Program-made: the position numbers and the translations under genes
Shown here: one piece after another, positions 1-64,000 of the stretch
Numbering within the stretch: the stretch's first letter is position 1
How the letters are laid out: each line of letters begins with the position of its first letter
The notes under the pieces: generated by a model
What the model saw: only the letters and a program-made list of their open reading frames with translations
What the model was told of the DNA's origin: nothing
Databases searched by the model: none
Assembly (NCBI RefSeq): GCF_000355695.1
Contig: NC_020891.1
Span: forward strand, 1,054,001-1,118,000
DNA from: Clavibacter nebraskensis NCPPB 2581
GTDB taxonomy: Bacteria; Actinomycetota; Actinomycetes; Actinomycetales; Microbacteriaceae
Length of the DNA stretch: 64,000 nucleotides
Direction of reading: 5' to 3'

Positions 1-1
1 C

Positions 2-1357
2 GCGCAGTCGCTCGGACACCACGAGGTCGTGGACGAAGCGGCCAGCTGGCGCGAGATCGAGGAGCTGCTGCTCTCGGCGCGCCCGCTCGGGGTGCCCGGC
101 GCGACGGTGGCGGGCGTCCGTCGTGCGAACGCCGTCGCCGCGCACCTGGAGATCGGCCCTCCCGAGCATGTCGGCTCGGGCGACGCACCCGATCGGGCCC
201 GTCTCGACGGCGCCGGGACCCGACGGCCGGCGCGTGACCCCGATGCCGGCGCGGACCCGCTCGGCGGCCGGGACGGAGCCGGCGGCTCCTCGCGCTCCCG
301 CGAGAGCCCGCGCACGCATCCGGCGAGGGACCGGCGAGGTCGACCGCTGCGCGAACGTCTCGGGCTCGTCCGACGCCCGCGCGTGCCGGCTCCGGTCCGC
401 CCCGAGCGGGATCGAGACGCCGTCGCCGACGTCGACGACGTCGACGGCCGAGGGGAGCCGGTCGGCCGGGTGATCGCCGTCTGGGGTCCGCAGGGAGCCC
501 CGGGGCGCACCGCGACGGCGCTGGCCGTCGCCGGCGAGGTCGCGGCGGCAGGTCGATCAGCCGTGCTGGTCGACGCCGACGTCCACGGCGGCACGGTGGC
601 TGCCACCCTCGGTCTGCTCGACGAGGCGCCGGGCTTCGCCGCCGCCTGCCGCCTCGCCGCGGCCGACAGCCTCACGGTGGAGGAGCTGGAGCGGATCGCG
701 CAGCACCACCCGTCCACGCGTGCCCCGGGGTTCTCGGTCCTCACCGGCATCTCGCGCCCGGACAGGTGGCCCGAGCTCGCCGAGGGCCGGGTCTCCGCCG
801 TGCTGCAGGCATGCCGGGGCTGGCGCGACTACACCGTGGTCGACGCCTCGTTCAACCTGGAGGACGACGAGGAGATCTCGAGCGACATGTTCGCGCCCCG
901 CCGCAACGCGGCCACGCACGCGGTGCTGCGCGGCGCCGACCACGTCGTCGCCGTCGTCTCGGCCGACACGGTCGGTCTGTCGCGCTTCTTCCGCGCGTAC
1001 GTGCAGCTCCTCGAGATCGTGGACCCCTCGCGCGTCTCCGTGCTCGTCAACCGGGTCCGCCCCAGCGCAGGCGGCTGGGACGCCGCCAGCCAGGTACGAC
1101 GCACCCTCTTCCGTTTCGGGAGCGTGGAGGCGGCGGCGTACGTCCCCGAGGACCGGGAGTCCCTCGACGCCGCGGTGCTGGCCGGCGCGACGCTCCGCGA
1201 CATCGCGCCGCGGTCGCCCGCGCTCGTCGAGTGGTCGCGCTTCACCCGCACCACGCTCCTGCCTCCCGAGGACGCGCCGCGGCGGGTGCGTCGTGCGGCC
1301 GCGTCCCGGCGTCGAGGCGGCGATCCGGCGGGGGAGGTGCCCGCCCCGCCCGCATAG
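2..1357 (+). CDS. CpaE/MinD-like P-loop ATPase, 5' end outside the window
   Basis: The frame is open from the first complete codon of the window, so the real start lies upstream; 451 residues are visible. An Arg/Pro/Gly-rich, probably disordered stretch comes first. A ParA/MinD-type ATPase domain follows from about residue 155, with a deviant Walker A (GPQGAPGRT, about 161-169), a VDADVHGG strand-loop and a C-terminal VLVNRVR strand. Proteins of this type in actinobacteria are linked to Flp/Tad pilus assembly (CpaE) or septum-site (Ssd) functions. The Walker A ends in Arg-Thr where Lys-Thr is normal, and no signature lysine is visible early in the loop, so ATP binding may be altered. The partner that would decide between pilus and division roles is not in the window. 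pdtaS follows after 9 nt but has its own promoter. Confidence 0.72.
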   Translation, partial: AQSLGHHEVVDEAASWREIEELLLSARPLGVPGATVAGVRRANAVAAHLEIGPPEHVGSGDAPDRARLDGAGTRRPARDPDAGADPLGGRDGAGGSSRSRESPRTHPARDRRGRPLRERLGLVRRPRVPAPVRPERDRDAVADVDDVDGRGEPVGRVIAVWGPQGAPGRTATALAVAGEVAAAGRSAVLVDADVHGGTVAATLGLLDEAPGFAAACRLAAADSLTVEELERIAQHHPSTRAPGFSVLTGISRPDRWPELAEGRVSAVLQACRGWRDYTVVDASFNLEDDEEISSDMFAPRRNAATHAVLRGADHVVAVVSADTVGLSRFFRAYVQLLEIVDPSRVSVLVNRVRPSAGGWDAASQVRRTLFRFGSVEAAAYVPEDRESLDAAVLAGATLRDIAPRSPALVEWSRFTRTTLLPPEDAPRRVRRAAASRRRGGDPAGEVPAPPA

Positions 1358-1360
1358 GCT
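1355..1360 (+). promoter_or_regulatory. -10 hexamer TAGGCT, leaderless promoter of pdtaS
   Basis: TAGGCT ends 6 nt before the GTG of the kinase and overlaps the stop of the preceding gene. No Shine-Dalgarno sequence lies in the 6 nt gap, so transcription probably starts at the start codon. Confidence 0.5.
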
Positions 1361-1366
1361 GTAGCC

Positions 1367-2869
1367 GTGTCCACGCTCAGCGATCTCGTGCATGCCCAGG
1401 GTCTGTCCTCCGACGCGGACGTCGAGTGGCTGCACCTCCTCGTCGGCGACTGGCAGCTCCTCGCCGATCTCGCGTTCGCGGACATCGTGCTGTGGGTCCC
1501 CACCGTGAGCGGCAGCTTCGTCGCGGTCGCGCACGCCCGACCGTCGAGCTCGGCCACGCTGTTCTACCGCGACTTCGTCGGCCAGCCGATCAAGGCGGAG
1601 TGGCGCAAGCAGGTCACCGACGCGCACGAGACCGCGCGCATCATCGACTCGTCCGCGCCGGACTGGTACGAGGAGACCCCGACCCGCGTGCGGGCCGTGC
1701 CGGTGCTGCGTCGGCTGGCCCAGGGCAGCCCCGAGGTCACGGACACCCCCATCGCCGTGATCACGCGCCACACCAACCTCAGCGAGACGCGGACGCCGAG
1801 CCGCCAGGAGCTGACCTTCAACGAGTGCGCCAACGACCTCTTCGCGATGATCGCCGACGGCGACTTCCCCGACCTGGGCTCGCCGACCGGGCCCCGGCGG
1901 GGGGCGCCTCGCGCGTCCGACGGACTGCTGCGTCTCGACGTGGACGGCATCACGACCTTCGCGAGCCCCAACGCCCTGAGCGCCTTCAACCGCATGGGCT
2001 TCTCCGAGGAACTCGAGGGGGAGTCCCTCGCGGACGCGACGTCGAGCCTCCTCACCGGCAAGCGGCTGACGGTCGACGAGTCGCTGCCGCTGATCGTCGC
2101 CGGCCGCGCGCCGTGGCGCACGGACATCGAGTCCCGGGGAGTCACCGTCTCGCTCCGCGCGATCCCCATCCGCAGCCACGGCGAACGGGTCGGCGCCGTC
2201 GTGCTCTGCCGCGACGTGACGGAGCTGCGCCACCAGGAGCGCGAGCTGATCACCAAGGACGCGACGATCCGCGAGATCCACCACCGGGTGAAGAACAACC
2301 TGCAGACGGTGGCGAGCCTCCTGCGGATCCAGGCGCGCCGGTCGCACACGGAGGAGGCGCGCGAGGCGCTCGGCCACGCGCAGCGCCGGGTGGGCGCCAT
2401 CGCCGTGGTGCACGACACGCTCAGCGAGGGGCTCAACCAGAACGTCGACTTCGACGCGGTGTTCGACCGCGTCCTGCTGCTCATCGCCGAGGTGGCCTCC
2501 GCGCACAACACCCGGGTGCACCCGAAGATCCTGGGCAGCTTCGGCGTGCTGCCGAGCGCCTACGCGACACCGCTCGCCCTCGCGCTCACCGAGCTCGTGA
2601 CGAACGCGGTCGAGCACGGCCTGGCGGGGCGCTCAGGAGAGGTGGCCATCGAGGCCGCGCGCACCGAGGAGACGCTCACCGTCAGCGTCCGCGACGACGG
2701 CGTGGGCCTGCCCGAGGGCAAGGTCGGGACGGGGCTGGGGACGCAGATCGTCCGGACGCTCATCCAGGGCGAGCTCGGCGGGACGATCGACTGGCACACG
2801 CTCATGGGCAGCGGAACCGAGGTGACCATCGAGGTGCCGTTGCGCTGGCTGGCTCCCGTCACGGCCTGA
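1367..2869 (+). CDS. pdtaS: PdtaS-type sensor histidine kinase
   Basis: A soluble 500-residue kinase with the PdtaS order: an N-terminal GAF-like H_kinase_N domain (about 5-150), a PAS-like domain (about 185-285), a HisKA_2 domain and an HATPase_c domain. The HisKA_2 phosphoacceptor box EIHHRVKNNLQ is at about 303-313, with H305 the likely phosphorylated residue. The N-box LTELVTNAVEHG and G-boxes DDGVGLP and GTGLGTQIV are intact. No membrane segment is visible. In mycobacteria PdtaS phosphorylates the ANTAR antiterminator PdtaR; no pdtaR is in this window. The length matches the family (about 500). It is transcribed towards whiB1, with a shared terminator between them. Confidence 0.88.
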   Translation: MSTLSDLVHAQGLSSDADVEWLHLLVGDWQLLADLAFADIVLWVPTVSGSFVAVAHARPSSSATLFYRDFVGQPIKAEWRKQVTDAHETARIIDSSAPDWYEETPTRVRAVPVLRRLAQGSPEVTDTPIAVITRHTNLSETRTPSRQELTFNECANDLFAMIADGDFPDLGSPTGPRRGAPRASDGLLRLDVDGITTFASPNALSAFNRMGFSEELEGESLADATSSLLTGKRLTVDESLPLIVAGRAPWRTDIESRGVTVSLRAIPIRSHGERVGAVVLCRDVTELRHQERELITKDATIREIHHRVKNNLQTVASLLRIQARRSHTEEAREALGHAQRRVGAIAVVHDTLSEGLNQNVDFDAVFDRVLLLIAEVASAHNTRVHPKILGSFGVLPSAYATPLALALTELVTNAVEHGLAGRSGEVAIEAARTEETLTVSVRDDGVGLPEGKVGTGLGTQIVRTLIQGELGGTIDWHTLMGSGTEVTIEVPLRWLAPVTA

Positions 2870-2901
2870 GCAGGCGCTCCGACCGGTCGACCACCGGCAT
2901 A

Positions 2902-2943
2902 CGACGAGAGCCGGGCTGCCCGTTGGCGGCCCGGCTCTCGTCG
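2902..2943. terminator. Bidirectional hairpin terminator between pdtaS and whiB1
   Basis: A perfect 15 bp stem (2902-2916 with 2929-2943) closes a 12 nt loop between two convergent genes. There is no T tract, so termination is inferred from position and stem strength. Confidence 0.65.
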
Positions 2944-2962
2944 GTGGTGCGTGGTGCGTGCG

Positions 2963-3211
2963 TCAGCTGGCGCGGCGGGCGCGCGCGGCGCGGCGCTTGA
3001 GCGCGCGACGCTCGTCCTCGCTGAGGCCGCCCCAGACGCCCGAGTCCTGGCCGGTCTCGAGGGCGTACTGCAGGCACATCTCGGTGACGGAGCAGCGGCC
3101 GCAGACGGCCTTGGCCTTGTCGATCTGGTCCACGGCCGGGCCGGTGTTCCCCACGGGGAAGAACAGCTCGGGGTCCACAGTCAGGCAGGCTGCCTTGTCA
3201 CGCCAGTCCAT
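2963..3211 (-). CDS. whiB1: WhiB-family iron-sulfur regulator, WhiB1/WblE type
   Basis: An 82-residue Wbl protein. The four [4Fe-4S] ligands are C9, C37, C40 and C46 (C-x27-C-x2-C-x5-C). The family turn GVWGG is at 58-62, followed by a basic C-terminal tail. The start MDWRDKA and the PELFFPVGN segment match the WhiB1/WblE subgroup, which in mycobacteria binds the principal sigma factor region 4 and responds to nitric oxide. A GAGGAG ribosome site precedes the ATG. The 248 bp divergent gap to the membrane-protein gene at 3460 would hold its promoter; it includes an unusually A/T-rich stretch near 3400-3450. Confidence 0.93.
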   Translation of the reverse strand: MDWRDKAACLTVDPELFFPVGNTGPAVDQIDKAKAVCGRCSVTEMCLQYALETGQDSGVWGGLSEDERRALKRRAARARRAS

Positions 3212-3459
3212 AGGGGTGCTCCTCGGGTCGGTACTCGTTGCACGGCAGATCTGCCGCGGGATGGGGGGGGTGGGGCGAGGCGTCCGGGAACCCCATCGGG
3301 ACGGGGCACGTGGCCCCTCCTCGTGAGATGCTCAGCTTCGGGGATGCGCCCCTTGTAAGCTCGGTTCCGGATCTGCTCACCACCCTGTGAACGAACTCGA
3401 CCTCGAATATCGTCGCATAGAGCCAACGATCAATCAATAGCTTTGTATGGGAACGTGCT

Positions 3460-3891
3460 GTGATCGGAACCGGTGATGCCCTCGATCCGCGCGGATCCGC
3501 CGACGGGTCCGGCCGATCGCGCGCGGTGGTCCTGCTCGCGATCCTGGTCGGGCTCGAGGCGTTGGGCATGGCGGGCGTCACGGCCCTCCTCGTCGTCGAC
3601 CTGCTCACCTCGACGCCGGCGTCCCTGGCCAGCGCCGTCGCGCTGATCGCCCTGGCCGCGCTCGCCGCCGTGTTCCTGGCCGCCGTCGTGCGGGGGATCC
3701 TGCACGGCCGGAGCTGGGTGCGGCCGGCGGCCGTGACGTGGCAGGTGCTGCAGATCGCCGTCGGAGTCGGCAGCCTGCAGGGCGCGGACGCCCGGCAGGA
3801 CCTCGGCTGGGGCCTCATCGTGCCGTCCGTCGTCGTCCTCGTGCTGCTGTTCACGCGGTCGGTGATCGCCGCCACCCGTCGTCGCGACTGA
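3460..3891 (+). CDS. Small integral membrane protein, unknown function
   Basis: A GTG-started protein of 143 residues that I do not recognise. After a hydrophilic N-terminus (1-20) there are about four hydrophobic segments, at roughly 22-45, 55-80, 88-105 and 115-135, and the protein ends in a basic tail (ATRRRD). A weak GGGAA lies upstream of the start. It is divergent from whiB1 and converges on bcp, so it appears to be a single-gene unit. The hydrophobicity pattern and the codon use typical of this genome support a real gene. Confidence 0.7.
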   Translation: MIGTGDALDPRGSADGSGRSRAVVLLAILVGLEALGMAGVTALLVVDLLTSTPASLASAVALIALAALAAVFLAAVVRGILHGRSWVRPAAVTWQVLQIAVGVGSLQGADARQDLGWGLIVPSVVVLVLLFTRSVIAATRRRD

Positions 3892-3915
3892 GCGGCGGCG
3901 TCCCGCGGCCGGGCG

Positions 3916-4395
3916 TCAGGCGTCGACGCCGAGCTTCTTGCGCAGCGAGGCCACGTGCCCCGTCGCCTTCACGTTGTAGAGCGGGAGGGCCACGAGGCCG
4001 TCACCGTCCACGACGACCGTGGAGCGGATCACCCCGGTGACCTTCTTGCCGTAGAGCGACTTCTCGCCGTACGCGGCGTAGGCGCGGTGCACCTCGAGGT
4101 TGGGGTCCGACAGGAGCGTGAAGCCGAGGCCCTGCTCCTCGCGGAACCGGGCGAGGTCCTCCTGCGGGTCCTTGGAGACGCCGAGCACGCGGTACCCGGC
4201 GCGCTGGAGGGAGTCCATGCTGTCGCGGAAGTCGCACGCCTGCGTCGTGCAGCCCGGGGTGCCCGCGGCGGGGTAGAAGTACACGATCACGTCCTGGCCG
4301 CGGAGGTCGGACAGGGTGACGGGCGTGCCGTCCTGGTCGGGGAGGGTGAAGTCGGGGGCGGGCTGCCCCTTCTCGAGGCGGGTGGTCTCGGACAT
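3916..4395 (-). CDS. bcp: Thioredoxin-dependent thiol peroxidase (BCP/PrxQ)
   Basis: A 159-residue atypical 2-Cys peroxiredoxin of the BCP/PrxQ group, reducing hydrogen peroxide and organic hydroperoxides with electrons from thioredoxin. The peroxidatic cysteine C49 lies in GTPGCTTQAC and the resolving C54 is five residues later, the normal PrxQ spacing. The peroxiredoxin strand VIVYFYPAAGTPGC and the helix start DFRDSMD are intact, and the length is normal. A GAGAGG element lies upstream of the ATG. It is monocistronic, converging on the membrane-protein gene at 3460. Confidence 0.93.
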   Translation of the reverse strand: MSETTRLEKGQPAPDFTLPDQDGTPVTLSDLRGQDVIVYFYPAAGTPGCTTQACDFRDSMDSLQRAGYRVLGVSKDPQEDLARFREEQGLGFTLLSDPNLEVHRAYAAYGEKSLYGKKVTGVIRSTVVVDGDGLVALPLYNVKATGHVASLRKKLGVDA

Positions 4396-4548
4396 GGGGG
4401 AGCCTCTCGTTCGGCGGGATCGGCCTCCATGGTAGAGCCGCCGCGACGGGTCGGCCGGCGGCGTCCACGACGCCGATTCGCGTCGGCGCGCGACCTGGTG
4501 CTAGTGTCATCTCTCGGTCCGGTACCCCGCTCGACAGGGTCCTCGCCT

Positions 4549-4624
<76 letters not shown>

Positions 4625-5282
4625 CTTCCTCCAGCGTCACCGCGGATCGTCGATCCGTCCGCCTCGATGATCCTCGCGCCGCGGGTCCGGCTCCCGCCGG
4701 GCGGCATGCGACGAATTCGCGGATCACCGCGTGCGTCCGGTAGCCGCATCCCGGCCGGCCGGCTCGACGCGGGACGCGCACGCACCCCTCGGCGCCAGGC
4801 GGCCGGTGGGGGCCCCTTCACGACGCCCGACGCCCAGCGGGCGGGAGCGGGCGGCAGGGAGGCGTCCGACGTGCGGGGGAGCACCGGTTCATCCGCGTCC
4901 GGGGCGTCGAGCGCGCGACGCCGTACGGCTGCTCGATCTTCGAGGTCGAGGTCGAGGTCCGCTAGAGCGAAGGGTCGGGCTCGGGTCCGGGGCCCCGTCC
5001 GGCGCGGGGCGTCGCGCGGCCGGGCCGACGCCGACGCCCCGCTCGCCTCCGCCGGCCGCGTCGGAGGTCGGGGGAGAACCGTGAGAGAATACGGGTCGGA
5101 CCATCACCGCGGACGCCCCTAGCCGAGCGCCGCGGCGGCCGGTGATCTCGGTGCACCGGCCACGCACCACGGCCACGCCCACGGCGTGCGGCGCGGCGCG
5201 GGACGCCGGCGCCCACGCGGCTGTGCATGCGCGTGCGCGACATCTCCGGCATACATCTCGAGGGATCGAAGGACAGCACTGC
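4625..5282. other. Gene-free 658 bp between tRNA-Lys and carD
   Basis: No convincing gene. Open frames here are Arg/Pro/Ser-rich and lack ribosome sites or family resemblance. A short GAGGTC triplicate lies near 4938-4960. The segment 5083-5092 (GAGAGAATAC) is a possible -10 region for carD, which would give a leader of about 190 nt. No clear terminator after the tRNA was found. Confidence 0.5.
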
Positions 5283-5777
5283 ATGATTTTCGAAGTAGGG
5301 GAGACCGTCGTGTACCCCCACCACGGCGCCGCCACGATCACCGCGGTCAAGACCCGCACCATCAAGGGGGTCGACAAGAAGTACATCACCCTCCAGATCC
5401 ACCAGAGCGAGCTGGTCATCGACGTGCCCGTCGACAACGCCGAGCTCGTCGGGCTGCGCGACGTCATCGACAGCTCCGGCGTGGAGGCCGTCTTCGACGT
5501 GCTCCGCGGCGACGTCGAGGAGGAGGCCGGCAACTGGTCGCGCCGCTTCAAGGCCAACACCGAGAAGATGGGCTCCGGCGACGTGCGCCGCGTCAGCGAG
5601 GTCGTCCGCGACCTGTGGCGCCGCGACCAGGACTCGGGCGTCTCGGCCGGGGAGAAGCGCATGCTGGCCAAGGCCCGCCAGATCCTCGTCTCGGAGCTCG
5701 CGCTCGCGCAGAAGTCCACCGACGAGGAGGCGTCCGTCGTCCTCGACGGCGTCCTCGCGCAGAGCATCTCCGCCTGA
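5283..5777 (+). CDS. carD: CarD-family RNA polymerase-binding transcription regulator
   Basis: A 164-residue CarD. The N-terminal RNA polymerase-interacting Tudor-like domain (CarD_CdnL_TRCF, about 1-60) begins [17 protein letters not shown], and an all-helical DNA-binding domain (about 65-160) follows. CarD stabilises open complexes at rRNA and other promoters. The start at 5283 is chosen because it matches the conserved CarD N-terminus and has AAGGA about 9 nt upstream, although the frame is open further up. In many actinobacteria carD is followed by ispD/ispF; here it ends in a strong hairpin and is followed by an unrelated small gene. Confidence 0.94.
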
Positions 5778-5809
5778 CCCCACCCACGCGTCCTCCTGGA
5801 CGCGTCATC

Positions 5810-5850
5810 GCCGACGGGCGGTCCCTCGACGCGGGGGACCGCCCGTCGGC
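5810..5850 (+). terminator. Hairpin terminator after carD
   Basis: A perfect 16 bp stem (5810-5825 with 5835-5850) with a 9 nt loop lies 33 nt past the carD stop. It lacks a T tract. Confidence 0.65.
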
Positions 5851-5892
5851 GCATCCGGCGCCCCCCCCCGTCGACCGGGGGAGCGACCGGCG

Positions 5893-5898
5893 TAGGGT
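5893..5898 (+). promoter_or_regulatory. -10 hexamer TAGGGT, leaderless promoter
   Basis: TAGGGT ends exactly 6 nt before the ATG at 5905; no ribosome site is present in the gap. Confidence 0.45.
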
Positions 5899-5904
5899 GC
5901 GATC

Positions 5905-6135
5905 ATGCGCGATCACCCCGAACGACCCGACCACGACGGCCCCCTCGAGCAGAACCCCCTGCAGCCCGCGCGCCGCGGACTGCGGATCTGGATCTACGTG
6001 ATCGCCGCGGTCGTGATCATCGCCGTGATCGCGTTCGCGCTCGTGCGCCTCGCGACCGCCGGGCAGAACACGTCCGGTCCGTCGTCCCTGGGCGCCGTGC
6101 TCCAGCTGGCCGGGGCGGCGCGCGCCCTGATCTGA
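5905..6135 (+). CDS. Small single-pass membrane protein, unknown function
   Basis: A 76-residue protein I do not recognise. A hydrophilic, proline-rich N-terminus (about 1-25) precedes one strong transmembrane helix (about 28-50, IWIYVIAAVVIIAVIAFALV) and a short C-terminal tail. It is preceded by a -10-like hexamer at 6 nt, fitting a leaderless transcript, and follows the carD terminator. Gene reality is moderately supported by the membrane helix and the promoter position. Confidence 0.6.
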   Translation: MRDHPERPDHDGPLEQNPLQPARRGLRIWIYVIAAVVIIAVIAFALVRLATAGQNTSGPSSLGAVLQLAGAARALI

Positions 6136-6270
6136 TCCGGTCCCGTCCGGGGTCGGGTGCGGCCGACGCTCCCTCCCCGCCCCCGGCGTCGTCCTCCGTG
6201 TCCCCGGTCCCCTCGACGGCGTGACGGCAGCCGCGCCGCTCGTGTAGCCATCTCCCGGGACGGGGGAGCC

Positions 6271-7098
6271 ATGGGCGATAGACGGCGGCGGAGCGACGGC
6301 GGAGGGCGGGCCGCCGGGCGGCGCGTGCTGGTCCGGATCCTGCGGGACGGACGACAGGCGGTGCGCGTCCTCCTCGGGGTCGTCGCCGCCGGCATCGTGC
6401 TCGTCGCGGTGGTGGTGGGCGCGCGCGAGGCGGCCCTCGGACCGGACGCGGGTGGCGGTCACCTCAGCGCGGAGGTCCCGGACGGCGCGGTCGTGCGCGC
6501 GCTCGCCGCGACGGGGCTCGTGAGGGACGGCCGCATCGACGTGGCGGCCGCGCGCGCGATGGCCGCCGGCATCCGCGCGGACGGGCGCGAGCGCGACCCG
6601 CGCTACGACCGCGTCGCCTTCGGCCCGGCCTGGGCGGACGCGGACGGGAACGGCTGCGACCAGCGCGACGACGTGCTCGTCCGCGACCTCGTCCGCGTCG
6701 CCTTCGCGTCGTCCGACCCGGGCTGCACGGTGGTCGCCGGGCACCTCGACGACGCGTACACGGGGCGCGGCATCGACTTCGCGCGCGGGCCGCGCACGAG
6801 CGCGGCCGTGCAGATCGACCACCTCGTGCCGCTGTCCTGGGCGTGGCAGCACGGGGCGTGGTCGTGGACCGACGAGCGACGCGAGCGCCTCGCGACGGAC
6901 CTCGACGAGCTGCAGGCGGTCGACGGCCCCACCAACCAGGAGAAGTCGGATCAGGGGCCGGCCATGTGGCTCCCACCGGACGCGGCCTACCGGTGCCTGT
7001 ACGTCACGCGCTTCGCCTTCGTCGTGAACAGGTACGGCATGACGATCGACGACGCGGACCGGAGCGCCATCGACCGCGTCCTCCAGGCCTGCTCGTGA
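6271..7098 (+). CDS. Membrane-anchored HNH (DUF1524/GmrSD-like) nuclease
   Basis: The start is placed at 6271 because GGGGGA lies just upstream; 275 residues. A basic N-terminus (1-30) and one hydrophobic segment (about 31-51) look like a signal anchor, so the rest should be outside the membrane. The C-terminal half has the DUF1524 HNH-type core: QIDHLVPLSWAW (D183, H184), then DGPTNQEKSDQ (N222) and MWLPP. This is the pattern of exported actinobacterial HNH nucleases and of the GmrSD C-terminal domain. Cysteines at about 129, 151 and 243 could form disulfides, fitting export. No partner gene sits beside it. The substrate is unknown; DNA is inferred from the family. Confidence 0.82.
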   Translation: MGDRRRRSDGGGRAAGRRVLVRILRDGRQAVRVLLGVVAAGIVLVAVVVGAREAALGPDAGGGHLSAEVPDGAVVRALAATGLVRDGRIDVAAARAMAAGIRADGRERDPRYDRVAFGPAWADADGNGCDQRDDVLVRDLVRVAFASSDPGCTVVAGHLDDAYTGRGIDFARGPRTSAAVQIDHLVPLSWAWQHGAWSWTDERRERLATDLDELQAVDGPTNQEKSDQGPAMWLPPDAAYRCLYVTRFAFVVNRYGMTIDDADRSAIDRVLQACS

Positions 7099-7136
7099 GG
7101 CGCAGCCCGGAGGACGACGTCGGCGCGCGCGCGTAC

Positions 7137-7161
7137 GCTCGGCTCGGCTCGGCTCGGCTCG
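7137..7161 (+). repeat. Pentanucleotide repeat (GCTCG)5
   Basis: Five tandem copies of GCTCG lie in the gap between the HNH nuclease gene and the gene at 7222. No role is apparent. Confidence 0.8.
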
Positions 7162-7221
7162 ACGCGGCCGGGCGTCGGCGCGGGCGCGGGGTCCGGGTCG
7201 GACGACCCCGAGGGGATCCGC

Positions 7222-7608
7222 ATGTGGAGCAAGCAGAGCGGCGACGCCACCGGCGCGATCAGCCCGGTGCCGGAGCACCCGCACGCCCACCCCGTCCGCG
7301 GCGCGTGGCTCGTCCGCGTGGGCGACGGGCCCGCCCTCGGCTGGGTGCTCCGCCATCGGGACGACCTCGCGGCGCCCTTCACCTACGAGGTCTACGCGTG
7401 CGGCCTGGGAGCCGACGGGCTGCGGGTGTGGGTCCAGCGGCGCGAGAGCCTCAACGCCGCGGTCGCGTGGGTCATGCAGCACGACGCCGAGCTGCTGGCG
7501 TTCGGGCGGCGGCTGCGGCCGGATCCCGCGCAGCCCGCCGCCCGGGCGGACGCGGACGCGGACGCCGCCGCCCCCGAGGCGGGGGACGGCGGCGTCGGGT
7601 CGGGCTGA
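7222..7608 (+). CDS. Conserved-looking hypothetical protein
   Basis: A 128-residue soluble protein I do not recognise. The core (about 28-95) alternates strand-like and helical segments (GAWLVRVGDGPALGWVL, FTYEVYACG, AVAWVMQHDAELL). The C-terminus is an Asp/Ala-rich tail encoded by short GCGGAC-type repeats. A GAGGGG ribosome site precedes the ATG. It converges on the permease gene and its 3' end contains the shared hairpin. Confidence 0.6.
   Translation: MWSKQSGDATGAISPVPEHPHAHPVRGAWLVRVGDGPALGWVLRHRDDLAAPFTYEVYACGLGADGLRVWVQRRESLNAAVAWVMQHDAELLAFGRRLRPDPAQPAARADADADAAAPEAGDGGVGSG
7561..7596. terminator. Hairpin inside the 3' end of the hypothetical gene
   Basis: A stem of 15 bp with one bulged A and a 5 nt loop sits in the last codons of the gene at 7222 and just past the end of the convergent permease gene, so it could terminate both. 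Confidence 0.5.
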
Positions 7609-7617
7609 GGGTGCCGG

Positions 7618-9150
7618 TCAGCGCTTCCGCTGGTCGGCGGCGTCGCGGCCGGTCACGGGGAAGGGGCCGGTGATGCCCTCGCGCACGCGGGCGATCTCGA
7701 GGATCCGGTCGCGCTGCAGGTACCAGCCCACGACCAGGAGCGGGATGATCACGACGAGCGAGGCGACGGTGAGCGTGCCGATCGGCCAGTCGATGGCCAT
7801 GAGCACGAGCACGCTGACGAGGAACGCGAGCGTCAGCCACGAGGTCACGGGCGCGCCAGGCAGGCGGAAGGTGGGCTCCTTCGCCTTGCCCTGCTTCGCC
7901 CAGGCGCGCAGCCGCATCTGGCACAGGATGATCGTGCCCCAGCCCGCGACGATGCCGAGCGCCGCGACGTTCAGCACGATCTCGAAGGCCTGCGCGGGCA
8001 CGAGGGCGTTGAGGCCGACGCCGAGCAACGTGATGGATCCGGTGAGCATGATGCCGCCGAAGGGCACGCCGCCCTTCGACATGACGGTCGTGAACTTCGG
8101 CGCCGACCCGTTCATGCCCATGGAGTGGAGCACGCGGCCCGTGCTGTAGAGGCCCGCGTTGAGGCTCGACATGGCGGCCGTGAGCACGACGAAGTTCATG
8201 ACGGAGCCGGCGATCGCTCCGACCTCGGGCGACCCGAGGCTGGAGAAGAAGGTGACGAACGGGCTCTGGTCGGCGCTGTAGGCCGTGTAGGGGAGCAGGA
8301 GCGAGAGCAGGACGATGGAGCCGACGTAGAAGATCGCGATGCGGAAGACGACCGAGTTGATGGCCCGGGGGATGACCTTCTCCACGTCCTGGGTCTCGCC
8401 GCTCGCGGTGCCCACGAGCTCGATGGCCGCGTAGGCGAAGACGACGCCCTGGACGACCAGCACCACGGGGACGAGACCGGTGGGGAAGACTCCGCCGTTC
8501 TGCTGGAGGACGGTCCACCCGGTCTGCACCTCCTGGCCGCCGACCGTGACGGGGAAGCTCCAGGCGAGCCACACGATGCCGACGATGAGGAAGACGACGA
8601 GGGCCGCTACCTTCACGAGCGCGAACCAGAACTCCATCTCGCCGAAGACCTTCACGGCGACGAGGTTCAGCGCGAGCACGACGGCCAGGGCGATGAGGGC
8701 GAGCAGCCACTGCGGGGCCGCGGTGAACGCCGACCAGTAGTGCATGTAGAGGGCGACGGCGGTCACGTCGACGATGGCGGTGGTCGCCCAGTTGAGGAAG
8801 TACATCCAGCCGGCGGCGTAGGCGAACTTCTCGCCGAAGAACTCGCGGGCGTAGGAGATGAAGGATCCGGAGCTCGGCCGGTGCAGCACCAGCTCGCCGA
8901 GCGCGCGGAGGATGAAGAAGGCGAAGACGCCGCAGATCAGGAAGACGATGGCGAGGGCGGGGCCCGCGGAGGCGAGGCGTCCGCCGGCGCCGAGGAAGAG
9001 GCCGGTGCCGATCGCGCCGCCGATGGCGATCATCTGCAGCTGGCGGGGTTTCAGCCCGTGCTGGTAGCCCTCCTGCTCGTGGCTGAAGTCCTGTGCCACG
9101 AAATCGGGATCGGGCGTGACGGTGCTGCGGTCGCTCTCGCTTCGTGTCAT
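7618..9150 (-). CDS. ansP: AnsP-type amino acid permease (APC family)
   Basis: A 510-residue APC-superfamily transporter with about 12 transmembrane helices. The first helix carries the family signature [20 protein letters not shown], and [15 protein letters not shown] with [17 protein letters not shown] closely follows L-asparagine permease (AnsP) relatives. Substrate identity (asparagine) is inferred; other neutral or basic amino acids are possible. The cytoplasmic N-terminus (about 1-30) is hydrophilic. A TACCGT hexamer ends 6 nt before the ATG. It is monocistronic. Confidence 0.85.
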
Positions 9151-9156
9151 CCGAAT

Positions 9157-9162
9157 ACGGTA
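9157..9162 (-). promoter_or_regulatory. -10 hexamer TACCGT, leaderless promoter of ansP
   Basis: On the minus strand TACCGT ends 6 nt before the permease ATG, with no ribosome site between. Confidence 0.45.
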
Positions 9163-9246
9163 GTGGTCCGGGGCATTCGCCCTGACACCCGCGTCGATCG
9201 ACTTCCGCGGGGCAGATCACGTGTGATAGGCGCCGAGGAGGCCCGC

Positions 9247-9813
9247 ATGGCCCGCATGCACCGCACCGCCCCGCGGATCCGCCCGTGGGCGCCCGTGCTC
9301 GTGGCCGCGGCGGGGGCGCTCGCGCTCGCCGGGTGCACCGTGGGGGCCGATGCGCCCGTCCCCGCCGCGACGACGCCCGCCTCGAGCGCGACCCCGGACG
9401 CGGGCGCCGCACCGGGCGGAAACGCGAGCCCCGAGCCGACCGTGACGCGCGCGCCGGGCCCGCCGACCGAGGACGAGCTCGCCACCTGCTCGACGCTCGC
9501 GCAGGTGCTGCCCGACTCCACCAAGCTGGTGCAGGCGCTCGGCGACGGGGAGCAGGTGGATCCGCCCCTCTTCGACCGCGTCAAGCAGGGCGACGCCGCC
9601 CTCGCCGGCATGGCGCCCGAGGGCATGAAGCCGCTCGTGGCGTCCTTCTCGACGATCGTCGACGAGCTGGACGCGCTGCGCTCGGGTGCGGACACGGACG
9701 GCGCCTCGCTCGACACCGGGCAGTACCTGCGCGCGACCAACGCGTTCCTCGACTACTGCCTCGACGACGTCGGCTACGTGCCGCAGACCGCGACGCCGAC
9801 GCCCGCGCCCTGA
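9247..9813 (+). CDS. Secreted lipoprotein, unknown function
   Basis: A 188-residue protein with a typical lipoprotein signal peptide: a basic n-region, a hydrophobic core and lipobox LALAGC with C30 as the lipid-modified residue. A Pro/Ala/Thr-rich linker (about 35-75) leads to a helical domain (about 80-175) with two cysteines (CSTLAQVL and YCLDD) that may pair. The start at 9247 is set by GAGGAGG 5 nt upstream; a second in-frame ATG at 9256 is less well placed. Divergent from ansP; function unknown. Confidence 0.75.
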   Translation: MARMHRTAPRIRPWAPVLVAAAGALALAGCTVGADAPVPAATTPASSATPDAGAAPGGNASPEPTVTRAPGPPTEDELATCSTLAQVLPDSTKLVQALGDGEQVDPPLFDRVKQGDAALAGMAPEGMKPLVASFSTIVDELDALRSGADTDGASLDTGQYLRATNAFLDYCLDDVGYVPQTATPTPAP

Positions 9814-9847
9814 CCCGAGGCGCGACGCTGGGCGCGCGCACCGCGCC

Positions 9848-11176
9848 TCAGGTGCGGCGGGCGACCGCCTCGTCGGCCTCGATGTCCTCGCGCGCGTCCT
9901 CGCGGCGGTCGCGGCCGTCGCCGTCGTGCGTGACGAGCAGGTGCGGCGTGCGGTGGATCCGGTACGAGACGCGCAGGTGCCGGTGCAGGACGAGCCAGGC
10001 GATGGCGATGAGGGCGGCGACGATGCCGCTGGCCGCGCCCACCATGACGGCGGCGCGCGGGCCCCACGTGTTCGCGACCCAGCCCACGATGGGCGCGCCG
10101 AGCGGCGTGCCGCCCACGAAGATCGCCATGTAGACGGCCATCACGCGGCCGCGCATGCGCGGCTCGACCGTGAGCTGGACGGTGCTATTGGCGCTCGTCA
10201 TGAGGGTCTGCGAGACGACGCCGACGATCACGAGGGCGCCGGCGAAGAGCAGGTAGGTGGGCGCGATGGCGGCGAGCCCGGTCGCGATGCCGAAGAGCGC
10301 GGCGCCCACGAACACCAGGCGGATGCGGGGGCGCTCGCGGCGGGCCGAGAGCAGGGCGCCGGCGACGGATCCCACGGCGAGGCTCGAGGAGAGCAGCCCG
10401 AACTCGGTCGCGCCCTTGCCGAACTCGACGCTCGCCATGGTGGAGGTGAAGATCGGGAAGTTGTAGCCGAAGGCGCCGACGAGGAAGACGATCACGAGGA
10501 TCACCATGATGTCCGGCCGCCCGCCGATGTAGCGGAAGCCCTCCCGCAGCTGGCCGCGGGACCGGGCGACGCGCTCCGGGCGACGGAGCTCGCCGACGCG
10601 GAGGCGCGTGAGGGCGATGAGCACCGCGACGAAGCTCACGGCGTTGATGAGGAAGACCCAGCCGGTGCCGACGCCCGCGATGAGCACGCCGGCGACGGCC
10701 GGCCCGATCATGCGCGCCGCGCTGAAGGACGCGGAGTTGAGGGCGACGGCGTTGGAGAGGTCGTCGTCGGAGACGAGCTCCGAGACGAAGGACTGCCGGG
10801 CGGGGGCGTCGAGCGCGGAGGCGATGCCGAGCAGGAGCGCGAAGAGGTAGACGTGCCAGAGCTCGGCGCGTCCCGAGAGGACGACGAGCCCGAGGCCGAG
10901 GCCGAGGACGGCCATGGTGCCCTGCGTGATCATGAGCACGCGGCGCTTGTCGTACCGGTCGGCGATGAGGCCCGCGTAGGGGGAGAGCAGGAGCATGGGG
11001 CCGAACTGCAGGGCCATGACGATGCCGACCGCGGTCGCGTCGTAGCGGGTGAGCTCGGTGAGGACGATCCAGTCCTGGGCGGTGCGCTGCATCCACGTGC
11101 CGACGTTGGAGACGAGGGCGCCGGCGAACCAGATGCGGTAGTTCGGGGCGCGGAGGCTCCGGAAGACGGCGCTCAC
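9848..11176 (-). CDS. MFS exporter, EntS/MFS_3-like
   Basis: A 442-residue major facilitator with about 12 helices. The start LRAPNYRIWFAGALVSNVGTWMQ, the loop motif GLIADRYDKRRVL and the helix LDAPARQSFV are typical of the EntS/MFS_3 group of exporters (enterobactin and drug export). The C-terminus (about 415-442) is hydrophilic and highly charged. Its start overlaps the marR stop by 4 nt, so the two are translationally coupled and the regulator probably controls export of its own effector. The substrate is unknown. Confidence 0.85.
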   Translation of the reverse strand: MSAVFRSLRAPNYRIWFAGALVSNVGTWMQRTAQDWIVLTELTRYDATAVGIVMALQFGPMLLLSPYAGLIADRYDKRRVLMITQGTMAVLGLGLGLVVLSGRAELWHVYLFALLLGIASALDAPARQSFVSELVSDDDLSNAVALNSASFSAARMIGPAVAGVLIAGVGTGWVFLINAVSFVAVLIALTRLRVGELRRPERVARSRGQLREGFRYIGGRPDIMVILVIVFLVGAFGYNFPIFTSTMASVEFGKGATEFGLLSSSLAVGSVAGALLSARRERPRIRLVFVGAALFGIATGLAAIAPTYLLFAGALVIVGVVSQTLMTSANSTVQLTVEPRMRGRVMAVYMAIFVGGTPLGAPIVGWVANTWGPRAAVMVGAASGIVAALIAIAWLVLHRHLRVSYRIHRTPHLLVTHDGDGRDRREDAREDIEADEAVARRT

Positions 11177-11595
11177 GACGCGGCCATGCGGCCGAGGAGG
11201 GCCGCGGCCTCGCCCAGGGTGGCGCGCTCGGCAGCGGTGAGCTCGCCGAGGCGGAGGGAGAGCCAGGCGTTCCGCTGCCGGCGGGTCTCCTGCACGACCG
11301 TCCGGCCGGCGTCCGTGATGGAGACGGTGACGCGGCGGCCGTCGTCGGGGGCGGGCGAGCGCTCCGCGTAGCCCGCCTCGACGAGGCAGTTGACCGTGCG
11401 GTTCATGCTCGGGGCGGTGACGCGCTCGATCTCGGCGAGGCGGCCGGGGCTCGTCGGCCCGTCGCGGAGGAGCAGGGCGAGCACGACGAACTGGCTGTCG
11501 CTCAGCTCGTGGTCGGCCTTCTCGGCCCGCAGGCGGCGCGCGAGGCGCATGACGCCGGCGCGCAGGCTCTGGCTGAGGTCGGGGGAGTCGGGCAT
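11173..11595 (-). CDS. MarR-family transcriptional regulator
   Basis: A 140-residue winged-helix regulator. The recognition helix region (SPGRLAEIERVTAPSMNRTVNCL, about 50-72 in two halves) and the wing with the PDDGRRV signature are intact; flanking helices provide dimerisation. It is the first gene of a two-gene unit with the MFS exporter (4 nt overlap). A TAGCCT hexamer ends 6 nt before the ATG, and TTAG/CTAA half-sites lie just upstream, consistent with self-repression. Confidence 0.87.
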   Translation of the reverse strand: MPDSPDLSQSLRAGVMRLARRLRAEKADHELSDSQFVVLALLLRDGPTSPGRLAEIERVTAPSMNRTVNCLVEAGYAERSPAPDDGRRVTVSITDAGRTVVQETRRQRNAWLSLRLGELTAAERATLGEAAALLGRMAAS

Positions 11596-11601
11596 GTCCT
11601 T

Positions 11602-11607
11602 AGGCTA
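11602..11607 (-). promoter_or_regulatory. -10 hexamer TAGCCT of the marR-MFS unit
   Basis: TAGCCT on the minus strand ends 6 nt before the marR ATG. The intervening AAGGAC could act weakly as a ribosome site, so leadered and leaderless readings are both possible. Confidence 0.45.
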
Positions 11608-11612
11608 GCTCA

Positions 11613-11625
11613 TTAGTCCTGCTAA
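11613..11625. promoter_or_regulatory. Candidate MarR operator TTAGTCCTGCTAA
   Basis: TTAG and CTAA arms flank 5 nt, just upstream of the -10 hexamer of marR; a third TTAG starts at 11600. The arms are short, so this is tentative. Confidence 0.35.
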
Positions 11626-11781
11626 CGATTGCGTCGGGGTGTGACGGGATCCTGCGAGCGCCTCGGCCGGACATGCACCGGGGCGCCGGCCGCCCGCCCG
11701 GGCAGGATGGGAGGACACCGCCGGCCGCGATGCACCCGCGACGACGCGGGCACGGGCCGCGCGACCAGAGGAGGCACGGAC

Positions 11782-11958
11782 ATGACCCACCACGACGGCA
11801 CGGCCGACGCGCACGACGACGACGCGAAGCTCGGCGGCGACGGCACGATCCCCGCCGGATCCACGGGCGTCGCGGCCGACCACGACGGCGGGGACGACCA
11901 CTTCGAGCCCGAGGAGGACACGCCGCATCCCGCCGACGAGGACGGCGCCGGCGCCTAG
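11782..11958 (+). CDS. Small acidic protein, unknown function
   Basis: The start is taken at 11782 because AGAGGAGG lies 7 nt upstream; upstream in-frame codons are Arg-rich and lack a ribosome site. The 58-residue product is strongly acidic and His/Asp/Gly-rich (for example HDDDAKLGGDG and HDGGDDHFEPEEDTP), with no hydrophobic segment or cysteine, and is probably disordered. It may bind metal through its His/Asp runs, but that is speculation. Confidence 0.55.
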   Translation: MTHHDGTADAHDDDAKLGGDGTIPAGSTGVAADHDGGDDHFEPEEDTPHPADEDGAGA

Positions 11959-12049
11959 CCCGCTCCACCGGCATCCGCGGCCCGCGCGGGCGGGGCCGTC
12001 CGCACCCGGCGCGACGACCCGCCCGCGCGGCCACGCCCGGGGATCCGCG

Positions 12050-12055
12050 TAGCCT
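12050..12055 (+). promoter_or_regulatory. -10 hexamer TAGCCT before the hydrolase gene
   Basis: TAGCCT ends 8 nt before the GTG at 12064; no ribosome site lies between. Confidence 0.4.
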
Positions 12056-12063
12056 GGATCCCC

Positions 12064-12882
12064 GTGGACACCGCGACGAACCCCCTCGACGGCACGCGCA
12101 TCGCCTACCGCACGTTCGGCGCCGGTCCTGCGGACAGCGATCCCCGCGACCCGGCCCACGCGCCCGTGGTCCTCGTGCACGGCACGGCCCTGTCGCAGGC
12201 GATCTGGCGCGGCTTCGGCTGGGTGCGCGCGCTGTCGCCGACGCGGCGGGTGATCACGTTGGACCTCCGCGGCCACGGGCGCAGCGGCACCCCGCACGAG
12301 CCCGCGGCCTACGCGATGGACCTCATGGTCGCCGACGTCGTGGCGGTGCTCGACGCGGTCGGCGCGTCCGCCGTGCACCACGTGGGCTACAGCCTCGGCG
12401 CGCGCGTCGGCTTCTCGCTCGCGTCGGCCCACCCCGACCGCCTGCTCTCCACGTCGAGCCTCGGCGGGTCTCCGCGCAGCGGCGTCGGCGTCTTCGACCG
12501 CGTGTTCTTCCCCGGCTGCATCGACGCGCTGGAGACCGGCGGCATGCCCGGGTTCCTCGAGGCGTGGGAGCGGCACAGCGGGCACCCGGTGGACGCCGCG
12601 ACGCGCGGGGCCTTCCTCGCGGACGACGCGCGGGCGCTCGCCGCCTACATGCGCGAGTCGGAGCGGGACCAGGGCGTGCCCGACGAGGTCGTCGCCGGAT
12701 CCGCGGTGCCGCTGCTGCTCGTCGCGGGCACGCGGGACCCCGAGCGGCTCCGCGCGGCGCACCACGTGAAGGCGCTGCGACCGGACGCGCCGCTCGTGGA
12801 GCTCGACGGGGCGACACACGCCGACACCCCGCGGCACCCGGAGGCGCTGCCGGCCGTCGCGCGCTTCCTCGACGCGCTCTGA
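12064..12882 (+). CDS. Alpha/beta-fold hydrolase
   Basis: A 272-residue alpha/beta hydrolase. The oxyanion strand VVLVHGTALSQ is at about 35-45, the nucleophile elbow GYSLG places S110 as the catalytic serine, the acid is in AGTRDPERL and the catalytic histidine in DGATHADTPRHPE near the C-terminus. The helical cap lies at about 145-210. It is cytoplasmic, with no signal peptide. The GTG start lacks a ribosome site and sits 8 nt after a -10-like hexamer. The substrate cannot be told from sequence; esters or 3-oxoadipate-enol-lactonase-like substrates are possible. Confidence 0.82.
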   Translation: MDTATNPLDGTRIAYRTFGAGPADSDPRDPAHAPVVLVHGTALSQAIWRGFGWVRALSPTRRVITLDLRGHGRSGTPHEPAAYAMDLMVADVVAVLDAVGASAVHHVGYSLGARVGFSLASAHPDRLLSTSSLGGSPRSGVGVFDRVFFPGCIDALETGGMPGFLEAWERHSGHPVDAATRGAFLADDARALAAYMRESERDQGVPDEVVAGSAVPLLLVAGTRDPERLRAAHHVKALRPDAPLVELDGATHADTPRHPEALPAVARFLDAL

Positions 12883-12904
12883 CGCGCCGGTCGCGGGGGC
12901 CGGT

Positions 12905-12924
12905 CGCGCGGGCCGGCCCGCGCG
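12905..12924. repeat. Perfect 20 bp palindrome between convergent genes
   Basis: Two 10 bp arms meet with no spacer between the hydrolase and GH15 genes. A terminator role would need inner bases to open as a loop. Confidence 0.5.
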
Positions 12925-12959
12925 CGGGGAGCCGCGCGCCCGGACCCGGCCGCCGTCGC

Positions 12960-14813
12960 CTACGCCCCGCGCGCCGCCTCGGCGTGCGCCAGCGCGGCGT
13001 TGCCGTCCCGGTGCGCGCGGTCGAGGTCGTCCGGATGCGCGGCCGCCGCGGCCTCCAGGGCGTCCGCCGCCCGCACGAGCGCGAGGTGCGACAGGGCCTG
13101 CGGCACGTTGCCCGCCTGACGCTCCCCGACGGGGTCGTACTCCTCCGAGAGGAGCCCGACGTCGTTGGAGAGGGCGACGAGCCGCTCCATCAACGCGCGG
13201 CCGTCGGCCTCGCGGCCGGACCGGGCGTACTGCTCGACGAGCCAGAACGAGCAGGCCAGGAACGGGTACTCGCCCGCGGGCAGGCCGTCGACGCCCGCGC
13301 TCGTGTCGTAGCGCAGCAGGAAGCCCTCGTGCATGAGCGTCCGCTCCATCGCCGCGACCGTCGCGAGCATGTGCGGGTCGTCGTAGGCGCAGAACCCGGC
13401 CTGGGCGAGGATCAGGAGCGAGGCGTCCACCTCGGTCGTGCCGTAGTGCTGGCGGAAGGCGCCCGTCGCGGGATCCACCCCCTTGTCGAGGATCTCGTCG
13501 CGCACCCGGTCGCGCAGCGCCTTCCACTGCTCCACCGGCCCGTCGAGCCCGTGCCGCTCGACGCCCTGGACCGCGCAGTCGAGGGCCGCCCAGATCATCG
13601 CCCGCGAGTGCGTGAAGTGCTGCTCGGCGCCGCGGATCTCCCAGATGCCGCTGTCCTGCCGCTCCCAGTTCTCCTCGACGAAGCCGATGAGCGCGCGCTG
13701 CAGCGGCCAGGAGAACTCGGTCTCGCCGACGCCGGCGTCGCGAGCGGCCTGGAGCGCGAGCATCACCTCGCCGATGACGTCGGCCTGGTACTGCTCGAAC
13801 GCGCCGTTGCCGACGCGCACCGGGCCGGACCCCTGGTAGCCGGGCAGGCTGTCGAGGTCGCGCTCGGGGAGGTACCGCTCGCCGCTGAGGCCATACATGA
13901 TCTGCACGTCGCCCGGATCCCCGGCGATCGCCCGCAGCAGCCACGTGCGCCACTCGTCGGCCTCGTCGTCGAAGCCGTGCGCGAGGAGCACCTCGAGGGT
14001 GAGCGACGCGTCCCGGAGCCAGACGTAGCGGTAGTCCCAGTTGCGGGCTCCGCCGAACTGCTCGGGGAGGCTCGTGGTCGCCGCTGCGACGATGCCGCCG
14101 GTGTCCTCGTGCGTGAGCGCGCGGAGCACGAGCAGCGAACGGCGCACGGCGGCTTGGTGCGGGCCGGAGTGCTCGATGGAGCTGGCCCACGACTCCCACC
14201 ACTCGGTCGTGCGCTCGAGGGCGGCGTCCACGTCGAACGCCGGCGGCTCGCTGCGGTGCGACGGGTACCAGGTCAGCGCGAGGTCGACGGTCTCGCCGGC
14301 CGCCACCTCGAACGCGACGCCGTGGTGGTGGTTCGTCGCGGTGAGCTCGGGGCCGCGCACGACGACGGCGTCGGGGCCGGCCACGGCGACGAGGCGCGGG
14401 TCGTCGCCGTCGAGCTTGCGGATCCACGGGAGCGCGGTCGCGTAGCCGAAGCGCAGGCGGAGGTCGCCCTGCATCCGCACGGTGCCGCTGATGCCGCGCA
14501 CGCGCCGCACGACGTCGGCCCGGCGATCGCCCATGGACATGAAGTCGGTGACCTCGACCGCGCCCTCGGGCGTCTCCCACCTGGTCCAGAGCACGAAGGT
14601 GTTCCCGAGGTAGGTGCGCTGGGAGACGGTGGCCTCGGGAGAGGCCGGGGCGAGCTTCCACGCGCCGTGCTCCTCGGTGCCGAGCAGGGCCCCGAACATG
14701 GAGGCGGAGTCGAAGCGGGGGAGGCACAGCCAGTCGATGGAGCCGTCGCGGCCGACCAGCGCTCCCGTGTGGCAGTCCCCGATGAGTGCGTAGTCCTCGA
14801 TGCGCATGGCCAT
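12960..14813 (-). CDS. Glycoside hydrolase family 15 (trehalase or glucoamylase-like)
   Basis: A 617-residue cytoplasmic GH15 enzyme. An N-terminal beta-sandwich begins MRIEDYALIGDCHTGALVGRDGSIDWLCLPRFDS. The (alpha/alpha)6 barrel carries NWDYRYVWLRDASLTLEVLL (general-acid region) and LLSEEYDPVGERQAGNVPQA (general-base region). Mycobacterial homologues of this type hydrolyse trehalose; others act on maltose or dextrins. With otsAB in the same window a trehalose role is plausible but unproven. ATG codons at 14813 and 14807 are both possible starts; upstream extension adds Glu/Ala/Arg-rich sequence unlike the family. It is divergent from zwf across 57 bp. Confidence 0.87.
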   Translation of the reverse strand: MAMRIEDYALIGDCHTGALVGRDGSIDWLCLPRFDSASMFGALLGTEEHGAWKLAPASPEATVSQRTYLGNTFVLWTRWETPEGAVEVTDFMSMGDRRADVVRRVRGISGTVRMQGDLRLRFGYATALPWIRKLDGDDPRLVAVAGPDAVVVRGPELTATNHHHGVAFEVAAGETVDLALTWYPSHRSEPPAFDVDAALERTTEWWESWASSIEHSGPHQAAVRRSLLVLRALTHEDTGGIVAAATTSLPEQFGGARNWDYRYVWLRDASLTLEVLLAHGFDDEADEWRTWLLRAIAGDPGDVQIMYGLSGERYLPERDLDSLPGYQGSGPVRVGNGAFEQYQADVIGEVMLALQAARDAGVGETEFSWPLQRALIGFVEENWERQDSGIWEIRGAEQHFTHSRAMIWAALDCAVQGVERHGLDGPVEQWKALRDRVRDEILDKGVDPATGAFRQHYGTTEVDASLLILAQAGFCAYDDPHMLATVAAMERTLMHEGFLLRYDTSAGVDGLPAGEYPFLACSFWLVEQYARSGREADGRALMERLVALSNDVGLLSEEYDPVGERQAGNVPQALSHLALVRAADALEAAAAAHPDDLDRAHRDGNAALAHAEAARGA

Positions 14814-14858
14814 GCGCCATGGTCCCACGGCGCCCTGACGTCTCCCTGCCGCCGCGCG

Positions 14859-14864
14859 TAGCCT
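14859..14864 (+). promoter_or_regulatory. -10 hexamer TAGCCT, leaderless promoter of zwf
   Basis: TAGCCT ends 6 nt before the zwf ATG, with a -35-like CTGACG (14835-14840) 18 nt upstream and no ribosome site. Confidence 0.55.
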
Positions 14865-14870
14865 GACGGC

Positions 14871-16253
14871 ATGCCCGCGACCTCCACGCTCCTCATCCTC
14901 GGCGCCAGCGGCGACCTCTCCGCGCGCCTCCTCCTCCCCGGCCTCGGCGAGCTCCTCGCCCACCGCCCCGACCTCGACCTCCAGCTGGTGGGCGCGGGCA
15001 CGGAGGAGTGGGACGACGACCGCTGGCGCGAGGTCGTCCGCACCTCATTCGCCTCGCTCGGCGCCGAGGGCCCCGCCGTCGACCGCGTGCTCGCCGGCAC
15101 GACCTACCAGGCCGCCGACGTCACGGCCGAGGCCGACCTGGAGCGCCTCGTCGCCGCGTGCGACGCCGCGCCCGCCGTCTACTTCGCGCTGCCGCCCGCG
15201 GTCACGGAGAGGGCGTGCGAGGCGATGACGCGGATCACGCTGCCCGAGGGCACGTCGCTCTCGCTCGAGAAGCCCTTCGGCACCGACCTCGCGAGCGCCC
15301 AGGCGCTCAACCGGCTGCTCGCGACGCTCGTGCCCGAGGAGCGCACGCATCGCGTCGACCACTTCCTCGGCCGATCGACCGTGCGGAACCTCCTGGGGCT
15401 CCGCTTCGCCAACCGGCTGCTCGAGCCGGTGTGGAACGCCCAGCACATCGCGAGCGTCGAGATCGTCTACGACGAGCAGCTCGCGCTCGAGGGCCGCGCC
15501 CGCTACTACGACGGCGCGGGCGCCCTCGCCGACATGATCCAGAGCCACCTGCTGCAGGTGATGGCCGTCTTCGCGATGGAGGCGCCCGCCACCACCGACG
15601 CGCGGGACGTCCGCGATCAGAAGGCGCTCGTGCTCCGCGCGACGCGGCCATGGGGCGGTGACCCGGTGGCGTCGTCCCGTCGCGCGCGCTACTCGGCGGG
15701 CGACGTCGAGGGCCGCCAGCTCCCGGCCTACGCCGACGAGGCGGGCGTGGATCCCGCCCGCGGCACCGAGACGCTCGCGGAGATGACGGTCGAGATCGCG
15801 AACTGGCGCTGGGCGGGCGTGCCGTTCCGGCTCCGCTCGGGCAAGGCGATGAAGGACCACCGGCGCCAGATCGTCGTGACCTTCCAGCCCGCGCCGCACG
15901 TGCCCACCGGGCTCCGCGGCGCGGACGCGCCCGACCGGATCCGCATCCTCATCGCCCCCGACGAGCTGCACCTGGAGCTCAACGTGAACGGCCCGGCCGA
16001 CCCGGACGTCATCGACCGCGCCGAGCTCGTGACGGCCTTCGACCCGGGCGACCTGCCGCCGTACGGCCAGGTCATCGACGGCATCATCTCGGATGACGAG
16101 GGCCTCTCGGTGCGCGGCGACACGGCGGAGGAGTGCTGGCGCATCGTCGAGCCGGTCATCGCCGCGTGGCGCGCTGGTGACGTGCCGCTCGAGGAGTACC
16201 CGGCCGGATCCGCGGGGCCGTGGGACGGCCCGCAGGTGGCGCCGAAGGGCTGA
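14871..16253 (+). CDS. zwf: Atypical glucose-6-phosphate dehydrogenase
   Basis: A 460-residue enzyme of the G6PDH family (glucose 6-phosphate to 6-phosphogluconolactone, making NADPH). The Rossmann start LLILGASGDLSARLLLPGL, EKPFG (133-137), the substrate loop RVDHFLGRST (161-170) and MIQSHLLQ are present. The loop differs from the usual RIDHYLGKE: Tyr is Phe165 and the phosphate-binding Lys is Arg168, while His164 is kept. It is shorter than the usual 490-510 residues. Most actinobacteria carry another zwf beside opcA; this copy stands alone, divergent from GH15. It may be a second isoenzyme with altered substrate affinity. Confidence 0.85.
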   Translation: MPATSTLLILGASGDLSARLLLPGLGELLAHRPDLDLQLVGAGTEEWDDDRWREVVRTSFASLGAEGPAVDRVLAGTTYQAADVTAEADLERLVAACDAAPAVYFALPPAVTERACEAMTRITLPEGTSLSLEKPFGTDLASAQALNRLLATLVPEERTHRVDHFLGRSTVRNLLGLRFANRLLEPVWNAQHIASVEIVYDEQLALEGRARYYDGAGALADMIQSHLLQVMAVFAMEAPATTDARDVRDQKALVLRATRPWGGDPVASSRRARYSAGDVEGRQLPAYADEAGVDPARGTETLAEMTVEIANWRWAGVPFRLRSGKAMKDHRRQIVVTFQPAPHVPTGLRGADAPDRIRILIAPDELHLELNVNGPADPDVIDRAELVTAFDPGDLPPYGQVIDGIISDDEGLSVRGDTAEECWRIVEPVIAAWRAGDVPLEEYPAGSAGPWDGPQVAPKG

Positions 16254-16276
16254 GCGCCCCGGCGCGCGGCGCCCGC

Positions 16277-16924
16277 CTAGGCGCTGCGCACGGCGCGGAG
16301 CACCGCAGGGACGCGGCGCGGGTCCCCGGCCAGCTCGGCGAGCGCGCCGTCGAGCGGATCCTCGTCGAACACCGCGAGCTCGCGCGCGACCGCGTCCTGC
16401 CGCGCGGCGGCGTCACGAGGGGACGCGTCGGGCTCCGACGACCCCGTCGCCCGGGCGTCCTCGAGCGGGAGGCCGGCCGCGGCGGGGGAGGCGCCGAGCG
16501 CGAGCGCCACGTCGCGCGCGATGTGCGCGGTCATGAGCTCGTCGAAGAAGCCGGCGGTGGTGTCGGGCGTGCGGCGGACGAGCGCCCACGCGCCCTCGGG
16601 GCCGAAGTGGTGCGCGAGCGCGGCCTGCACGATGAGGGCGAGCGGGCGGAGGTCCGGCTCGCGGTCGGCGTCGGGCGCGCCGCCGGCTGCCGCGTCGACG
16701 GGGGGATCCTCGGGCAGGGCCTTGTGCGCCGGCACGTGGGCGGGCCGCACGGGGCCGCCGTGCAGCCGTGCCGCGATCGCCGCCAGCTCGCCGGTGGCGG
16801 TCGAGACGACGGGCTGCGGGGGAGCGGTCGGCGCGGCGACGGATCCCCGTCCCGCCGGCCTCTGCTCGGATGCCGCGGGCGCGGCCTCGGTCGGGACGGA
16901 CTTGCCTCTGCGCCACCGGAACAT
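16277..16924 (-). CDS. Hypothetical protein, unknown function
   Basis: A 215-residue soluble protein I do not recognise. The start at 16924 has GGGGAGG 8 nt upstream. A basic N-terminal stretch (MFRWRRGKSVP) and an Ala/Pro-rich linker (to about 35) precede a helical region (about 40-150, with ELAAIAARLHGG and ALAHHFGPEGAWALVRRTP) and an acidic C-terminal region. There is no signal peptide or membrane segment. It lies tail to tail with zwf (23 nt gap) and head to head with mscS. Confidence 0.65.
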   Translation of the reverse strand: MFRWRRGKSVPTEAAPAASEQRPAGRGSVAAPTAPPQPVVSTATGELAAIAARLHGGPVRPAHVPAHKALPEDPPVDAAAGGAPDADREPDLRPLALIVQAALAHHFGPEGAWALVRRTPDTTAGFFDELMTAHIARDVALALGASPAAAGLPLEDARATGSSEPDASPRDAAARQDAVARELAVFDEDPLDGALAELAGDPRRVPAVLRAVRSA

Positions 16925-17134
16925 GATCCACGGCCTCCCCGATCGCACCGCCGCGATCGGGACCATCCTCGTGCGCGACACGCCCGGGCCGACCCGCGAC
17001 ACGCCGGGGATCCCGGGGCGGGGGCGCCGCGATGCGCCCCCGCCGGCCCCCGGTCCGCGGCCCGAGCGCGCCGGAGCGCCTGCGAGACTGGACGCCCGGG
17101 ACAGCGCGGTCCGCCCGACCCGTCTGGAGGATCC

Positions 17135-18355
17135 GTGGACCTGCTCGCCGTGCCCGCCGTCGCCGTGACCGTCACGCTGCTCGCGGCCGTGGCCGCCGCC
17201 CTGCTCGTCACCGCGGTCGTCGCCCTCGTCGTCCGCGTCATCGCGCGCCGTCGCGAGTGGGCGGCCCGCCTCGTCCGCCGGGCCCGACGGCCGTTCCGCG
17301 TGCTGCTCGTGGTCGTGGCGGTGTGGGTCGCGCTCCGCGCCTCGGTCGTGCCGGGCGAGGTGCGCGACGGCCTCGACCACCTGCTGCACGTGCTGACGAT
17401 CGTCGCGGCCGCGTGGCTCGTGTGCGCGCTCGCGATCTTCTTCGAGGACCTCGGGCTCAGCCGCTACCGGGTGGACGTGGCGGACAACCGGGTCGCCCGG
17501 CGCGTGCGCACGCAGGTGCTCATCATCCGGCGGCTCACGGTCGTGGCGATCGTGGTGGTCGCCATCGGCGCGATCCTGCTGACGTTCCCGGGCGCCCGGG
17601 CAGCGGGCGCGAGCGTCCTCGCCTCGGCCGGCCTCGTGTCCATCGTCGCGGGCCTCGCCGCGCAGTCCACGCTCGCCAACATGTTCGCCGGGATGCAGCT
17701 CGCCTTCAGCGACGCGATCCGGGTGGACGACGTGGTGATCGTCGAGACGGAGTGGGGGCGCGTGGAGGAGATCACGCTCACCTACGTGGTCGTCCACATC
17801 TGGGACGACCGGCGGATGGTCCTGCCGTCCACCTACTTCACGACCACGCCGTTCCAGAACTGGACCCGCACCAAGTCGGAGCTCCTCGGCGCGGTGGAGC
17901 TCGACCTCGACTGGCGCGCGACGCCCGCGAGCATGCGCGAGGAGCTCGACCGGGTGCTCGCGACGACCGACCTCTGGGACCGCCGCGTCTCCGTGCTCCA
18001 GGTGACGGACGCGGTCGGCGGCTTCGTGCGGATCCGCGTGCTCGTCTCCGCCGTCGACGCGCCCACCCTGTTCGACCTGCGCTGCCTCGTGCGCGAGCGG
18101 CTCGTCGCCTTCCTGCACGAGCACAGCCCGCAGTCGCTGCCGCGCACGCGCGTGCAGATGGTGGACGCGCACGAGCCCGACGACGCGCCGCCGGCCCGGC
18201 GGGGCGCGCCGGAGACCGAGCCGACGGGCCTGTTCTCGGGCACCGCGCAGGCGGACACGCGCGCGGGCCTGTTCACCGGGCCGATCTCCACGGTGCCCGC
18301 GGAGGAGCGCATCGACCTCGAGGTCGACGGCGACCGCTGGCGCACGCGGGACTGA
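17135..18355 (+). CDS. mscS: Mechanosensitive ion channel, MscS family
   Basis: A 406-residue small-conductance channel of the MscS superfamily that should release solutes on osmotic downshock. Four N-terminal hydrophobic segments (about 5-35, 48-65, 82-100, 130-155) precede the pore-lining TM3 (GASVLASAGLVSIVAGLAAQ) and the MscS beta domain (SDAIRVDDVVIVETEWGRVEEI). The hydrophilic C-terminal tail (about 345-406) is not conserved. The GTG at 17135 has GGAGG 4 nt upstream. It converges on the small gene at 18413. Confidence 0.88.
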   Translation: MDLLAVPAVAVTVTLLAAVAAALLVTAVVALVVRVIARRREWAARLVRRARRPFRVLLVVVAVWVALRASVVPGEVRDGLDHLLHVLTIVAAAWLVCALAIFFEDLGLSRYRVDVADNRVARRVRTQVLIIRRLTVVAIVVVAIGAILLTFPGARAAGASVLASAGLVSIVAGLAAQSTLANMFAGMQLAFSDAIRVDDVVIVETEWGRVEEITLTYVVVHIWDDRRMVLPSTYFTTTPFQNWTRTKSELLGAVELDLDWRATPASMREELDRVLATTDLWDRRVSVLQVTDAVGGFVRIRVLVSAVDAPTLFDLRCLVRERLVAFLHEHSPQSLPRTRVQMVDAHEPDDAPPARRGAPETEPTGLFSGTAQADTRAGLFTGPISTVPAEERIDLEVDGDRWRTRD

Positions 18356-18412
18356 CCGCACGCACGACGGACGCGCACGCCGGGTGGGCGTGGGCGTCGC
18401 GGATGGGGACGG

Positions 18413-18601
18413 CTAGTTGCCGATCCGCCCGTCGCGCGAGTCCTCGATGACCGTGCCGACGGCGATCGCCACCGTGATGCCCCAGCTGAGCCACATGAGG
18501 CCGAGCTTCCAGTCGCGCGGACCCCGACGGGTCGTCTGGAGCGTGCTCCAGCCGCCGACGAGGGCGCTGAGGACGCTGCCGTTCAGGATGTACTTGCGCA
18601 T
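18413..18601 (-). CDS. Small membrane protein, unknown function
   Basis: A 62-residue protein. GGGAGG sits 4 nt before the ATG at 18601, which sets the start; the longer in-frame opening upstream is unlikely to be real. It has two hydrophobic stretches (about 5-19 and 34-52) separated by a basic loop (TTRRGPRDWK). Function is unknown. Confidence 0.65.
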   Translation of the reverse strand: MRKYILNGSVLSALVGGWSTLQTTRRGPRDWKLGLMWLSWGITVAIAVGTVIEDSRDGRIGN

Positions 18602-18752
18602 GACACCTCCCAGTGTGCTTCCACGGTACCGGGATCCGACGGCCGCGACCGCCGCCCGGGCGCCGTCGCCGCCCGCCGTCCCCTTTCCGCAGGCGGCGCG
18701 GACTCCCGGCGCGCGATGAGTACAGTGATCGCGGATCAGACAGGAGGCGCCC

Positions 18753-19907
18753 GTGCGCACAGCCCTCATCGGGGTGGTGCTCCTCGTCGTCGGCGCCGTC
18801 GCCGTGGCCACCGGAGCCCTCCCGCTCGACGACCTCGGCGTCCTGTACGAGCGGGTCTGGCCGATCCTCCTCTTCGTGGTCGCCATCACCGTGGTCACCG
18901 AGCTCGCCAGCGAGGCGGGGCTCTTCACGTGGATCGCCGAGCGCGCCGCCGGCCTCGGACGCGGACGCACGTGGGCGCTCTGGCTCGCGACCGTCGTGCT
19001 CGCCTGCCTCTGCACGATCTTCCTGTCGCTCGACACGACCGCCGTGCTGCTCACGCCCGTGGTCGTCGTGCTCGCCCGGCACTGCGGGCTGCCGCCGCTC
19101 CCGTTCGCGCTGACCACCGTGTGGCTCGCGAACACGGCGTCGCTCCTGCTCCCCGTCTCCAACCTCACCAACCTGCTCGCCGAGCACGAGCTCGGCGGCC
19201 TGGGCCCGGCCGGGTTCGCGGCCCTCACGGTCGCGCCCGCGCTCGTCGCCATCGCGGTGCCCGTGCTCGCGATCCTCGTGATCCACCGCGAGGACCTCTT
19301 CACGCGCTACGAGGTCGGGCCGCCGACCGCGCCCACCGACCGCGTGCTGCTCGTGGGCAGCGCCGTCGTGGTGGGGCTCCTCGTGCCGGCGCTCGTCTCG
19401 GGCGTCGAGGTGTGGATCCCCGCGCTCGCCGCCGCCGTCGTCCTCGCGATCCTCACGGCGGTCCGCCGCCCGCGCGTCCTGCGGCTCGGGCTGCTGCCGT
19501 GGCAGCTCGTGGTGTTCGCGTCCGGCCTCTTCATCGTGATGGAGGCCGCGCAGTCGCTCGGGCTCACCGCGGTGATGGCCGCGGTCTCCGGGCAGGGGCA
19601 GGACGCCGCCGCGCTGTTCCGCCTCGCGGGCGTCGCGACGCTCAGCGCCAACGCCGTCGACAACCTGCCGGCGTACCTCGCGCTGGAGCCCGTCGCGGGA
19701 TCCCCGGAGCGGCTCGTCGCGATCCTCGTGGGCGTCAACGCGGGCCCGCTCATCACGCCGTGGGCGTCGCTCGCGACGCTGCTCTGGCACGAGCGGCTCG
19801 TGAGCATGGGGGTCCACCTCAAGTGGTCGCGCTACATGCTGCTGGGGCTCGTCGTCGCGCCCCTCACGGTCGGTCTGGCGATGGCCGCCTTCGTGCTCAC
19901 GCGCTGA
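18753..19907 (+). CDS. ArsB/NhaD (ion transporter) superfamily permease
   Basis: A 384-residue permease with about 10-11 hydrophobic helices, resembling ArsB/NhaD/SLC13-type anion or Na+/H+ transporters. Conserved hairpin-like motifs are present: LSLDTTAVLLTPVVV (about 90-105) and the inverted-repeat counterpart LSANAVDNLPAYLA (about 290-303). It is somewhat shorter than ArsB (about 425). No arsR or arsC gene is nearby, so arsenite export is not supported. AGGAGG precedes the GTG start, and a TACAGT hexamer at 18721-18726 is a plausible -10. Confidence 0.78.
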   Translation: MRTALIGVVLLVVGAVAVATGALPLDDLGVLYERVWPILLFVVAITVVTELASEAGLFTWIAERAAGLGRGRTWALWLATVVLACLCTIFLSLDTTAVLLTPVVVVLARHCGLPPLPFALTTVWLANTASLLLPVSNLTNLLAEHELGGLGPAGFAALTVAPALVAIAVPVLAILVIHREDLFTRYEVGPPTAPTDRVLLVGSAVVVGLLVPALVSGVEVWIPALAAAVVLAILTAVRRPRVLRLGLLPWQLVVFASGLFIVMEAAQSLGLTAVMAAVSGQGQDAAALFRLAGVATLSANAVDNLPAYLALEPVAGSPERLVAILVGVNAGPLITPWASLATLLWHERLVSMGVHLKWSRYMLLGLVVAPLTVGLAMAAFVLTR

Positions 19908-19961
19908 CCGGCCGCGCCCGCCTGGCAGACGACTGGCAGTCTGACCGATCGTGCAGGGACT

Positions 19962-19973
19962 GACCGATCGGTC
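19962..19973. promoter_or_regulatory. Candidate TetR operator GACCGATCGGTC
   Basis: A perfect 12 bp palindrome ends 4 nt before the -10 hexamer of the tetR gene at 19990. A related half-site CTGACCGATC lies at 19941-19950. The position suits autorepression of the tetR-MMPL-YhgE locus. Confidence 0.6.
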
Positions 19974-19977
19974 GACA

Positions 19978-19983
19978 TATGCT
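19978..19983 (+). promoter_or_regulatory. -10 hexamer TATGCT, leaderless promoter of tetR
   Basis: TATGCT ends 6 nt before the GTG at 19990, with no ribosome site. The palindromic operator overlaps the -35 to -10 spacer. Confidence 0.5.
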
Positions 19984-19989
19984 CTCGGC

Positions 19990-20568
19990 GTGACCCGCAC
20001 CTCCCGAGCATCCGCGAGCGACGAGCTCCGCTCCATCGCCGCCGCCCGCTTCGCCCGGGACGGGTTCCAGGCGACCTCGCTCCAGCAGATCGCCGACGAG
20101 GCGGGCTACTCGAAGTCGAGCGTGCTCTACCACTTCGCCTCCAAGGAGGCGCTGCTCGACGCCCTCCTCGAACCGACGATCGACGCGCTCGCCGAGGTCA
20201 TCGACCGGGCCGACTCCATCCGCGGCGACGAGGACGCCCGGCGCCAGTTCGTCGAGCGGTTCATCGACTTCCTCCTGCTGCACCGGCACGAGGTGGCGCT
20301 GTTCATCACGCAGGGCCGCTCGCTCGGGCACCTCGCCGTGATCGAGCGCGCCAACGACCTCGTGCGCGCGCTCGGCGAGACCGCCGGCGCGCTCGACAGC
20401 ACCCTCGACCAGCTGCGCTTCGGCGTGGCGCTCGGCGGCGCGGCGTACATCCTCGCCGCGAGCGACGACTGGTCCACCAACGAACCGCTGCCCGACGACG
20501 AGATCAGGGCCGCTCTCGTCGTGGTCGTGGGGGAGCTCCTCGCCCCCCTCGGAACCCGCTCCGCCTGA
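19990..20568 (+). CDS. TetR-family regulator of the MMPL/YhgE locus
   Basis: A 192-residue TetR protein. The N-terminal helix-turn-helix (about 8-52, with TSLQQIADEAGYSKSSVLYHF) is intact, and the C-terminal half is an all-helical ligand domain. The GTG at 19990 is chosen from the family N-terminus and the promoter position. The MMPL transporter gene starts 62 nt downstream on the same strand, so the regulator very probably represses the export genes and itself through the palindrome at 19962. The ligand is unknown. Confidence 0.85.
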   Translation: MTRTSRASASDELRSIAAARFARDGFQATSLQQIADEAGYSKSSVLYHFASKEALLDALLEPTIDALAEVIDRADSIRGDEDARRQFVERFIDFLLLHRHEVALFITQGRSLGHLAVIERANDLVRALGETAGALDSTLDQLRFGVALGGAAYILAASDDWSTNEPLPDDEIRAALVVVVGELLAPLGTRSA

Positions 20569-20630
20569 TCCCCGCCTCGCCCCCGCACGTCCCCCACGCG
20601 CACGTCCCACGCAAGGAGAGCCACCCGCCC

Positions 20631-23579
20631 ATGGCCACGCTTCTGTACCGGCTCGGCCGGATCTCGTTCCTCCACCCGTGGCGCGTCGTCGCCGCGTGGA
20701 TCCTCGTCCTCGGCATCCTCCTGGGCGGCGGCCTCGCGCTCGGCGGGAAGACCCAGGAGTCGTTCTCGATCCCGGGCACCGAGTCGCAGGAGGCGATCGA
20801 CCGGCTGGCCGCCGTGTTCCCGCAGGCCGCGGGCGCGAGCGCGCAGATCGTGACCGAGGCGCCCGCGGGCGCGAAGGTCACCGACGACGCCGAGAAGGCG
20901 GCCATCGAGGCGACCGCGACGGCCGCGGGCGAGGTCCCCGGCGTCGCGACGGCGCTGTCCCCGTTCTCGGAGTACGCGACCGACGCGGTCTCCGACGACG
21001 GCACCGTGGCGATCACGACCGTGCAGTTCTCCGGGCAGAGCGACCAGGTGACGACCGCGACGCTCGACGCGCTGAGGGAGTCCGCGCAGGCGGCGGAGGA
21101 CGCCGGGCTGACGGTGTCGTTCGGCGGCCAGGTCTTCCAGGACGTCCACTACGGCGTCACCGTGACCGAGGCGTTCGGCGTGCTGTTCGCCGGCCTCGTG
21201 CTCGTGCTCACGTTCGGGTCGATGCTCGCGGCGGGGCTGCCCCTCATCGGCGCGCTCGTCGGCGTCGCGGCCTCCGCGGGCGCGCTCGTGGCCGCCTCGA
21301 AGTTCGTCACGGTCTCGAGCGCCTCGCCGCTGCTCGCGGTGATGATCGGCTTGGCGGTCGGCATCGACTACGCCCTGTTCATCCTCATGCGGCACCGCAC
21401 GCAGCTCGCCAACGGCATGCCCGTCGAGCGCTCGGCGGCGACCGCGGTCGCGACGGCCGGCAGCGCCGTGATCTTCGCGGGCGTGACGGTGATCATCGCG
21501 CTGCTCGGGCTCCTCGTGGTGCAGATCCCGTTCCTCACCGTGATGGGGCTCGGCGCGGCGTTCGCGGTGCTGCTCGCCATGGGCGTCGCGACCACGCTGC
21601 TGCCGGCCATGCTCGGCCTCGCGGGGGAGCGGCTCCGCCCGAAGGAGGGCTCGCGGGCCGCGCGCCGCGCGAAGGCGCAGGCCGAGGGCACGCAGCACAC
21701 GCTCGGCGCGCGCTGGGTGAAGGTCGTCACGAAGGTGCCGATCATCCCCGTCGTGATCGTCATCGGCATCGCCGGCCTCCTCGCCGTGCCCGCGTCGCAG
21801 CTGCAGCTCGGGCTGCCCAGCGGGGCGACCCAGCCCGCGGGATCCACCAGCCGGGTCGCGTACGACACCGTCTCCGACGCGTTCGGCCCGGGCCACAACG
21901 GGCCGCTCGTCGTGCTCGTCGACATCACGCAGACCACCGACCCGATCGGGGTGCTCGGGGAGATCGGCGACGAGATCCGCGGGCTCGACGACGTGGCCTT
22001 CGTCGGCGCCGGCACTCCGAACCCGTCGGTCGACACCGCGATCATCCAGGTCGTGCCGGACAGCCCGCCCGAGTCGGCGGAGACCACGGCGCTCATGCAG
22101 TCCATCCGCGACCTCGCGCCGGGGCTCCACGACCGCTACGACACGCGTGTCTCCGTCACGGGCACCACCGCCGTGCAGAACGACATCTCGCAGCGGCTCG
22201 ACCAGGCGCTCGTGCCGTTCGGGATCGTCGTGGTGGGGCTCTCGATCATCCTGCTCATGATCGTGTTCCGGTCGATCTTCGTGCCGATCAAGGCCGCGGT
22301 CGGCTTCCTGCTGAGCGTCGTCGTGTCGTTCGGCACCGTCGTGCTGATCTTCCAGCAGGGCCAATTCGCGGATGCGCTCGGCGTGACGCCCGGCCCGATC
22401 CTCAGCTTCATGCCGATCCTGCTCATGGCGATCCTCTTCGGCCTCGCCATGGACTACGAGGTGTTCCTCGTCTCCGGCATGCGCGAGGACTTCGTGCACC
22501 ACGGCGACGCGAAGCGTGCCATCGTCACGGGCTTCTCGGGCGCCGCCCGCGTGGTCACGGCGGCCGCGCTCATCATGTTCTTCGTCTTCGCGGCGTTCGT
22601 GCCGGAGGGCGCGGGCGTGATCAAGACCATCGCGCTCGGCCTCGCCGTCGGCATCTTCTTCGACGCCTTCCTCGTGCGCATGACCCTGGTGCCCGCCGCG
22701 ATGGCGCTGCTCGGGAAGCGCGCGTGGTGGATCCCGCGCTGGCTCGACCGGATCCTCCCGGACGTTGACATCGAGGGCGAGGGCCTCCGCGAGCATCAGG
22801 ACGACGTCGACTGGGCGCACGCGTCCGGCGCCGCCGTCGCGGCCGAGAGGCTCGTCGTGGGCGTGCCGGGCCGCCGGCTCCTGCCGGTCGACCTCAGCGC
22901 CCCCGCCGGATCCCTCGTGCTCGTCGAGGGCGACGTCGCCGACCGACGCCTCCTCGGCGCGACGCTCGGGGCGCGGCTCGCGCCGCTGTCCGGCCGCGCG
23001 CACGTCGCCGGGCACCCGCTCGCCTCCGAGTCCGGCCGCGTCCTCACGAGCGTCGCCATGGCCGACCTCGGCCGCGTCGACCGGGTCGACTCCGGCGTCA
23101 CCGTCGGGGACCTCCTCGCCGAGCGCATCGACCTCTCCGAGCCGATGGGCCGCCGCCGCGGGGCCCGCGCGCGTCAGGAGGAGTGGCTCACGCGCATCGA
23201 CCAGGCCGCCGACGCGGCGGGCGCCCGCCGCATCGGCGCCGACGACCCCGTCGGATCGCTCCTGCCGCTCGAGCGCGCCATCGCCCTGACGGCCGTCGCC
23301 GCCGCGGGACGTGCGCCCGTGCTCGTGCTCGACGTCGTGGATCCGTTCCCGGACGCCGCCGCCGAGCGCGCGTTCCTCGCCGCCCTGCCCGCCCTCGTGC
23401 ACGAGAGCACGACTGTCCTCCTGGGCGCGCCGGGGTTCCCGGACGACCACGGGATCCCGGGGAGGCCGACCGTGCGCCTCCGCGTCGCCCCGGACGACGC
23501 GACCGCACCCGCACCCGAGGCCGTCGAGCGCCCCGACATCGACCAGCCCGTCCTGACCGGCAAGGAGACCCGCCGATGA
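20631..23579 (+). CDS. MMPL/RND transporter fused to a degenerate ABC-ATPase-like domain
   Basis: A 982-residue protein. Residues 1-725 are a complete MMPL transporter: TM1 at about 17-40, extracellular loop, six-helix bundle at about 190-350, second loop, and a second bundle at about 525-700 with GLAMDYEVFLVSGMRED. Residues from about 735 resemble an ABC nucleotide-binding domain (GRRLLPVDLSAPAGSLVLVEG, then PLERAIALTAVA and VLVLDVVDPFPDA as Walker B-like). The P-loop position reads EGDVADRRLL and lacks GxxGxGKS, so it should not bind ATP normally. AAGGAG precedes the ATG; its stop overlaps the next start by 4 nt. It probably exports a lipid, peptide or toxic compound together with YhgE/Pip. 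Confidence 0.85.
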   Translation: MATLLYRLGRISFLHPWRVVAAWILVLGILLGGGLALGGKTQESFSIPGTESQEAIDRLAAVFPQAAGASAQIVTEAPAGAKVTDDAEKAAIEATATAAGEVPGVATALSPFSEYATDAVSDDGTVAITTVQFSGQSDQVTTATLDALRESAQAAEDAGLTVSFGGQVFQDVHYGVTVTEAFGVLFAGLVLVLTFGSMLAAGLPLIGALVGVAASAGALVAASKFVTVSSASPLLAVMIGLAVGIDYALFILMRHRTQLANGMPVERSAATAVATAGSAVIFAGVTVIIALLGLLVVQIPFLTVMGLGAAFAVLLAMGVATTLLPAMLGLAGERLRPKEGSRAARRAKAQAEGTQHTLGARWVKVVTKVPIIPVVIVIGIAGLLAVPASQLQLGLPSGATQPAGSTSRVAYDTVSDAFGPGHNGPLVVLVDITQTTDPIGVLGEIGDEIRGLDDVAFVGAGTPNPSVDTAIIQVVPDSPPESAETTALMQSIRDLAPGLHDRYDTRVSVTGTTAVQNDISQRLDQALVPFGIVVVGLSIILLMIVFRSIFVPIKAAVGFLLSVVVSFGTVVLIFQQGQFADALGVTPGPILSFMPILLMAILFGLAMDYEVFLVSGMREDFVHHGDAKRAIVTGFSGAARVVTAAALIMFFVFAAFVPEGAGVIKTIALGLAVGIFFDAFLVRMTLVPAAMALLGKRAWWIPRWLDRILPDVDIEGEGLREHQDDVDWAHASGAAVAAERLVVGVPGRRLLPVDLSAPAGSLVLVEGDVADRRLLGATLGARLAPLSGRAHVAGHPLASESGRVLTSVAMADLGRVDRVDSGVTVGDLLAERIDLSEPMGRRRGARARQEEWLTRIDQAADAAGARRIGADDPVGSLLPLERAIALTAVAAAGRAPVLVLDVVDPFPDAAAERAFLAALPALVHESTTVLLGAPGFPDDHGIPGRPTVRLRVAPDDATAPAPEAVERPDIDQPVLTGKETRR

Positions 23580-25471
23580 CCACCCGCTCCGTACGCCGAC
23601 GCCTCGCCGTCGCCCTCGTCGCGATCGTGCCCCTCGCGGTCGCCGGCCTCTTCATCGGCTCGCTCTCGGACGTCGCGACGGGCGTCGAGCGGGTGCCCGC
23701 CGCCATCGTCAACCAGGACGAGATCGTCCAGCAGAAGGCCCAGGACGGCACCGAGTCGCCCGTGCTCGCCGGCCGGCTGCTCGTCACGCAGCTGACCAGC
23801 GACGACAACCAGGCCTTCGACTGGACCATCACCAACGCCGACGAGGCGCAGAGGATGCTCGACGACGGCGAGGTCTACGCGGTGCTCACCGTGCCGAAGG
23901 ACTTCTCCGCGTCGATCGTGTCGCTGTCCACGGACGCCCCGCAGCGCGCGCAGATCAGCGTGAAGACCGACGACGCGCACGGCTACCTGACGGGCGCGGC
24001 CACGCAGGCTGTGGGCGTCGGCATGACGAGCGTGTTCGGCAACGCCATCACCTCGCAGTTCGTCTCCGGCATCTACACCACCTTCGGCGGCCTCAAGGGG
24101 TCGCTCACGGACGCGGGAGCCGGCGCCGCCAAGCTGGCCGACGGCGCCACCCATCTCTCCTCCGGCGCGACGACGCTCGGCGACGGGATCACGCAGCTCG
24201 GCGAGGGCGTCGGACGGTCGCAGCAGGGCGCGTCGCAGCTCGCAGACGGGCTCGGCACCTACACGGGCGGCGTCTCGCAGCTCTCCTCCGGGCTCGACCG
24301 GCTGCAGACCGGGGCGGCGGGGCTGTCGCAGGTGTCCGACGGCGTCGGGCAGTACGCGGGCGGGGCCGGGCAGATCGCGGCCCAGGTGGCCGGTCTCCGG
24401 CAGCAGCTCGCCGCGAACCCGCAGAGCGCGCCCATCGCCGCGCAGCTCGAGCCGCTCGAGCAGGGGCTCGACCGGTACGCCGCGCAGGGGCAGACCCTCG
24501 CGTCGCAGGCGGCCGCCGGGATCCAGGGCGTGCAGCAGGGCATCGGCCAGAGCGCGTCGGGGGCGTCGCAGCTCGCGGCCAACGGCGGTGCCCTCGTCTC
24601 GGGCGCCCGCCAGCTGAGCGACGGCCTCGGCCAGCTGCGCACCGGCACGACGTCCGCGGCGACGGGCGCGGGCGACCTCGCGACCGGTGCGGACGCGCTC
24701 TCGTCCGGCGCGACCGAGCTCGGCACCGGCCTCACGCAGGGCGCGGAGCAGATCCCGTCGCTCGACGCCGACCAGGCGTCCCAGGCGTCGGGCGTCGTCG
24801 CGGATCCGGTCGGCCTCACGGTCGAGCGCGAGAACGAGATCGGCAACCCGGGTGACGCGATCGCCGCGATCTTCGTGCCCATCGGCCTGTGGCTGGGCGC
24901 CTTCGCGACCTTCCTCGTGCTGCGCCCGGCCGCGCGCCGGCTGCTCGCCTCCTCGGCCGCGACCGGCCGCGTGATGGGGCGCGTGCTCGCGCGCGCCGCC
25001 CTCATCGCGCTCGCCCAGGTCGTGCTGCTCGTCGCGCTCGTGCACGCGGCGCTCGGGCTGTCCCTCGCGCTGCTGCCCGTGACGCTCGGGTTCGCGGCCG
25101 TCACCGCGGCGGCCTTCACGGCGATCCACTACCTGCTCCGCCAGGCGTTCGGCCGCGCCGGGCTCGTGGTGTCGCTGATCCTGCTCGCCATCCAGGCCGC
25201 GTCGATGGGCGGGGTGATCCCGCTGCAGCTCGTGGCCGCGCCGTTCCAGGCGATCAGTCCGTTCCTGCCGCTGACCTACGCGGCGTCGGGCATGCAGGCG
25301 ATCATCGCGGGCGGCGCCCCGGGCGTGGCATGGGGAGCGGCCGGCATGCTCGCGGTGTTCCTGCTGCTGAGCCTCGCGGTGTCGTACCTCGTGACGCGGC
25401 GCTCCCGCCGGGCGAAGAGCCTCGGGCTCGTGCCCGGGACGGCGCCGTCCTCGGTGGCCGTCGCGGTCTGA
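23576..25471 (+). CDS. YhgE/Pip family membrane protein
   Basis: A 631-residue YhgE/Pip (ABC-2-like) protein. It has one N-terminal TM helix (about 10-30), a long extracellular region and five or six C-terminal helices (about 425-615). The middle region (about 170-420) contains the repeated 7-11 residue pattern of this family (LADGATHLSSGATTLGDGI and many similar units), predicted as a long helical stalk. The family is linked to phage infection (Pip) and, in firmicutes, to type VII-like export contexts. ATGA overlap with the MMPL gene and AAGGAG 8 nt upstream fix the start and imply co-translation. Confidence 0.88.
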   Translation: MTTRSVRRRLAVALVAIVPLAVAGLFIGSLSDVATGVERVPAAIVNQDEIVQQKAQDGTESPVLAGRLLVTQLTSDDNQAFDWTITNADEAQRMLDDGEVYAVLTVPKDFSASIVSLSTDAPQRAQISVKTDDAHGYLTGAATQAVGVGMTSVFGNAITSQFVSGIYTTFGGLKGSLTDAGAGAAKLADGATHLSSGATTLGDGITQLGEGVGRSQQGASQLADGLGTYTGGVSQLSSGLDRLQTGAAGLSQVSDGVGQYAGGAGQIAAQVAGLRQQLAANPQSAPIAAQLEPLEQGLDRYAAQGQTLASQAAAGIQGVQQGIGQSASGASQLAANGGALVSGARQLSDGLGQLRTGTTSAATGAGDLATGADALSSGATELGTGLTQGAEQIPSLDADQASQASGVVADPVGLTVERENEIGNPGDAIAAIFVPIGLWLGAFATFLVLRPAARRLLASSAATGRVMGRVLARAALIALAQVVLLVALVHAALGLSLALLPVTLGFAAVTAAAFTAIHYLLRQAFGRAGLVVSLILLAIQAASMGGVIPLQLVAAPFQAISPFLPLTYAASGMQAIIAGGAPGVAWGAAGMLAVFLLLSLAVSYLVTRRSRRAKSLGLVPGTAPSSVAVAV

Positions 25472-25515
25472 CGATCCGCGGCGACCGGCCCTCGTCGGCC
25501 GCTCGCCGCGGATCG
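25472..25515 (+). terminator. Hairpin terminator after the YhgE gene
   Basis: A perfect 13 bp outer stem (25472-25484 with 25503-25515), extended by an inner CCGGCC/GGCC pairing, starts directly after the stop codon. Confidence 0.6.
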
Positions 25516-25554
25516 GTCCGTGCACGGCGGACCGCACCCGCGCCGGCGAACCCG

Positions 25555-25560
25555 TATCCT
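25555..25560 (+). promoter_or_regulatory. -10 hexamer TATCCT
   Basis: TATCCT lies 30 nt before the ATG of the secreted protein gene and directly before the Zur-like box, which would cover the transcription start. Confidence 0.45.
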
Positions 25561-25562
25561 CA

Positions 25563-25577
25563 TGAGAACCATTCTCA
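25563..25577. promoter_or_regulatory. Zur-like operator TGAGAACCATTCTCA
   Basis: A perfect TGAGAA-n3-TTCTCA palindrome, matching the general TGAnAAnnnTTnTCA form of Zur/Fur-family boxes; actinobacterial Zur boxes have the same length and ends. It lies immediately after the -10 hexamer, so binding would block initiation. Confidence 0.6.
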
Positions 25578-25590
25578 GAAAGCGGGCACC

Positions 25591-26901
25591 ATGCGCATCC
25601 CCTCCCTCCTCGCCGCCGGCGTCGCCGCCCTCGGACTCCTCGCGGGCTCGTTCGCGGCACCCGCCCCCGCGGCCGAGGCGGCGCCCCGCGCGAGGTGGCT
25701 GCTCGTCGCCGACGCGCCCGCCCATGACGTCGCCGTCGTCGACGCGTCCACCGGCCGCATCACCGGGACGCTGCCGGGCGCGGCCCTCGGCACGCACGCC
25801 GGCGTGATCCAGATGGGCCACGGCCGCGTCGCCTTCGTCGACGAAGCTGGGCCGCGGCTCGACGTGGTCGACATCGCCTCGTCCGGCGTCCCGCGCATCG
25901 CGTCCTCCACGCCGATCTCCGCGATCGCCGGCGCGTGGACCCGGGCCGGCTGGATCGCCGACGACCCGGGCCACCGCTTCGTGGCGGTGGGGTCGGACCT
26001 CGACGGATCCACCGCGCAGCAGGTCACGGTGCTCGACACCCGCACGGGCGTGGCCCGCACCGCCACCATCCGCACCAGCGAGGTCACACTCGCCACGACG
26101 GGTGAGCGAGGCACCGAGGAGATGGAGACGTTCCTCGTCGGCTCGCCGCTGCGCCTCGTCGTGAGCGCGGGCGGCCGCCTCGACGCGTACGACGTCGCGT
26201 CGATCCTCGGCGGCGACACCGCCCCGGCCCCCGTGGCGAGCACCCCGCTCGGCGCGTACCCGCACGGTCCCGTGGCGGACGCGCGCGGCACCGTGATCGG
26301 CTCCACGCTGTACGACGGGATCGAGACGGTGCCGCTGACGCGCGGCGGCTTCGGCGCCTCCGTCTCCCGCGCCTACCCCGAGCCCGCCGTGCAGAGCTAC
26401 CGGCCGCGCATGGCGCCCGACGGGGAGACCGCCGTGGGCACGCAGACCGGCACCGGTCCGGGTGCGCCCACGCTGCTCACGTCGTCGTCGATGCGCGGGC
26501 GGGGAGTCGCCAGCGTCGCCCTCGGCTCGGGCACGTCCACGCGCGCGGTCGTCACGCCCGGCTACGCGGCCGCGGTCGTGACCGCCGGCGGCGTGGACAC
26601 GCTGTCCCTCGTCGCCCGCGGACGCGCCGGCCTGTACGACGGTGCCGTGACGACCGTGCGGCTGCCGGCCCTCGGGCAGGTGCCGGGCGCCGGATCCGCC
26701 GCGCGCTTCCTCGCCGCGTCCGACGACGGCTCCGAGCTGTTCCTGTCCCGGGCGGGCACGGGATCCGTCCTCGAGATCGACGTCGCCGGCACACGGGCGA
26801 CGGTGCGCGGCACGATCGCTGTCCCGTCCGCGCTCGCGGACGGCGGGTACCTCGCCACGGTGGATCCGCACCAGCGGCCCTACGACCTCAGCGGGCGCTG
26901 A
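25591..26901 (+). CDS. Secreted beta-propeller-like protein, possible zinc-starvation gene
   Basis: A 436-residue protein with a Sec signal peptide (MRIPSLLAAGVAALGLLAGSF, probable cleavage after AEA at about 35). The mature part has repeating beta-strand units with turns such as VAVVDASTGRITGTLPG, VTVLDTRTGVARTATI and VLEIDVAGTRATVRGTI, as in YVTN/WD40-like propellers. Exported propellers (AztD type) occur as zinc chaperones beside zinc ABC transporters; combined with the Zur-like box, a zinc role is a reasonable guess, but no transporter genes adjoin. Its mature part has few clustered His residues. The start has a weak AAAGCGGG upstream. Confidence 0.72.
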   Translation: MRIPSLLAAGVAALGLLAGSFAAPAPAAEAAPRARWLLVADAPAHDVAVVDASTGRITGTLPGAALGTHAGVIQMGHGRVAFVDEAGPRLDVVDIASSGVPRIASSTPISAIAGAWTRAGWIADDPGHRFVAVGSDLDGSTAQQVTVLDTRTGVARTATIRTSEVTLATTGERGTEEMETFLVGSPLRLVVSAGGRLDAYDVASILGGDTAPAPVASTPLGAYPHGPVADARGTVIGSTLYDGIETVPLTRGGFGASVSRAYPEPAVQSYRPRMAPDGETAVGTQTGTGPGAPTLLTSSSMRGRGVASVALGSGTSTRAVVTPGYAAAVVTAGGVDTLSLVARGRAGLYDGAVTTVRLPALGQVPGAGSAARFLAASDDGSELFLSRAGTGSVLEIDVAGTRATVRGTIAVPSALADGGYLATVDPHQRPYDLSGR

Positions 26902-26919
26902 CCGCGGCACCCCGCCCCG

Positions 26920-26965
26920 CGCACGACGAGGGCCGCCCGGATGACCGGGCGGCCCTCGTCGTGCG
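26920..26965. terminator. Very long perfect hairpin between convergent genes
   Basis: A 21 bp uninterrupted stem (26920-26940 with 26945-26965) with loop ATGA separates the propeller gene and the ABM gene. It has no T tract but is the strongest hairpin of the window and should act on both strands. Confidence 0.75.
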
Positions 26966-26979
26966 TCGTGCGCGCGTCG

Positions 26980-27282
26980 CTACAGCGCGAGCGCGATGCG
27001 CCCGCTGAACACGCGGGTCACGGGCGGCGCGGCCAGCACCTCGCCGAGGCGGGCGGCGCCCTCCGGGGTGGCGCGCCAGGCGACGTACGCGTCGTGGTCG
27101 GCGGTGGACGCCCACTGCTCCACGACGACCATGCGGGCGGGGTCTGCGTCGTCGACGAGGACCTCGAGCCCCTCGTTGCCGGCGAACGCGCGGGTGGCCT
27201 GCAGGGTCTCGGCGAGGACGTCGGCGACGTCGGCCAGGCGGCTCTCGTCGACCTGGATCTCGAGGTGCACGGTGGTGCTCAT
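26980..27282 (-). CDS. Antibiotic biosynthesis monooxygenase (ABM) domain protein
   Basis: A 100-residue single-domain ABM protein (ferredoxin-like dimeric barrel). It has the family pattern of a first strand (TVHLEIQV), a helix (LADVADVLAETLQATRAF), then EVLVDDADPARMVVVEQWAS and the HDAYVAWRATPEG helix. Members act as small cofactor-free monooxygenases or stress proteins such as YgiN; the substrate is unknown. The start at 27282 has GGAG upstream and matches the domain N-terminus. Confidence 0.82.
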   Translation of the reverse strand: MSTTVHLEIQVDESRLADVADVLAETLQATRAFAGNEGLEVLVDDADPARMVVVEQWASTADHDAYVAWRATPEGAARLGEVLAAPPVTRVFSGRIALAL

Positions 27283-27451
27283 GGTGTCTCCGGTCCCGAC
27301 GGCGGGCGGGCGGGTCCGCGCGCGACGTCGATCATGTGCGGGGACGTTCCCCTGTCCCATCCAACCCCTCGCGGGTGGGCGGCACTCCCGACGGGCACGC
27401 GCGGGCGTGTCGGCAGGGAGCGGTGGGCGCCCGATCGGGACGCCCCGCGGC

Positions 27452-28327
27452 TCACCGGTCGCGGCGGAGCGCCGTGCGGAGCCGCTGGTACCCGGACACC
27501 ACGGGCGGCGCGACGGGCGTCTTCTCGGGCGCCACGTCGAGCCGGAGCTGCCGCTGCGCGAACTCGCGCGTCTCGATCAGCATCGCGAGCCGCTGCTCCT
27601 CGTTCTTGGCCTTGCGGGTGTTGACCTCGGCGACGACGCCGCCCTGCCAGCCCTGCTCGGCGAGCCAGCGGAGCGTCTCCGCGACGGGCTGCGTGCCGCG
27701 GCCGGGGAGGAGGTGCTCGTCGAGGATGCGGCCGTCGTCCTGCGAGCCGGATCCGTCGCACAGGTGCACGTGGCGCAGGCGCGGGCCGAGGGCCTTGGCC
27801 ATCTCGAGCGCGTCCTGTCCGGAGAGGGAGGCATGCGAGAAGTCGAGCGTGGTGGCGTCGCAGTCCATGTCCCGCGGATCCCAGCCGGGTGAGTACGCCT
27901 TCATGCTGCGGCCGGCGATCTGCCACGGGAACATGTTCTCGACGGCGATCTCGACGCCCGTCTCCGTCTGGATGGAGCGCACGATGTCGAGGAACGACTC
28001 GGCGTAGTCGGCCTGCCAGCGGAACGGCGGGTGCACGACGACGGCGGGCGCCCCGACTGCGCGGGCGAGCTCGGCGGACCGCTCGAGCTTCACCTTCGGG
28101 TCCCTGCCCCACACGAAGTGCGTGAGCAGCAGGACGGGCGCGTGGATGGAGAGGACGGGCAGGCCGTGCTTCTCCGACATGGTGCGCAGGGCGGCGGCGT
28201 CCTGGGTGACCTCGTCGTTCGTCACCATGATCTCGACGCCGTCGAAGCCGGCGCGCTTCGCCATGAGGAAGGCGTTCTCGACGGGCTGGGGGTACACGCA
28301 GGTGGTGCTCATGCCTACTCGGATCAC
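27452..28327 (-). CDS. Sugar phosphate isomerase/epimerase family (AP endonuclease 2-like TIM barrel)
   Basis: A 291-residue TIM barrel of the Xyl-isomerase-like superfamily. Visible metal-site segments are FDGVEIMVTND, VVHPPFRWQ, IAVENMFPW (Glu ligand), DFSHAS, RHVHLCDG and VVAEVNTR. Members isomerise sugars or inositol derivatives; the substrate is unresolved. The GTG at 28327 sits 7 nt after TAGGGT and fits a leaderless start; an ATG at 28312 is an alternative. It is divergent from the fructosamine-kinase-like gene across 147 bp, which hints at a shared sugar-phosphate theme but proves nothing. Confidence 0.82.
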   Translation of the reverse strand: MIRVGMSTTCVYPQPVENAFLMAKRAGFDGVEIMVTNDEVTQDAAALRTMSEKHGLPVLSIHAPVLLLTHFVWGRDPKVKLERSAELARAVGAPAVVVHPPFRWQADYAESFLDIVRSIQTETGVEIAVENMFPWQIAGRSMKAYSPGWDPRDMDCDATTLDFSHASLSGQDALEMAKALGPRLRHVHLCDGSGSQDDGRILDEHLLPGRGTQPVAETLRWLAEQGWQGGVVAEVNTRKAKNEEQRLAMLIETREFAQRQLRLDVAPEKTPVAPPVVSGYQRLRTALRRDR

Positions 28328-28334
28328 GTCGGCG

Positions 28335-28340
28335 ACCCTA
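28335..28340 (-). promoter_or_regulatory. -10 hexamer TAGGGT, leaderless promoter
   Basis: On the minus strand TAGGGT ends 7 nt before the GTG at 28327. Confidence 0.42.
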
Positions 28341-28474
28341 CCCGCCGCCCCTGTGCCCCCGGGATACGCGGGCGGTCCGGCGCGTGTCGGGTGCGCGGCG
28401 CGCACAGCGGGGGTCGGCATGCTGGACCGGACGGGAGCGCGGTCGACGCACCTCCCGCGAGGAGGGGAGCGGGC

Positions 28475-29299
28475 ATGGCGGCTGCGGGATCGAGCGGGAG
28501 CGGGGGCGCGCAGGCGTTCCGGAAGGAGCGAGCCGACGCGCCGCGCGGGTTCTTCGAGGCCGAGGCGGCCGGGCTCGCGTGGCTGGCGGAGGCGGAGTCC
28601 GACGGGGGAGCGCGCATCGTGCGGGTGCTCGACGTGGCGCCCGGCCGCATCGACCTCGAGCGCCTCGCGCCCGCCCGTCCCACGCGCGAGGCCGCCTGGG
28701 CGCTCGGCACGGCGCTCGCCGTGACCCACGCCGCCGGCGCGCCCGCGTTCGGGTCCCCACCGGCAGGGCTCGACGGCCCCGCCTTCATCGGCCGGCAGCC
28801 GCTGTCGGTGCTCGACGGAGACGGAGACGCGGACGGCGCGGGGGAGGGCTGGGGCGCCTGGTACGCCCGCGAGCGCGTGCTGCCGTACCTCCGTCGCGCG
28901 GTCGACGCCGGCAACGCGACCTCCGCGCAGGCGGCCGACGTGGAGCGGGCGTGCGCCCTCGCCGCGGACGGCCGGTTCGACGACCCGGTGCCGCCCGCCC
29001 GGATCCACGGCGACCTCTGGTCGGGCAACGTGCAGTGGACGGACGCCGGCGCCGTGCTCATCGACCCGGCCGCGCACGGTGGCCACCGCGAGACCGACCT
29101 CGCGATGCTCGCGCTCTTCGGCTGCCCCGGCCTCGACGACCTCCTCGGCGCGTACGCGGACACCGGATCCCTCGCCGCCGGCTGGCGCGCCCGCGTGCCG
29201 CTGCACCAGCTGCACCCGCTCGCCGTGCACGCCGCGTCGCACGGCCCGTCCTACGGCGACGCGCTGCACGACGCGGCCCGCGCGGTGCTCCGGATGTGA
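28475..29299 (+). CDS. Fructosamine kinase family protein
   Basis: A 274-residue fructosamine-3-kinase/ketosamine kinase-like protein (APH fold). The N-lobe begins [21 protein letters not shown], where the Lys is the likely ATP-binding residue and the Glu in the FFEAEA helix its partner. The catalytic loop is HGDLWSGNV and the DFG-equivalent is [17 protein letters not shown], both diagnostic of the family. These kinases phosphorylate Amadori products so that they break down. GAGGAGGGGAG before the ATG at 28475 fixes the start. Confidence 0.88.
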
Positions 29300-29343
29300 C
29301 GCCGGCGGACGCGCGACCCCCGGTCAGGCCGGGGTGGGGCTGG

Positions 29344-29349
29344 TAGCCT
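29344..29349 (+). promoter_or_regulatory. -10 hexamer TAGCCT, probable otsA promoter
   Basis: TAGCCT lies 50 nt before the otsA GTG, giving a leader of about 44 nt; a small GC hairpin lies just upstream. Confidence 0.4.
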
Positions 29350-29399
29350 CGACCCACCGAGCAGGTACCACAGAGCTCTGCGCAACCGAGACGGGAACC

Positions 29400-30995
<1,596 letters not shown>

Positions 30996-31000
30996 CGCGC

Positions 31001-31828
31001 GTGGCCGAGCTGACCACCGACATCCAGGCCAAGGGCGGCCGCGGATTCCCCGGTCGCCTGTTCGAGGCGCTCACCGAGCTCGCGCGCACGCCGCGCCTGC
31101 TCGTGGCGCTCGACTTCGACGGCACGCTCGCGCCCGAGGTCGACGACCCCGAGAAGGCGCGCGCGGTCCCCGAGGCCCGCGCCGCGGTGCTCGCGCTCCT
31201 CGCGTTGCCCGAGACGCGCGTCGCTCTCGTGTCAGGTCGGGCGCTGCGGAGCCTCGAGGCCGTGGCCGACCTGCCGGACGACGTGCTGCTCGTGGGATCC
31301 CACGGGGTGGAGATCCGCCTCGACACCGACGACATCGAGCTCACCCTCGACGAGGGCGAGCTCGCCCAGCGCGGTGTGCTCTCCGACGTGCTCGGGCAGG
31401 TCGCCGACTCCCTCGACGAGGTGTGGATCGAGGAGAAGCCCGCGGGCTTCGCCCTGCACACGCGCCTCGCCACGGAGAAGCACAGCCGCATCGCGCACCT
31501 CGTCGCGACGCAGGAGGCGCACGCCGAGGTCGAGGGCCTCAAGGTGCGCTCCGGCAAGGACGTGCTGGAGTTCAGCGTCCGGCACGCGACCAAGGGCGAG
31601 GCGGTCGAGCACCTGCGCCGGTACGCCGAGGCGACGGCCGTCTTCTACGCGGGCGACGACGTCACCGACGAGGACGCGTTCGCCGCGCTCCAGGCCGGCG
31701 ACTTCGGGCTCAAGAGCGGCACGGGCGCCACGGCGGCGGACTTCCGCGTCGACGGCCCGCACGACGTCGCGCGCGTGCTCCAGGTGCTCGCCGACCTCCG
31801 CGCCGAGCCGGCCGTCCATCCCGATTGA
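31001..31828 (+). CDS. otsB: Trehalose-6-phosphate phosphatase
   Basis: A 275-residue HAD-superfamily phosphatase completing trehalose synthesis. The nucleophile motif LVALDFDGTLAPE places D38 and D40 as the catalytic aspartates. Motif II is VALVSGR, motif III includes EFSVRHATKG, and the metal motif is YAGDDVTDEDAF. The GTG at 31001 lies 5 nt after otsA, with only a distant GAGGG. The length is normal for bacterial OtsB. Confidence 0.93.
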   Translation: MAELTTDIQAKGGRGFPGRLFEALTELARTPRLLVALDFDGTLAPEVDDPEKARAVPEARAAVLALLALPETRVALVSGRALRSLEAVADLPDDVLLVGSHGVEIRLDTDDIELTLDEGELAQRGVLSDVLGQVADSLDEVWIEEKPAGFALHTRLATEKHSRIAHLVATQEAHAEVEGLKVRSGKDVLEFSVRHATKGEAVEHLRRYAEATAVFYAGDDVTDEDAFAALQAGDFGLKSGTGATAADFRVDGPHDVARVLQVLADLRAEPAVHPD

Positions 31829-31845
31829 GGCGGCCGCCCCGGTCT

Positions 31846-31868
31846 CTCAGGTAGGGCTCAGGTAGACT
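31846..31868 (+). promoter_or_regulatory. mrp promoter with an 11 bp-period direct repeat
   Basis: CTCAGGTAG occurs at 31846-31854 and again at 31857-31865, one helical turn apart, and the second copy overlaps the -10 hexamer TAGACT (31863-31868). The mrpA GTG follows with GAGAGGAGA as ribosome site. The repeat could be a regulator site. Confidence 0.5.
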
Positions 31869-31902
31869 GGGGAAATAGCCGACTCGCGAGAGGAGACCGC
31901 AC

Positions 31903-34900
31903 GTGATCGTCCTCCTCGCGGTGTTCCTGGTCGCCTCCGTCGGCATCCCCCTCCTCGCCCGCGCGCTCGGCGTGCGCGCGTTCGTCGTCGCCGCCCTCGT
32001 GCCGGCCGCCGCCTTCGCCTACACGGTCGCGCAGGGCCCGGCCGTGCTGCCCGACGGCGAGGTCGTCGAGCGCGTCGAGTGGATCCCGTCGCTCGGCATC
32101 ACGCTCGACATGCGGATGGACGCGCTCTCCTGGCTCCTGTCGCTCGTGGTCACGGGCGTCGGCGCCCTCGTGCTCCTCTACTGCGCGCGCTACTTCCGCA
32201 GCTCGGAGGACGGCCTCGGCCGATTCGCGGGTCTCCTCGTCGCGTTCGCGGGCGTCATGTTCGGCCTCGTCCTCGCCGACGACGTCTTCGTGCTCTTCAC
32301 CTTCTGGGAGGCGACGAGCGTCCTCTCCTACCTCCTCATCGGGCACCACACCGGCAAGAAGGCGAGCCGCGGCGCCGCGCTGCAGGCCCTCCTCGTCACC
32401 ACGGCGGGCGGGCTCGCCATGCTCGTCGGCCTCGTGATCCTCTCGGTCGCGGGCGGCACCACGAGCCTCGCCGCGCTCATCCAGGATCCGCCCGGCGGCC
32501 CGCTCATCCCCGTCGCGGTCGTGCTGATCCTCCTCGGCGCGCTCTCGAAGTCCGCCCTCGTGCCCTTCCACTTCTGGCTGCCCGCCGCCATGGCCGCGCC
32601 GACCCCGGTGAGCGCATACCTGCACGCCGCCGCGATGGTGAAGGCCGGCATCTACCTCATCGCCCGTCTCGCGCCCGGCTACGCGGACGTCCCCGGCTGG
32701 CGCGTGCTGCTCGTGGCGCTCGGCGTCGCGACGATGCTCGTCGGCGGCTGGCGCGCGCTCAAGCAGATGGACCTCAAGCTCGTCCTCGCCTACGGCACGG
32801 TCAGCCAGCTGGGCTTCCTCACCGTGGTGGTCGGCTACGGCACGCGGGACGCCGCGCTCGCGGGCGTCGCGCTCCTCCTCGCGCACGCGCTGTTCAAGGC
32901 GACCCTGTTCCTCGTGGTCGGCGTCGTCGACCACCGGGCCGGCACCCGCGACCTCCGCAAGATCAGCGGGCTAGGCCGCAAGGCGCCCGTGCTCGCGGTC
33001 GTCGCGGCGCTCGCGCTCGCCTCCATGGCCGGCCTCCCGCCCTTCCTCGGCTTCGTCGCGAAGGAGGCCGTGCTCTCGGCCCTGCTCCTCGACGCGGAGC
33101 TGGGCGGCGGCCTCGGCTGGGTCGCCGTCGTCGGCGTGTCCGTCGGATCCTGCCTCACCGTCGCCTACAGCGCGCGCTTCATGTGGGGCGCCTTCGCCCG
33201 CAAGCGCGGGGTGGACGAGGTGCAGCCTGTGCACGAGCACCTCGACTTCCTCGTGCCGCCGGCCGTGCTCGCCGTCACCGGCCTCGCGCTCGGGTTCCTC
33301 GCCTCCTCCGTCGACGGCTGGATCGCGGGATACGCGGACACGCTCCCGGCCGCGAGCGCCGGCGCCTCCGGGGAGCCCGACCACACGTACCACCTCGCGC
33401 TCTGGCACGGGATCGAGCCGGCGCTCCTCATCTCCGCGGGCACGCTCGTCGTCGGCCTCACGATGTTCCGCCTCCGCGACGGGGTCTTCGCGCTGCAGTC
33501 GCGCGTGCCGTCCTGGATCGACGCGGCCCGCATCTACTGGGCGTCGATGCGGCTCATCGACCGGGTCGCCGCGCGCACCACCGCGACCACCCAGCGCGGC
33601 TCGCTCCCGTTCTACGCGGCTCATCGACCGGGTCGCCGCGCGCACCACCGCGACCACCCAGCGCGGCTCGCTCCCGTTCTACCTCGGAGTGATCCTGCTC
33701 GTGCTCATCGGGTCGGTCGGATCCGCGCTCGCGCTCAACCGCTCCTGGCCGACCACCGCGGTGCCCTTCGACCACCCGGCGCAGCCCGTGATCGGCGTGG
33801 TGATGATCGTGGCGGCCGTCGCCGCCGCCCGCGCGGGCAAGCGGTTCCAGGCCGTCGTGCTCGTGGGCGTCACGGGCTACGGCATGGCCGCGCTCTTCGC
33901 CCTGCACGGCGCGCCCGACCTGGCGCTCACGCAGGTGCTGATCGAGACGATCACGCTCGTCGCCTTCGTCCTCGTGCTCCGCCGCCTGCCCGTCCGGCTG
34001 GGGGAGCGGAACCGGTCGGTGCACCCTGTGTGGCGCGCCTCCATCGGCATCGCGGTCGCCGCGCTCATGTCCACCGTCGCGGTCGTCGCGCTCGGCGCGC
34101 GCGTCGCGTCGCCCATCTCGCTCGAGTTCCCGCGCCTCGCCTACGAGCAGGGCCACGGCAGCAACGTCGTCAACGTCACGCTCGTCGACCTCCGCGGCTG
34201 GGACACCATGGGCGAGATCTCGGTGCTCATCGTCGCGGCCACGGGCGTCGCGAGCCTCATCTTCCTCAACCGCCGCACCGACTCCCTGCCGCGCCTCACC
34301 GCGCCGTCGCGCCGCAGCCTCATCGCCCGGCTCACCGGACGGCACGACCCCGAGGGCGCCGAGGCGCCGCTCGAGGTCGAGCACGGCGTCGGCGGGCCGC
34401 GCATGGACGCGCGCGACGCGGTCACGGACTCGCACCGCGACCAGCGCAGCCCCTGGCTCCTCGCCGGCCGCACGCTCGCCCCGCAGAACCGGTCGATCCT
34501 CCTCGAGGTCGTCGTCCGGCTCCTCTTCCACAGCCTCATCGTGGTGTCCGTGTACCTGCTCTTCTCCGGCCACAACCTGCCGGGCGGCGGATTCGCGGGA
34601 GGCCTCCTCGCGGGCATGGCGCTCGTCGCGCGCTACCTCGCGGGCGGCCGGTACGAGCTCGGCGCCGCGGCGCCCGTGGACGCCGGCCGCGTGCTGGGCA
34701 CGGGCCTCGTCTTCGCGGTCGGCACGGCGGCGGTGCCGCTCCTCTTCGGCGCCGACGCCCTCACCTCCACGTGGATCGACACCGAGGTGCCGTTCGTCGG
34801 CCACGTCGAGTTCGTCACGAGCACGTTCTTCGACGTCGGCGTCTACCTCGTCGTCGTCGGCCTCACCCTCGACGTGCTCCGCAGCCTCGGCGCGGAGGTC

Positions 34901-34978
34901 GACCGCCAGGAGGAGAGCGACCGGACGGTCGAGCAGGGAGCGGACGGCATGGAGACCGAGCAGGGGGTGAGCGTGTGA
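31903..34978 (+). pseudogene. mrpA: mrpAB (Na+/H+ antiporter subunits A+B), frameshifted by a 67 bp tandem duplication
   Basis: Two frames together encode a normal MrpA-MrpB fusion. The first 571 codons (31903-33615) are the NuoL-like MrpA antiporter module, with ADDVFVLFTFWEATSVLSYLL, KSALVPFHFWLPAAMAAPTP and HALFKATLF. The gene resumes one frame over from the second repeat copy (about 33617) and runs to 34978, encoding the MrpA C-terminal part and an MrpB domain (LFSGHNLPGGGFAGGL). A 67 bp direct duplication at 33549-33682 causes the shift; removing one copy leaves 1003 codons in one frame. Unshifted translation instead runs through about 450 Arg/Pro-rich nonsense residues into mrpC (1210 codons). 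The Mrp complex should be inactive unless the duplication reverts or is an assembly error. Confidence 0.88.
33549..33682 (+). repeat. 67 bp tandem duplication inside mrpA
   Basis: Copies at 33549-33615 and 33616-33682 are identical by eye and directly adjacent. The unit encodes the cytoplasmic segment RLIDRVAARTTATTQRG in the intact frame. 67 is not a multiple of three, hence the frameshift. Confidence 0.95.
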
Positions 34979-35535
34979 GCGTCTCCGTCACCCTCATCGT
35001 GATCATGGCCGCGCTGTACGCCACGGGCATCTACCTCATGCTCGAGCGCAGCATGACGCGCGTGCTCCTCGGGTTCCTGCTGGTGGGCAACGCGACCAAC
35101 ATCCTCATCCTCATCATGTCCGGCCGCGTGGGGCTCGCGCCCATCTACGACCCTGACGTGGATCCGTCGGAGTACGCCGACCCGCTGCCGCAGGCCCTCA
35201 TCCTCACCGCCATCGTCATCACCTTCGGCGTCTCGGCCTTCCTCATGGCGCTCATCTACCGCTCCTGGCGGCTGGCCAACGCCGACGTGGTGACGGACGA
35301 CGAGGACGACCTCGCGATGCGCGGCCCCCGCACGGGCCTCGGCGAGGAGCCCACCGTGCCCGACGATGACGACACCGAGTTCGGCACCAACGCCGAGGCC
35401 GCGATCGCCTCCGCCCGGAAGCTCCGCGACAACCGATCCGACCTGGAGGAGGCCATCGACGACTCCGCCGACGACGATGACGACCGCGACTTCCGCACGA
35501 GGCGTGCCGAGAAGGGGACGGGGGACGACCGATGA
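34975..35535 (+). CDS. mrpC: Mrp antiporter subunit C
   Basis: A 186-residue NuoK-like subunit of the Mrp Na+/H+ antiporter. Three helices (about 3-22, 28-50, 66-92) are present, with GIYLMLERSMTRVLLGFLLVGNATNILIL and the PLPQALILTAIVI signature. A hydrophilic Asp/Glu-rich C-terminal tail of about 85 residues extends beyond the family core (about 110). GTGA overlaps the mrpAB stop by 4 nt. Because it is in the frame that the broken mrpA falls into, it could also be made as the tail of a long aberrant fusion. Confidence 0.9.
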   Translation: MSVSVTLIVIMAALYATGIYLMLERSMTRVLLGFLLVGNATNILILIMSGRVGLAPIYDPDVDPSEYADPLPQALILTAIVITFGVSAFLMALIYRSWRLANADVVTDDEDDLAMRGPRTGLGEEPTVPDDDDTEFGTNAEAAIASARKLRDNRSDLEEAIDDSADDDDDRDFRTRRAEKGTGDDR

Positions 35536-37124
35536 CGATCTTCCCGACCCTGATCCCGCTCGTGGTGCTCGTGCCGCTGCTCGGGGCGGCCGCCGCCCTC
35601 GTCGCCGCGCGCCAGCGCCGCCTGCAGGTCGCCGTGTCGGTGCTCGCGCTCCTGGCCGTCGTGGTGATCAGCGGCGTGCTCCTCGTGCTGGTCGACCAGC
35701 AGGGCGGCCAGTCCGTCGAGGTCGGCGGGTGGGCCGCGCCGTTCGGCATCGTGCTCGTGGTCGACCGGCTCTCGGCGCTCATGCTGCTGATCTCGTCGAT
35801 CGTGCTGCTCGCGGTCCTCATGTTCTCGATCGGCCAGGGCCTCGAGGACGGCGACGGCGAGACGCCGGTGTCGATCTACAACCCGACCTACCTGATCCTC
35901 GCGGCCGGCGTCTTCAACGCCTTCGTCGCGGGCGACCTCTTCAACCTCTACGTCGGGTTCGAGATCCTGCTCGTGGCGAGCTACGTGCTGCTGACGCTCG
36001 GCGGCACCGAGGCCCGGATCCGGGCGGGCGTCACCTACATCGTGGTGAGCCTCGTCTCGTCGATGCTGTTCCTCGCGTCCATCGCCATGATCTACGGCGC
36101 CCTCGGCACGGTGAACATCGCCCAGATCTCGGTGCGGCTCGACGAGATCCCGCCGGACGTGCAGCTGATCCTGCACATCATGCTGCTGGTCGCGTTCGGC
36201 ATCAAGGCGGCCGTCTTCCCGCTGTCGTTCTGGCTGCCGGACTCCTACCCGACGGCGCCCGCGCCCGTCACCGCGGTGTTCGCCGGGCTCCTCACCAAGG
36301 TCGGCGTCTACGCGATCCTCCGCACCGAGACGGTCATGTTCCCGACCGACCAGCTCTCCACGGCGCTCATGGTGGTCGCGGCGCTCACGATGGTGATCGG
36401 CATCCTCGGCGCGGTCGCGCAGGCCGACATCAAGAGGCTGCTCTCGTTCACGCTCGTGAGCCACATCGGCTACATGGTCTTCGGCATCGCGCTCAACACG
36501 GTGGCCGGCATGACCGCGACCATCTACTACGTGATCCACCACATCGTCGTGCAGACCACGCTCTTCCTCGCCTCCGGGCTCATCGAGCGCACGGGCGGCA
36601 GCACGTCCATCAACCGGCTCGGCGGCCTGCTCAAGGCCGCGCCCGTGATGGCGATCCTGTTCTTCATCCCCGCGCTCAACCTCGGCGGCATCCCGCCGTT
36701 CTCGGGCTTCATCGGCAAGGTCGCGCTGTTCGACTCGGGCGCCGAGGTCGGCGGCTGGCTCACCTACGCGGTCATCGCGGCCGGCGCGGCCACGAGCCTC
36801 CTCACCCTCTACGCCCTCGCCCGCGTCTGGAACATGGCGTTCTGGCGGGGCGCGGAGGAGGTCGAGGACTACGAGTCGCCCCTGCTCGACCAGCTCTCCG
36901 AGCGGCCGGGTGGCGAGGCCGTGACGACCGTGCGCAAGACGCCCGTGCTCATGACCGGCGCGACGGCCGGCATGGTCGTGGTGAGCGTCGCGCTGACCGT
37001 GTTCGCCGGTCCCGTGTACGCCCTCGCCGCGCGCGCGGGGGAGAGCCTCACGGGCCCCGGGTCCGGCAACGGCTCGGGCGAGCTCGGCTACGTCGAGACG
37101 GTCTTCCCGGCAGGCGTCCGATGA
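35532..37124 (+). CDS. mrpD: Mrp antiporter subunit D
   Basis: A 530-residue NuoM/N-like subunit with about 14 helices, one of the two proton-pumping-type modules of the Mrp complex. Family motifs include DLFNLYVGFEILLVASYVLL (with the conserved Glu in a helix), KAAVFPLSFWLPDSYPTAPAPV and ADIKRLLSFTLVSHIGYM. The length is normal (about 500). It overlaps mrpC and mrpE by 4 nt each (ATGA), showing tight translational coupling. Confidence 0.94.
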   Translation: MTIFPTLIPLVVLVPLLGAAAALVAARQRRLQVAVSVLALLAVVVISGVLLVLVDQQGGQSVEVGGWAAPFGIVLVVDRLSALMLLISSIVLLAVLMFSIGQGLEDGDGETPVSIYNPTYLILAAGVFNAFVAGDLFNLYVGFEILLVASYVLLTLGGTEARIRAGVTYIVVSLVSSMLFLASIAMIYGALGTVNIAQISVRLDEIPPDVQLILHIMLLVAFGIKAAVFPLSFWLPDSYPTAPAPVTAVFAGLLTKVGVYAILRTETVMFPTDQLSTALMVVAALTMVIGILGAVAQADIKRLLSFTLVSHIGYMVFGIALNTVAGMTATIYYVIHHIVVQTTLFLASGLIERTGGSTSINRLGGLLKAAPVMAILFFIPALNLGGIPPFSGFIGKVALFDSGAEVGGWLTYAVIAAGAATSLLTLYALARVWNMAFWRGAEEVEDYESPLLDQLSERPGGEAVTTVRKTPVLMTGATAGMVVVSVALTVFAGPVYALAARAGESLTGPGSGNGSGELGYVETVFPAGVR

Positions 37125-37795
37125 CCCCGCGTCGCGCCCGGGCCCGCGCCGAGCGGCTCACCCTCCTGGTGCAGCTGCCGCTGCTCGTCTGGCTCGTGAT
37201 CCTGTGGCTCCTGCTCTGGGGCCACGTCACCGTCATCTCGGTCGTCACCGGCGTCGTGCTGGCGCTGCTCGTCACGCGCGTGTTCTACCTCCCGCCCGTG
37301 GAGCTGTCGGGCAGGTTCGACATCCGCTGGGCCCTCATCCTGCTCGGCCACTTCGCGGTCGACCTCGTGCGCGCGTCCTTCCAGGTGGCGGCGCAGGCCT
37401 TCGACTGGCGCCGCGTGCCCGTCAACTCGGTCATCGCCGTGCACCTGCACACGCGCAGCGACTTCGTCATGACGCTCACGGCCGAGGTCGTGTCGCTGGT
37501 GCCGGGATCCATCGTCGTCGAGGCCGACCGGGAGCGCTCGATCCTCTACCTGCACGCCCTCGGCACCCCCACCCCCGAGGACGTCGAGCGCGTGCGGCGC
37601 TCGACGCTCGACGTCGAGAGCCGCATCGTCTTCACCCTCGGCACAGCCGACGACGTGTGGCGCATCAACCGCGAGCGCCGCGAGACGGGCCGCGAGCCGC
37701 TGCTCCAGACCCGGAAGCAGCGCGCGCACGAGCTGGTGCGCGACCGCGACCTCGAGGCGGGGCTCATCACGACGACGGGAGAAGAGCTCTCGTGA
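37121..37795 (+). CDS. mrpE: Mrp antiporter subunit E
   Basis: A 224-residue MnhE/MrpE subunit. The N-terminus has two or three hydrophobic segments (about 15-55 and 67-85), followed by a conserved cytoplasmic domain (SVIAVHLHTRSDFVMTLTAEVVSLVPGSIVVE) and a C-terminal helical extension longer than the usual 160 residues. The start overlaps mrpD by 4 nt. It belongs to the Mrp complex that exchanges Na+ for H+ at high pH or salt. Confidence 0.9.
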   Translation: MTPRRARARAERLTLLVQLPLLVWLVILWLLLWGHVTVISVVTGVVLALLVTRVFYLPPVELSGRFDIRWALILLGHFAVDLVRASFQVAAQAFDWRRVPVNSVIAVHLHTRSDFVMTLTAEVVSLVPGSIVVEADRERSILYLHALGTPTPEDVERVRRSTLDVESRIVFTLGTADDVWRINRERRETGREPLLQTRKQRAHELVRDRDLEAGLITTTGEELS

Positions 37796-38067
37796 GCATC
37801 GTCATGCAGGTCGGCTGGGTGCTGGTGGGCGCCCTCTTCTTCTCCGCCGCCGCGATGGCCCTCGTGCGCATCGTGCGCGGCCCGAGCATCCTCGACCGGA
37901 TCATCGCGTCCGACGTGCTGCTCACGACCCTCATCTGCGTGCTCGGTGCCGAGATGATCTTCAACGGCCACACCCGCACCGTCCCCGTGATGCTCGTCCT
38001 CGCCATGACCGCGTTCCTCGCGACGGTCGCCGTCGCGCGCTACGTCTCCAAGCAGGACCCGTCGTGA
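37792..38067 (+). CDS. mrpF: Mrp antiporter subunit F
   Basis: A 91-residue subunit with three helices (about 8-28, 37-55, 62-82) and the family segment RIVRGPSILDRIIASDVL. The GTG start overlaps the mrpE stop (GTGA). The length is typical for MrpF. Confidence 0.92.
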   Translation: MSIVMQVGWVLVGALFFSAAAMALVRIVRGPSILDRIIASDVLLTTLICVLGAEMIFNGHTRTVPVMLVLAMTAFLATVAVARYVSKQDPS

Positions 38068-38645
38068 ACGACGTCCTCGTGTCCGGCCCGCTGGCCGACG
38101 CCCTCGACGTCGTGAGCCTCGTGCTCCTCCTCCTGGGCGGCGTGCTGTCCGTCGCGGCGGGCGTCGGGCTCCTCCGCTTCCCGGATCCGCTCGCCCGCAT
38201 GCACGCGGCCACCAAGCCGCAGATCCTCGGCGTGATCCTCGTGCTCCTCGCCCTCGCCCTCCAGTCGCAGAGCCTCAGCACCGTCGCGATGCTCGTCCCC
38301 GTGCTCCTCTTCCAGATGCTGACGGCGCCGATCTCGGCGCACATGGTCGGCCGCGCGGGCTACCGCCTCCGTCACTTCCTGCGCGAGGACCTCCTCGTCG
38401 ACGAGCTGGAGGAGGCCATCGACCGGGCGCACGACGAGCTGCGCGCGGCCGACGAGGTGGACGCGTCCACGCTGCCCGTCGGCTCCGCCGAGAACATCGC
38501 CGCCGAGGAGGCGGGCCACGTCGCGGGAGGTGCGGGGCCGCGCGACGCGGAGCCGTCCGCCGACGCGACGACGCCCGCGGACCCGCGCCGCGACGACCGC
38601 GACGGCGACGCGGGCGCGGGCCGGCTGCCCCCGGGCTTCGGCTGA
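38064..38645 (+). CDS. mrpG: Mrp antiporter subunit G
   Basis: A 193-residue MnhG/MrpG subunit. Three helices (about 15-38, 50-65, 70-95) carry the conserved GLLRFPDPLARMHAATKPQ motif. The C-terminal 85 residues are a hydrophilic acidic extension not found in short family members. The GTG overlaps mrpF by 4 nt. It is the last gene of the operon; GC-rich self-complementary sequence at about 38650-38680 may terminate it. Confidence 0.92.
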   Translation: MNDVLVSGPLADALDVVSLVLLLLGGVLSVAAGVGLLRFPDPLARMHAATKPQILGVILVLLALALQSQSLSTVAMLVPVLLFQMLTAPISAHMVGRAGYRLRHFLREDLLVDELEEAIDRAHDELRAADEVDASTLPVGSAENIAAEEAGHVAGGAGPRDAEPSADATTPADPRRDDRDGDAGAGRLPPGFG

Positions 38646-38699
38646 CCCGCGGGCACGTTCCCGGGCCCCCGGGCGCCGGGACTGCTCCACGGCAGGACA

Positions 38700-38705
38700 T
38701 AAACT
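38700..38705 (+). promoter_or_regulatory. -10 hexamer TAAACT, leaderless promoter of ilvD
   Basis: TAAACT ends 6 nt before the ilvD ATG, within a locally A/T-rich spot. The only ribosome-site-like sequence (CAGGA) lies too far upstream to serve the ATG well. Confidence 0.52.
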
Positions 38706-38711
38706 CATGCC

Positions 38712-40406
38712 ATGCCTGAGATCGACATGAAGCCCCGGAGCCGCGACGTCACCGACGGGATCGAGGCCACCTCCTCGCGGGGCATGCTCCGCGCCGTCGG
38801 GATGGGCGACGAGGACTGGGAGAAGCCCCAGATCGGCGTCGCAAGCTCGTGGAACGAGGTGACCCCGTGCAACCTCAGCCTCGACCGCCTCGCCCAGGGC
38901 GCGAAGGAAGGCGTGCACGCCGGCGGCGGCTACCCGCTCCAGTTCGGCACCATCTCCGTGAGCGACGGCATCGCGATGGGCCACGAGGGCATGCACTTCT
39001 CTCTCGTCTCCCGCGAAGTCATCGCCGACAGCGTCGAGACGGTCATGATGGCCGAGCGCCTCGACGGGTCCGTGCTCCTCGCAGGCTGCGACAAGTCGCT
39101 CCCCGGCATGCTCATGGCCGCCGCCCGGCTCGACCTCTCCTCGGTGTTCCTCTACGCGGGATCCATCGCCCCCGGCTGGGTGAAGCTCTCGGACGGCACC
39201 GAGAAGGAGGTCACCGTCATCGACGCCTTCGAGGCCGTCGGCGCGTGCAAGGCCGGCACGATGAGCCAGGAGGACCTGACCCGCATCGAGAAGGCCATCT
39301 GCCCGGGCGAGGGCGCCTGCGGCGGCATGTACACCGCGAACACCATGGCGAGCGTGGCCGAGGCCCTCGGCATGAGCCTCCCCGGCTCCGCCGCCCCGCC
39401 GAGCGCCGACCGCCGCCGCGACTACTTCGCGCACCGCTCGGGCGAGGCCGTCGTCAACCTCATCGCGAAGGGCATCACCGCGCGCGACATCATGACGAAG
39501 GAGGCGTTCGAGAACGCCATCTCCGTGGTCATGGCGTTCGGCGGTTCCACCAACGCGGTCCTGCACCTGCTCGCCATCGCGCGCGAGGCCGAGGTCGACC
39601 TGCAGCTGTCCGACTTCAACCGCATCGCCGACCGCGTGCCGCACCTCGGCGACCTCAAGCCCTTCGGCCGCTTCGTCATGAACGACGTCGACCGCGTCGG
39701 CGGCGTCCCCGTCGTCATGAAGGCCCTGCTCGACGCGGGCCTCCTGCACGGCGACGTCATGACCGTCACCGGCCGCACCATGCGCGAGAACCTCGAGTCC
39801 ATGGACCTCGCCGACCTCGACGGCACGGTCGTCCGCAAGCTCGACGACCCGATCCACGCCACCGGCGGCATCAGCGTGCTGCACGGCTCCCTCGCCCCCG
39901 AGGGCGCCGTCGTCAAGACGGCCGGCTTCGACCTCGACGTGTTCGAGGGCCCCGCCCGCGTCTTCGAGCGCGAGCGCGCCGCCATGGACGCGCTCACCGA
40001 GGGCCGCATCTCGAAGGGCGACGTGATCGTCATCCGGTACGAGGGCCCGAAGGGCGGCCCCGGCATGCGCGAGATGCTCGCCATCACCGGCGCCATCAAG
40101 GGCGCCGGCCTCGGCAAGGATGTACTACTCTTGACGGACGGTCGATTCTCAGGCGGCACAACCGGACTGTGCATCGGCCACATGGCTCCCGAAGCGGTGG
40201 ACGCAGGTCCCGTCGCCTTCGTGCGCGATGGAGACCGGATCCGCGTCGACATCGCCGCTCGCACGCTCGACCTACTGGTCGACGAGGCCGAGCTCGCCGC
40301 CCGCCGTGAGGGGTGGGCACCTCTCCCGCCGCGCTACACGCGCGGGGTCCTCGCCAAGTACGCCAAGCTCGTGCACTCGGCCGCCGAGGGCGCGATCACG
40401 GGATGA
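38712..40406 (+). CDS. ilvD: Dihydroxy-acid dehydratase
   Basis: A 564-residue IlvD/Edd enzyme for the third common step of Val/Ile synthesis. The iron-sulfur ligands are C53 (VTPCNLSL), C126 (AGCDKSLPG) and C203 ([13 protein letters not shown]). The C-terminal domain holds [20 protein letters not shown]. It starts the ilvDBNC unit; ilvB overlaps by 4 nt. Codons from about 40117 to 40280 are clearly unlike the rest (GAT, GTA, CTA, TTG, CGA, TCA, ACA, GGA, GAA), suggesting a recombined or specially constrained patch, although the protein sequence there is normal. Confidence 0.95.
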
Positions 40407-42282
40407 CCCCCTCCTCGCCTCCAGCTCCCTCTCCCAGGAATCCCGCACCCATGCCAGCTCTGCCCACCCCGCCCCCCGCGCCGCAGGCGCCGACCGCCCA
40501 CCAGGGCGACGAGATCCTCACGGGCGCCGAAGCCGTCGTCCGCACCCTCGAGCTCCTCGGGGTCGACGACATCTTCGGCCTGCCCGGAGGCGCCATCCTC
40601 CCCACCTACGACCCGCTCATGGACTCGACGAAGCTGCGCCACATCCTCGTCCGCCACGAGCAGGGCGCCGGCCACGCCGCCGAGGGCTACGCGTCCTCGA
40701 GCGGACGCACCGGCGTCTGCATCGCGACCTCCGGTCCCGGCGCGACGAACCTCGTCACCGCCATCGCGGACGCGTACATGGACTCGGTGCCGCTCCTCGC
40801 GATCACCGGTCAGGTCTTCTCGACCCTGATGGGCACCGACGCCTTCCAGGAGGCCGACATCGTGGGCATCACCATGCCCATCACGAAGCACAGCTTCCTG
40901 GTCACGCGGCCCGAGGACATCCCGTCCACCATCGCGTCGGCGTACCACATCGCCTCCACGGGCCGCCCGGGCCCGGTCCTCGTCGACATCACGAAGGACG
41001 CGCAGCAGCTCGAGGCGCCGTTCGTCTGGCCGCCGAAGGTCGACCTGCCCGGCTACCGCCCCGTCGTCAAGGCGCACGGCAAGCAGATCCAGGCCGCGGC
41101 CCAGCTGCTGGTCGAGGCGAAGAAGCCCGTCCTGTACGTGGGCGGCGGCGTGATCCGCGCGAAGGCGCACGAGGAGCTCCTCGCGCTGGCCGAGGCGGTC
41201 GGCGCCCCCGTCGTCACCACGCTCATGGCGCGCGGTGCGTTCCCCGACTCGCACCCGCAGCAGCTCGGCATGCCGGGCATGCACGGCACGGTCCCCGCGG
41301 TGCTCGCGCTCCAGGAGTCCGACCTGCTCGTCTCGCTCGGCGCGCGCTTCGACGACCGGGTCACCGGCAAGGCGTCGCTCTTCGCGCCGCACGCCAAGGT
41401 GGTCCACGTCGACGTCGACCCGGCCGAGATCTCCAAGATCCGCATCGCGGACGTCCCGATCGTGGGCGACGCGAAGGAGGTCATCGCCGACCTGGCCGTC
41501 GCGTTCCGGGAAGCCAAGGCCGCGTCCGCGGTCGAGCAGGACATCGCCGACTGGTGGACCTACCTCGAGGGCCTCCGCGAGGAGTTCCCGCTCGGCTACA
41601 CGCCGCCCGAGGACGGCCAGCTCGCTCCGCAGTACGTCATCCAGCGCATCGGCGAGATCACCGGGCCGGAGGGCGTCTTCGCCTCGGGCGTCGGCCAGCA
41701 CCAGATGTGGGCGGCACAGTTCATCAAGTACGAGCGCCCCAACTCCTGGCTCAACTCGGGCGGCGCCGGCACCATGGGCTACTCGGTGCCCGCCGCCATG
41801 GGCGCCAAGGTCGCCCAGCCGGACAGGCACGTGTGGGCGATCGACGGCGACGGCTGCTTCCAGATGACCAACCAGGAGCTCGCCACCTGCACGATCAACG
41901 ACATCCCCATCAAGGTCGCGATCATCAACAACTCGTCCCTCGGCATGGTGCGCCAGTGGCAGACCCTCTTCTACGAGGGCCGCTACTCGAACACCGACCT
42001 CAACACGGGCGGCGGCACCCGCATGGTGCCCGACTTCGTGAAGATGGCCGACGCGTACGGCGCCCTCGGGATCCGCGTCACGAAGCCGGAGGAGGTCGAC
42101 GACGCGATCCGCCTGGCGCTCGCGACCAACGACCGGCCCGTCGTCATCGACTTCGTGGTCAGCCGCGACGCGATGGTGTGGCCGATGGTGCCGCAGGGCC
42201 TCAGCAACAGCGCCGTGCAGTACGCCCGCGACCACGCGCCCGACTGGGACGACGACCTCGCCGAGACCGGGAGGACCGAGAA

Positions 42283-42286
<4 letters not shown>
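40403..42286 (+). CDS. ilvB: Acetolactate synthase large subunit
   Basis: A 627-residue thiamine-diphosphate enzyme for the first common step of branched-chain amino acid synthesis. The catalytic Glu is E86 in [14 protein letters not shown], the FAD/quinone-related middle domain includes [11 protein letters not shown], and the ThDP motif is [16 protein letters not shown]. The ATG at 40403 overlaps the ilvD stop (ATGA) but gives a Pro-rich N-terminus of about 30 residues; the ATG at 40451, with AGGAA upstream, is an alternative. ilvN follows with a 4 nt overlap, so the two subunits are co-translated. Confidence 0.95.
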
Positions 42287-43987
<1,701 letters not shown>

Positions 43988-44008
43988 CCGACGCCCCACC
44001 TGCACCAC

Positions 44009-44043
44009 CGGACGCCCGGTCGCCACGCGCGGCCGGGCGTCCG
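44009..44043 (+). terminator. Hairpin terminator after ilvC
   Basis: A perfect 11 bp stem (44009-44019 with 44033-44043) with a 13 nt loop lies 21 nt after the ilvC stop. Confidence 0.6.
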
Positions 44044-44108
44044 CGCGTCCCGGCCGCGCCGTGCGCGGGCGCCGGGGAGCGTGCGGCGGGCGTCCGGATC
44101 CGAGCACG

Positions 44109-44114
44109 TACGAT
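44109..44114 (+). promoter_or_regulatory. -10 hexamer TACGAT, leaderless promoter
   Basis: TACGAT ends 6 nt before the ATG at 44121; the GGGGG directly abutting the ATG is too close to act as a ribosome site. Confidence 0.45.
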
Positions 44115-44120
44115 CGGGGG

Positions 44121-44648
44121 ATGCCCCGGACCCCCGACGACGACGCCCTGAGCTGGGCCGGCGAGGACGCGGATCCCACGCTCGCCCGCTCGCCCGAGCC
44201 GCAGCGGGCGGTGCCGCGCCGACGCCCGGACGACGCTCCCGCGACCGGGACCGGCCGCGCGTCCGCCCTCGGGGCGACGGCCGCGCGCCGGGCCGCCGCC
44301 TCCGGATCCGCCGCGGGATCCGACGAGCCCCGTGACGGCCTCGTGGACGACGACGACCCAGCCCCCGACGCCTCGCCCGAGGTGGTGGGGCTCGCCTTCT
44401 TCGGCGCCGTCGCGGTGCTCGAGACCATCGCCTGGTTCTTCGTCGTCCGCGACAACCCGTCGAGCGCCGGATCCTGGTTCCAGGTCGGCGTCGCGCAGGC
44501 GACCGAGGCGCTCACCGTGCTCGCGCCGCTGCTGTGGCTGGCCGCCGTCGTCGCCGCCCTGCGCGGGATGCGCGTCGGACGCCGCATGCTCGTCCTCGCC
44601 GCGGGCGCCGTGGTCCTCTTCCCGTGGCCCTGGGTGGTGACCCGGTGA
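44121..44648 (+). CDS. Hypothetical membrane protein
   Basis: A 175-residue protein I do not recognise. The first 85 residues are hydrophilic and low-complexity (Asp/Arg/Ala/Pro-rich), then come three hydrophobic segments (about 88-108, 122-145, 150-170). It overlaps the next membrane-protein gene by 4 nt, forming a two-gene unit downstream of ilvC. Confidence 0.68.
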   Translation: MPRTPDDDALSWAGEDADPTLARSPEPQRAVPRRRPDDAPATGTGRASALGATAARRAAASGSAAGSDEPRDGLVDDDDPAPDASPEVVGLAFFGAVAVLETIAWFFVVRDNPSSAGSWFQVGVAQATEALTVLAPLLWLAAVVAALRGMRVGRRMLVLAAGAVVLFPWPWVVTR

Positions 44649-45004
44649 GCGGCGAGCAGACCGCCGTCGGCACCGCACCCGCACGCATGCGCCAGGGGCG
44701 GCCGACGCGCGCCGGTTGGGTCGTCGGGATCCTCGGCGCGATCGCCCACGGGATCCTCGTGTGGCAGGCCGTCGACCAGTACACGGCGTTCCGGGACATC
44801 GCCACGGCGTTCGGCGGATCGCTCCGGCCGGGCACGCTCGCGACGCTCGTCGGCGCGATCCTCGTGCCCGTCGTCGCGTTCGTCCTCGCGGCGCTGGCCA
44901 CGCGCGGCCGGCCCGCCGCCGCGCGCGTCCTCGTCATGCTCGCGGGCCTCGCCGCCGCGAGCGCGCTCACGGTCGGCCTCGCGGCGCTCCTCCCGCTCGT
45001 CTAG
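44645..45004 (+). CDS. Hypothetical membrane protein
   Basis: A 119-residue protein of unknown function with three predicted helices (about 24-45, 62-84, 93-117) after a short basic N-terminus. The GTG overlaps the upstream stop (GTGA), so the two proteins are probably made together. It converges on the DoxX-like gene. Confidence 0.68.
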   Translation: MSGEQTAVGTAPARMRQGRPTRAGWVVGILGAIAHGILVWQAVDQYTAFRDIATAFGGSLRPGTLATLVGAILVPVVAFVLAALATRGRPAAARVLVMLAGLAAASALTVGLAALLPLV

Positions 45005-45031
45005 CGACGGGCGGCTTCCGGCGACGGGCCG

Positions 45032-45433
45032 CTAGAGCGGCCACCCGGCGAACAGCACGAGCGCGATCAGCACCGCCTGCGCCACGAGGCGCGGCACCAG
45101 CGGGATCGCGATGCGGCTGAAGCGCTCCGGGTGCCGGGCCGCGTACGCGTTCGCGGGGAATACCGCGACCAGGAACACGGCCAGCGCGACGCCCGCGGCG
45201 AGCCGCAGCGGCTCCACCAGCAGGCCGATCCCGCCCGCGATCTCGCAGAGCCCCGTGAACCACACGAGCGCCAGGGGAGAGGGCACGCCGGGCCGCCGGA
45301 ACGACGGCGGGATGATCGCCGCCATGGCCCGCGCGGCCTTCGGCACGAAGTGGTTGACGCCCATGCCGACGAACACGAGGGCCAGCAGGATCCGCACGGC
45401 GAGCTGGATCGCCGTCCACGTCACATCGCTCAT
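45032..45433 (-). CDS. DoxX-family membrane protein
   Basis: A 133-residue DoxX/DoxD-like protein with four helices (about 8-30, 53-72, 78-97, 112-130). Family features are ILLALVFVGMGVNHF near the start and LCEIAGGIGLLVEP in helix 2. The role in bacteria is uncertain (redox or membrane homeostasis). It is divergent from serA; a 19 bp palindrome covers its start codon. Confidence 0.8.
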   Translation of the reverse strand: MSDVTWTAIQLAVRILLALVFVGMGVNHFVPKAARAMAAIIPPSFRRPGVPSPLALVWFTGLCEIAGGIGLLVEPLRLAAGVALAVFLVAVFPANAYAARHPERFSRIAIPLVPRLVAQAVLIALVLFAGWPL

Positions 45434-45451
45434 GGCCCCATTCTGGGGCCA
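45433..45451. promoter_or_regulatory. Palindrome TGGCCCCATTCTGGGGCCA at the doxX/serA divergence
   Basis: 8 bp arms flank 3 nt. The site overlaps the doxX start codon and ends 1 nt before the serA -10 hexamer TAGCAT (45453-45458), a position suited to controlling both genes. Confidence 0.45.
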
Positions 45452-45495
45452 CTAGCATGTGAGGGTCCCAGCCGCCCCCGCCCGAAGGACCGCTC

Positions 45496-47085
45496 TTGAC
45501 CAAGCCCGTCGTCGTCATCGCCGAAGAACTCTCGCCCGCCACCGTCGACGCCCTGGGGCCCGACTTCGACGTCCGATCCGTCGACGGCACCGACCGCCCG
45601 GCCCTGCTCGCGGCCCTCGCGGAGGCGGACGCCGTGCTCGTCCGGTCCGCCACGCGGATCGACGCGGAGGCCATCGCCGCAGCTCCCCGCCTCCAGGTCG
45701 TCGCCCGTGCGGGCGTGGGCCTCGACAACGTCGACATCAAGGCCGCGACCACCGCGGGCGTCATGGTCGTGAACGCGCCGACCTCCAACGTCATCTCGGC
45801 CGCCGAGCTCGCCATCGGCCACATCCTCTCGCTCGCGCGCTTCATCCCGGACGCGAGCGCCTCGCTCAAGCAGGGCCTCTGGAAGCGCTCGTCCTTCACG
45901 GGCGTCGAGCTCTACGAGAAGACCATCGGCATCGTCGGCCTCGGCCGCATCGGCACGCTCGTCGCGCAGCGCCTCGCGGGCTTCGGCGCCACGCTCGTCG
46001 CCTACGACCCCTACGTCACGCCGGCCCGTGCCCAGCAGCTCGGCGTGCAGCTGCTGTCGCTCGACGAGCTGATGAAGGCGTCCGACTTCATCACCATCCA
46101 CATCCCCAAGACGCCCGACACCACCGGCCTCATCTCCACGGAGCAGTTCGCGCTCGCGAAGCCGTCGCTCCGCATCGTGAACGCGAGCCGCGGCGGCATC
46201 ATCGACGAGGACGCGCTGTACACGGCGCTCAAGTCGAAGCGCATCGCGGGCGCCGGCCTCGACGTGTTCGTCAGCGAGCCGCCCACGGGGTCCCCGCTGC
46301 TCGAGCTCGACAACATCATCGTCACGCCGCACCTCGGCGCCTCCACCGACGAGGCCCAGGAGAAGGCGGGCGTCTCGGTCGCGAGGAGCGTGCGCCTCGC
46401 GCTCGGCGGCGAGCTCGTGCCGGACGCCGTGAACGTCGCCGGCGGCGTGATCGACCCCTACGTGCGCCCCGGCATCCCGCTGATGGAGAAGCTCGGCCAG
46501 GTGTTCTCCGGCCTCGCGCACGAGGCGCTCACCAGCATCGACGTGGTCGTCCGCGGCGAGCTCGCGGGATACGACGTCAGCGTCCTCAAGCTCGCGGCGC
46601 TCAAGGGCGTCTTCACGAACGTCGTGAGCGAGAACGTCTCCTACGTGAACGCGCCGCTCCTCGCCGAGCAGCGCGGGCTCGAGGTGCGCCTCATCACGGA
46701 CGCCGTCTCGGAGGAGTACCGCAACGTGCTCAGCATCCGCGGCGCGCTGTCCGACGGCACGCACGTGTCGGTGTCGGGCACGCTCACGGGCACCAAGCAG
46801 ATCGAGAAGCTCGTCGAGATCGACGGCTACGACGTCGAGGTGCCGTTCAGCCGCCACCTCATCGTCATGAAGTACGAGGACCGCCCCGGCATCGTCGCGG
46901 TCTACGGCAAGGAGTTCGGCGACGCGGAGGTCAACATCGCCGGCATGCAGATCGCCCGCCAGGAGGCCGGCGGCCGGGCGCTCAGCGTCCTCAGCGTCGA
47001 CTCGCCCGTGCCGGACGGCGTGCTGGAGAACGTGCGGCAGGCGATCCAGGCCACGTCGCTGCGCGAGATCGACATCGCCGACTGA
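45496..47085 (+). CDS. serA: D-3-phosphoglycerate dehydrogenase
   Basis: A 529-residue long-form PGDH (type I) making 3-phosphohydroxypyruvate for serine synthesis. The NAD motif GLGRIG is at 148-153, the catalytic domain includes NASRGGIIDE and the His in VTPHLGAST, then come the intervening (ASB) domain and a C-terminal ACT domain (about 455-529, MKYEDRPGIVAVYGKEFGD) for serine feedback. The start is TTG, with GAAGGA about 6 nt upstream; this is the only TTG start I assign here. It is preceded by a TAGCAT hexamer. Confidence 0.95.
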   Translation: MTKPVVVIAEELSPATVDALGPDFDVRSVDGTDRPALLAALAEADAVLVRSATRIDAEAIAAAPRLQVVARAGVGLDNVDIKAATTAGVMVVNAPTSNVISAAELAIGHILSLARFIPDASASLKQGLWKRSSFTGVELYEKTIGIVGLGRIGTLVAQRLAGFGATLVAYDPYVTPARAQQLGVQLLSLDELMKASDFITIHIPKTPDTTGLISTEQFALAKPSLRIVNASRGGIIDEDALYTALKSKRIAGAGLDVFVSEPPTGSPLLELDNIIVTPHLGASTDEAQEKAGVSVARSVRLALGGELVPDAVNVAGGVIDPYVRPGIPLMEKLGQVFSGLAHEALTSIDVVVRGELAGYDVSVLKLAALKGVFTNVVSENVSYVNAPLLAEQRGLEVRLITDAVSEEYRNVLSIRGALSDGTHVSVSGTLTGTKQIEKLVEIDGYDVEVPFSRHLIVMKYEDRPGIVAVYGKEFGDAEVNIAGMQIARQEAGGRALSVLSVDSPVPDGVLENVRQAIQATSLREIDIAD

Positions 47086-47103
47086 TCCCGGTCGGATCCA
47101 CCA

Positions 47104-47139
47104 CCGCGAGGGCGGCTGCTGCGGCGGCCGCCCTCGCGG
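47104..47139. terminator. Bidirectional hairpin between serA and tetR
   Basis: A perfect 13 bp stem (47104-47116 with 47127-47139) with a 10 nt loop lies between convergent genes. Confidence 0.65.
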
Positions 47140-47162
47140 CGCGTCCGGGCCAGCGGGCCGGA

Positions 47163-47780
47163 TCAGCCCCGCGTCGAGCGGAGCCGCACGAGGTCGTCGA
47201 CCACGCGGATGAGCTCGTCGAGCGCCGCGTCGGCGGGCGCGGATCCGCCGAGCCAGGGCTGCAGCGCGCTGTTGTAGTAGAGGCCGTCGCCGATGAGGAG
47301 CACGGCGCGCGCCACGGCGGGGTCGCCCACGGCCTCGAGGATGACGGCGGCCCACTCATCCTGCAGGTGCGTGAGGGTGTCGCGGGCGCGCGGGTGGTTG
47401 CCCTGCGCGAGGCGGGAGGTCGCGACGTAGGCGCGGTCGAAGGGGGTGGCGGTCGAGAGCGATCCGCGGATCCAGCGGTCCACCGGCCCGCGCTCGGCCT
47501 GCCGGAGCCGCTCCACGTCCGCCTGCGCGAGCGCCGCCATGCGGGCGAGCAGACCGTCGACGAGCGCCTCCTTGCCGCCGAAGTGGTAGAGCAGCCCGCC
47601 CTTGGAGACGCCGGCCGCCGCGGCGACGGCCTCGAGCGTCGTGCCGCGCTCGCCCTGCTGCACGAGCAGCTCCTCGAAGGCGTCGAGGATGCGGTCGCGC
47701 GCGCCTCCGCCGGGGGAGGACGCCGGGTCGGGTCCGGCCTCGGGCGCGGGTGCGGGATCGTCGGACGGGGTGACGGGCAT
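47163..47780 (-). CDS. TetR-family regulator of the adjacent MFS exporter
   Basis: A 205-residue TetR protein. The helix-turn-helix is at about 28-72 (RILDAFEELLVQQGERGTTL then AAAAGVSKGGLLYHFGGKEAL); the rest is helical ligand domain. It is divergent from the DHA2-type MFS gene; an inverted repeat covers the intergenic promoter. A TACGCT hexamer ends 6 nt before its ATG, consistent with a leaderless message. Confidence 0.86.
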   Translation of the reverse strand: MPVTPSDDPAPAPEAGPDPASSPGGGARDRILDAFEELLVQQGERGTTLEAVAAAAGVSKGGLLYHFGGKEALVDGLLARMAALAQADVERLRQAERGPVDRWIRGSLSTATPFDRAYVATSRLAQGNHPRARDTLTHLQDEWAAVILEAVGDPAVARAVLLIGDGLYYNSALQPWLGGSAPADAALDELIRVVDDLVRLRSTRG

Positions 47781-47786
47781 GGATCC

Positions 47787-47792
47787 AGCGTA
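47787..47792 (-). promoter_or_regulatory. -10 hexamer TACGCT, leaderless promoter of tetR
   Basis: On the minus strand TACGCT ends 6 nt before the ATG at 47780; the gap is GGATCC. Confidence 0.45.
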
Positions 47793-47800
47793 GCGGCGCC

Positions 47801-47830
47801 TTGCCCGCTGTACCGACCGGACGGTACAGT
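47801..47830 (+). promoter_or_regulatory. MFS promoter with overlapping TetR operator
   Basis: TTGCCC (47801-47806) and TACAGT (47825-47830) are spaced 18 nt. Within and overlapping them lies CTGTACCG-n6-CGGTACAG (47808-47829), perfect 8 bp arms, the expected layout for TetR repression of the exporter. Confidence 0.68.
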
Positions 47831-47899
47831 GATGCCGGCCGCTCCGCGGCCCCGTCCGCGCACCCGCGCCGTCGCCCCACGACGTCAGGAAGCCCCGTC

Positions 47900-49441
47900 A
47901 TGTCCACGCCCCGCACCGCATCCGTCGCCGTGACCGCCGCCACCGGCCGCGCCGGGCGACGCCAGTGGGCGGCGCTCGTGGTGCTGATGCTGCCTGTGCT
48001 CCTCGTCTCCATCGACAACACGGTGCTGAGCTTCGCGATGCCGTCCATCGCGCGCGATCTCGAGCCGTCGGGTGCCGCTCAGCTCTGGGTCATCGACGCG
48101 TACCCGCTCGTGCTCGCCGGGCTCCTCGTCGCCATGGGCAACATGGGCGACCGCTACGGCCGCCGCCGCCTCCTCATGATCGGCACGGCCGGCTTCGGCC
48201 TCGTCTCCGCCCTCGCCGCGTTCGCGACCGATGCCTCGCAGCTCATCGTCGCGCGCGCCGCGCTCGGCTTCTTCGGCGCGATGCTCATGCCCTCTACGCT
48301 CTCGCTCCTGCGCTCGATCTTCACCGACCGGGAGCAGCGCCGCCTCGCCATCGCGATCTGGGCGTCAGGCTTCTCCGGCGGATCCGCGCTCGGCCCGCTC
48401 GTGGGCGGCGTGCTGCTCGAGCACTTCTGGTGGGGCTCCGTGTTCCTCGTGGCCGTGCCCGTGATGCTGCCGCTGCTCATCCTCACGCCCGTGCTCGTGC
48501 CGGAGTCGAAGGACCCGGCGCCGGGGCCGATCGACGGGATCGCGATCCTGCTGTCGCTGGCGACCGTCGCGCCCCTCGTCTACGCCATCAAGACGTTCGC
48601 GACCGAGGGCGTCACGCCGCTCGCGATCGCCGCGCCCGTCGTGGGCGTGGTCGCCGGCATCCTCTTCGTGCGCCGCATGTCCCGCGCGCGGAACCCCATG
48701 CTCGACGTCGCGCTCTTCCGCGAGCCGGTCTTCACGGGCGCGGTGCTCGTCAACCTGCTGAGCGTCGTCTCGCTCGTCGGCTTCCTCTTCTTCGTGACGC
48801 AGCACCTGCAGCTGGTCGCGGGCCTCGACCCGCTGGCCGCCGGGTTCGCGCTCATCCCGGGATCCGTGGTCGTCATCGTCTCCGGGCTCGTGATCGTGCC
48901 GATCGTGGCGCGCGCCCGCCCGTCGCGCGTCGTCGCGATCGCGCTGGCGCTCTCGGCGGCCGCCTACGTGATCCTCGCGGCCACGGGCCGGGACGCGTCC
49001 GTCGGCCTGCTGGTGTTCGCCTTCTGCCTGCTGGGTGCGGGCATCGGCGCGTCGCAGACCATCTCGAACGACCTGATCATCGCGGCCGTCCCGCCGGCGA
49101 AGGCGGGTGCGGCCTCCGCGGTGTCGGAGACGGCGTACGAGGTGGGCGCGGTGCTCGGCACGGCCGTGCTCGGCAGCATCCTCACGGCCAGCTACCGCAC
49201 GGGCCTCGCACTGCCGGCCGGCCTCTCCGAGGGCGACGCGTCCGCGGCGCGGGAGACGCTCGGGGGAGCGGTCTCGGTCGCCGAGCGCGTGCCGGCCCAC
49301 GTCGGGGCGGCGCTGCTCGAGTCGGCGCACCGGGCGTTCGACGGCGGCGTGGTGACGACGTCGATCATCGGCGCCCTGCTCATGGTCGGCGCGATCGTCA
49401 TCTCGCTCACGAGCCTGCGTCGCGCCAGCTCGCACGACTGA
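47900..49441 (+). CDS. MFS drug exporter, DHA2 (14-helix) family
   Basis: A 513-residue transporter with about 14 helices. The first helix LLVSIDNTVLSFAMPSIARDL carries the DHA2 motif D1, motif A is GDRYGRRRLLMIG, and motif C-like SGGSALGPLVGGVLLEHF marks a drug:H+ antiporter (QacA/SmvA/EmrB relatives). The ATG at 47900 has AGGAAG 7 nt upstream; the frame upstream is unlike the family. It is controlled by the divergent TetR through the operator at 47808-47829. The substrate is unknown. Confidence 0.88.
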   Translation: MSTPRTASVAVTAATGRAGRRQWAALVVLMLPVLLVSIDNTVLSFAMPSIARDLEPSGAAQLWVIDAYPLVLAGLLVAMGNMGDRYGRRRLLMIGTAGFGLVSALAAFATDASQLIVARAALGFFGAMLMPSTLSLLRSIFTDREQRRLAIAIWASGFSGGSALGPLVGGVLLEHFWWGSVFLVAVPVMLPLLILTPVLVPESKDPAPGPIDGIAILLSLATVAPLVYAIKTFATEGVTPLAIAAPVVGVVAGILFVRRMSRARNPMLDVALFREPVFTGAVLVNLLSVVSLVGFLFFVTQHLQLVAGLDPLAAGFALIPGSVVVIVSGLVIVPIVARARPSRVVAIALALSAAAYVILAATGRDASVGLLVFAFCLLGAGIGASQTISNDLIIAAVPPAKAGAASAVSETAYEVGAVLGTAVLGSILTASYRTGLALPAGLSEGDASAARETLGGAVSVAERVPAHVGAALLESAHRAFDGGVVTTSIIGALLMVGAIVISLTSLRRASSHD

Positions 49442-49466
49442 GCGGACGGATCAGCCCGCGGGCGGA

Positions 49467-49721
49467 TCAGACGACGTTGTCGTCGGAGCGCTCGCTGCGC
49501 GTGATGCGCTGGCCGGTCGCGGGGTCGATGCGCGTGCGCGTCTCGCTGACGGCCGTGCGGCGGCGGGCGAGGAGCGCGACGCCGATGATGATGACCAGCG
49601 CGCCGCCGCCCATGAGGATGTAGCCGACCAGCTGCAGGTCGACGCCCGGGACGGTGAGGTCGACGGCGAACGCGAGGATCGCGCCGACGATGACGAGGAA
49701 GATGCCGAGTCCGATGCTCAT
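49467..49721 (-). CDS. Small two-helix membrane protein (DUF6458-like)
   Basis: An 84-residue protein with two helices (about 3-21 and 30-52) around the segment FAVDLTVPGVDLQLVG, and a hydrophilic C-terminus (RIDPATGQRITRSERSDD). This pattern matches a small conserved actinobacterial family that I associate with DUF6458; function is unknown. GAAGGA precedes the ATG at 49721. Confidence 0.75.
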   Translation of the reverse strand: MSIGLGIFLVIVGAILAFAVDLTVPGVDLQLVGYILMGGGALVIIIGVALLARRRTAVSETRTRIDPATGQRITRSERSDDNVV

Positions 49722-49836
49722 GGGGGGTCCTTCGGGTCCTGCCCGTCGGAGGCGCCGGGTGGATCCACCGTAGCGCGCGGGTGCCCGCGGCGGACGGGTA
49801 ACCTGGCCCGACACCCCACCGAGCCTGGGAGGATCC

Positions 49837-50904
49837 ATGCCCCGCACCATCTCGCTCGCCGTCGTCCCCGGGGACGGCATCGGTCCGGAGGTCGTCCACG
49901 AGGCCCTCCGCGTGCTCCGGGAGGCGGTGCCCGCGGACGTGTCGCTCGACACCACGCAGTACCCGTTCGGCGCCGGCCACTACCTCGAGACGGGCGAGAT
50001 CCTCACCGACTCCGACCTCGCCGCCCTCGCGCAGCACGACGCGATCCTGCTCGGCGCGGTCGGCGGCGACCCGCGCGACGCGCGCCTCGCCGGCGGCATC
50101 ATCGAGCGCGGCCTGCTGCTCAAGCTCCGGTTCGCGTTCGACCACTACATCAACCTGCGGCCCACCACGCTGCTGCCCGGCGTCGCCTCGCCGCTCGCCG
50201 CGCCCGGGGAGGTCGACTTCGTGGTCGTCCGCGAGGGCACCGAGGGCCCGTACGCGGGCAACGGCGGCGTGCTGCGCCGCGGCACCGAGCACGAGATCGC
50301 GACCGAGGTGTCCGTGAACACGGCGCACAGCGTGGAGCGCACCGTGCGGTTCGCGTTCGAGCTGGCGGAGAAGCGCGACCGCAAGCGCGTCACCCTCGTG
50401 CACAAGACCAACGTGCTGACCTTCGCCGGATCCCTCTGGCAGCGCACCGTCGACCGCATCGCCGCCGAGCACCCGGGCGTCACGGTCGACTACCTGCACG
50501 TCGACGCCACGATGATCTTCCTCGTCACCGACCCGTCGCGCTTCGACGTCATCGTCTCGGACAACCTGTTCGGCGACATCATCACCGACCTCGCCGCCGC
50601 GATCTCGGGCGGCATCGGCCTCGCCGCGTCGGGCAACGTCAACCCCACGGGCGCGTTCCCGAGCATGTTCGAGCCGGTGCACGGATCCGCGCCCGACATC
50701 GCCGGCCAGCAGAAGGCCGACCCGACCGCGGCGATCCTCTCGGTCGCGCTCCTGCTCGACCACCTGGGCCTCCCCGAGGCGTCCGCGCGCGTCACGGCCG
50801 CGGTCTCCGCCGACCTCGCCGCGCGCGCCGCGGGCGACACCGCACCCCGATCCACCGTGGAGGTCGGCGACGCCGTCATCCGCGCCCTCTCCACGAACCA
50901 CTGA
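49837..50904 (+). CDS. leuB: 3-isopropylmalate dehydrogenase
   Basis: A 355-residue beta-decarboxylating dehydrogenase of leucine synthesis. It has [11 protein letters not shown], the substrate-site arginines in [11 protein letters not shown], the Lys in VHKTNVLTF, and the Mg2+/NAD signature [28 protein letters not shown] precedes the ATG; a TAACCT hexamer near 49800 is a possible -10. ilvE follows after 8 nt, so leucine synthesis and final transamination are co-transcribed. Confidence 0.95.
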
Positions 50905-50912
50905 AGGAGCCC

Positions 50913-52058
50913 ATGAGCACCACCAGCAGCACAGCCTCCACCAGCAGCACAGCCACCACCACCGGCACCGCCTTCCCCCTGTTCTTCGAGCAGACCCCGT
51001 CGGAGACCGCCCGCGCCGACGCCGAGCGGGAGGCGATCCTCGCCGACCCGGGCTTCGGCAAGCACTTCACGGACCACATGGTCCAGATCGACTGGACGCT
51101 CGACGCCGGCTGGCACGACGCGCGCGTCGTCCCGTACGGGCCGCTGCAGCTGGATCCGGCCGCGAGCGTGCTGCACTACGGCCAAGAGATCTTCGAGGGG
51201 ATGAAGGCGTACCGCCACGCCGACGGATCCGTGTGGACCTTCCGCCCCGACCGCAACGCCGCCCGCCTCCAGCGCTCGGCCCGCCGCCTCGCGCTGCCGG
51301 AGCTGCCCACCGAGGACTTCGTCGAGTCCGTGCGGCAGCTCGTGCGCGCCGACCTCGGCTGGGTGCCGACGGCCGCGGAGCAGAGCCTCTACCTCCGTCC
51401 GTTCATGATCGCCAACGAGAGCTTCCTCGGCGTCCGCGCCGCCCAGCGCGTGGGCTACTACGTCATCGCGAGCCCCGCGGGCGCGTACTTCACGGGCGGT
51501 GTGGCGCCGGTGTCCATCTGGCTGTCCACGCAGTACTCCCGCGCGGGCAAGGGCGGCACGGGCGCCGCGAAGTGCGGCGGCAACTACGCCGCGTCGCTCC
51601 TGCCGCAGGCCGAGGCCGCGTCGCACGGCTGCGCGCAGGTGCTCTTCCTCGACTCCGAGGAGGGCCGCTACCTCGAGGAGCTCGGCGGCATGAACATCGT
51701 GCTGGTGTACAAGGACGGCCGCCTGGTCACGCCCGACTCGGAGAGCATCCTCGAGGGCATCACGCGCGACTCGATCCTCGAGCTCGCGCGCGACCGCGGC
51801 CTCACGGTCGAGAAGCGCCGCGTGGAGCTGTCGGAGTGGGTCGACGGCGTCGCGTCGGGCGAGATCACCGAGGTGTTCGCGTGCGGCACGGCGGCGGTCA
51901 TCACGCCGATCGGCCGCCTGATGGGCGAGGGCCTCGATGTGGGCGACATCGACGCGCCCGCGGGCGAGCTGACGATGTCGCTGCGCCAGGAGCTCACCGA
52001 CATCCAGTACGGCCGCGTCCCCGACCGCCACGGCTGGCTCACGCGCCTCGACGCGTAG
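50913..52058 (+). CDS. ilvE: Branched-chain amino acid aminotransferase
   Basis: A 381-residue fold-type IV PLP enzyme, final step of Val/Leu/Ile synthesis. The PLP lysine is K220 in GAAKCGGNYAASL. Other family segments are YGQEIFEGMKAYR, LYLRPFMIA and the phosphate cup ACGTAAVI. AAGGAG precedes the ATG. The N-terminus is a Ser/Thr run encoded by an 18 nt tandem repeat (50921-50936 and 50939-50954) using ACA codons rare in this genome; it is probably disordered. Confidence 0.95.
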   Translation: MSTTSSTASTSSTATTTGTAFPLFFEQTPSETARADAEREAILADPGFGKHFTDHMVQIDWTLDAGWHDARVVPYGPLQLDPAASVLHYGQEIFEGMKAYRHADGSVWTFRPDRNAARLQRSARRLALPELPTEDFVESVRQLVRADLGWVPTAAEQSLYLRPFMIANESFLGVRAAQRVGYYVIASPAGAYFTGGVAPVSIWLSTQYSRAGKGGTGAAKCGGNYAASLLPQAEAASHGCAQVLFLDSEEGRYLEELGGMNIVLVYKDGRLVTPDSESILEGITRDSILELARDRGLTVEKRRVELSEWVDGVASGEITEVFACGTAAVITPIGRLMGEGLDVGDIDAPAGELTMSLRQELTDIQYGRVPDRHGWLTRLDA

Positions 52059-52067
52059 GGGCCTCCT

Positions 52068-52096
52068 CGTGCCGGCGGCCGCGCGCCGCCGGCACG
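52068..52096 (+). terminator. Hairpin terminator after ilvE
   Basis: A perfect 11 bp stem (52068-52078 with 52086-52096) with a 7 nt loop lies 9 nt past the ilvE stop. Confidence 0.6.
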
Positions 52097-52098
52097 GC

Positions 52099-52104
52099 TA
52101 GGGT
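52099..52104 (+). promoter_or_regulatory. -10 hexamer TAGGGT, leaderless promoter
   Basis: TAGGGT starts 2 nt after the ilvE terminator and ends 7 nt before the GTG at 52112. Confidence 0.48.
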
Positions 52105-52111
52105 CGTCAGC

Positions 52112-52885
52112 GTGAAGATCGCGCGTTTCAGCACCGGTGACGACCCCCGCTTCGGCATCCTCGACGAGGAGGAGGGCCACCTGGTCGTCCTCACCGGCGA
52201 CCCCATGTTCAGCGGCTACCAGACCACGGGGGAGCGCGTGCCGCTCGCCGACGCGCGGCTGCTCGCCCCGGTGATCCCGCGCTCCAAGGTCGTCGCGGTG
52301 GGTCGCAACTACGCGGCGCACGCGGCCGAGCACGGCAGCGAGGCGCCCACCACGCCGCTCATCTTCCTCAAGCCCAACACCTCCGTCATCGGCCCCGACG
52401 ACGCGATCCGCCTCCCCGCCGACAGTCAGCGGGTCGAGCACGAGGGCGAGCTCGCGGTGGTCATCGGCCGGATCACGCGCGACGTGTCCGTCGAGGACGC
52501 GCGCCGGTCGATCTTCGGCTACACGATCGGCAACGACGTCACCGCCCGCGACATCCAGCACTCCGAGAGCCAGTGGGCGCGCGCCAAGGGCTACGACACC
52601 TTCTGCCCGCTCGGCCCGGTCATCGAGACCGAGGGCTCGTTCGAGGACGCGCTCATCGAGACCCGCGTGGACGGCGAGCTCCGCCAGTCCGGCCGCACGA
52701 GCGAGATGGTGCACTCGGTGCCCGAGCTCATCGCGTTCGCGTCGCGCGTGTGGACCCTGCTGCCCGGCGACGTGATCCTCACGGGCACGCCCGCGGGCGT
52801 CGGCCCCTTCACCGACGGCCAGGTCGTCGAGGTGTCGATCGAGGGGATCGGCACGCTCTCCAACCCCGCGCGCGCCCGCGCCTGA
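52112..52885 (+). CDS. Fumarylacetoacetate hydrolase (FAH) family protein
   Basis: A 257-residue single FAH domain. Metal-binding segments are HEGELAVVIGR and the DIQ in NDVTARDIQHSESQWARAKG; the C-terminal active-site turn GDVILTGTPAGVGP is intact. Members hydrolyse or decarboxylate beta-diketo acids (fumarylpyruvate, acylpyruvates, oxaloacetate). The exact substrate is unknown; an acylpyruvase-type role is most common for this size. The next gene starts 2 nt after its stop. Confidence 0.88.
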   Translation: MKIARFSTGDDPRFGILDEEEGHLVVLTGDPMFSGYQTTGERVPLADARLLAPVIPRSKVVAVGRNYAAHAAEHGSEAPTTPLIFLKPNTSVIGPDDAIRLPADSQRVEHEGELAVVIGRITRDVSVEDARRSIFGYTIGNDVTARDIQHSESQWARAKGYDTFCPLGPVIETEGSFEDALIETRVDGELRQSGRTSEMVHSVPELIAFASRVWTLLPGDVILTGTPAGVGPFTDGQVVEVSIEGIGTLSNPARARA

Positions 52886-52887
52886 CC

Positions 52888-53652
52888 GTGATCCGCCCCG
52901 GTCGTCTGGCGCGCGTCGCGCTGGCGGTCGCGGCGGTGGCGCTGCTCTCGGGCTGCGTGTACGACGTGTCCGACTACGGGTTGGAGACGCCGGGTGCATC
53001 CGCGCCGCCCTCCGCGGGTCCGACCGCGTCGCCGACCCCGGGCGCCGCGGAGCTCGGCCTGCCGGCGGGCTGCACGCCCGCCGACCTCTCGATCGACTGG
53101 GCGGAGCCCGAGGCCGGACCCGCGGACGAGCTGCTCGCCGTGCGGGTGATGCAGGTGCGGATCCCGAGCGCGGGGGAGCAGCCGGGCCTCGGATCCACGA
53201 CCCAGCGCGTGACGCGGAACGACGTCGCGCTGCGGCCGGCGCTCCGCTTGGAGCTCGACGAGAGGGACGGATCAGCGACGCCAGTGGCGGACAGCCTCGT
53301 GCCGACGGACGCCTGGGCCGCGTTCCTCGGCGCGGACCTCCGCGACCGCGACCTGGTCGGGCCGCGGTTCGGGCGTCCCCTGCAGATCACCTCGTTCGAT
53401 CCCGTGCTCGACCGCGAGGCCCGCTACGTGATCGGGTACCTGGGCTCCGCGCAGTCCGCGCACGTCACCGTGACGGGCTGCGACGGCGGCTTCCGCGGAT
53501 CCGGCACGCTCGAGGGGCTGGACCCGACGCGGTCCGCCGGCGCCGTCCTCCTCGAGTGCGGCGTGCCGCCCGGCGACCAGTACGACCGGTGGGACCTGCT
53601 CGAGCCGTACTGCGCCGACGGCGCCGCGGGGGCGGCGGGCAGCGAGCCCTAG
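52888..53652 (+). CDS. Secreted lipoprotein, unknown function
   Basis: A 254-residue predicted lipoprotein: an Arg-containing n-region, a hydrophobic core and lipobox LLSGC with C23. A Ser/Pro/Thr linker (about 35-55) leads to a mainly beta domain (about 60-240) with several cysteines ([24 protein letters not shown]) likely to form disulfides. The GTG lies 2 nt after the FAH stop. It is probably co-transcribed with the FAH gene. I do not recognise a family. Confidence 0.72.
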
Positions 53653-53655
53653 AAT
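53650..53655 (+). promoter_or_regulatory. -10 hexamer TAGAAT, gltX promoter
   Basis: TAGAAT overlaps the stop of the lipoprotein gene and ends 10 nt before the gltX ATG; CAGG in the gap is a minimal ribosome site. Confidence 0.48.
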
Positions 53656-53665
53656 CGTCAGCAGG

Positions 53666-55186
53666 ATGACTGACGCAACGACCCACCCCGTGACCACCGC
53701 TTCCGGCACCGACGTCCGCGTCCGGTTCTGTCCGTCCCCGACCGGGACGCCGCACGTGGGGCTCATCCGCACGGCGCTCTTCAACTGGGCCTACGCGCGC
53801 CACACGGGCGGCAAGCTCGTCTTCCGCGTCGAGGACACCGACGCCGCGCGCGACAGCGAGGAGAGCTACGAGCAGCTCATCGAGGCGCTCCGCTGGCTCG
53901 AGATCGACTGGGACGAGGGCGAGGGAGTCGGCGGACCGCACGCGCCGTACCGCCAGTCGCAGCGCACCGACCTCTACCTCGACGTCATCGCGAAGCTCAC
54001 GGCGTCCGGCCACCTCTACGAGAGCTACGCGACGGCCGAGGAGATCGAGGCGCGCAACCGCGCCGCCGGCCGGGACCCGAAGATGGGCTACGATAACTTC
54101 GAGCGCGACCTCACCGAGGCCGAGCGCCAGGCGTTCCGCGACGAGGGCCGCTCGCCCGCGCTCCGCCTCCGCGTGCCGGACACCGACCTCTCGTTCGACG
54201 ACCTCGTGCGCGGCACGGTCACGTTCCCGGCCGGGTCCTTCCCCGACTTCGTGCTCGTGCGCCCGAACGGTGCCCCGCTCTACACGCTCGTGAACCCCGT
54301 CGACGACGCGCTCATGGGGATCACCCACGTGCTGCGCGGCGAGGACCTGCTCTCGTCGACGCCCCGGCAGATCGCGCTCTACCACGCGCTCATCGACATC
54401 GGCGTGGCCGACGCCATCCCGCGCTTCGGCCACCTGCCGTACGTGATGGGGGAGGGCAACAAGAAGCTCTCCAAGCGCGACCCCGAGTCGAACCTGTTCC
54501 ACCACCGCGACCGCGGCTTCATCCCCGAGGGCCTCATCAACTACCTGGCGCTGCTCGGCTGGTCGCTCACGCACGACCGCGACGTGTTCTCGCGGATGGA
54601 GATGGTCACCGCGTTCGACGTCGCCGACGTGACGCCCGCCCCGGCGCGCTTCGACCTCAAGAAGGCGGAGTCGCTGAACGGCGACCACATCCGCCTCCTC
54701 GCGCTCGACGACTTCGCCCAGCGCCTCGTGCCGTACCTGCAGGCGGCGGGCGTCGTCGGCGCCGAGCTGACGCACGACGAGCAGCGCATGCTCGACGCCG
54801 CCGCGCCGCTGGTGCAGGAGCGGATGCAGCTCCTCGGCGAGGCGCCCGACCTGCTGTCGTTCGTCTTCACCACGGCCGACGCGCTGCCCTACGACGACGC
54901 GGCCGTCCAGGCGCTCAAGGACGACGCCCCCGAGGTGCTCGCCGCCTCGCGCGGCGCGCTCGCCGGGGTACCGCACACGCAGTGGGACATCGACCTCGTG
55001 CAGGAGGTGCTGCAGAACACGCTCATCACCGGCATGGGCATGAAGCCGCGCCTCGCCTACGGGCCGCTGCGCGTGGGCGTCTCCGGGCGCCGGATCTCGC
55101 CGCCGCTGTTCGAGTCGATGGTGCTGCTCGGCAAGGACGAGACCCTCGCGCGCCTCGACCGCCTCGCGGGGAGGCTCGGTGCCTGA
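53666..55186 (+). CDS. gltX: Glutamyl-tRNA synthetase
   Basis: A 506-residue class I synthetase. The HIGH motif reads PHVG (29-32, within [11 protein letters not shown]) and the KMSKS loop KLSKR (268-272). Other family segments are [15 protein letters not shown] and [13 protein letters not shown]. Actinobacteria generally lack a separate glutaminyl enzyme, so GltX is expected to charge both tRNA-Glu and tRNA-Gln before amidation by GatCAB. It lies 1 kb from tRNA-Gln and overlaps the next gene by 8 nt. Confidence 0.96.
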
Positions 55187-56129
55187 CGACGCGGTCGCGG
55201 GATCCACCGCGACCGGCGACTCCTACGACGTCGTCGTCATCGGCGCGGGACCGGCGGGCCTGTCCGCCGCGCTGAACCTCGTGCGCGCCCGCCGCCGCAC
55301 GCTCGTGCTCGACAGCAGCCGCCCGCGCAACGCCGCGACCCTCATGTCGCACGGCTTCGTGACGCGCGACGGGATCTCGCCGCTCGAGCTCCGCAAGCTC
55401 GGCCAGGTCGAGGTGGAAGGATACGACGAGGGCGAGTTCCAGCTCGCGGTCGTGCAGTCCGCGGAGCCGTCCCCAGGTGGCTTCACCATCCGCGCGAAGG
55501 GCGTGCGCCGCGCGCCCGACCGCGAGGTGCACGCGCGCCGGATCCTCATCGCCACGGGCCTCGTGGAGACTCTGCCCGACTTGCCGAGCATCCGCGCCTA
55601 CTACGGCACCGCCGTGCACAGCTGCATGGAGTGCGACGGCTACGAGAAGGCCGACGAGCCGCTCTTCCTCATCGGCGAGACGGACGACCTCGTGGAGCGC
55701 GCGCTGCTGCTCTCGCAGTGGTCGCGCGACATCATCGTCTTCACCAACGGCGTCGCCGAGATCGACGAGGCGGGGGAGCGCGGGCTCGCGTCCCTCGGCA
55801 TCCGCGTCGACCGCCGTCCCGTCGCCGACATCGAGGGCGAGCGCGCGGTCGTCACCGGCGTCCGGATGCAGGACGGCTCGGTCGTCCCGCGCACAGGAGG
55901 CTTCGTGCGCCCCCGCTATTCGACCGCGCTCGACTTCCTCTCGGGGCTCGATCTCGACACGGACGACGACGGTCACTTCGCCGTCGACGCCGAGGGCCGC
56001 ACCTCGCACGCGGGCGTCTACGCGGCGGGCGACAGCTCGCAGCCGGGCCCCCAGCAGCTGATCATCGCGGCCGGGTTCGGGGCGCGCGCGGCCAGCGCGA
56101 TCAACCGGGACCTGCTGCCCGTGATCTGA
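55179..56129 (+). CDS. Thioredoxin-reductase-like FAD/NAD(P) oxidoreductase
   Basis: A 316-residue two-dinucleotide-domain flavoprotein. The FAD motif [19 protein letters not shown] is at about 19-37, the redox pair CMEC (in [11 protein letters not shown], about 149-152) matches the CxxC of thioredoxin reductases, and the C-terminal FAD motif is [21 protein letters not shown]. The second nucleotide site ([12 protein letters not shown]) is divergent from GxGxxA, so NADPH use is uncertain. The GTG overlaps gltX by 8 nt. It may be a thioredoxin reductase paralogue acting on another disulfide partner. Confidence 0.85.
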
Positions 56130-56158
56130 CGCGAGGGGCCCATGGCGCGCGCGCCGGT

Positions 56159-56188
56159 TTGGCGCGGATCCGGCCGATGGGCTACACT
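56159..56188 (+). promoter_or_regulatory. Promoter of tRNA-Gln
   Basis: TTGGCG (56159-56164) and TACACT (56183-56188) are spaced 18 nt and lie 29 nt before the tRNA. Confidence 0.65.
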
Positions 56189-56217
56189 CGACGAGGCCCG
56201 ATCGCGCATCGGGGCCT

Positions 56218-56289
56218 TGGGGTATGGTGTAATTGGCAACACGGAAGATTCTGATTCTTTTGTTCTTGGTTCGAGTCCAGGTACCCCAG
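56218..56289 (+). tRNA. tRNA-Gln (anticodon CTG), no encoded CCA
   Basis: Acceptor TGGGGTA/TACCCCA is perfect. The anticodon loop TTCTGAT gives CTG, and the T-arm has GGTTCGAGTCC. The discriminator is G; the following bases are not CCA. Confidence 0.94.
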
Positions 56290-56311
56290 CACTGAGATAG
56301 CAGGAAATGAC

Positions 56312-56340
56312 AGGCCCGGTCATCCGGGCCTTTTCCTTTT
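56312..56340 (+). terminator. Rho-independent terminator after tRNA-Gln
   Basis: A perfect 8 bp stem AGGCCCGG/CCGGGCCT (56312-56319 with 56324-56331), loop TCAT, followed by a T-rich run. It is the clearest classical terminator of the window. Confidence 0.88.
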
Positions 56341-56471
56341 CCCGGATCATCTCCGAGCTTGCGGTTCGGAGGCGTCCCGTCCCCGGCTCCGCGTGCGGGT
56401 CAGGCGGCCCGGCGCATTCCGTCCACTGGCGCCCCTCGACACCGGATCGACCTGCGTATCACGTTAATCGC

Positions 56472-56735
56472 ATGACAGGCGACGAGACCATCGACGGCGT
56501 GCCCGTGACGGAGGAGCAGATCCAGGCGTGGGCTGATGAGGCCGAGGCCGGGTACGACGTGGACACCCTCAGGACGCGAGGTCGCGGCCGTCCCGGGCGC
56601 GGAGCGCGACCCTCTCAGGTCGTCGCCGTGCGGCTGACCGATGACGAGCTCGCCGCGGTGGACGCGCGAGCGGCGCGCGAGGGCACGTCGCGATCCGAGG
56701 TGATCCGGCAGGCCCTCCACGACTCCGCGGCGTGA
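56472..56735 (+). CDS. Ribbon-helix-helix protein, candidate antitoxin
   Basis: An 87-residue protein. The C-terminal half is a CopG/MetJ-type ribbon-helix-helix (SQVVAVRLTDDELAAVDARA then REGTSRSEVIRQALHD, about 50-85). The N-terminal half is acidic (TIDGVPVTEEQIQAWADEAE) and is followed by a basic hinge (RTRGRGRPGRGARP). This antitoxin layout, with a DNA-binding domain and a separate toxin-neutralising arm, and the 4 nt overlap with the next small gene suggest a type II toxin-antitoxin operon. The start is the ATG at 56472; the longer upstream frame crosses the tRNA-Gln terminator. Confidence 0.82.
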   Translation: MTGDETIDGVPVTEEQIQAWADEAEAGYDVDTLRTRGRGRPGRGARPSQVVAVRLTDDELAAVDARAAREGTSRSEVIRQALHDSAA

Positions 56736-56971
56736 GGGTCCACCCCTCGGCGCGGAAGCACGGGATCGAACCCGACGAGGCGGTCCAGGCCGCATCGTGG
56801 GCGATCTGGATCGAGGATCTCGAGGATGACAGCCCCGCGCGGCAACTGCGTCTCGGCTTCGACCGAGCAGGGCGTCTGGTGGAGACCGTGGTGCTGGTGT
56901 TCGACAGCGGTAACGAGCTCGTCATCCACGCGATGAGAGCGCGTCCGCACATGCTGGATCTGCTCCCCTGA
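56732..56971 (+). CDS. Small BrnT-like protein, candidate toxin
   Basis: A 79-residue protein starting with GTG inside the antitoxin stop (GTGA overlap). The pattern ARKHGI near the start, RQLRLGFDRAGRLVETVVL in the middle and ELVIHAMRARPHMLDLLP at the end resembles BrnT/RelE-fold small toxins, although similarity to characterised BrnT is weak and no activity can be claimed. Candidate catalytic residues are H10, R38/R40 and the His/Arg of the HAMRARP segment. It is directly downstream of the tRNA-Gln terminator and ends in a long hairpin. Confidence 0.65.
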   Translation: MRVHPSARKHGIEPDEAVQAASWAIWIEDLEDDSPARQLRLGFDRAGRLVETVVLVFDSGNELVIHAMRARPHMLDLLP

Positions 56972-56973
56972 AA

Positions 56974-57019
56974 ACGACGACGGCCCCGCCCGAGCATCTG
57001 CTCGAGCGGGGCCGTCGTC
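56974..57019. terminator. Bidirectional two-part hairpin
   Basis: A 15 bp outer stem (56974-56988 with 57005-57019) continues into a 6 bp CGAGCA/TGCTCG tip. It lies between the toxin candidate and the convergent aldo/keto reductase pseudogene. Confidence 0.68.
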
Positions 57020-57037
57020 GCGTTCAGCGCGAGCGGA

Positions 57038-58048
57038 TCAGGCGAGGCGCCCCTTCGGCGAGCTGTCGCTCGTCTTCGACGGGTCCTTCTCCACGACGTC
57101 GCCGAGGGCGTCGTCGATGCGCGTGAGGAGCTCGGCCGGGATCTTCACGCCCGACGCCTTCACGTTCTCGTGGACCTGCTCGGGGCGCGAGGCGCCGATG
57201 ATCGCGGACGCGACGTTGTCGTTCTGGAGCACCCACGCGACCGCGAGCTGCGCCAGCGACAGGTCGAGCTCGTCCGCGACGGGCTGCAGCTCCTGCACGC
57301 GCGAGAGGACGTCGTCGTTCATGTAGCGCTTGATCATGTCGGCGCCACCCTTGTCGTCCGTGGCGCGCGAGCCCTGCGGCAGGTCCTGGCCCGGCTTGTA
57401 CTTGCCGGTGAGGACGCCCTGGGCGATGGGAGACCAGACGATCTGCGAGATGCCGAGCTCGGCGGACGTGGGGACGACCTCCTCCTCGATGACGCGCCAG
57501 AGGGCCGAGTACTGCGGCTGGTTCGAGATGAGCTGGAAGCCGAGCTCGCGGGAGAGGCCGTGCGCCTCGCGAAGCTGCTCGGGGGTTCACTCGCTGACGC
57601 CGATGTACAGCGCCTTGCCCTGGCGGACGACGTCGGCGAAGGCCTGCATCGTCTCCTCGAGCGGGGTATCGTAGTCGTAGCGGTGCGCCTGGTAGAGGTC
57701 GACGTGGTCGGTCTGGAGGCGCTCGAGCGAGCCGTCGATCGACGCCATGATGTGCTTGCGCGAGAGGCCGGTGTCGTTGTGGCCCTTGGCGCCGGTCGGG
57801 AAGTAGACCTTCGTGAAGATCTCGAGCCCGTCGCGGTTCTCATGCTTGAGCGCTTGCCCAAGGACCTTCTCGGCGACGGTGTTCGCGTAGCCGTCCGCGG
57901 TGTCGAACGTGGTGATGCCGGCCTCGAGGGCCGCCTGCACGCACTGCGTCGCGGTGTCGTTCTCGACCTGCGATCCGTGGGTCAGCCAGTTGCCGTACGT
58001 GATCTCGGAGATCTTGAAGCCTGAGTTGCCGAGGTAGCGGAATTCCAT
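57038..58048 (-). pseudogene. Aldo/keto reductase, inactivated by a single nonsense codon
   Basis: It would encode 336 residues, exactly the length of its intact neighbour at 58183-59193, to which it is very similar throughout. The N-terminal 153 residues (MEFRYLGNSGFKISEITYGNW onwards, with the active-site Asp/Tyr/Lys region) end at TGA at 57587-57589, where the neighbour has TGG (Trp in GVSEWTSEQL). The same frame continues open to the normal C-terminus, so one base change is the only visible lesion. A restart at the ATG near 57337 would give only the last 99 residues. Confidence 0.88.
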
Positions 58049-58054
58049 TCTCCG

Positions 58055-58060
58055 AGCCTA
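58055..58060 (-). promoter_or_regulatory. -10 hexamer TAGGCT of the reductase pseudogene
   Basis: TAGGCT on the minus strand ends 6 nt before the ATG at 58048, so the promoter is retained. Confidence 0.4.
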
Positions 58061-58120
58061 CGCCGCGGGCGCTGGGGGAGCCCGGGGCGGGGTCTGTCCG
58101 CCGGGTGACCGGGAGGTGCA

Positions 58121-58159
58121 CGTGCGGCCCCGCCCGAGCATCTCGGGCGGGGCCGCACG
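58121..58159 (-). terminator. Hairpin terminator of the intact aldo/keto reductase gene
   Basis: A perfect 17 bp stem (58121-58137 with 58143-58159) with loop GCATC lies 23 nt after the reductase stop. Confidence 0.7.
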
Positions 58160-58182
58160 GTGGTGCAGGAAGGGAGCGCTGG

Positions 58183-59193
58183 TCAGACCTCGCGGGTCTT
58201 CGGCGAGCTGTCCTCGGTCTTGCGCGGGTCCGTCTCGACGATGTCGCCGAGGGCGTCGTCGATGCGGGTGAGGAGCTCCGCGGGGATCTTCACGCCGGAC
58301 GCCTTCACGTTCTCGTGCACCTGCTCGGGACGGGAGGCGCCGATGATCGCCGACGCCACGTTCTCGTTCTGCAGCACCCACGCGACCGCGAGCTGGGCGA
58401 GCGACAGGTCGAGCTCGTCGGCGACGGGCTGCAGCTCCTGCACGCGGGAGAGCGTGTCGTCGTTCATGTAGCGCTTGATCATGTCCGCGCCGCCCTTGTC
58501 GTCGGTCGCGCGCGATCCGGACGGCAGCTCCTGGCCGGGCTTGTACTTGCCCGTCAGCACGCCCTGGGCGATGGGCGACCACACGATCTGGGAGATCCCG
58601 AGCTCCTTCGAGGTGGGCACGACCTCCTCCTCGATGACGCGCCAGAGCGCCGAGTACTGCGGCTGGTTCGAGATCAGCTGGAAGCCCAGCTGGTCGGCGA
58701 GCGCGTGGCCGGCGCGCAGCTGCTCGCTCGTCCACTCGCTCACGCCGATGTAGAGCGCCTTGCCCTGGCGGACGACGTCGGCGAAGGCCTGCATCGTCTC
58801 CTCGAGGGGCGTCTCGTAGTCGAAGCGGTGCGCCTGGTAGAGGTCGATGTAGTCGGTCTGGAGGCGCTGGAGCGAGCCCTCGACGGAGTCCATGATGTGC
58901 TTGCGCGAGAGGCCGGTGTCGTTCTTGCCCTTGGGCCCGGTGGGGCCGAAGACCTTGGTGAAGATCTCGATCGAGGCACGTCGCTCGTCCTTGAGGGCCT
59001 CGCCGAGCACGGTCTCCGCCTTGGTGTTGGCGTAGACGTCCGCGGTGTCGAAGGTGGTGATCCCCGCCTCGAGCGCGGCCTTCACGCACGCGGTCGCGGT
59101 GTCGTTCTCCACCTGCGATCCGTGGGTGAGCCAGTTGCCGTAGGTGATCTCGGAGATCTTGAAGCCGGAGTTGCCGAGGTATCTGAATTCCAT
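58183..59193 (-). CDS. Aldo/keto reductase (voltage-gated K+ channel beta-subunit-like)
   Basis: A 336-residue AKR family protein, an NADPH-dependent carbonyl reductase with a TIM-barrel. The family segments are TFDTADVYANTKAETVLGEAL (active-site Asp and Tyr), the Lys in IEIFTKVFGP, DLYQAHRFDYETPLEETM (His), and the cofactor site AIIGASRPEQVHEN. The closest types are the AKR6/AKR12-like subgroup with the GVSEW and VVWSPIAQGVLTGKYKPG patterns. It is the upstream member of a tandem duplicated pair; the downstream copy is broken. TACGGT ends 6 nt before the ATG. Confidence 0.9.
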   Translation of the reverse strand: MEFRYLGNSGFKISEITYGNWLTHGSQVENDTATACVKAALEAGITTFDTADVYANTKAETVLGEALKDERRASIEIFTKVFGPTGPKGKNDTGLSRKHIMDSVEGSLQRLQTDYIDLYQAHRFDYETPLEETMQAFADVVRQGKALYIGVSEWTSEQLRAGHALADQLGFQLISNQPQYSALWRVIEEEVVPTSKELGISQIVWSPIAQGVLTGKYKPGQELPSGSRATDDKGGADMIKRYMNDDTLSRVQELQPVADELDLSLAQLAVAWVLQNENVASAIIGASRPEQVHENVKASGVKIPAELLTRIDDALGDIVETDPRKTEDSSPKTREV

Positions 59194-59199
59194 GCTCCG

Positions 59200-59205
59200 A
59201 CCGTA
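59200..59205 (-). promoter_or_regulatory. -10 hexamer TACGGT of the aldo/keto reductase gene
   Basis: TACGGT on the minus strand ends 6 nt before the ATG at 59193; CGGAG in the gap is too close to the ATG to be a good ribosome site. Confidence 0.42.
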
Positions 59206-59250
59206 CGCCGGGCACCTCCGCGGGCCCGCACGAAAGTGTGCGACGCGGGG

Positions 59251-59296
59251 CGCACGACGACGCCCCCCCGGATCCGGGAGCGGGCGTCGTCGTCGT
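59251..59296 (-). terminator. Hairpin terminator after terC
   Basis: A perfect 15 bp stem (59251-59265 with 59282-59296) encloses a smaller CCCGGATCCGGG palindrome, 12 nt past the terC stop. Confidence 0.65.
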
Positions 59297-59307
59297 GCGG
59301 GGGAGCG

Positions 59308-60351
59308 CTAGCGGCGCGGGCCGTCCGCGTCGGCGGGGGCCTTCTCGCCCTCGACGGCCGCGGCGGAGTCGATGCCCTCGACCGCGGTTCCGTCCCGCTT
59401 CGTCTTCGCGAGGCTCGCGACGGTCGCGACCGTGATGGTGAGGAGGATGAACGACAGCGAGAACCAGATCGGGATCTCGGGCGCCCAGAGCATCGGCTCG
59501 CCGCCGTTGATGAAGGTCACCTCGTTGACGTGCATCGCGTGCAGCACGAGCTTCACCGCGATGAAGCCGAGGATGACCGCGAGGCCCTGCGAGAGGTACA
59601 CGAGGCGCTCGAGGAGCCCGGAGATCAGGAAGTACAGCTGGCGGAGGCCGAGCAGCGCGAAGGCGTTGGCGGTGAAGACGATGTACGCCTCCTGCGTCAG
59701 GCCGAAGATCGCGGGGATGGAGTCGAGCGCGAACAGCACGTCGGTGAGGCCGATGGCGAGCATCACCAGGAACATCGGGGTGAAGAGCTTCTTGCCGTCG
59801 ACGCGGGTCGTGAGCTTGTCGCCGTCGTAGTGGTCCGAGGTGGGGATGAAGCGGCGGAGCACGCGGATGAGCTTCGAGTCGGACTCGTCCTCGTCGTGCG
59901 TCTCCTTCATCTGCTTGTAGGCCATGACGAGCAGCAGCGCGCCGAAGAGGTAGAAGACCCAGGAGAAGTTGTCGATGATCGCGGAGCCCATCGCGATGAA
60001 GATGCCGCGCATCACGAGGGCTATCGCGATGCCCACGAGGAGCACCTTCTGCTGGAAGGCCCGCGGCACGGCGAAGCTCGACATGATGATGAGGAAGACG
60101 AAGAGGTTGTCGACGCTCAGCGCCTTCTCCGTCACGTAGCCGGCGAAGTACTCGCCGCCGAAGGTCCAGTTCGAGAAGACGCCGACGCCCACGCCGAACA
60201 CGAGCGCGATGACGATGTAGACGACCGACCAGGTCGCGGACTCCTTCAGCGTCGGCTCGTGCGCCTTCCGCACGTGCGCGAAGAAGTCGAAGACGAGCAG
60301 GCCGAGGACGGCCGCGATGGTCGCGGCCCAGAGCCAGAAGGGGACATCCAT
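59308..60351 (-). CDS. terC: TerC-family integral membrane protein (probable Mn2+ exporter)
   Basis: A 347-residue TerC protein with about nine helices. The metal-site segments are VTEKALSVDNLFVFLIIMSSF (about 75-95) and the repeat counterpart LTDVLFALDSIPAIFGLTQE (about 205-224), with conserved Asp/Glu in membrane helices. TerC relatives (Alx, MeeF, YkoY) export manganese to metallate secreted enzymes or relieve Mn2+ stress. The start at 60351 has GGAG 9 nt upstream. The leader carries yybP-ykoY-like sequence, which supports the manganese role. The C-terminal 40 residues are hydrophilic and variable. Confidence 0.9.
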   Translation of the reverse strand: MDVPFWLWAATIAAVLGLLVFDFFAHVRKAHEPTLKESATWSVVYIVIALVFGVGVGVFSNWTFGGEYFAGYVTEKALSVDNLFVFLIIMSSFAVPRAFQQKVLLVGIAIALVMRGIFIAMGSAIIDNFSWVFYLFGALLLVMAYKQMKETHDEDESDSKLIRVLRRFIPTSDHYDGDKLTTRVDGKKLFTPMFLVMLAIGLTDVLFALDSIPAIFGLTQEAYIVFTANAFALLGLRQLYFLISGLLERLVYLSQGLAVILGFIAVKLVLHAMHVNEVTFINGGEPMLWAPEIPIWFSLSFILLTITVATVASLAKTKRDGTAVEGIDSAAAVEGEKAPADADGPRR

Positions 60352-60362
60352 TGTGGGTTCTC

Positions 60363-60507
60363 CAGTACTCGGACCTCGATGGGTCCGGTGGGGTACTGAA
60401 GGTCTCCTCCACCCCGCGAACGTGCTCCGCGGAACCGGCCGTACGGGTCGGAGTGGTCCGACCGTATTGACGACACGACCGCCGGATGGGAGTACTCCCC
60501 TTCGAGG
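60363..60507 (-). promoter_or_regulatory. Probable yybP-ykoY manganese riboswitch in the terC leader
   Basis: Reading on the minus strand, the leader contains GAAGGGGAGTACTCCC (about 60507-60492) and, about 90 nt later, GGAGGAGACCTTC (about 60411-60399). These correspond to the two conserved internal loops of the yybP-ykoY Mn2+ aptamer. Next comes a hairpin of CAGTAC/GTACTG (60393-60398 with 60363-60368) enclosing GGACC/GGTCC, which abuts the GGAG ribosome site and could control translation. The genomic context (terC) is a classical one for this riboswitch. I could not run a covariance model. Confidence 0.62.
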
Positions 60508-60513
60508 GAACAC

Positions 60514-60519
60514 TCTATA
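60514..60519 (-). promoter_or_regulatory. -10 hexamer TATAGA of the terC transcript
   Basis: TATAGA on the minus strand lies 7 nt before the 5' conserved block of the riboswitch, so transcription would start at the aptamer. The -35 region is not clear. Confidence 0.55.
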
Positions 60520-60589
60520 CGGCCGCATGGAGCGCCCTCGACCGCGCGGGCGGATCCCCAGCTGGGGCGCCGTCGTCGCCGGAGGCCCG

Positions 60590-61015
60590 CTACTCGAGGA
60601 ACAGCAGCGCGATCCCGGCGACGGCCGCGAGGACGCCGATGCCGACGAGCACGAGCCCGGTCACGCGCAGCGCGCGGCCGTCGAGCTCGGGGGCGTGCGT
60701 GCGCACGCGCCACGGGGAGCGCGGCGAGAACCAGACGCGCACGTCGGATCCCGAGGCGAGGTCGCGGGTCTCCGGGGTGTCCGCCTGCGCCTCGTGCACG
60801 TCGCCCTCGTGGTCGAACCAGCGCAGGACGCGCGGCGCGGGGCCGTCGCCGCCGGCGGGCCCGTCCGCGACGAGGCCCTCGGTCGCCGTCCAGCGCCGGC
60901 CGAGGACGCGCACCGAGAGGCCGGCGACGTAGAGCAGGACGCCGGGGACGAGCGCGATCCAGGTGAGGAACTCGATGATGAGGGACGCCGCGGCGAGACC
61001 GTCCATGCCGCCCAC
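60590..61015 (-). CDS. DUF3592-like membrane protein
   Basis: A 141-residue protein with helices at each end (about 13-33 and 115-138) and an extracytoplasmic or cytoplasmic beta-rich middle (RWTATEGLVADGP, LRWFDHEGDVHEAQ, DVRVWFSPRSPWRVRTH). This arrangement, with a C/YD-P-type VWFSPRSPWRVR segment, resembles DUF3592 proteins of unknown function. The start is a GTG at 61015; the ATG at 61006 is equally possible. It lies 27 nt downstream of the MBL-fold gene on the same strand, so probably forms an operon with it. Confidence 0.68.
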   Translation of the reverse strand: MGGMDGLAAASLIIEFLTWIALVPGVLLYVAGLSVRVLGRRWTATEGLVADGPAGGDGPAPRVLRWFDHEGDVHEAQADTPETRDLASGSDVRVWFSPRSPWRVRTHAPELDGRALRVTGLVLVGIGVLAAVAGIALLFLE

Positions 61016-61042
61016 CCGTCCGCTCGTCGAGCCCGAACGGGC

Positions 61043-61681
61043 CTAGAGGTCGATGCTATCGCCGGGCTCGAGGGCGTGGAACGCGCCGCCGCCCTGCTCG
61101 GTCGCCCACTGCAGGCGGCCGTTCGACATGGCCTTGCCCGCGGTGGACAGCACCATCTCGTGCGTGGGGAACGCGCGGCGGGGCTTCACCGCGAGCACGT
61201 AGTCGATGGACTCGCTGATCTTCATCCACGGCGCGCCCGCGGGGGCTGCGAGCAGGTCGACCTCGACGCCCTCCGGCACGACGAAGGAGTCGCCGGCGTA
61301 GTAGAGCGTGTCGTTCACGAGGACGCCGAGGTTGTCGACCACGGGGATCGACTCGTGGATGACGGCGTGCGTGCCGCCGAAGAAGCGCAGCGTGAAGGGG
61401 CCGGCCTCGATCACGTCGCCCGCGTGCACGACGGTGACGTCGAAGTCGGTCGCGGCGGCCGCGACGCCCTCGGGGGCGTAGATGGGCACGCCCTCGTTCT
61501 TGTCGAGGATCCGCTTGAGCTGTTCCGGCGTCCAGTGGTCCGCGTGCTCGTGCGTGATGACGATGGCGTCGGTGTTCATCGCCTCCGTGATGGGGGTGGT
61601 GAACGAGCCCGGGTCGATGAAGAGCTTGCGCCCCGAGAGTTCCAGGACCAGGGCGGCGTGCTCGAGCTTCGTCAATCGCAT
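61043..61681 (-). CDS. MBL-fold metal-dependent hydrolase (UlaG/RomA-like)
   Basis: A 212-residue metallo-beta-lactamase-fold protein. The metal motif HEHADH is at 44-49 (H44, H46, D48, H49), with a further His in FFGGTHAVIHES and an Asp in YYAGDSFVVPEG. The small size and the start MRLTKLEHAALVLEL match the UlaG/YtkL-like MBL group; the substrate is unknown. The ATG at 61681 lacks a clear ribosome site; a GTG at 61696 is an alternative start. The DUF3592-like gene follows. Confidence 0.83.
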   Translation of the reverse strand: MRLTKLEHAALVLELSGRKLFIDPGSFTTPITEAMNTDAIVITHEHADHWTPEQLKRILDKNEGVPIYAPEGVAAAATDFDVTVVHAGDVIEAGPFTLRFFGGTHAVIHESIPVVDNLGVLVNDTLYYAGDSFVVPEGVEVDLLAAPAGAPWMKISESIDYVLAVKPRRAFPTHEMVLSTAGKAMSNGRLQWATEQGGGAFHALEPGDSIDL

Positions 61682-61803
61682 ATCAGGAGCCAACACCGTC
61701 CGAGCGGCGGGGGCAAACCGGCGCGCGGGGGCGTCGCCCGGCGGCGATCGGGGGCGCGCGATCGCCGCGTTCCCGGGCGGATCCGGCCCGGTCGGGGCTC
61801 GAT

Positions 61804-61833
61804 TTGGTCGGGCTGTGCGCGCTGTGGCATACT
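61804..61833 (+). promoter_or_regulatory. Promoter of tRNA-Glu
   Basis: TTGGTC (61804-61809) and CATACT (61828-61833) are spaced 18 nt, the same arrangement as upstream of tRNA-Gln; both -10 boxes are followed by CGACGAG. Confidence 0.66.
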
Positions 61834-61850
61834 CGACGAGTTGCAAAAAC

Positions 61851-61923
61851 GGCCCCATCGTTTAGCGGCCTAGGACACCGCCCTCTCACGGCGGTAACAC
61901 CGGTTCGAATCCGGTTGGGGTCA
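61851..61923 (+). tRNA. tRNA-Glu (anticodon CTC), no encoded CCA
   Basis: Acceptor GGCCCCA pairs with TGGGGTC (one G-T). The anticodon stem CCGCC/GGCGG has loop CTCTCAC (CTC), and the T-arm is CCGG-TTCGAAT-CCGG. Discriminator A; no CCA follows. Confidence 0.95.
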
Positions 61924-61940
61924 CAGACGCAGTGAACGAC

Positions 61941-61981
61941 GAAGCCCGGTTCCTCCTCATGGAGGCGCCGGGCTTCTTCTT
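61941..61981 (+). terminator. Terminator after tRNA-Glu
   Basis: GAAGCCCGG (61941-61949) pairs with CCGGGCTTC (61968-61976), with an inner CCTCC/GGAGG stem, and is followed by TTCTTTC. Confidence 0.78.
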
Positions 61982-62033
61982 TCGTGCCGTGCATTCGCAC
62001 TCCGGCCCGGCTCGGGTGCACGGTTCGGCCCTG

Positions 62034-62039
62034 TACCGT
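62034..62039 (+). promoter_or_regulatory. -10 hexamer TACCGT, leaderless promoter
   Basis: TACCGT ends 6 nt before the GTG at 62046. Confidence 0.45.
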
Positions 62040-62045
62040 CGAGGG

Positions 62046-62768
62046 GTGAGTGTGCACCTGGTCGGAGGCGGCCTGTCGGATGACGACACCCCCCTCCTCG
62101 CGCGGTTCCTGTCCGAGGCGACGACGAGGGCGACCGCTGCCGCCCGGCTGGAGCCGGCCCGCATCGCCGTGGTCCTCGTCCACGACGGCCTGGGTGCCGA
62201 GTGGTTCGACCAGTACGCCGCCGCGCTCCGTGCCGCGGGCGCCTGCGAGCCCGTCGCGGTGCTCGCGCCCGAGGGCGGATCCATCGAGGTCGCGCAGCTG
62301 CAGGACGTGGACGGCATCGTCGTCGGCGGCGGGCTGACCCCCGCGTACCGCCAGGCGCTCGAGCCGGTGTTCGGCGAGATCCGCCGCCAGGTCACCGCCG
62401 GGGTCCCGTACCTCGGCTTCTCCGCGGGCGCCGCGGTCGCCGCCGAGACCGCCATCGTCGGCGGCTGGCGCATCGGCGCCGTCGAGGTCGTGCAGGAGTC
62501 CGCGAGCGAGGACCTCGACGAGGTCACCGTGGAGCAGGGCATCGGCCTCATCGACGTCGCGGTCGACGTGCACGCCGCCCAGTGGGGCACCCTCACCCGG
62601 CTCATCGCAGCGACGGAGGCCGGGCTCGTCGAGGGCGGCGTCGCCATCGACGAGGGCACCGTGCTCATCGTCGGCGAGGGCCAGCTCGTCGTCGAGGGGC
62701 GCGGCAGCGTCTGGTCCGTCATCGGCTCGGAGACCGGCGTCACCGTCAGCTCCGCCGGCGCTTCCTGA
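62046..62768 (+). CDS. Peptidase S51-like protein (dipeptidase E/cyanophycinase fold)
   Basis: A 240-residue protein of the class I glutamine-amidotransferase-like S51 family. The strand [14 protein letters not shown] (about 88-101) forms the oxyanion region, and GFSAGA places S126 as the nucleophile in the nucleophile elbow. Members cleave Asp-X dipeptides or cyanophycin; the true substrate here is unknown. The GTG at 62046 is chosen because it starts the conserved [10 protein letters not shown] and follows a -10 hexamer at 6 nt; the frame upstream crosses the tRNA terminator. ung begins 10 nt after the stop. Confidence 0.8.
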
Positions 62769-62778
62769 TCCACCGCCC

Positions 62779-63465
62779 GTGGCGCTGACCCTGCCCGAGC
62801 TCGTCGAGCGCGGCCTCATGGACGCCGGCTGGGCCGACGTGCTCGCGCCCGTCGCCGACGACATCGCGCGCATGGGGGAGTGGCTGCGCGCCGAGGTCGC
62901 CGCCGGCCGCCCCTATCTCCCGGCGGGCGACCGCGTGCTGCGGGCGTTCCAGCAGCCGCTGGCCGACGTGCGCGTGCTCATCGTCGGGCAGGACCCGTAC
63001 CCCACGCCCGGCCACCCCGTCGGCCTGTCCTTCTCGGTCGAGCCGGACGTGCGGCCCGTGCCGCGGAGCCTCGTCAACATCCACCGGGAGCTCCGGGACG
63101 ACCTCGGGATCCCGACGCCGGAGCACGGCGACCTCACCGCGTGGACCCGCAGCGGCGTGCTGCTCCTCAACCGCGTGCTCACGGTGCGGCCGGGCGCGCC
63201 CGCCTCGCACCGCGGGAAGGGCTGGGAGGCCGTGACGGAGTGCGCGATCCGCGGGCTGGCGGCGCGCGGCGGTCCGCTCGTCGCGATCCTCTGGGGCAAG
63301 GACGCGGGATCGCTCGCGCCGCTGCTCGCCCCCGTGCCGTCGATCACCTCCGTGCACCCGAGCCCGCTGTCGGCGTCGCGCGGGTTCTTCGGCTCGAGGC
63401 CGTTCAGCCGGGCGGACGCGCTCCTCGCCGAGCAGGGCGCGGATCCGGTCGACTGGCGGCTCTGA
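62779..63465 (+). CDS. ung: Uracil-DNA glycosylase, family 1
   Basis: A 228-residue UNG removing uracil from DNA in base excision repair. The catalytic water-activating motif [17 protein letters not shown] gives D72, the uracil-binding strand is [11 protein letters not shown] (Asn at 131), and the minor-groove loop [11 protein letters not shown] carries H193. The length is normal. The GTG starts 10 nt after the S51-like gene and probably shares its transcript. Confidence 0.95.
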
Positions 63466-63506
63466 GACCGCATCGCGGGTTCCGGCCGAGCGCGCCGCGG
63501 TCCCCG

Positions 63507-63512
63507 TAGGAT
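63507..63512 (+). promoter_or_regulatory. -10 hexamer TAGGAT, leaderless promoter
   Basis: TAGGAT ends 6 nt before the ATG at 63519. Confidence 0.45.
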
Positions 63513-63518
63513 CGCGGC

Positions 63519-64000
63519 ATGCTCGAGGAGGAATACCAGCGGCGGCGCCGCCTGCCCGCCCACCTCCGGAAGCCCGCGCCGCCGCTGCCCGTCTTCTCCT
63601 ACGAGATCCGTCCCGCGACGATGTCCGACCTCCCGGACATCCGCGAGATCTACAACCACTACGTCATGAACAGCACCGTCACGTTCGACGAGACGCGCAT
63701 GACGCTCGCCCGGTGGCGCGGCCGCTTCAGCCAGCTCGAGCGCATGGGCATGCCGTTCCTGGTGGCTGTCTCGCCGTCGGGCCAGGTGCTCGGGTACGCG
63801 CTCGTGGAGCCGGTGGGGAACCGGCGGTCGTCGCGCACGACGGTGGAGGACTCGATCTACCTCGGCGCGGCGTCCACCGGCAAGGGCCTCGGGCGCGCGC
63901 TCCTGGTGCCGCTCGTCGACGCGTGCCGCGAGGCCGGGATCCGCGAGGTCATCGCCGTCATCGCGGATCAGGGCGCAGACGCCTCCATCCGGCTGCACGC
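63519..64000 (+). CDS. GNAT-family N-acetyltransferase (3' end outside window)
   Basis: The frame opens at the ATG at 63519 and stays open to the window edge; 160 codons are visible. After a basic, Pro-rich N-terminus (about 1-28), the GNAT domain begins YEIRPATMSDLPDIREIYNHYV, the form of phosphinothricin/methionine sulfoximine acetyltransferase-like (PAT/YncA) proteins. The acetyl-CoA loop appears as STGKGLGRALL (about 126-136), matching the Q/RxxGxG/A pattern loosely. The substrate is unknown; free amino acid analogues are the usual targets of the group. Confidence 0.82.
   Translation, partial: MLEEEYQRRRRLPAHLRKPAPPLPVFSYEIRPATMSDLPDIREIYNHYVMNSTVTFDETRMTLARWRGRFSQLERMGMPFLVAVSPSGQVLGYALVEPVGNRRSSRTTVEDSIYLGAASTGKGLGRALLVPLVDACREAGIREVIAVIADQGADASIRLH

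What the first reader, a model, noticed from the sequence alone, without database searches (positions are those of the whole stretch)
31903..35535. 67 bp tandem duplication frameshifts the mrpAB fusion gene and joins it in frame to mrpC
Positions 33549-33615 and 33616-33682 are identical adjacent copies. 67 is not divisible by three, so the MrpA frame is lost; the correct frame resumes from the second copy. Deleting one copy gives a clean 1003-codon MrpA-MrpB gene. The shifted frame has no stop for about 1.3 kb and runs into mrpC in frame, so the cell could make a 1210-residue aberrant protein. A perfect tandem repeat can revert by slippage or recombination, so this could be a reversible switch of Na+/H+ antiport, a fixed lesion or an assembly artefact.
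Basis: seen in the sequence. Interest (0 to 1): 0.78.

Follow-up and report, generated by a model that had tools for sequence, protein, structure and literature searches.

The report
Private duplication breaks sodium antiporter gene
In this one maize-pathogen genome sequence a 67-letter stretch is repeated back to back inside its only Mrp sodium/proton antiporter gene and throws the gene out of frame; the other species of the genus that were examined have one copy, so this looks like an ordinary recent mutation or an assembly mistake, not a built-in switch.

Summary
Window 33549-33615 and 33616-33682 are identical adjacent 67-mers, and the match ends exactly there on both sides. The contig length (3,063,596) equals that printed for Clavibacter nebraskensis NCPPB 2581. 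The 17 other same-genus genomes held all have one copy, with the mrpAB frame open through the site. The joint between the copies occurs in 1 of 18 genomes, this one. The two pieces show purifying selection near the level of relatives and no clear decay, so the event is recent, or not real. The long shifted frame into mrpC is a composition effect: it is also open past mrpB in 15 of 17 relatives. The break falls between the NuoL-like half of MrpA and the MbhD/MbhE/MnhB half. The genome has one MbhD match. Zero junction homology fits end-joining (a Ku gene is present) or a contig overlap kept twice better than slippage. Best reading: a strain-private spontaneous loss-of-function duplication (0.50), with assembly artefact a strong rival (0.37). 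A reversible switch has no positive evidence (0.07). Reads and conspecific strains, which would decide, were out of reach.

The parts
31903..33548 (+). 5' part of mrpA (mrpAB fusion): NuoL-like antiporter body
   Evidence: Pfam PF00662 and PF00361 on the translation of 31903-33615; ORF start; 94-95% aa identity to four named Clavibacter loci
33549..33615 (+). first copy of the 67-bp repeat, still in the upstream MrpA frame
33616..33682 (+). second, identical copy; the downstream MrpA-MrpB frame runs through this one
33683..34978 (+). 3' part of mrpAB: MrpA C-terminal domain (MbhD, MbhE) and MrpB (MnhB), out of frame with the 5' part
   Evidence: Pfam PF13244, PF20501, PF04039; Ka/Ks like relatives
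33686..33703 (+). possible internal start: GGAG (33686-33689), made by an A at 33688 where 17 of 17 relatives have C, then GTG at 33701
   Evidence: function inferred only
34975..35535 (+). mrpC, entered in frame by the shifted upstream frame
   Evidence: Pfam PF00420
35532..37124 (+). mrpD, open frame
   Evidence: Pfam PF00361
37121..37795 (+). mrpE, open frame (start codon not verified)
   Evidence: Pfam PF01899
37792..38067 (+). mrpF, open frame (start codon not verified)
   Evidence: Pfam PF04066
38064..38645 (+). mrpG, open frame
   Evidence: Pfam PF03334

Best explanation
A spontaneous 67-bp tandem duplication, recent and private to this strain (or this culture of it), has frameshifted the only mrpAB gene found in the genome. 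Ribosomes read MrpA to the end of the NuoL-like half, pass into an open but unrelated frame, and would end with mrpC fused on, so the MrpA C-terminal domain, MrpB and normal MrpC are not made well and Mrp antiport is predicted to be lost or strongly reduced. The exact ends without shared bases suggest end-joining or fill-in of a staggered break, not slippage between short repeats. Shown: the duplication in the sequence, its absence from 17 other species of the genus, the broken frame, no clear decay. Inferred: that the DNA of the strain really has it, how it arose, and the loss of function.
For: Single copy (67 bp between conserved flanks) in 17 of 17 other same-genus genomes; joint in 1 of 18. 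Copies 100% identical, 0 private substitutions in either. Ka/Ks against the nearest relative G015 is 0.121 (5' part) and 0.094 (3' part); among four relatives it is 0.067-0.105 and 0.074-0.117, and mrpD window-G015 gives 0.088: no clear decay, so recent. Ku match in the genome. Real spontaneous tandem duplications of this size are known: 3 of 25 lrp mutations in Xenorhabdus were duplications of 26-116 bp (PMC6786866, passages). One NhaA match and two Na_H_Exchanger matches remain, so loss of Mrp may be survivable.
Against: All 17 relatives keep the site single-copy and in frame, and the genome has no second MbhD match, so loss should be costly (inference). No read data or second isolate was seen; an assembly error would look the same. 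In 1.85 Mb of comparison sequence (1.05 Mb of 80 named loci around mrp, mostly drafts; 400 kb of this genome; 400 kb of G011) no perfect tandem duplication with a period above 45 was found, so such events are rare. The 5' part's Ka/Ks is slightly above the range among relatives. A review passage says that some Mrp complexes show antiport without all subunits (PMC5703873), so loss need not be complete.
Confidence: 0.5

Rival explanations
1. Assembly artefact: two contigs overlapping by 67 bp were joined end to end without merging the overlap, so the same 67 bases were written twice. The living strain has an intact mrpAB.
For: Perfect identity, no shared base at the ends, and absence from 17 other species is what an unmerged overlap gives. 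The genome was released without publication (PMC4059874, passages). Precedent: in Vibrio fischeri ES114 14 of 14 suspected expansions, 318-1264 bp, proved to be assembly errors (PMC2330054, passages). One of 4 substitutions private to this genome in the 3' flank lies 6 bases from the repeat, as a poor contig end might give.
Against: The artefacts in that paper were longer and typically had a few unique bases at either end; here there are none. No other perfect tandem duplication above period 45 in 400 kb sampled from the same genome (20 stretches of 20 kb) or in the rest of the window; other kinds of assembly error were not tested.
Confidence: 0.37
2. Reversible switch: the tandem repeat expands and contracts by recombination or slippage, turning Mrp off and on as a phase-variable trait.
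For: Two perfect adjacent copies can in principle collapse. Duplications within capsule genes that vary in phase are reported for pneumococcus (Waite et al. 2001 and 2003, titles only, in the reference list of PMC8406281), and a host-dependent reversion of Ralstonia through phcA (Poussier et al. 2003, title only, in the list of PMC6786866; that it involved a 64-bp duplication is recalled).
Against: The joint is in 1 of 18 genus genomes, and there is no junction homology that would re-create the duplication. In Xenorhabdus, prolonged culture of eight isolates with distinct lrp mutations gave no genetic reversion (PMC6786866, passages; which of the eight carried duplications was not seen). Within-species variation could not be tested.
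Confidence: 0.07
3. Functional split: the duplication divides MrpAB into MrpA-N and a separately started MrpA-C-MrpB, at the boundary where MBH-type complexes have separate subunits, and the antiporter still works.
For: The break lies between PF00361 and MbhD/MbhE/MnhB. MbhD with MbhE corresponds to MrpA-C, and P. furiosus MrpB to MrpA TM17-21 (PMC7419157, PMC8415708, passages). An A where 17 of 17 relatives have C makes GGAG 11 nt before an in-frame GTG at 33701. The 3' part is under constraint like relatives.
Against: Upstream ribosomes do not stop near the putative start; they run through in another frame to 35535. In the resumed frame between 33501 and 33780 the only usual starts are GTG at 33689, 33701 and 33761. 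Constraint is equally expected from a recent event. The GGAG match is post hoc, and its spacing is long.
Confidence: 0.06

Closest known systems
Group 2 Mrp antiporter (mrpA'CDEFG, MrpA fused to MrpB)
   Same: Gene order mrpAB-C-D-E-F-G with the expected Pfam domains
   Different: mrpAB is frameshifted in its middle
Spontaneous short tandem duplications in lrp of Xenorhabdus (26-116 bp; PMC6786866, passages)
   Same: Size and effect: a direct duplication inside a reading frame
   Different: Seen here in one deposited assembly, not in a culture experiment; the gene is an antiporter
Phase variation by sequence duplication in pneumococcal capsule genes (type 3 locus, cap8E, tts; titles only)
   Same: Duplication inside an ORF
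   Different: No evidence of recurrence or reversion here
Artefactual expansions in a finished genome (Vibrio fischeri ES114; PMC2330054, passages)
   Same: Adjacent repeated sequence that breaks an ORF and is absent from relatives
   Different: 67 bp against 318-1264 bp; no unique bases at the ends; not shown to be an error

Membership tests
Group 2 Mrp (mrpA'CDEFG) | MrpA and MrpB domains in one gene followed by mrpC-G | tested here: met
   Met as a locus type: domains in order in the window, and one frame open through the site in 17 of 17 relatives. In the window itself the two halves are in different frames. Pfam was not run on the relatives, except MbhD
Group 2 Mrp (mrpA'CDEFG) | working monovalent cation/proton antiport | not testable with these tools
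   needs a transport assay
Gene-inactivating tandem duplication | perfect adjacent copy, length not a multiple of three, absent from relatives | tested here: met
   67 bp, 100%; single copy in 17 of 17 same-genus relatives
Phase-variable (contingency) locus | recurrent copy-number change among relatives | tested here: not met
   joint in 1 of 18 genus genomes; one genome per species only, so strains of one species were not compared
Phase-variable (contingency) locus | reversion at high frequency within a clone | not testable with these tools
   no reads held
Assembly artefact (unmerged overlap) | no molecule with two copies exists | not testable with these tools
   no reads or conspecific assemblies held
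Assembly artefact (unmerged overlap) | exact copies with no junction homology | tested here: met
   also compatible with end-joining
Old pseudogene | relaxed constraint, further lesions | tested here: not met
   no stops in either piece; Ka/Ks 0.121 and 0.094 against the nearest relative; little power for young events

The most novel reading that the evidence does not exclude
A fused MrpAB was re-divided in one step, at the MrpA-N/MrpA-C boundary that MBH-type complexes keep as a subunit boundary, with a nearby point change supplying a new ribosome site, so that a still-working Mrp with separate MrpA-N and MrpA-C-MrpB chains has arisen within one species.
Probability: 0.05. Interest if true: 0.5.

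Novelty: new member of a known kind. Interest (0 to 1): 0.22.

Why it matters
NCPPB 2581 is called the type strain and was the mapping reference in the 2024 study of 41 strains (PMC11748494, passages). If the duplication is real, that strain probably lacks a working copy of its only Mrp antiporter, and salt or pH results from it would not speak for the species. If it is an artefact, the reference needs a correction at a gene that 17 of 17 other species keep. Either way a short diagnostic check settles it.

Tried and rejected
Programmed fusion MrpA-MrpC: rejected, the shifted frame is open past mrpB in 15 of 17 relatives that have no duplication. Old pseudogene: not supported by constraint. Slippage between short flanking repeats as origin: not supported, zero shared bases at the ends. 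A second Mrp locus that would make the gene redundant: not found, one MbhD match in the genome. An assembly with many perfect tandem duplications: not supported in 400 kb sampled.

Literature. (at least 3 of Clavibacter, mrpA, antiporter, Mrp): 109 papers; the ranking puts papers with more terms first and the top row has three, so none holds all four. Searches (13 of 13 rows listed; 10 of 1,956 listed) were looked at as titles and starts of abstracts only; I saw no report of this lesion there. In PMC11748494 the terms antiporter, frameshift, loss-of-function, tandem and indel have no occurrence in the main text. Other searches. No paper was read whole; one section was read (PMC5358740 section 11), the rest as passages. 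The annotation of this locus in the public record was not seen.

The first alignment of the junction had 5 of 17 relatives in the wrong orientation; it was replaced.

Full report
What was checked. The window lies at 1,054,001-1,118,000 of a single contig of 3,063,596 bases. The four best named relatives of the MrpA N-terminal half are Clavibacter loci, 94-95% identical (80 loci kept). The size equals that printed for Clavibacter michiganensis subsp. nebraskensis NCPPB 2581, now C. nebraskensis, in Table 2 of PMC4059874 (passage) and Table 2 of PMC5358740 (section 11 read). That the window is this strain is an inference from genus and exact length.

The observation. The two 67-mers at 33549-33615 and 33616-33682 are identical and directly adjacent, with identity ending exactly at both edges. 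TRF gives period 67, 2.0 copies, 100%. The list of ORFs holds one of 1,210 codons from 31903 to 35535 and one of 429 codons from GTG 33689 to 34978.

Surroundings. Pfam places Proton_antipo_N and Proton_antipo_M in the 5' part. MbhD, MbhE and MnhB lie in the 3' part, followed by MrpC, D, E, F and G. This is the group 2 arrangement, with mrpA fused to mrpB (PMC5703873 and PMC8415708, passages). The duplication lies between the NuoL-like body, MrpA-N, and MrpA-C, which corresponds to MbhD plus MbhE in MBH (PMC7419157, passages).

Relatives. All 17 other same-genus genomes match the region in two pieces that overlap by one repeat length. Measured directly, the distance between the conserved flanks is 67 bp in 29 of 29 loci: 17, 4 named loci and 8 longer stretches, the last 12 being, by contig and place, again from those 17 genomes. 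The true frame is open through the site in all 29. It is open to a stop upstream of the start in the 12 longer loci, and 1,009-1,018 codons stop to stop in the 11 same-genus rows. Together this covers the whole gene in 16 of 17 genomes; for G013 roughly the first 50 codons were not examined. A scan of the 18 genus genomes finds the joint of the two copies, with up to 3 mismatches, once, in this genome. One genome per species is held, so nothing is known here of other C. nebraskensis strains.

The long shifted frame. After the duplication the upstream frame is open for 1,850 nt from the end of the second copy. In the 17 relatives the corresponding frame, which is not the gene's frame there, is open past the end of mrpB in 15 and stops at 1,847-1,871 nt in 14. 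The exceptions stop at 680 and 1,256 nt, or run more than 3,300 nt. The fusion to mrpC is therefore a by-product of coding sequence in this GC-rich genus.

Age. Pieces without the repeat were aligned apart with eight relatives. Against the nearest, G015, Ka/Ks is 0.121 for the 5' part, 0.094 for the 3' part, 0.087 for mrpC and 0.088 for mrpD. Among four relatives the 5' part ranges from 0.067 to 0.105 and the 3' part from 0.074 to 0.117, so the window's 5' value is slightly above. Changes private to the window at codons otherwise invariant are 10 synonymous and 3 non-synonymous in the 5' part and 7 and 1 in the 3' part; the yardsticks G015 and G016 have 2 and 3, 7 and 2, and 1 and 2, 7 and 1. 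The two copies carry no private substitution. There is no clear decay, so the duplication is young, or absent from the DNA. The test has little power for young events.

Background of such duplications. With period 20 or more and perfect, 3 of 80 named loci around mrp (1,047,265 bases, mostly draft assemblies) have any, periods 21-45. The 29 loci L083-L111 and the 8 stretches have none. In 400 kb of the same genome there is one (period 30, low complexity), and in 400 kb of G011 two (periods 24 and 21). None is above period 45. The duplication is unusual, but the sampled part of the genome is not full of them.

Origin. No base is shared at the ends, so the event does not look like slippage between short repeats. 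A Ku homologue is encoded, so end-joining of a staggered break is possible; LigD was not tested. An unmerged contig overlap gives the same picture. In Vibrio fischeri ES114, 14 of 14 suspected expansions were assembly errors, though longer and typically with a few unique bases at the ends (PMC2330054, passages). Real duplications of 26-116 bp made up 3 of 25 lrp mutations in Xenorhabdus (PMC6786866, passages). The choice between the two is close.

Consequence if real. [quoted passage not shown] subtilis (PMC8415708, passage), and two acidic residues in its C-terminal region are essential in Bacillus Mrp (PMC5703873, passage). Against full loss, the same review notes that some Mrp complexes show antiport without all subunits, and P. 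furiosus Mrp lacks MrpA. The genome holds one MbhD match, so no second Mrp was found; it also holds one NhaA match and two Na_H_Exchanger matches. The predicted effect is loss or strong reduction of Mrp antiport with partial cover from these; this is inference.

Most novel reading not excluded. One of four substitutions private to this genome in the 3' flank (1,290 aligned columns), at 33688 and only 6 bases after the repeat, makes GGAG 11 nt before an in-frame GTG at 33701. Together with the position of the break at a natural subunit boundary this allows a split but working Mrp. It is post hoc, the upstream ribosomes would pass through in another frame, and I give it 0.05.

Verdict. Observation confirmed. 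It is a private, recent tandem duplication in one assembly, of a known kind; a switch has no positive support; whether the living strain has it needs reads.

Noticed in passing
window 57051-59193: Two stretches 1,145 bp apart, 72-98% identical per 50-base step from 57051 to 58050, with an exact 53-bp run. The second lies in a 336-codon minus-strand ORF at 58183-59193 that reads like an aldo/keto reductase (recalled, not searched): a tandem gene duplication.
   Followed up: partly
window 33688: A where 17 of 17 same-genus relatives have C, 6 bases after the repeat; it creates GGAG near in-frame GTG codons.
   Followed up: partly
window 50918-50972: 18-bp repeat, 3.1 copies, just after an ATG; read by eye it would give a Ser/Thr-rich stretch.
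   Followed up: no
L137 15639-15709: Low-complexity CGGCTG-rich run in the same genome, the only perfect tandem run of period 20 or more in the 400 kb sampled.
   Followed up: no
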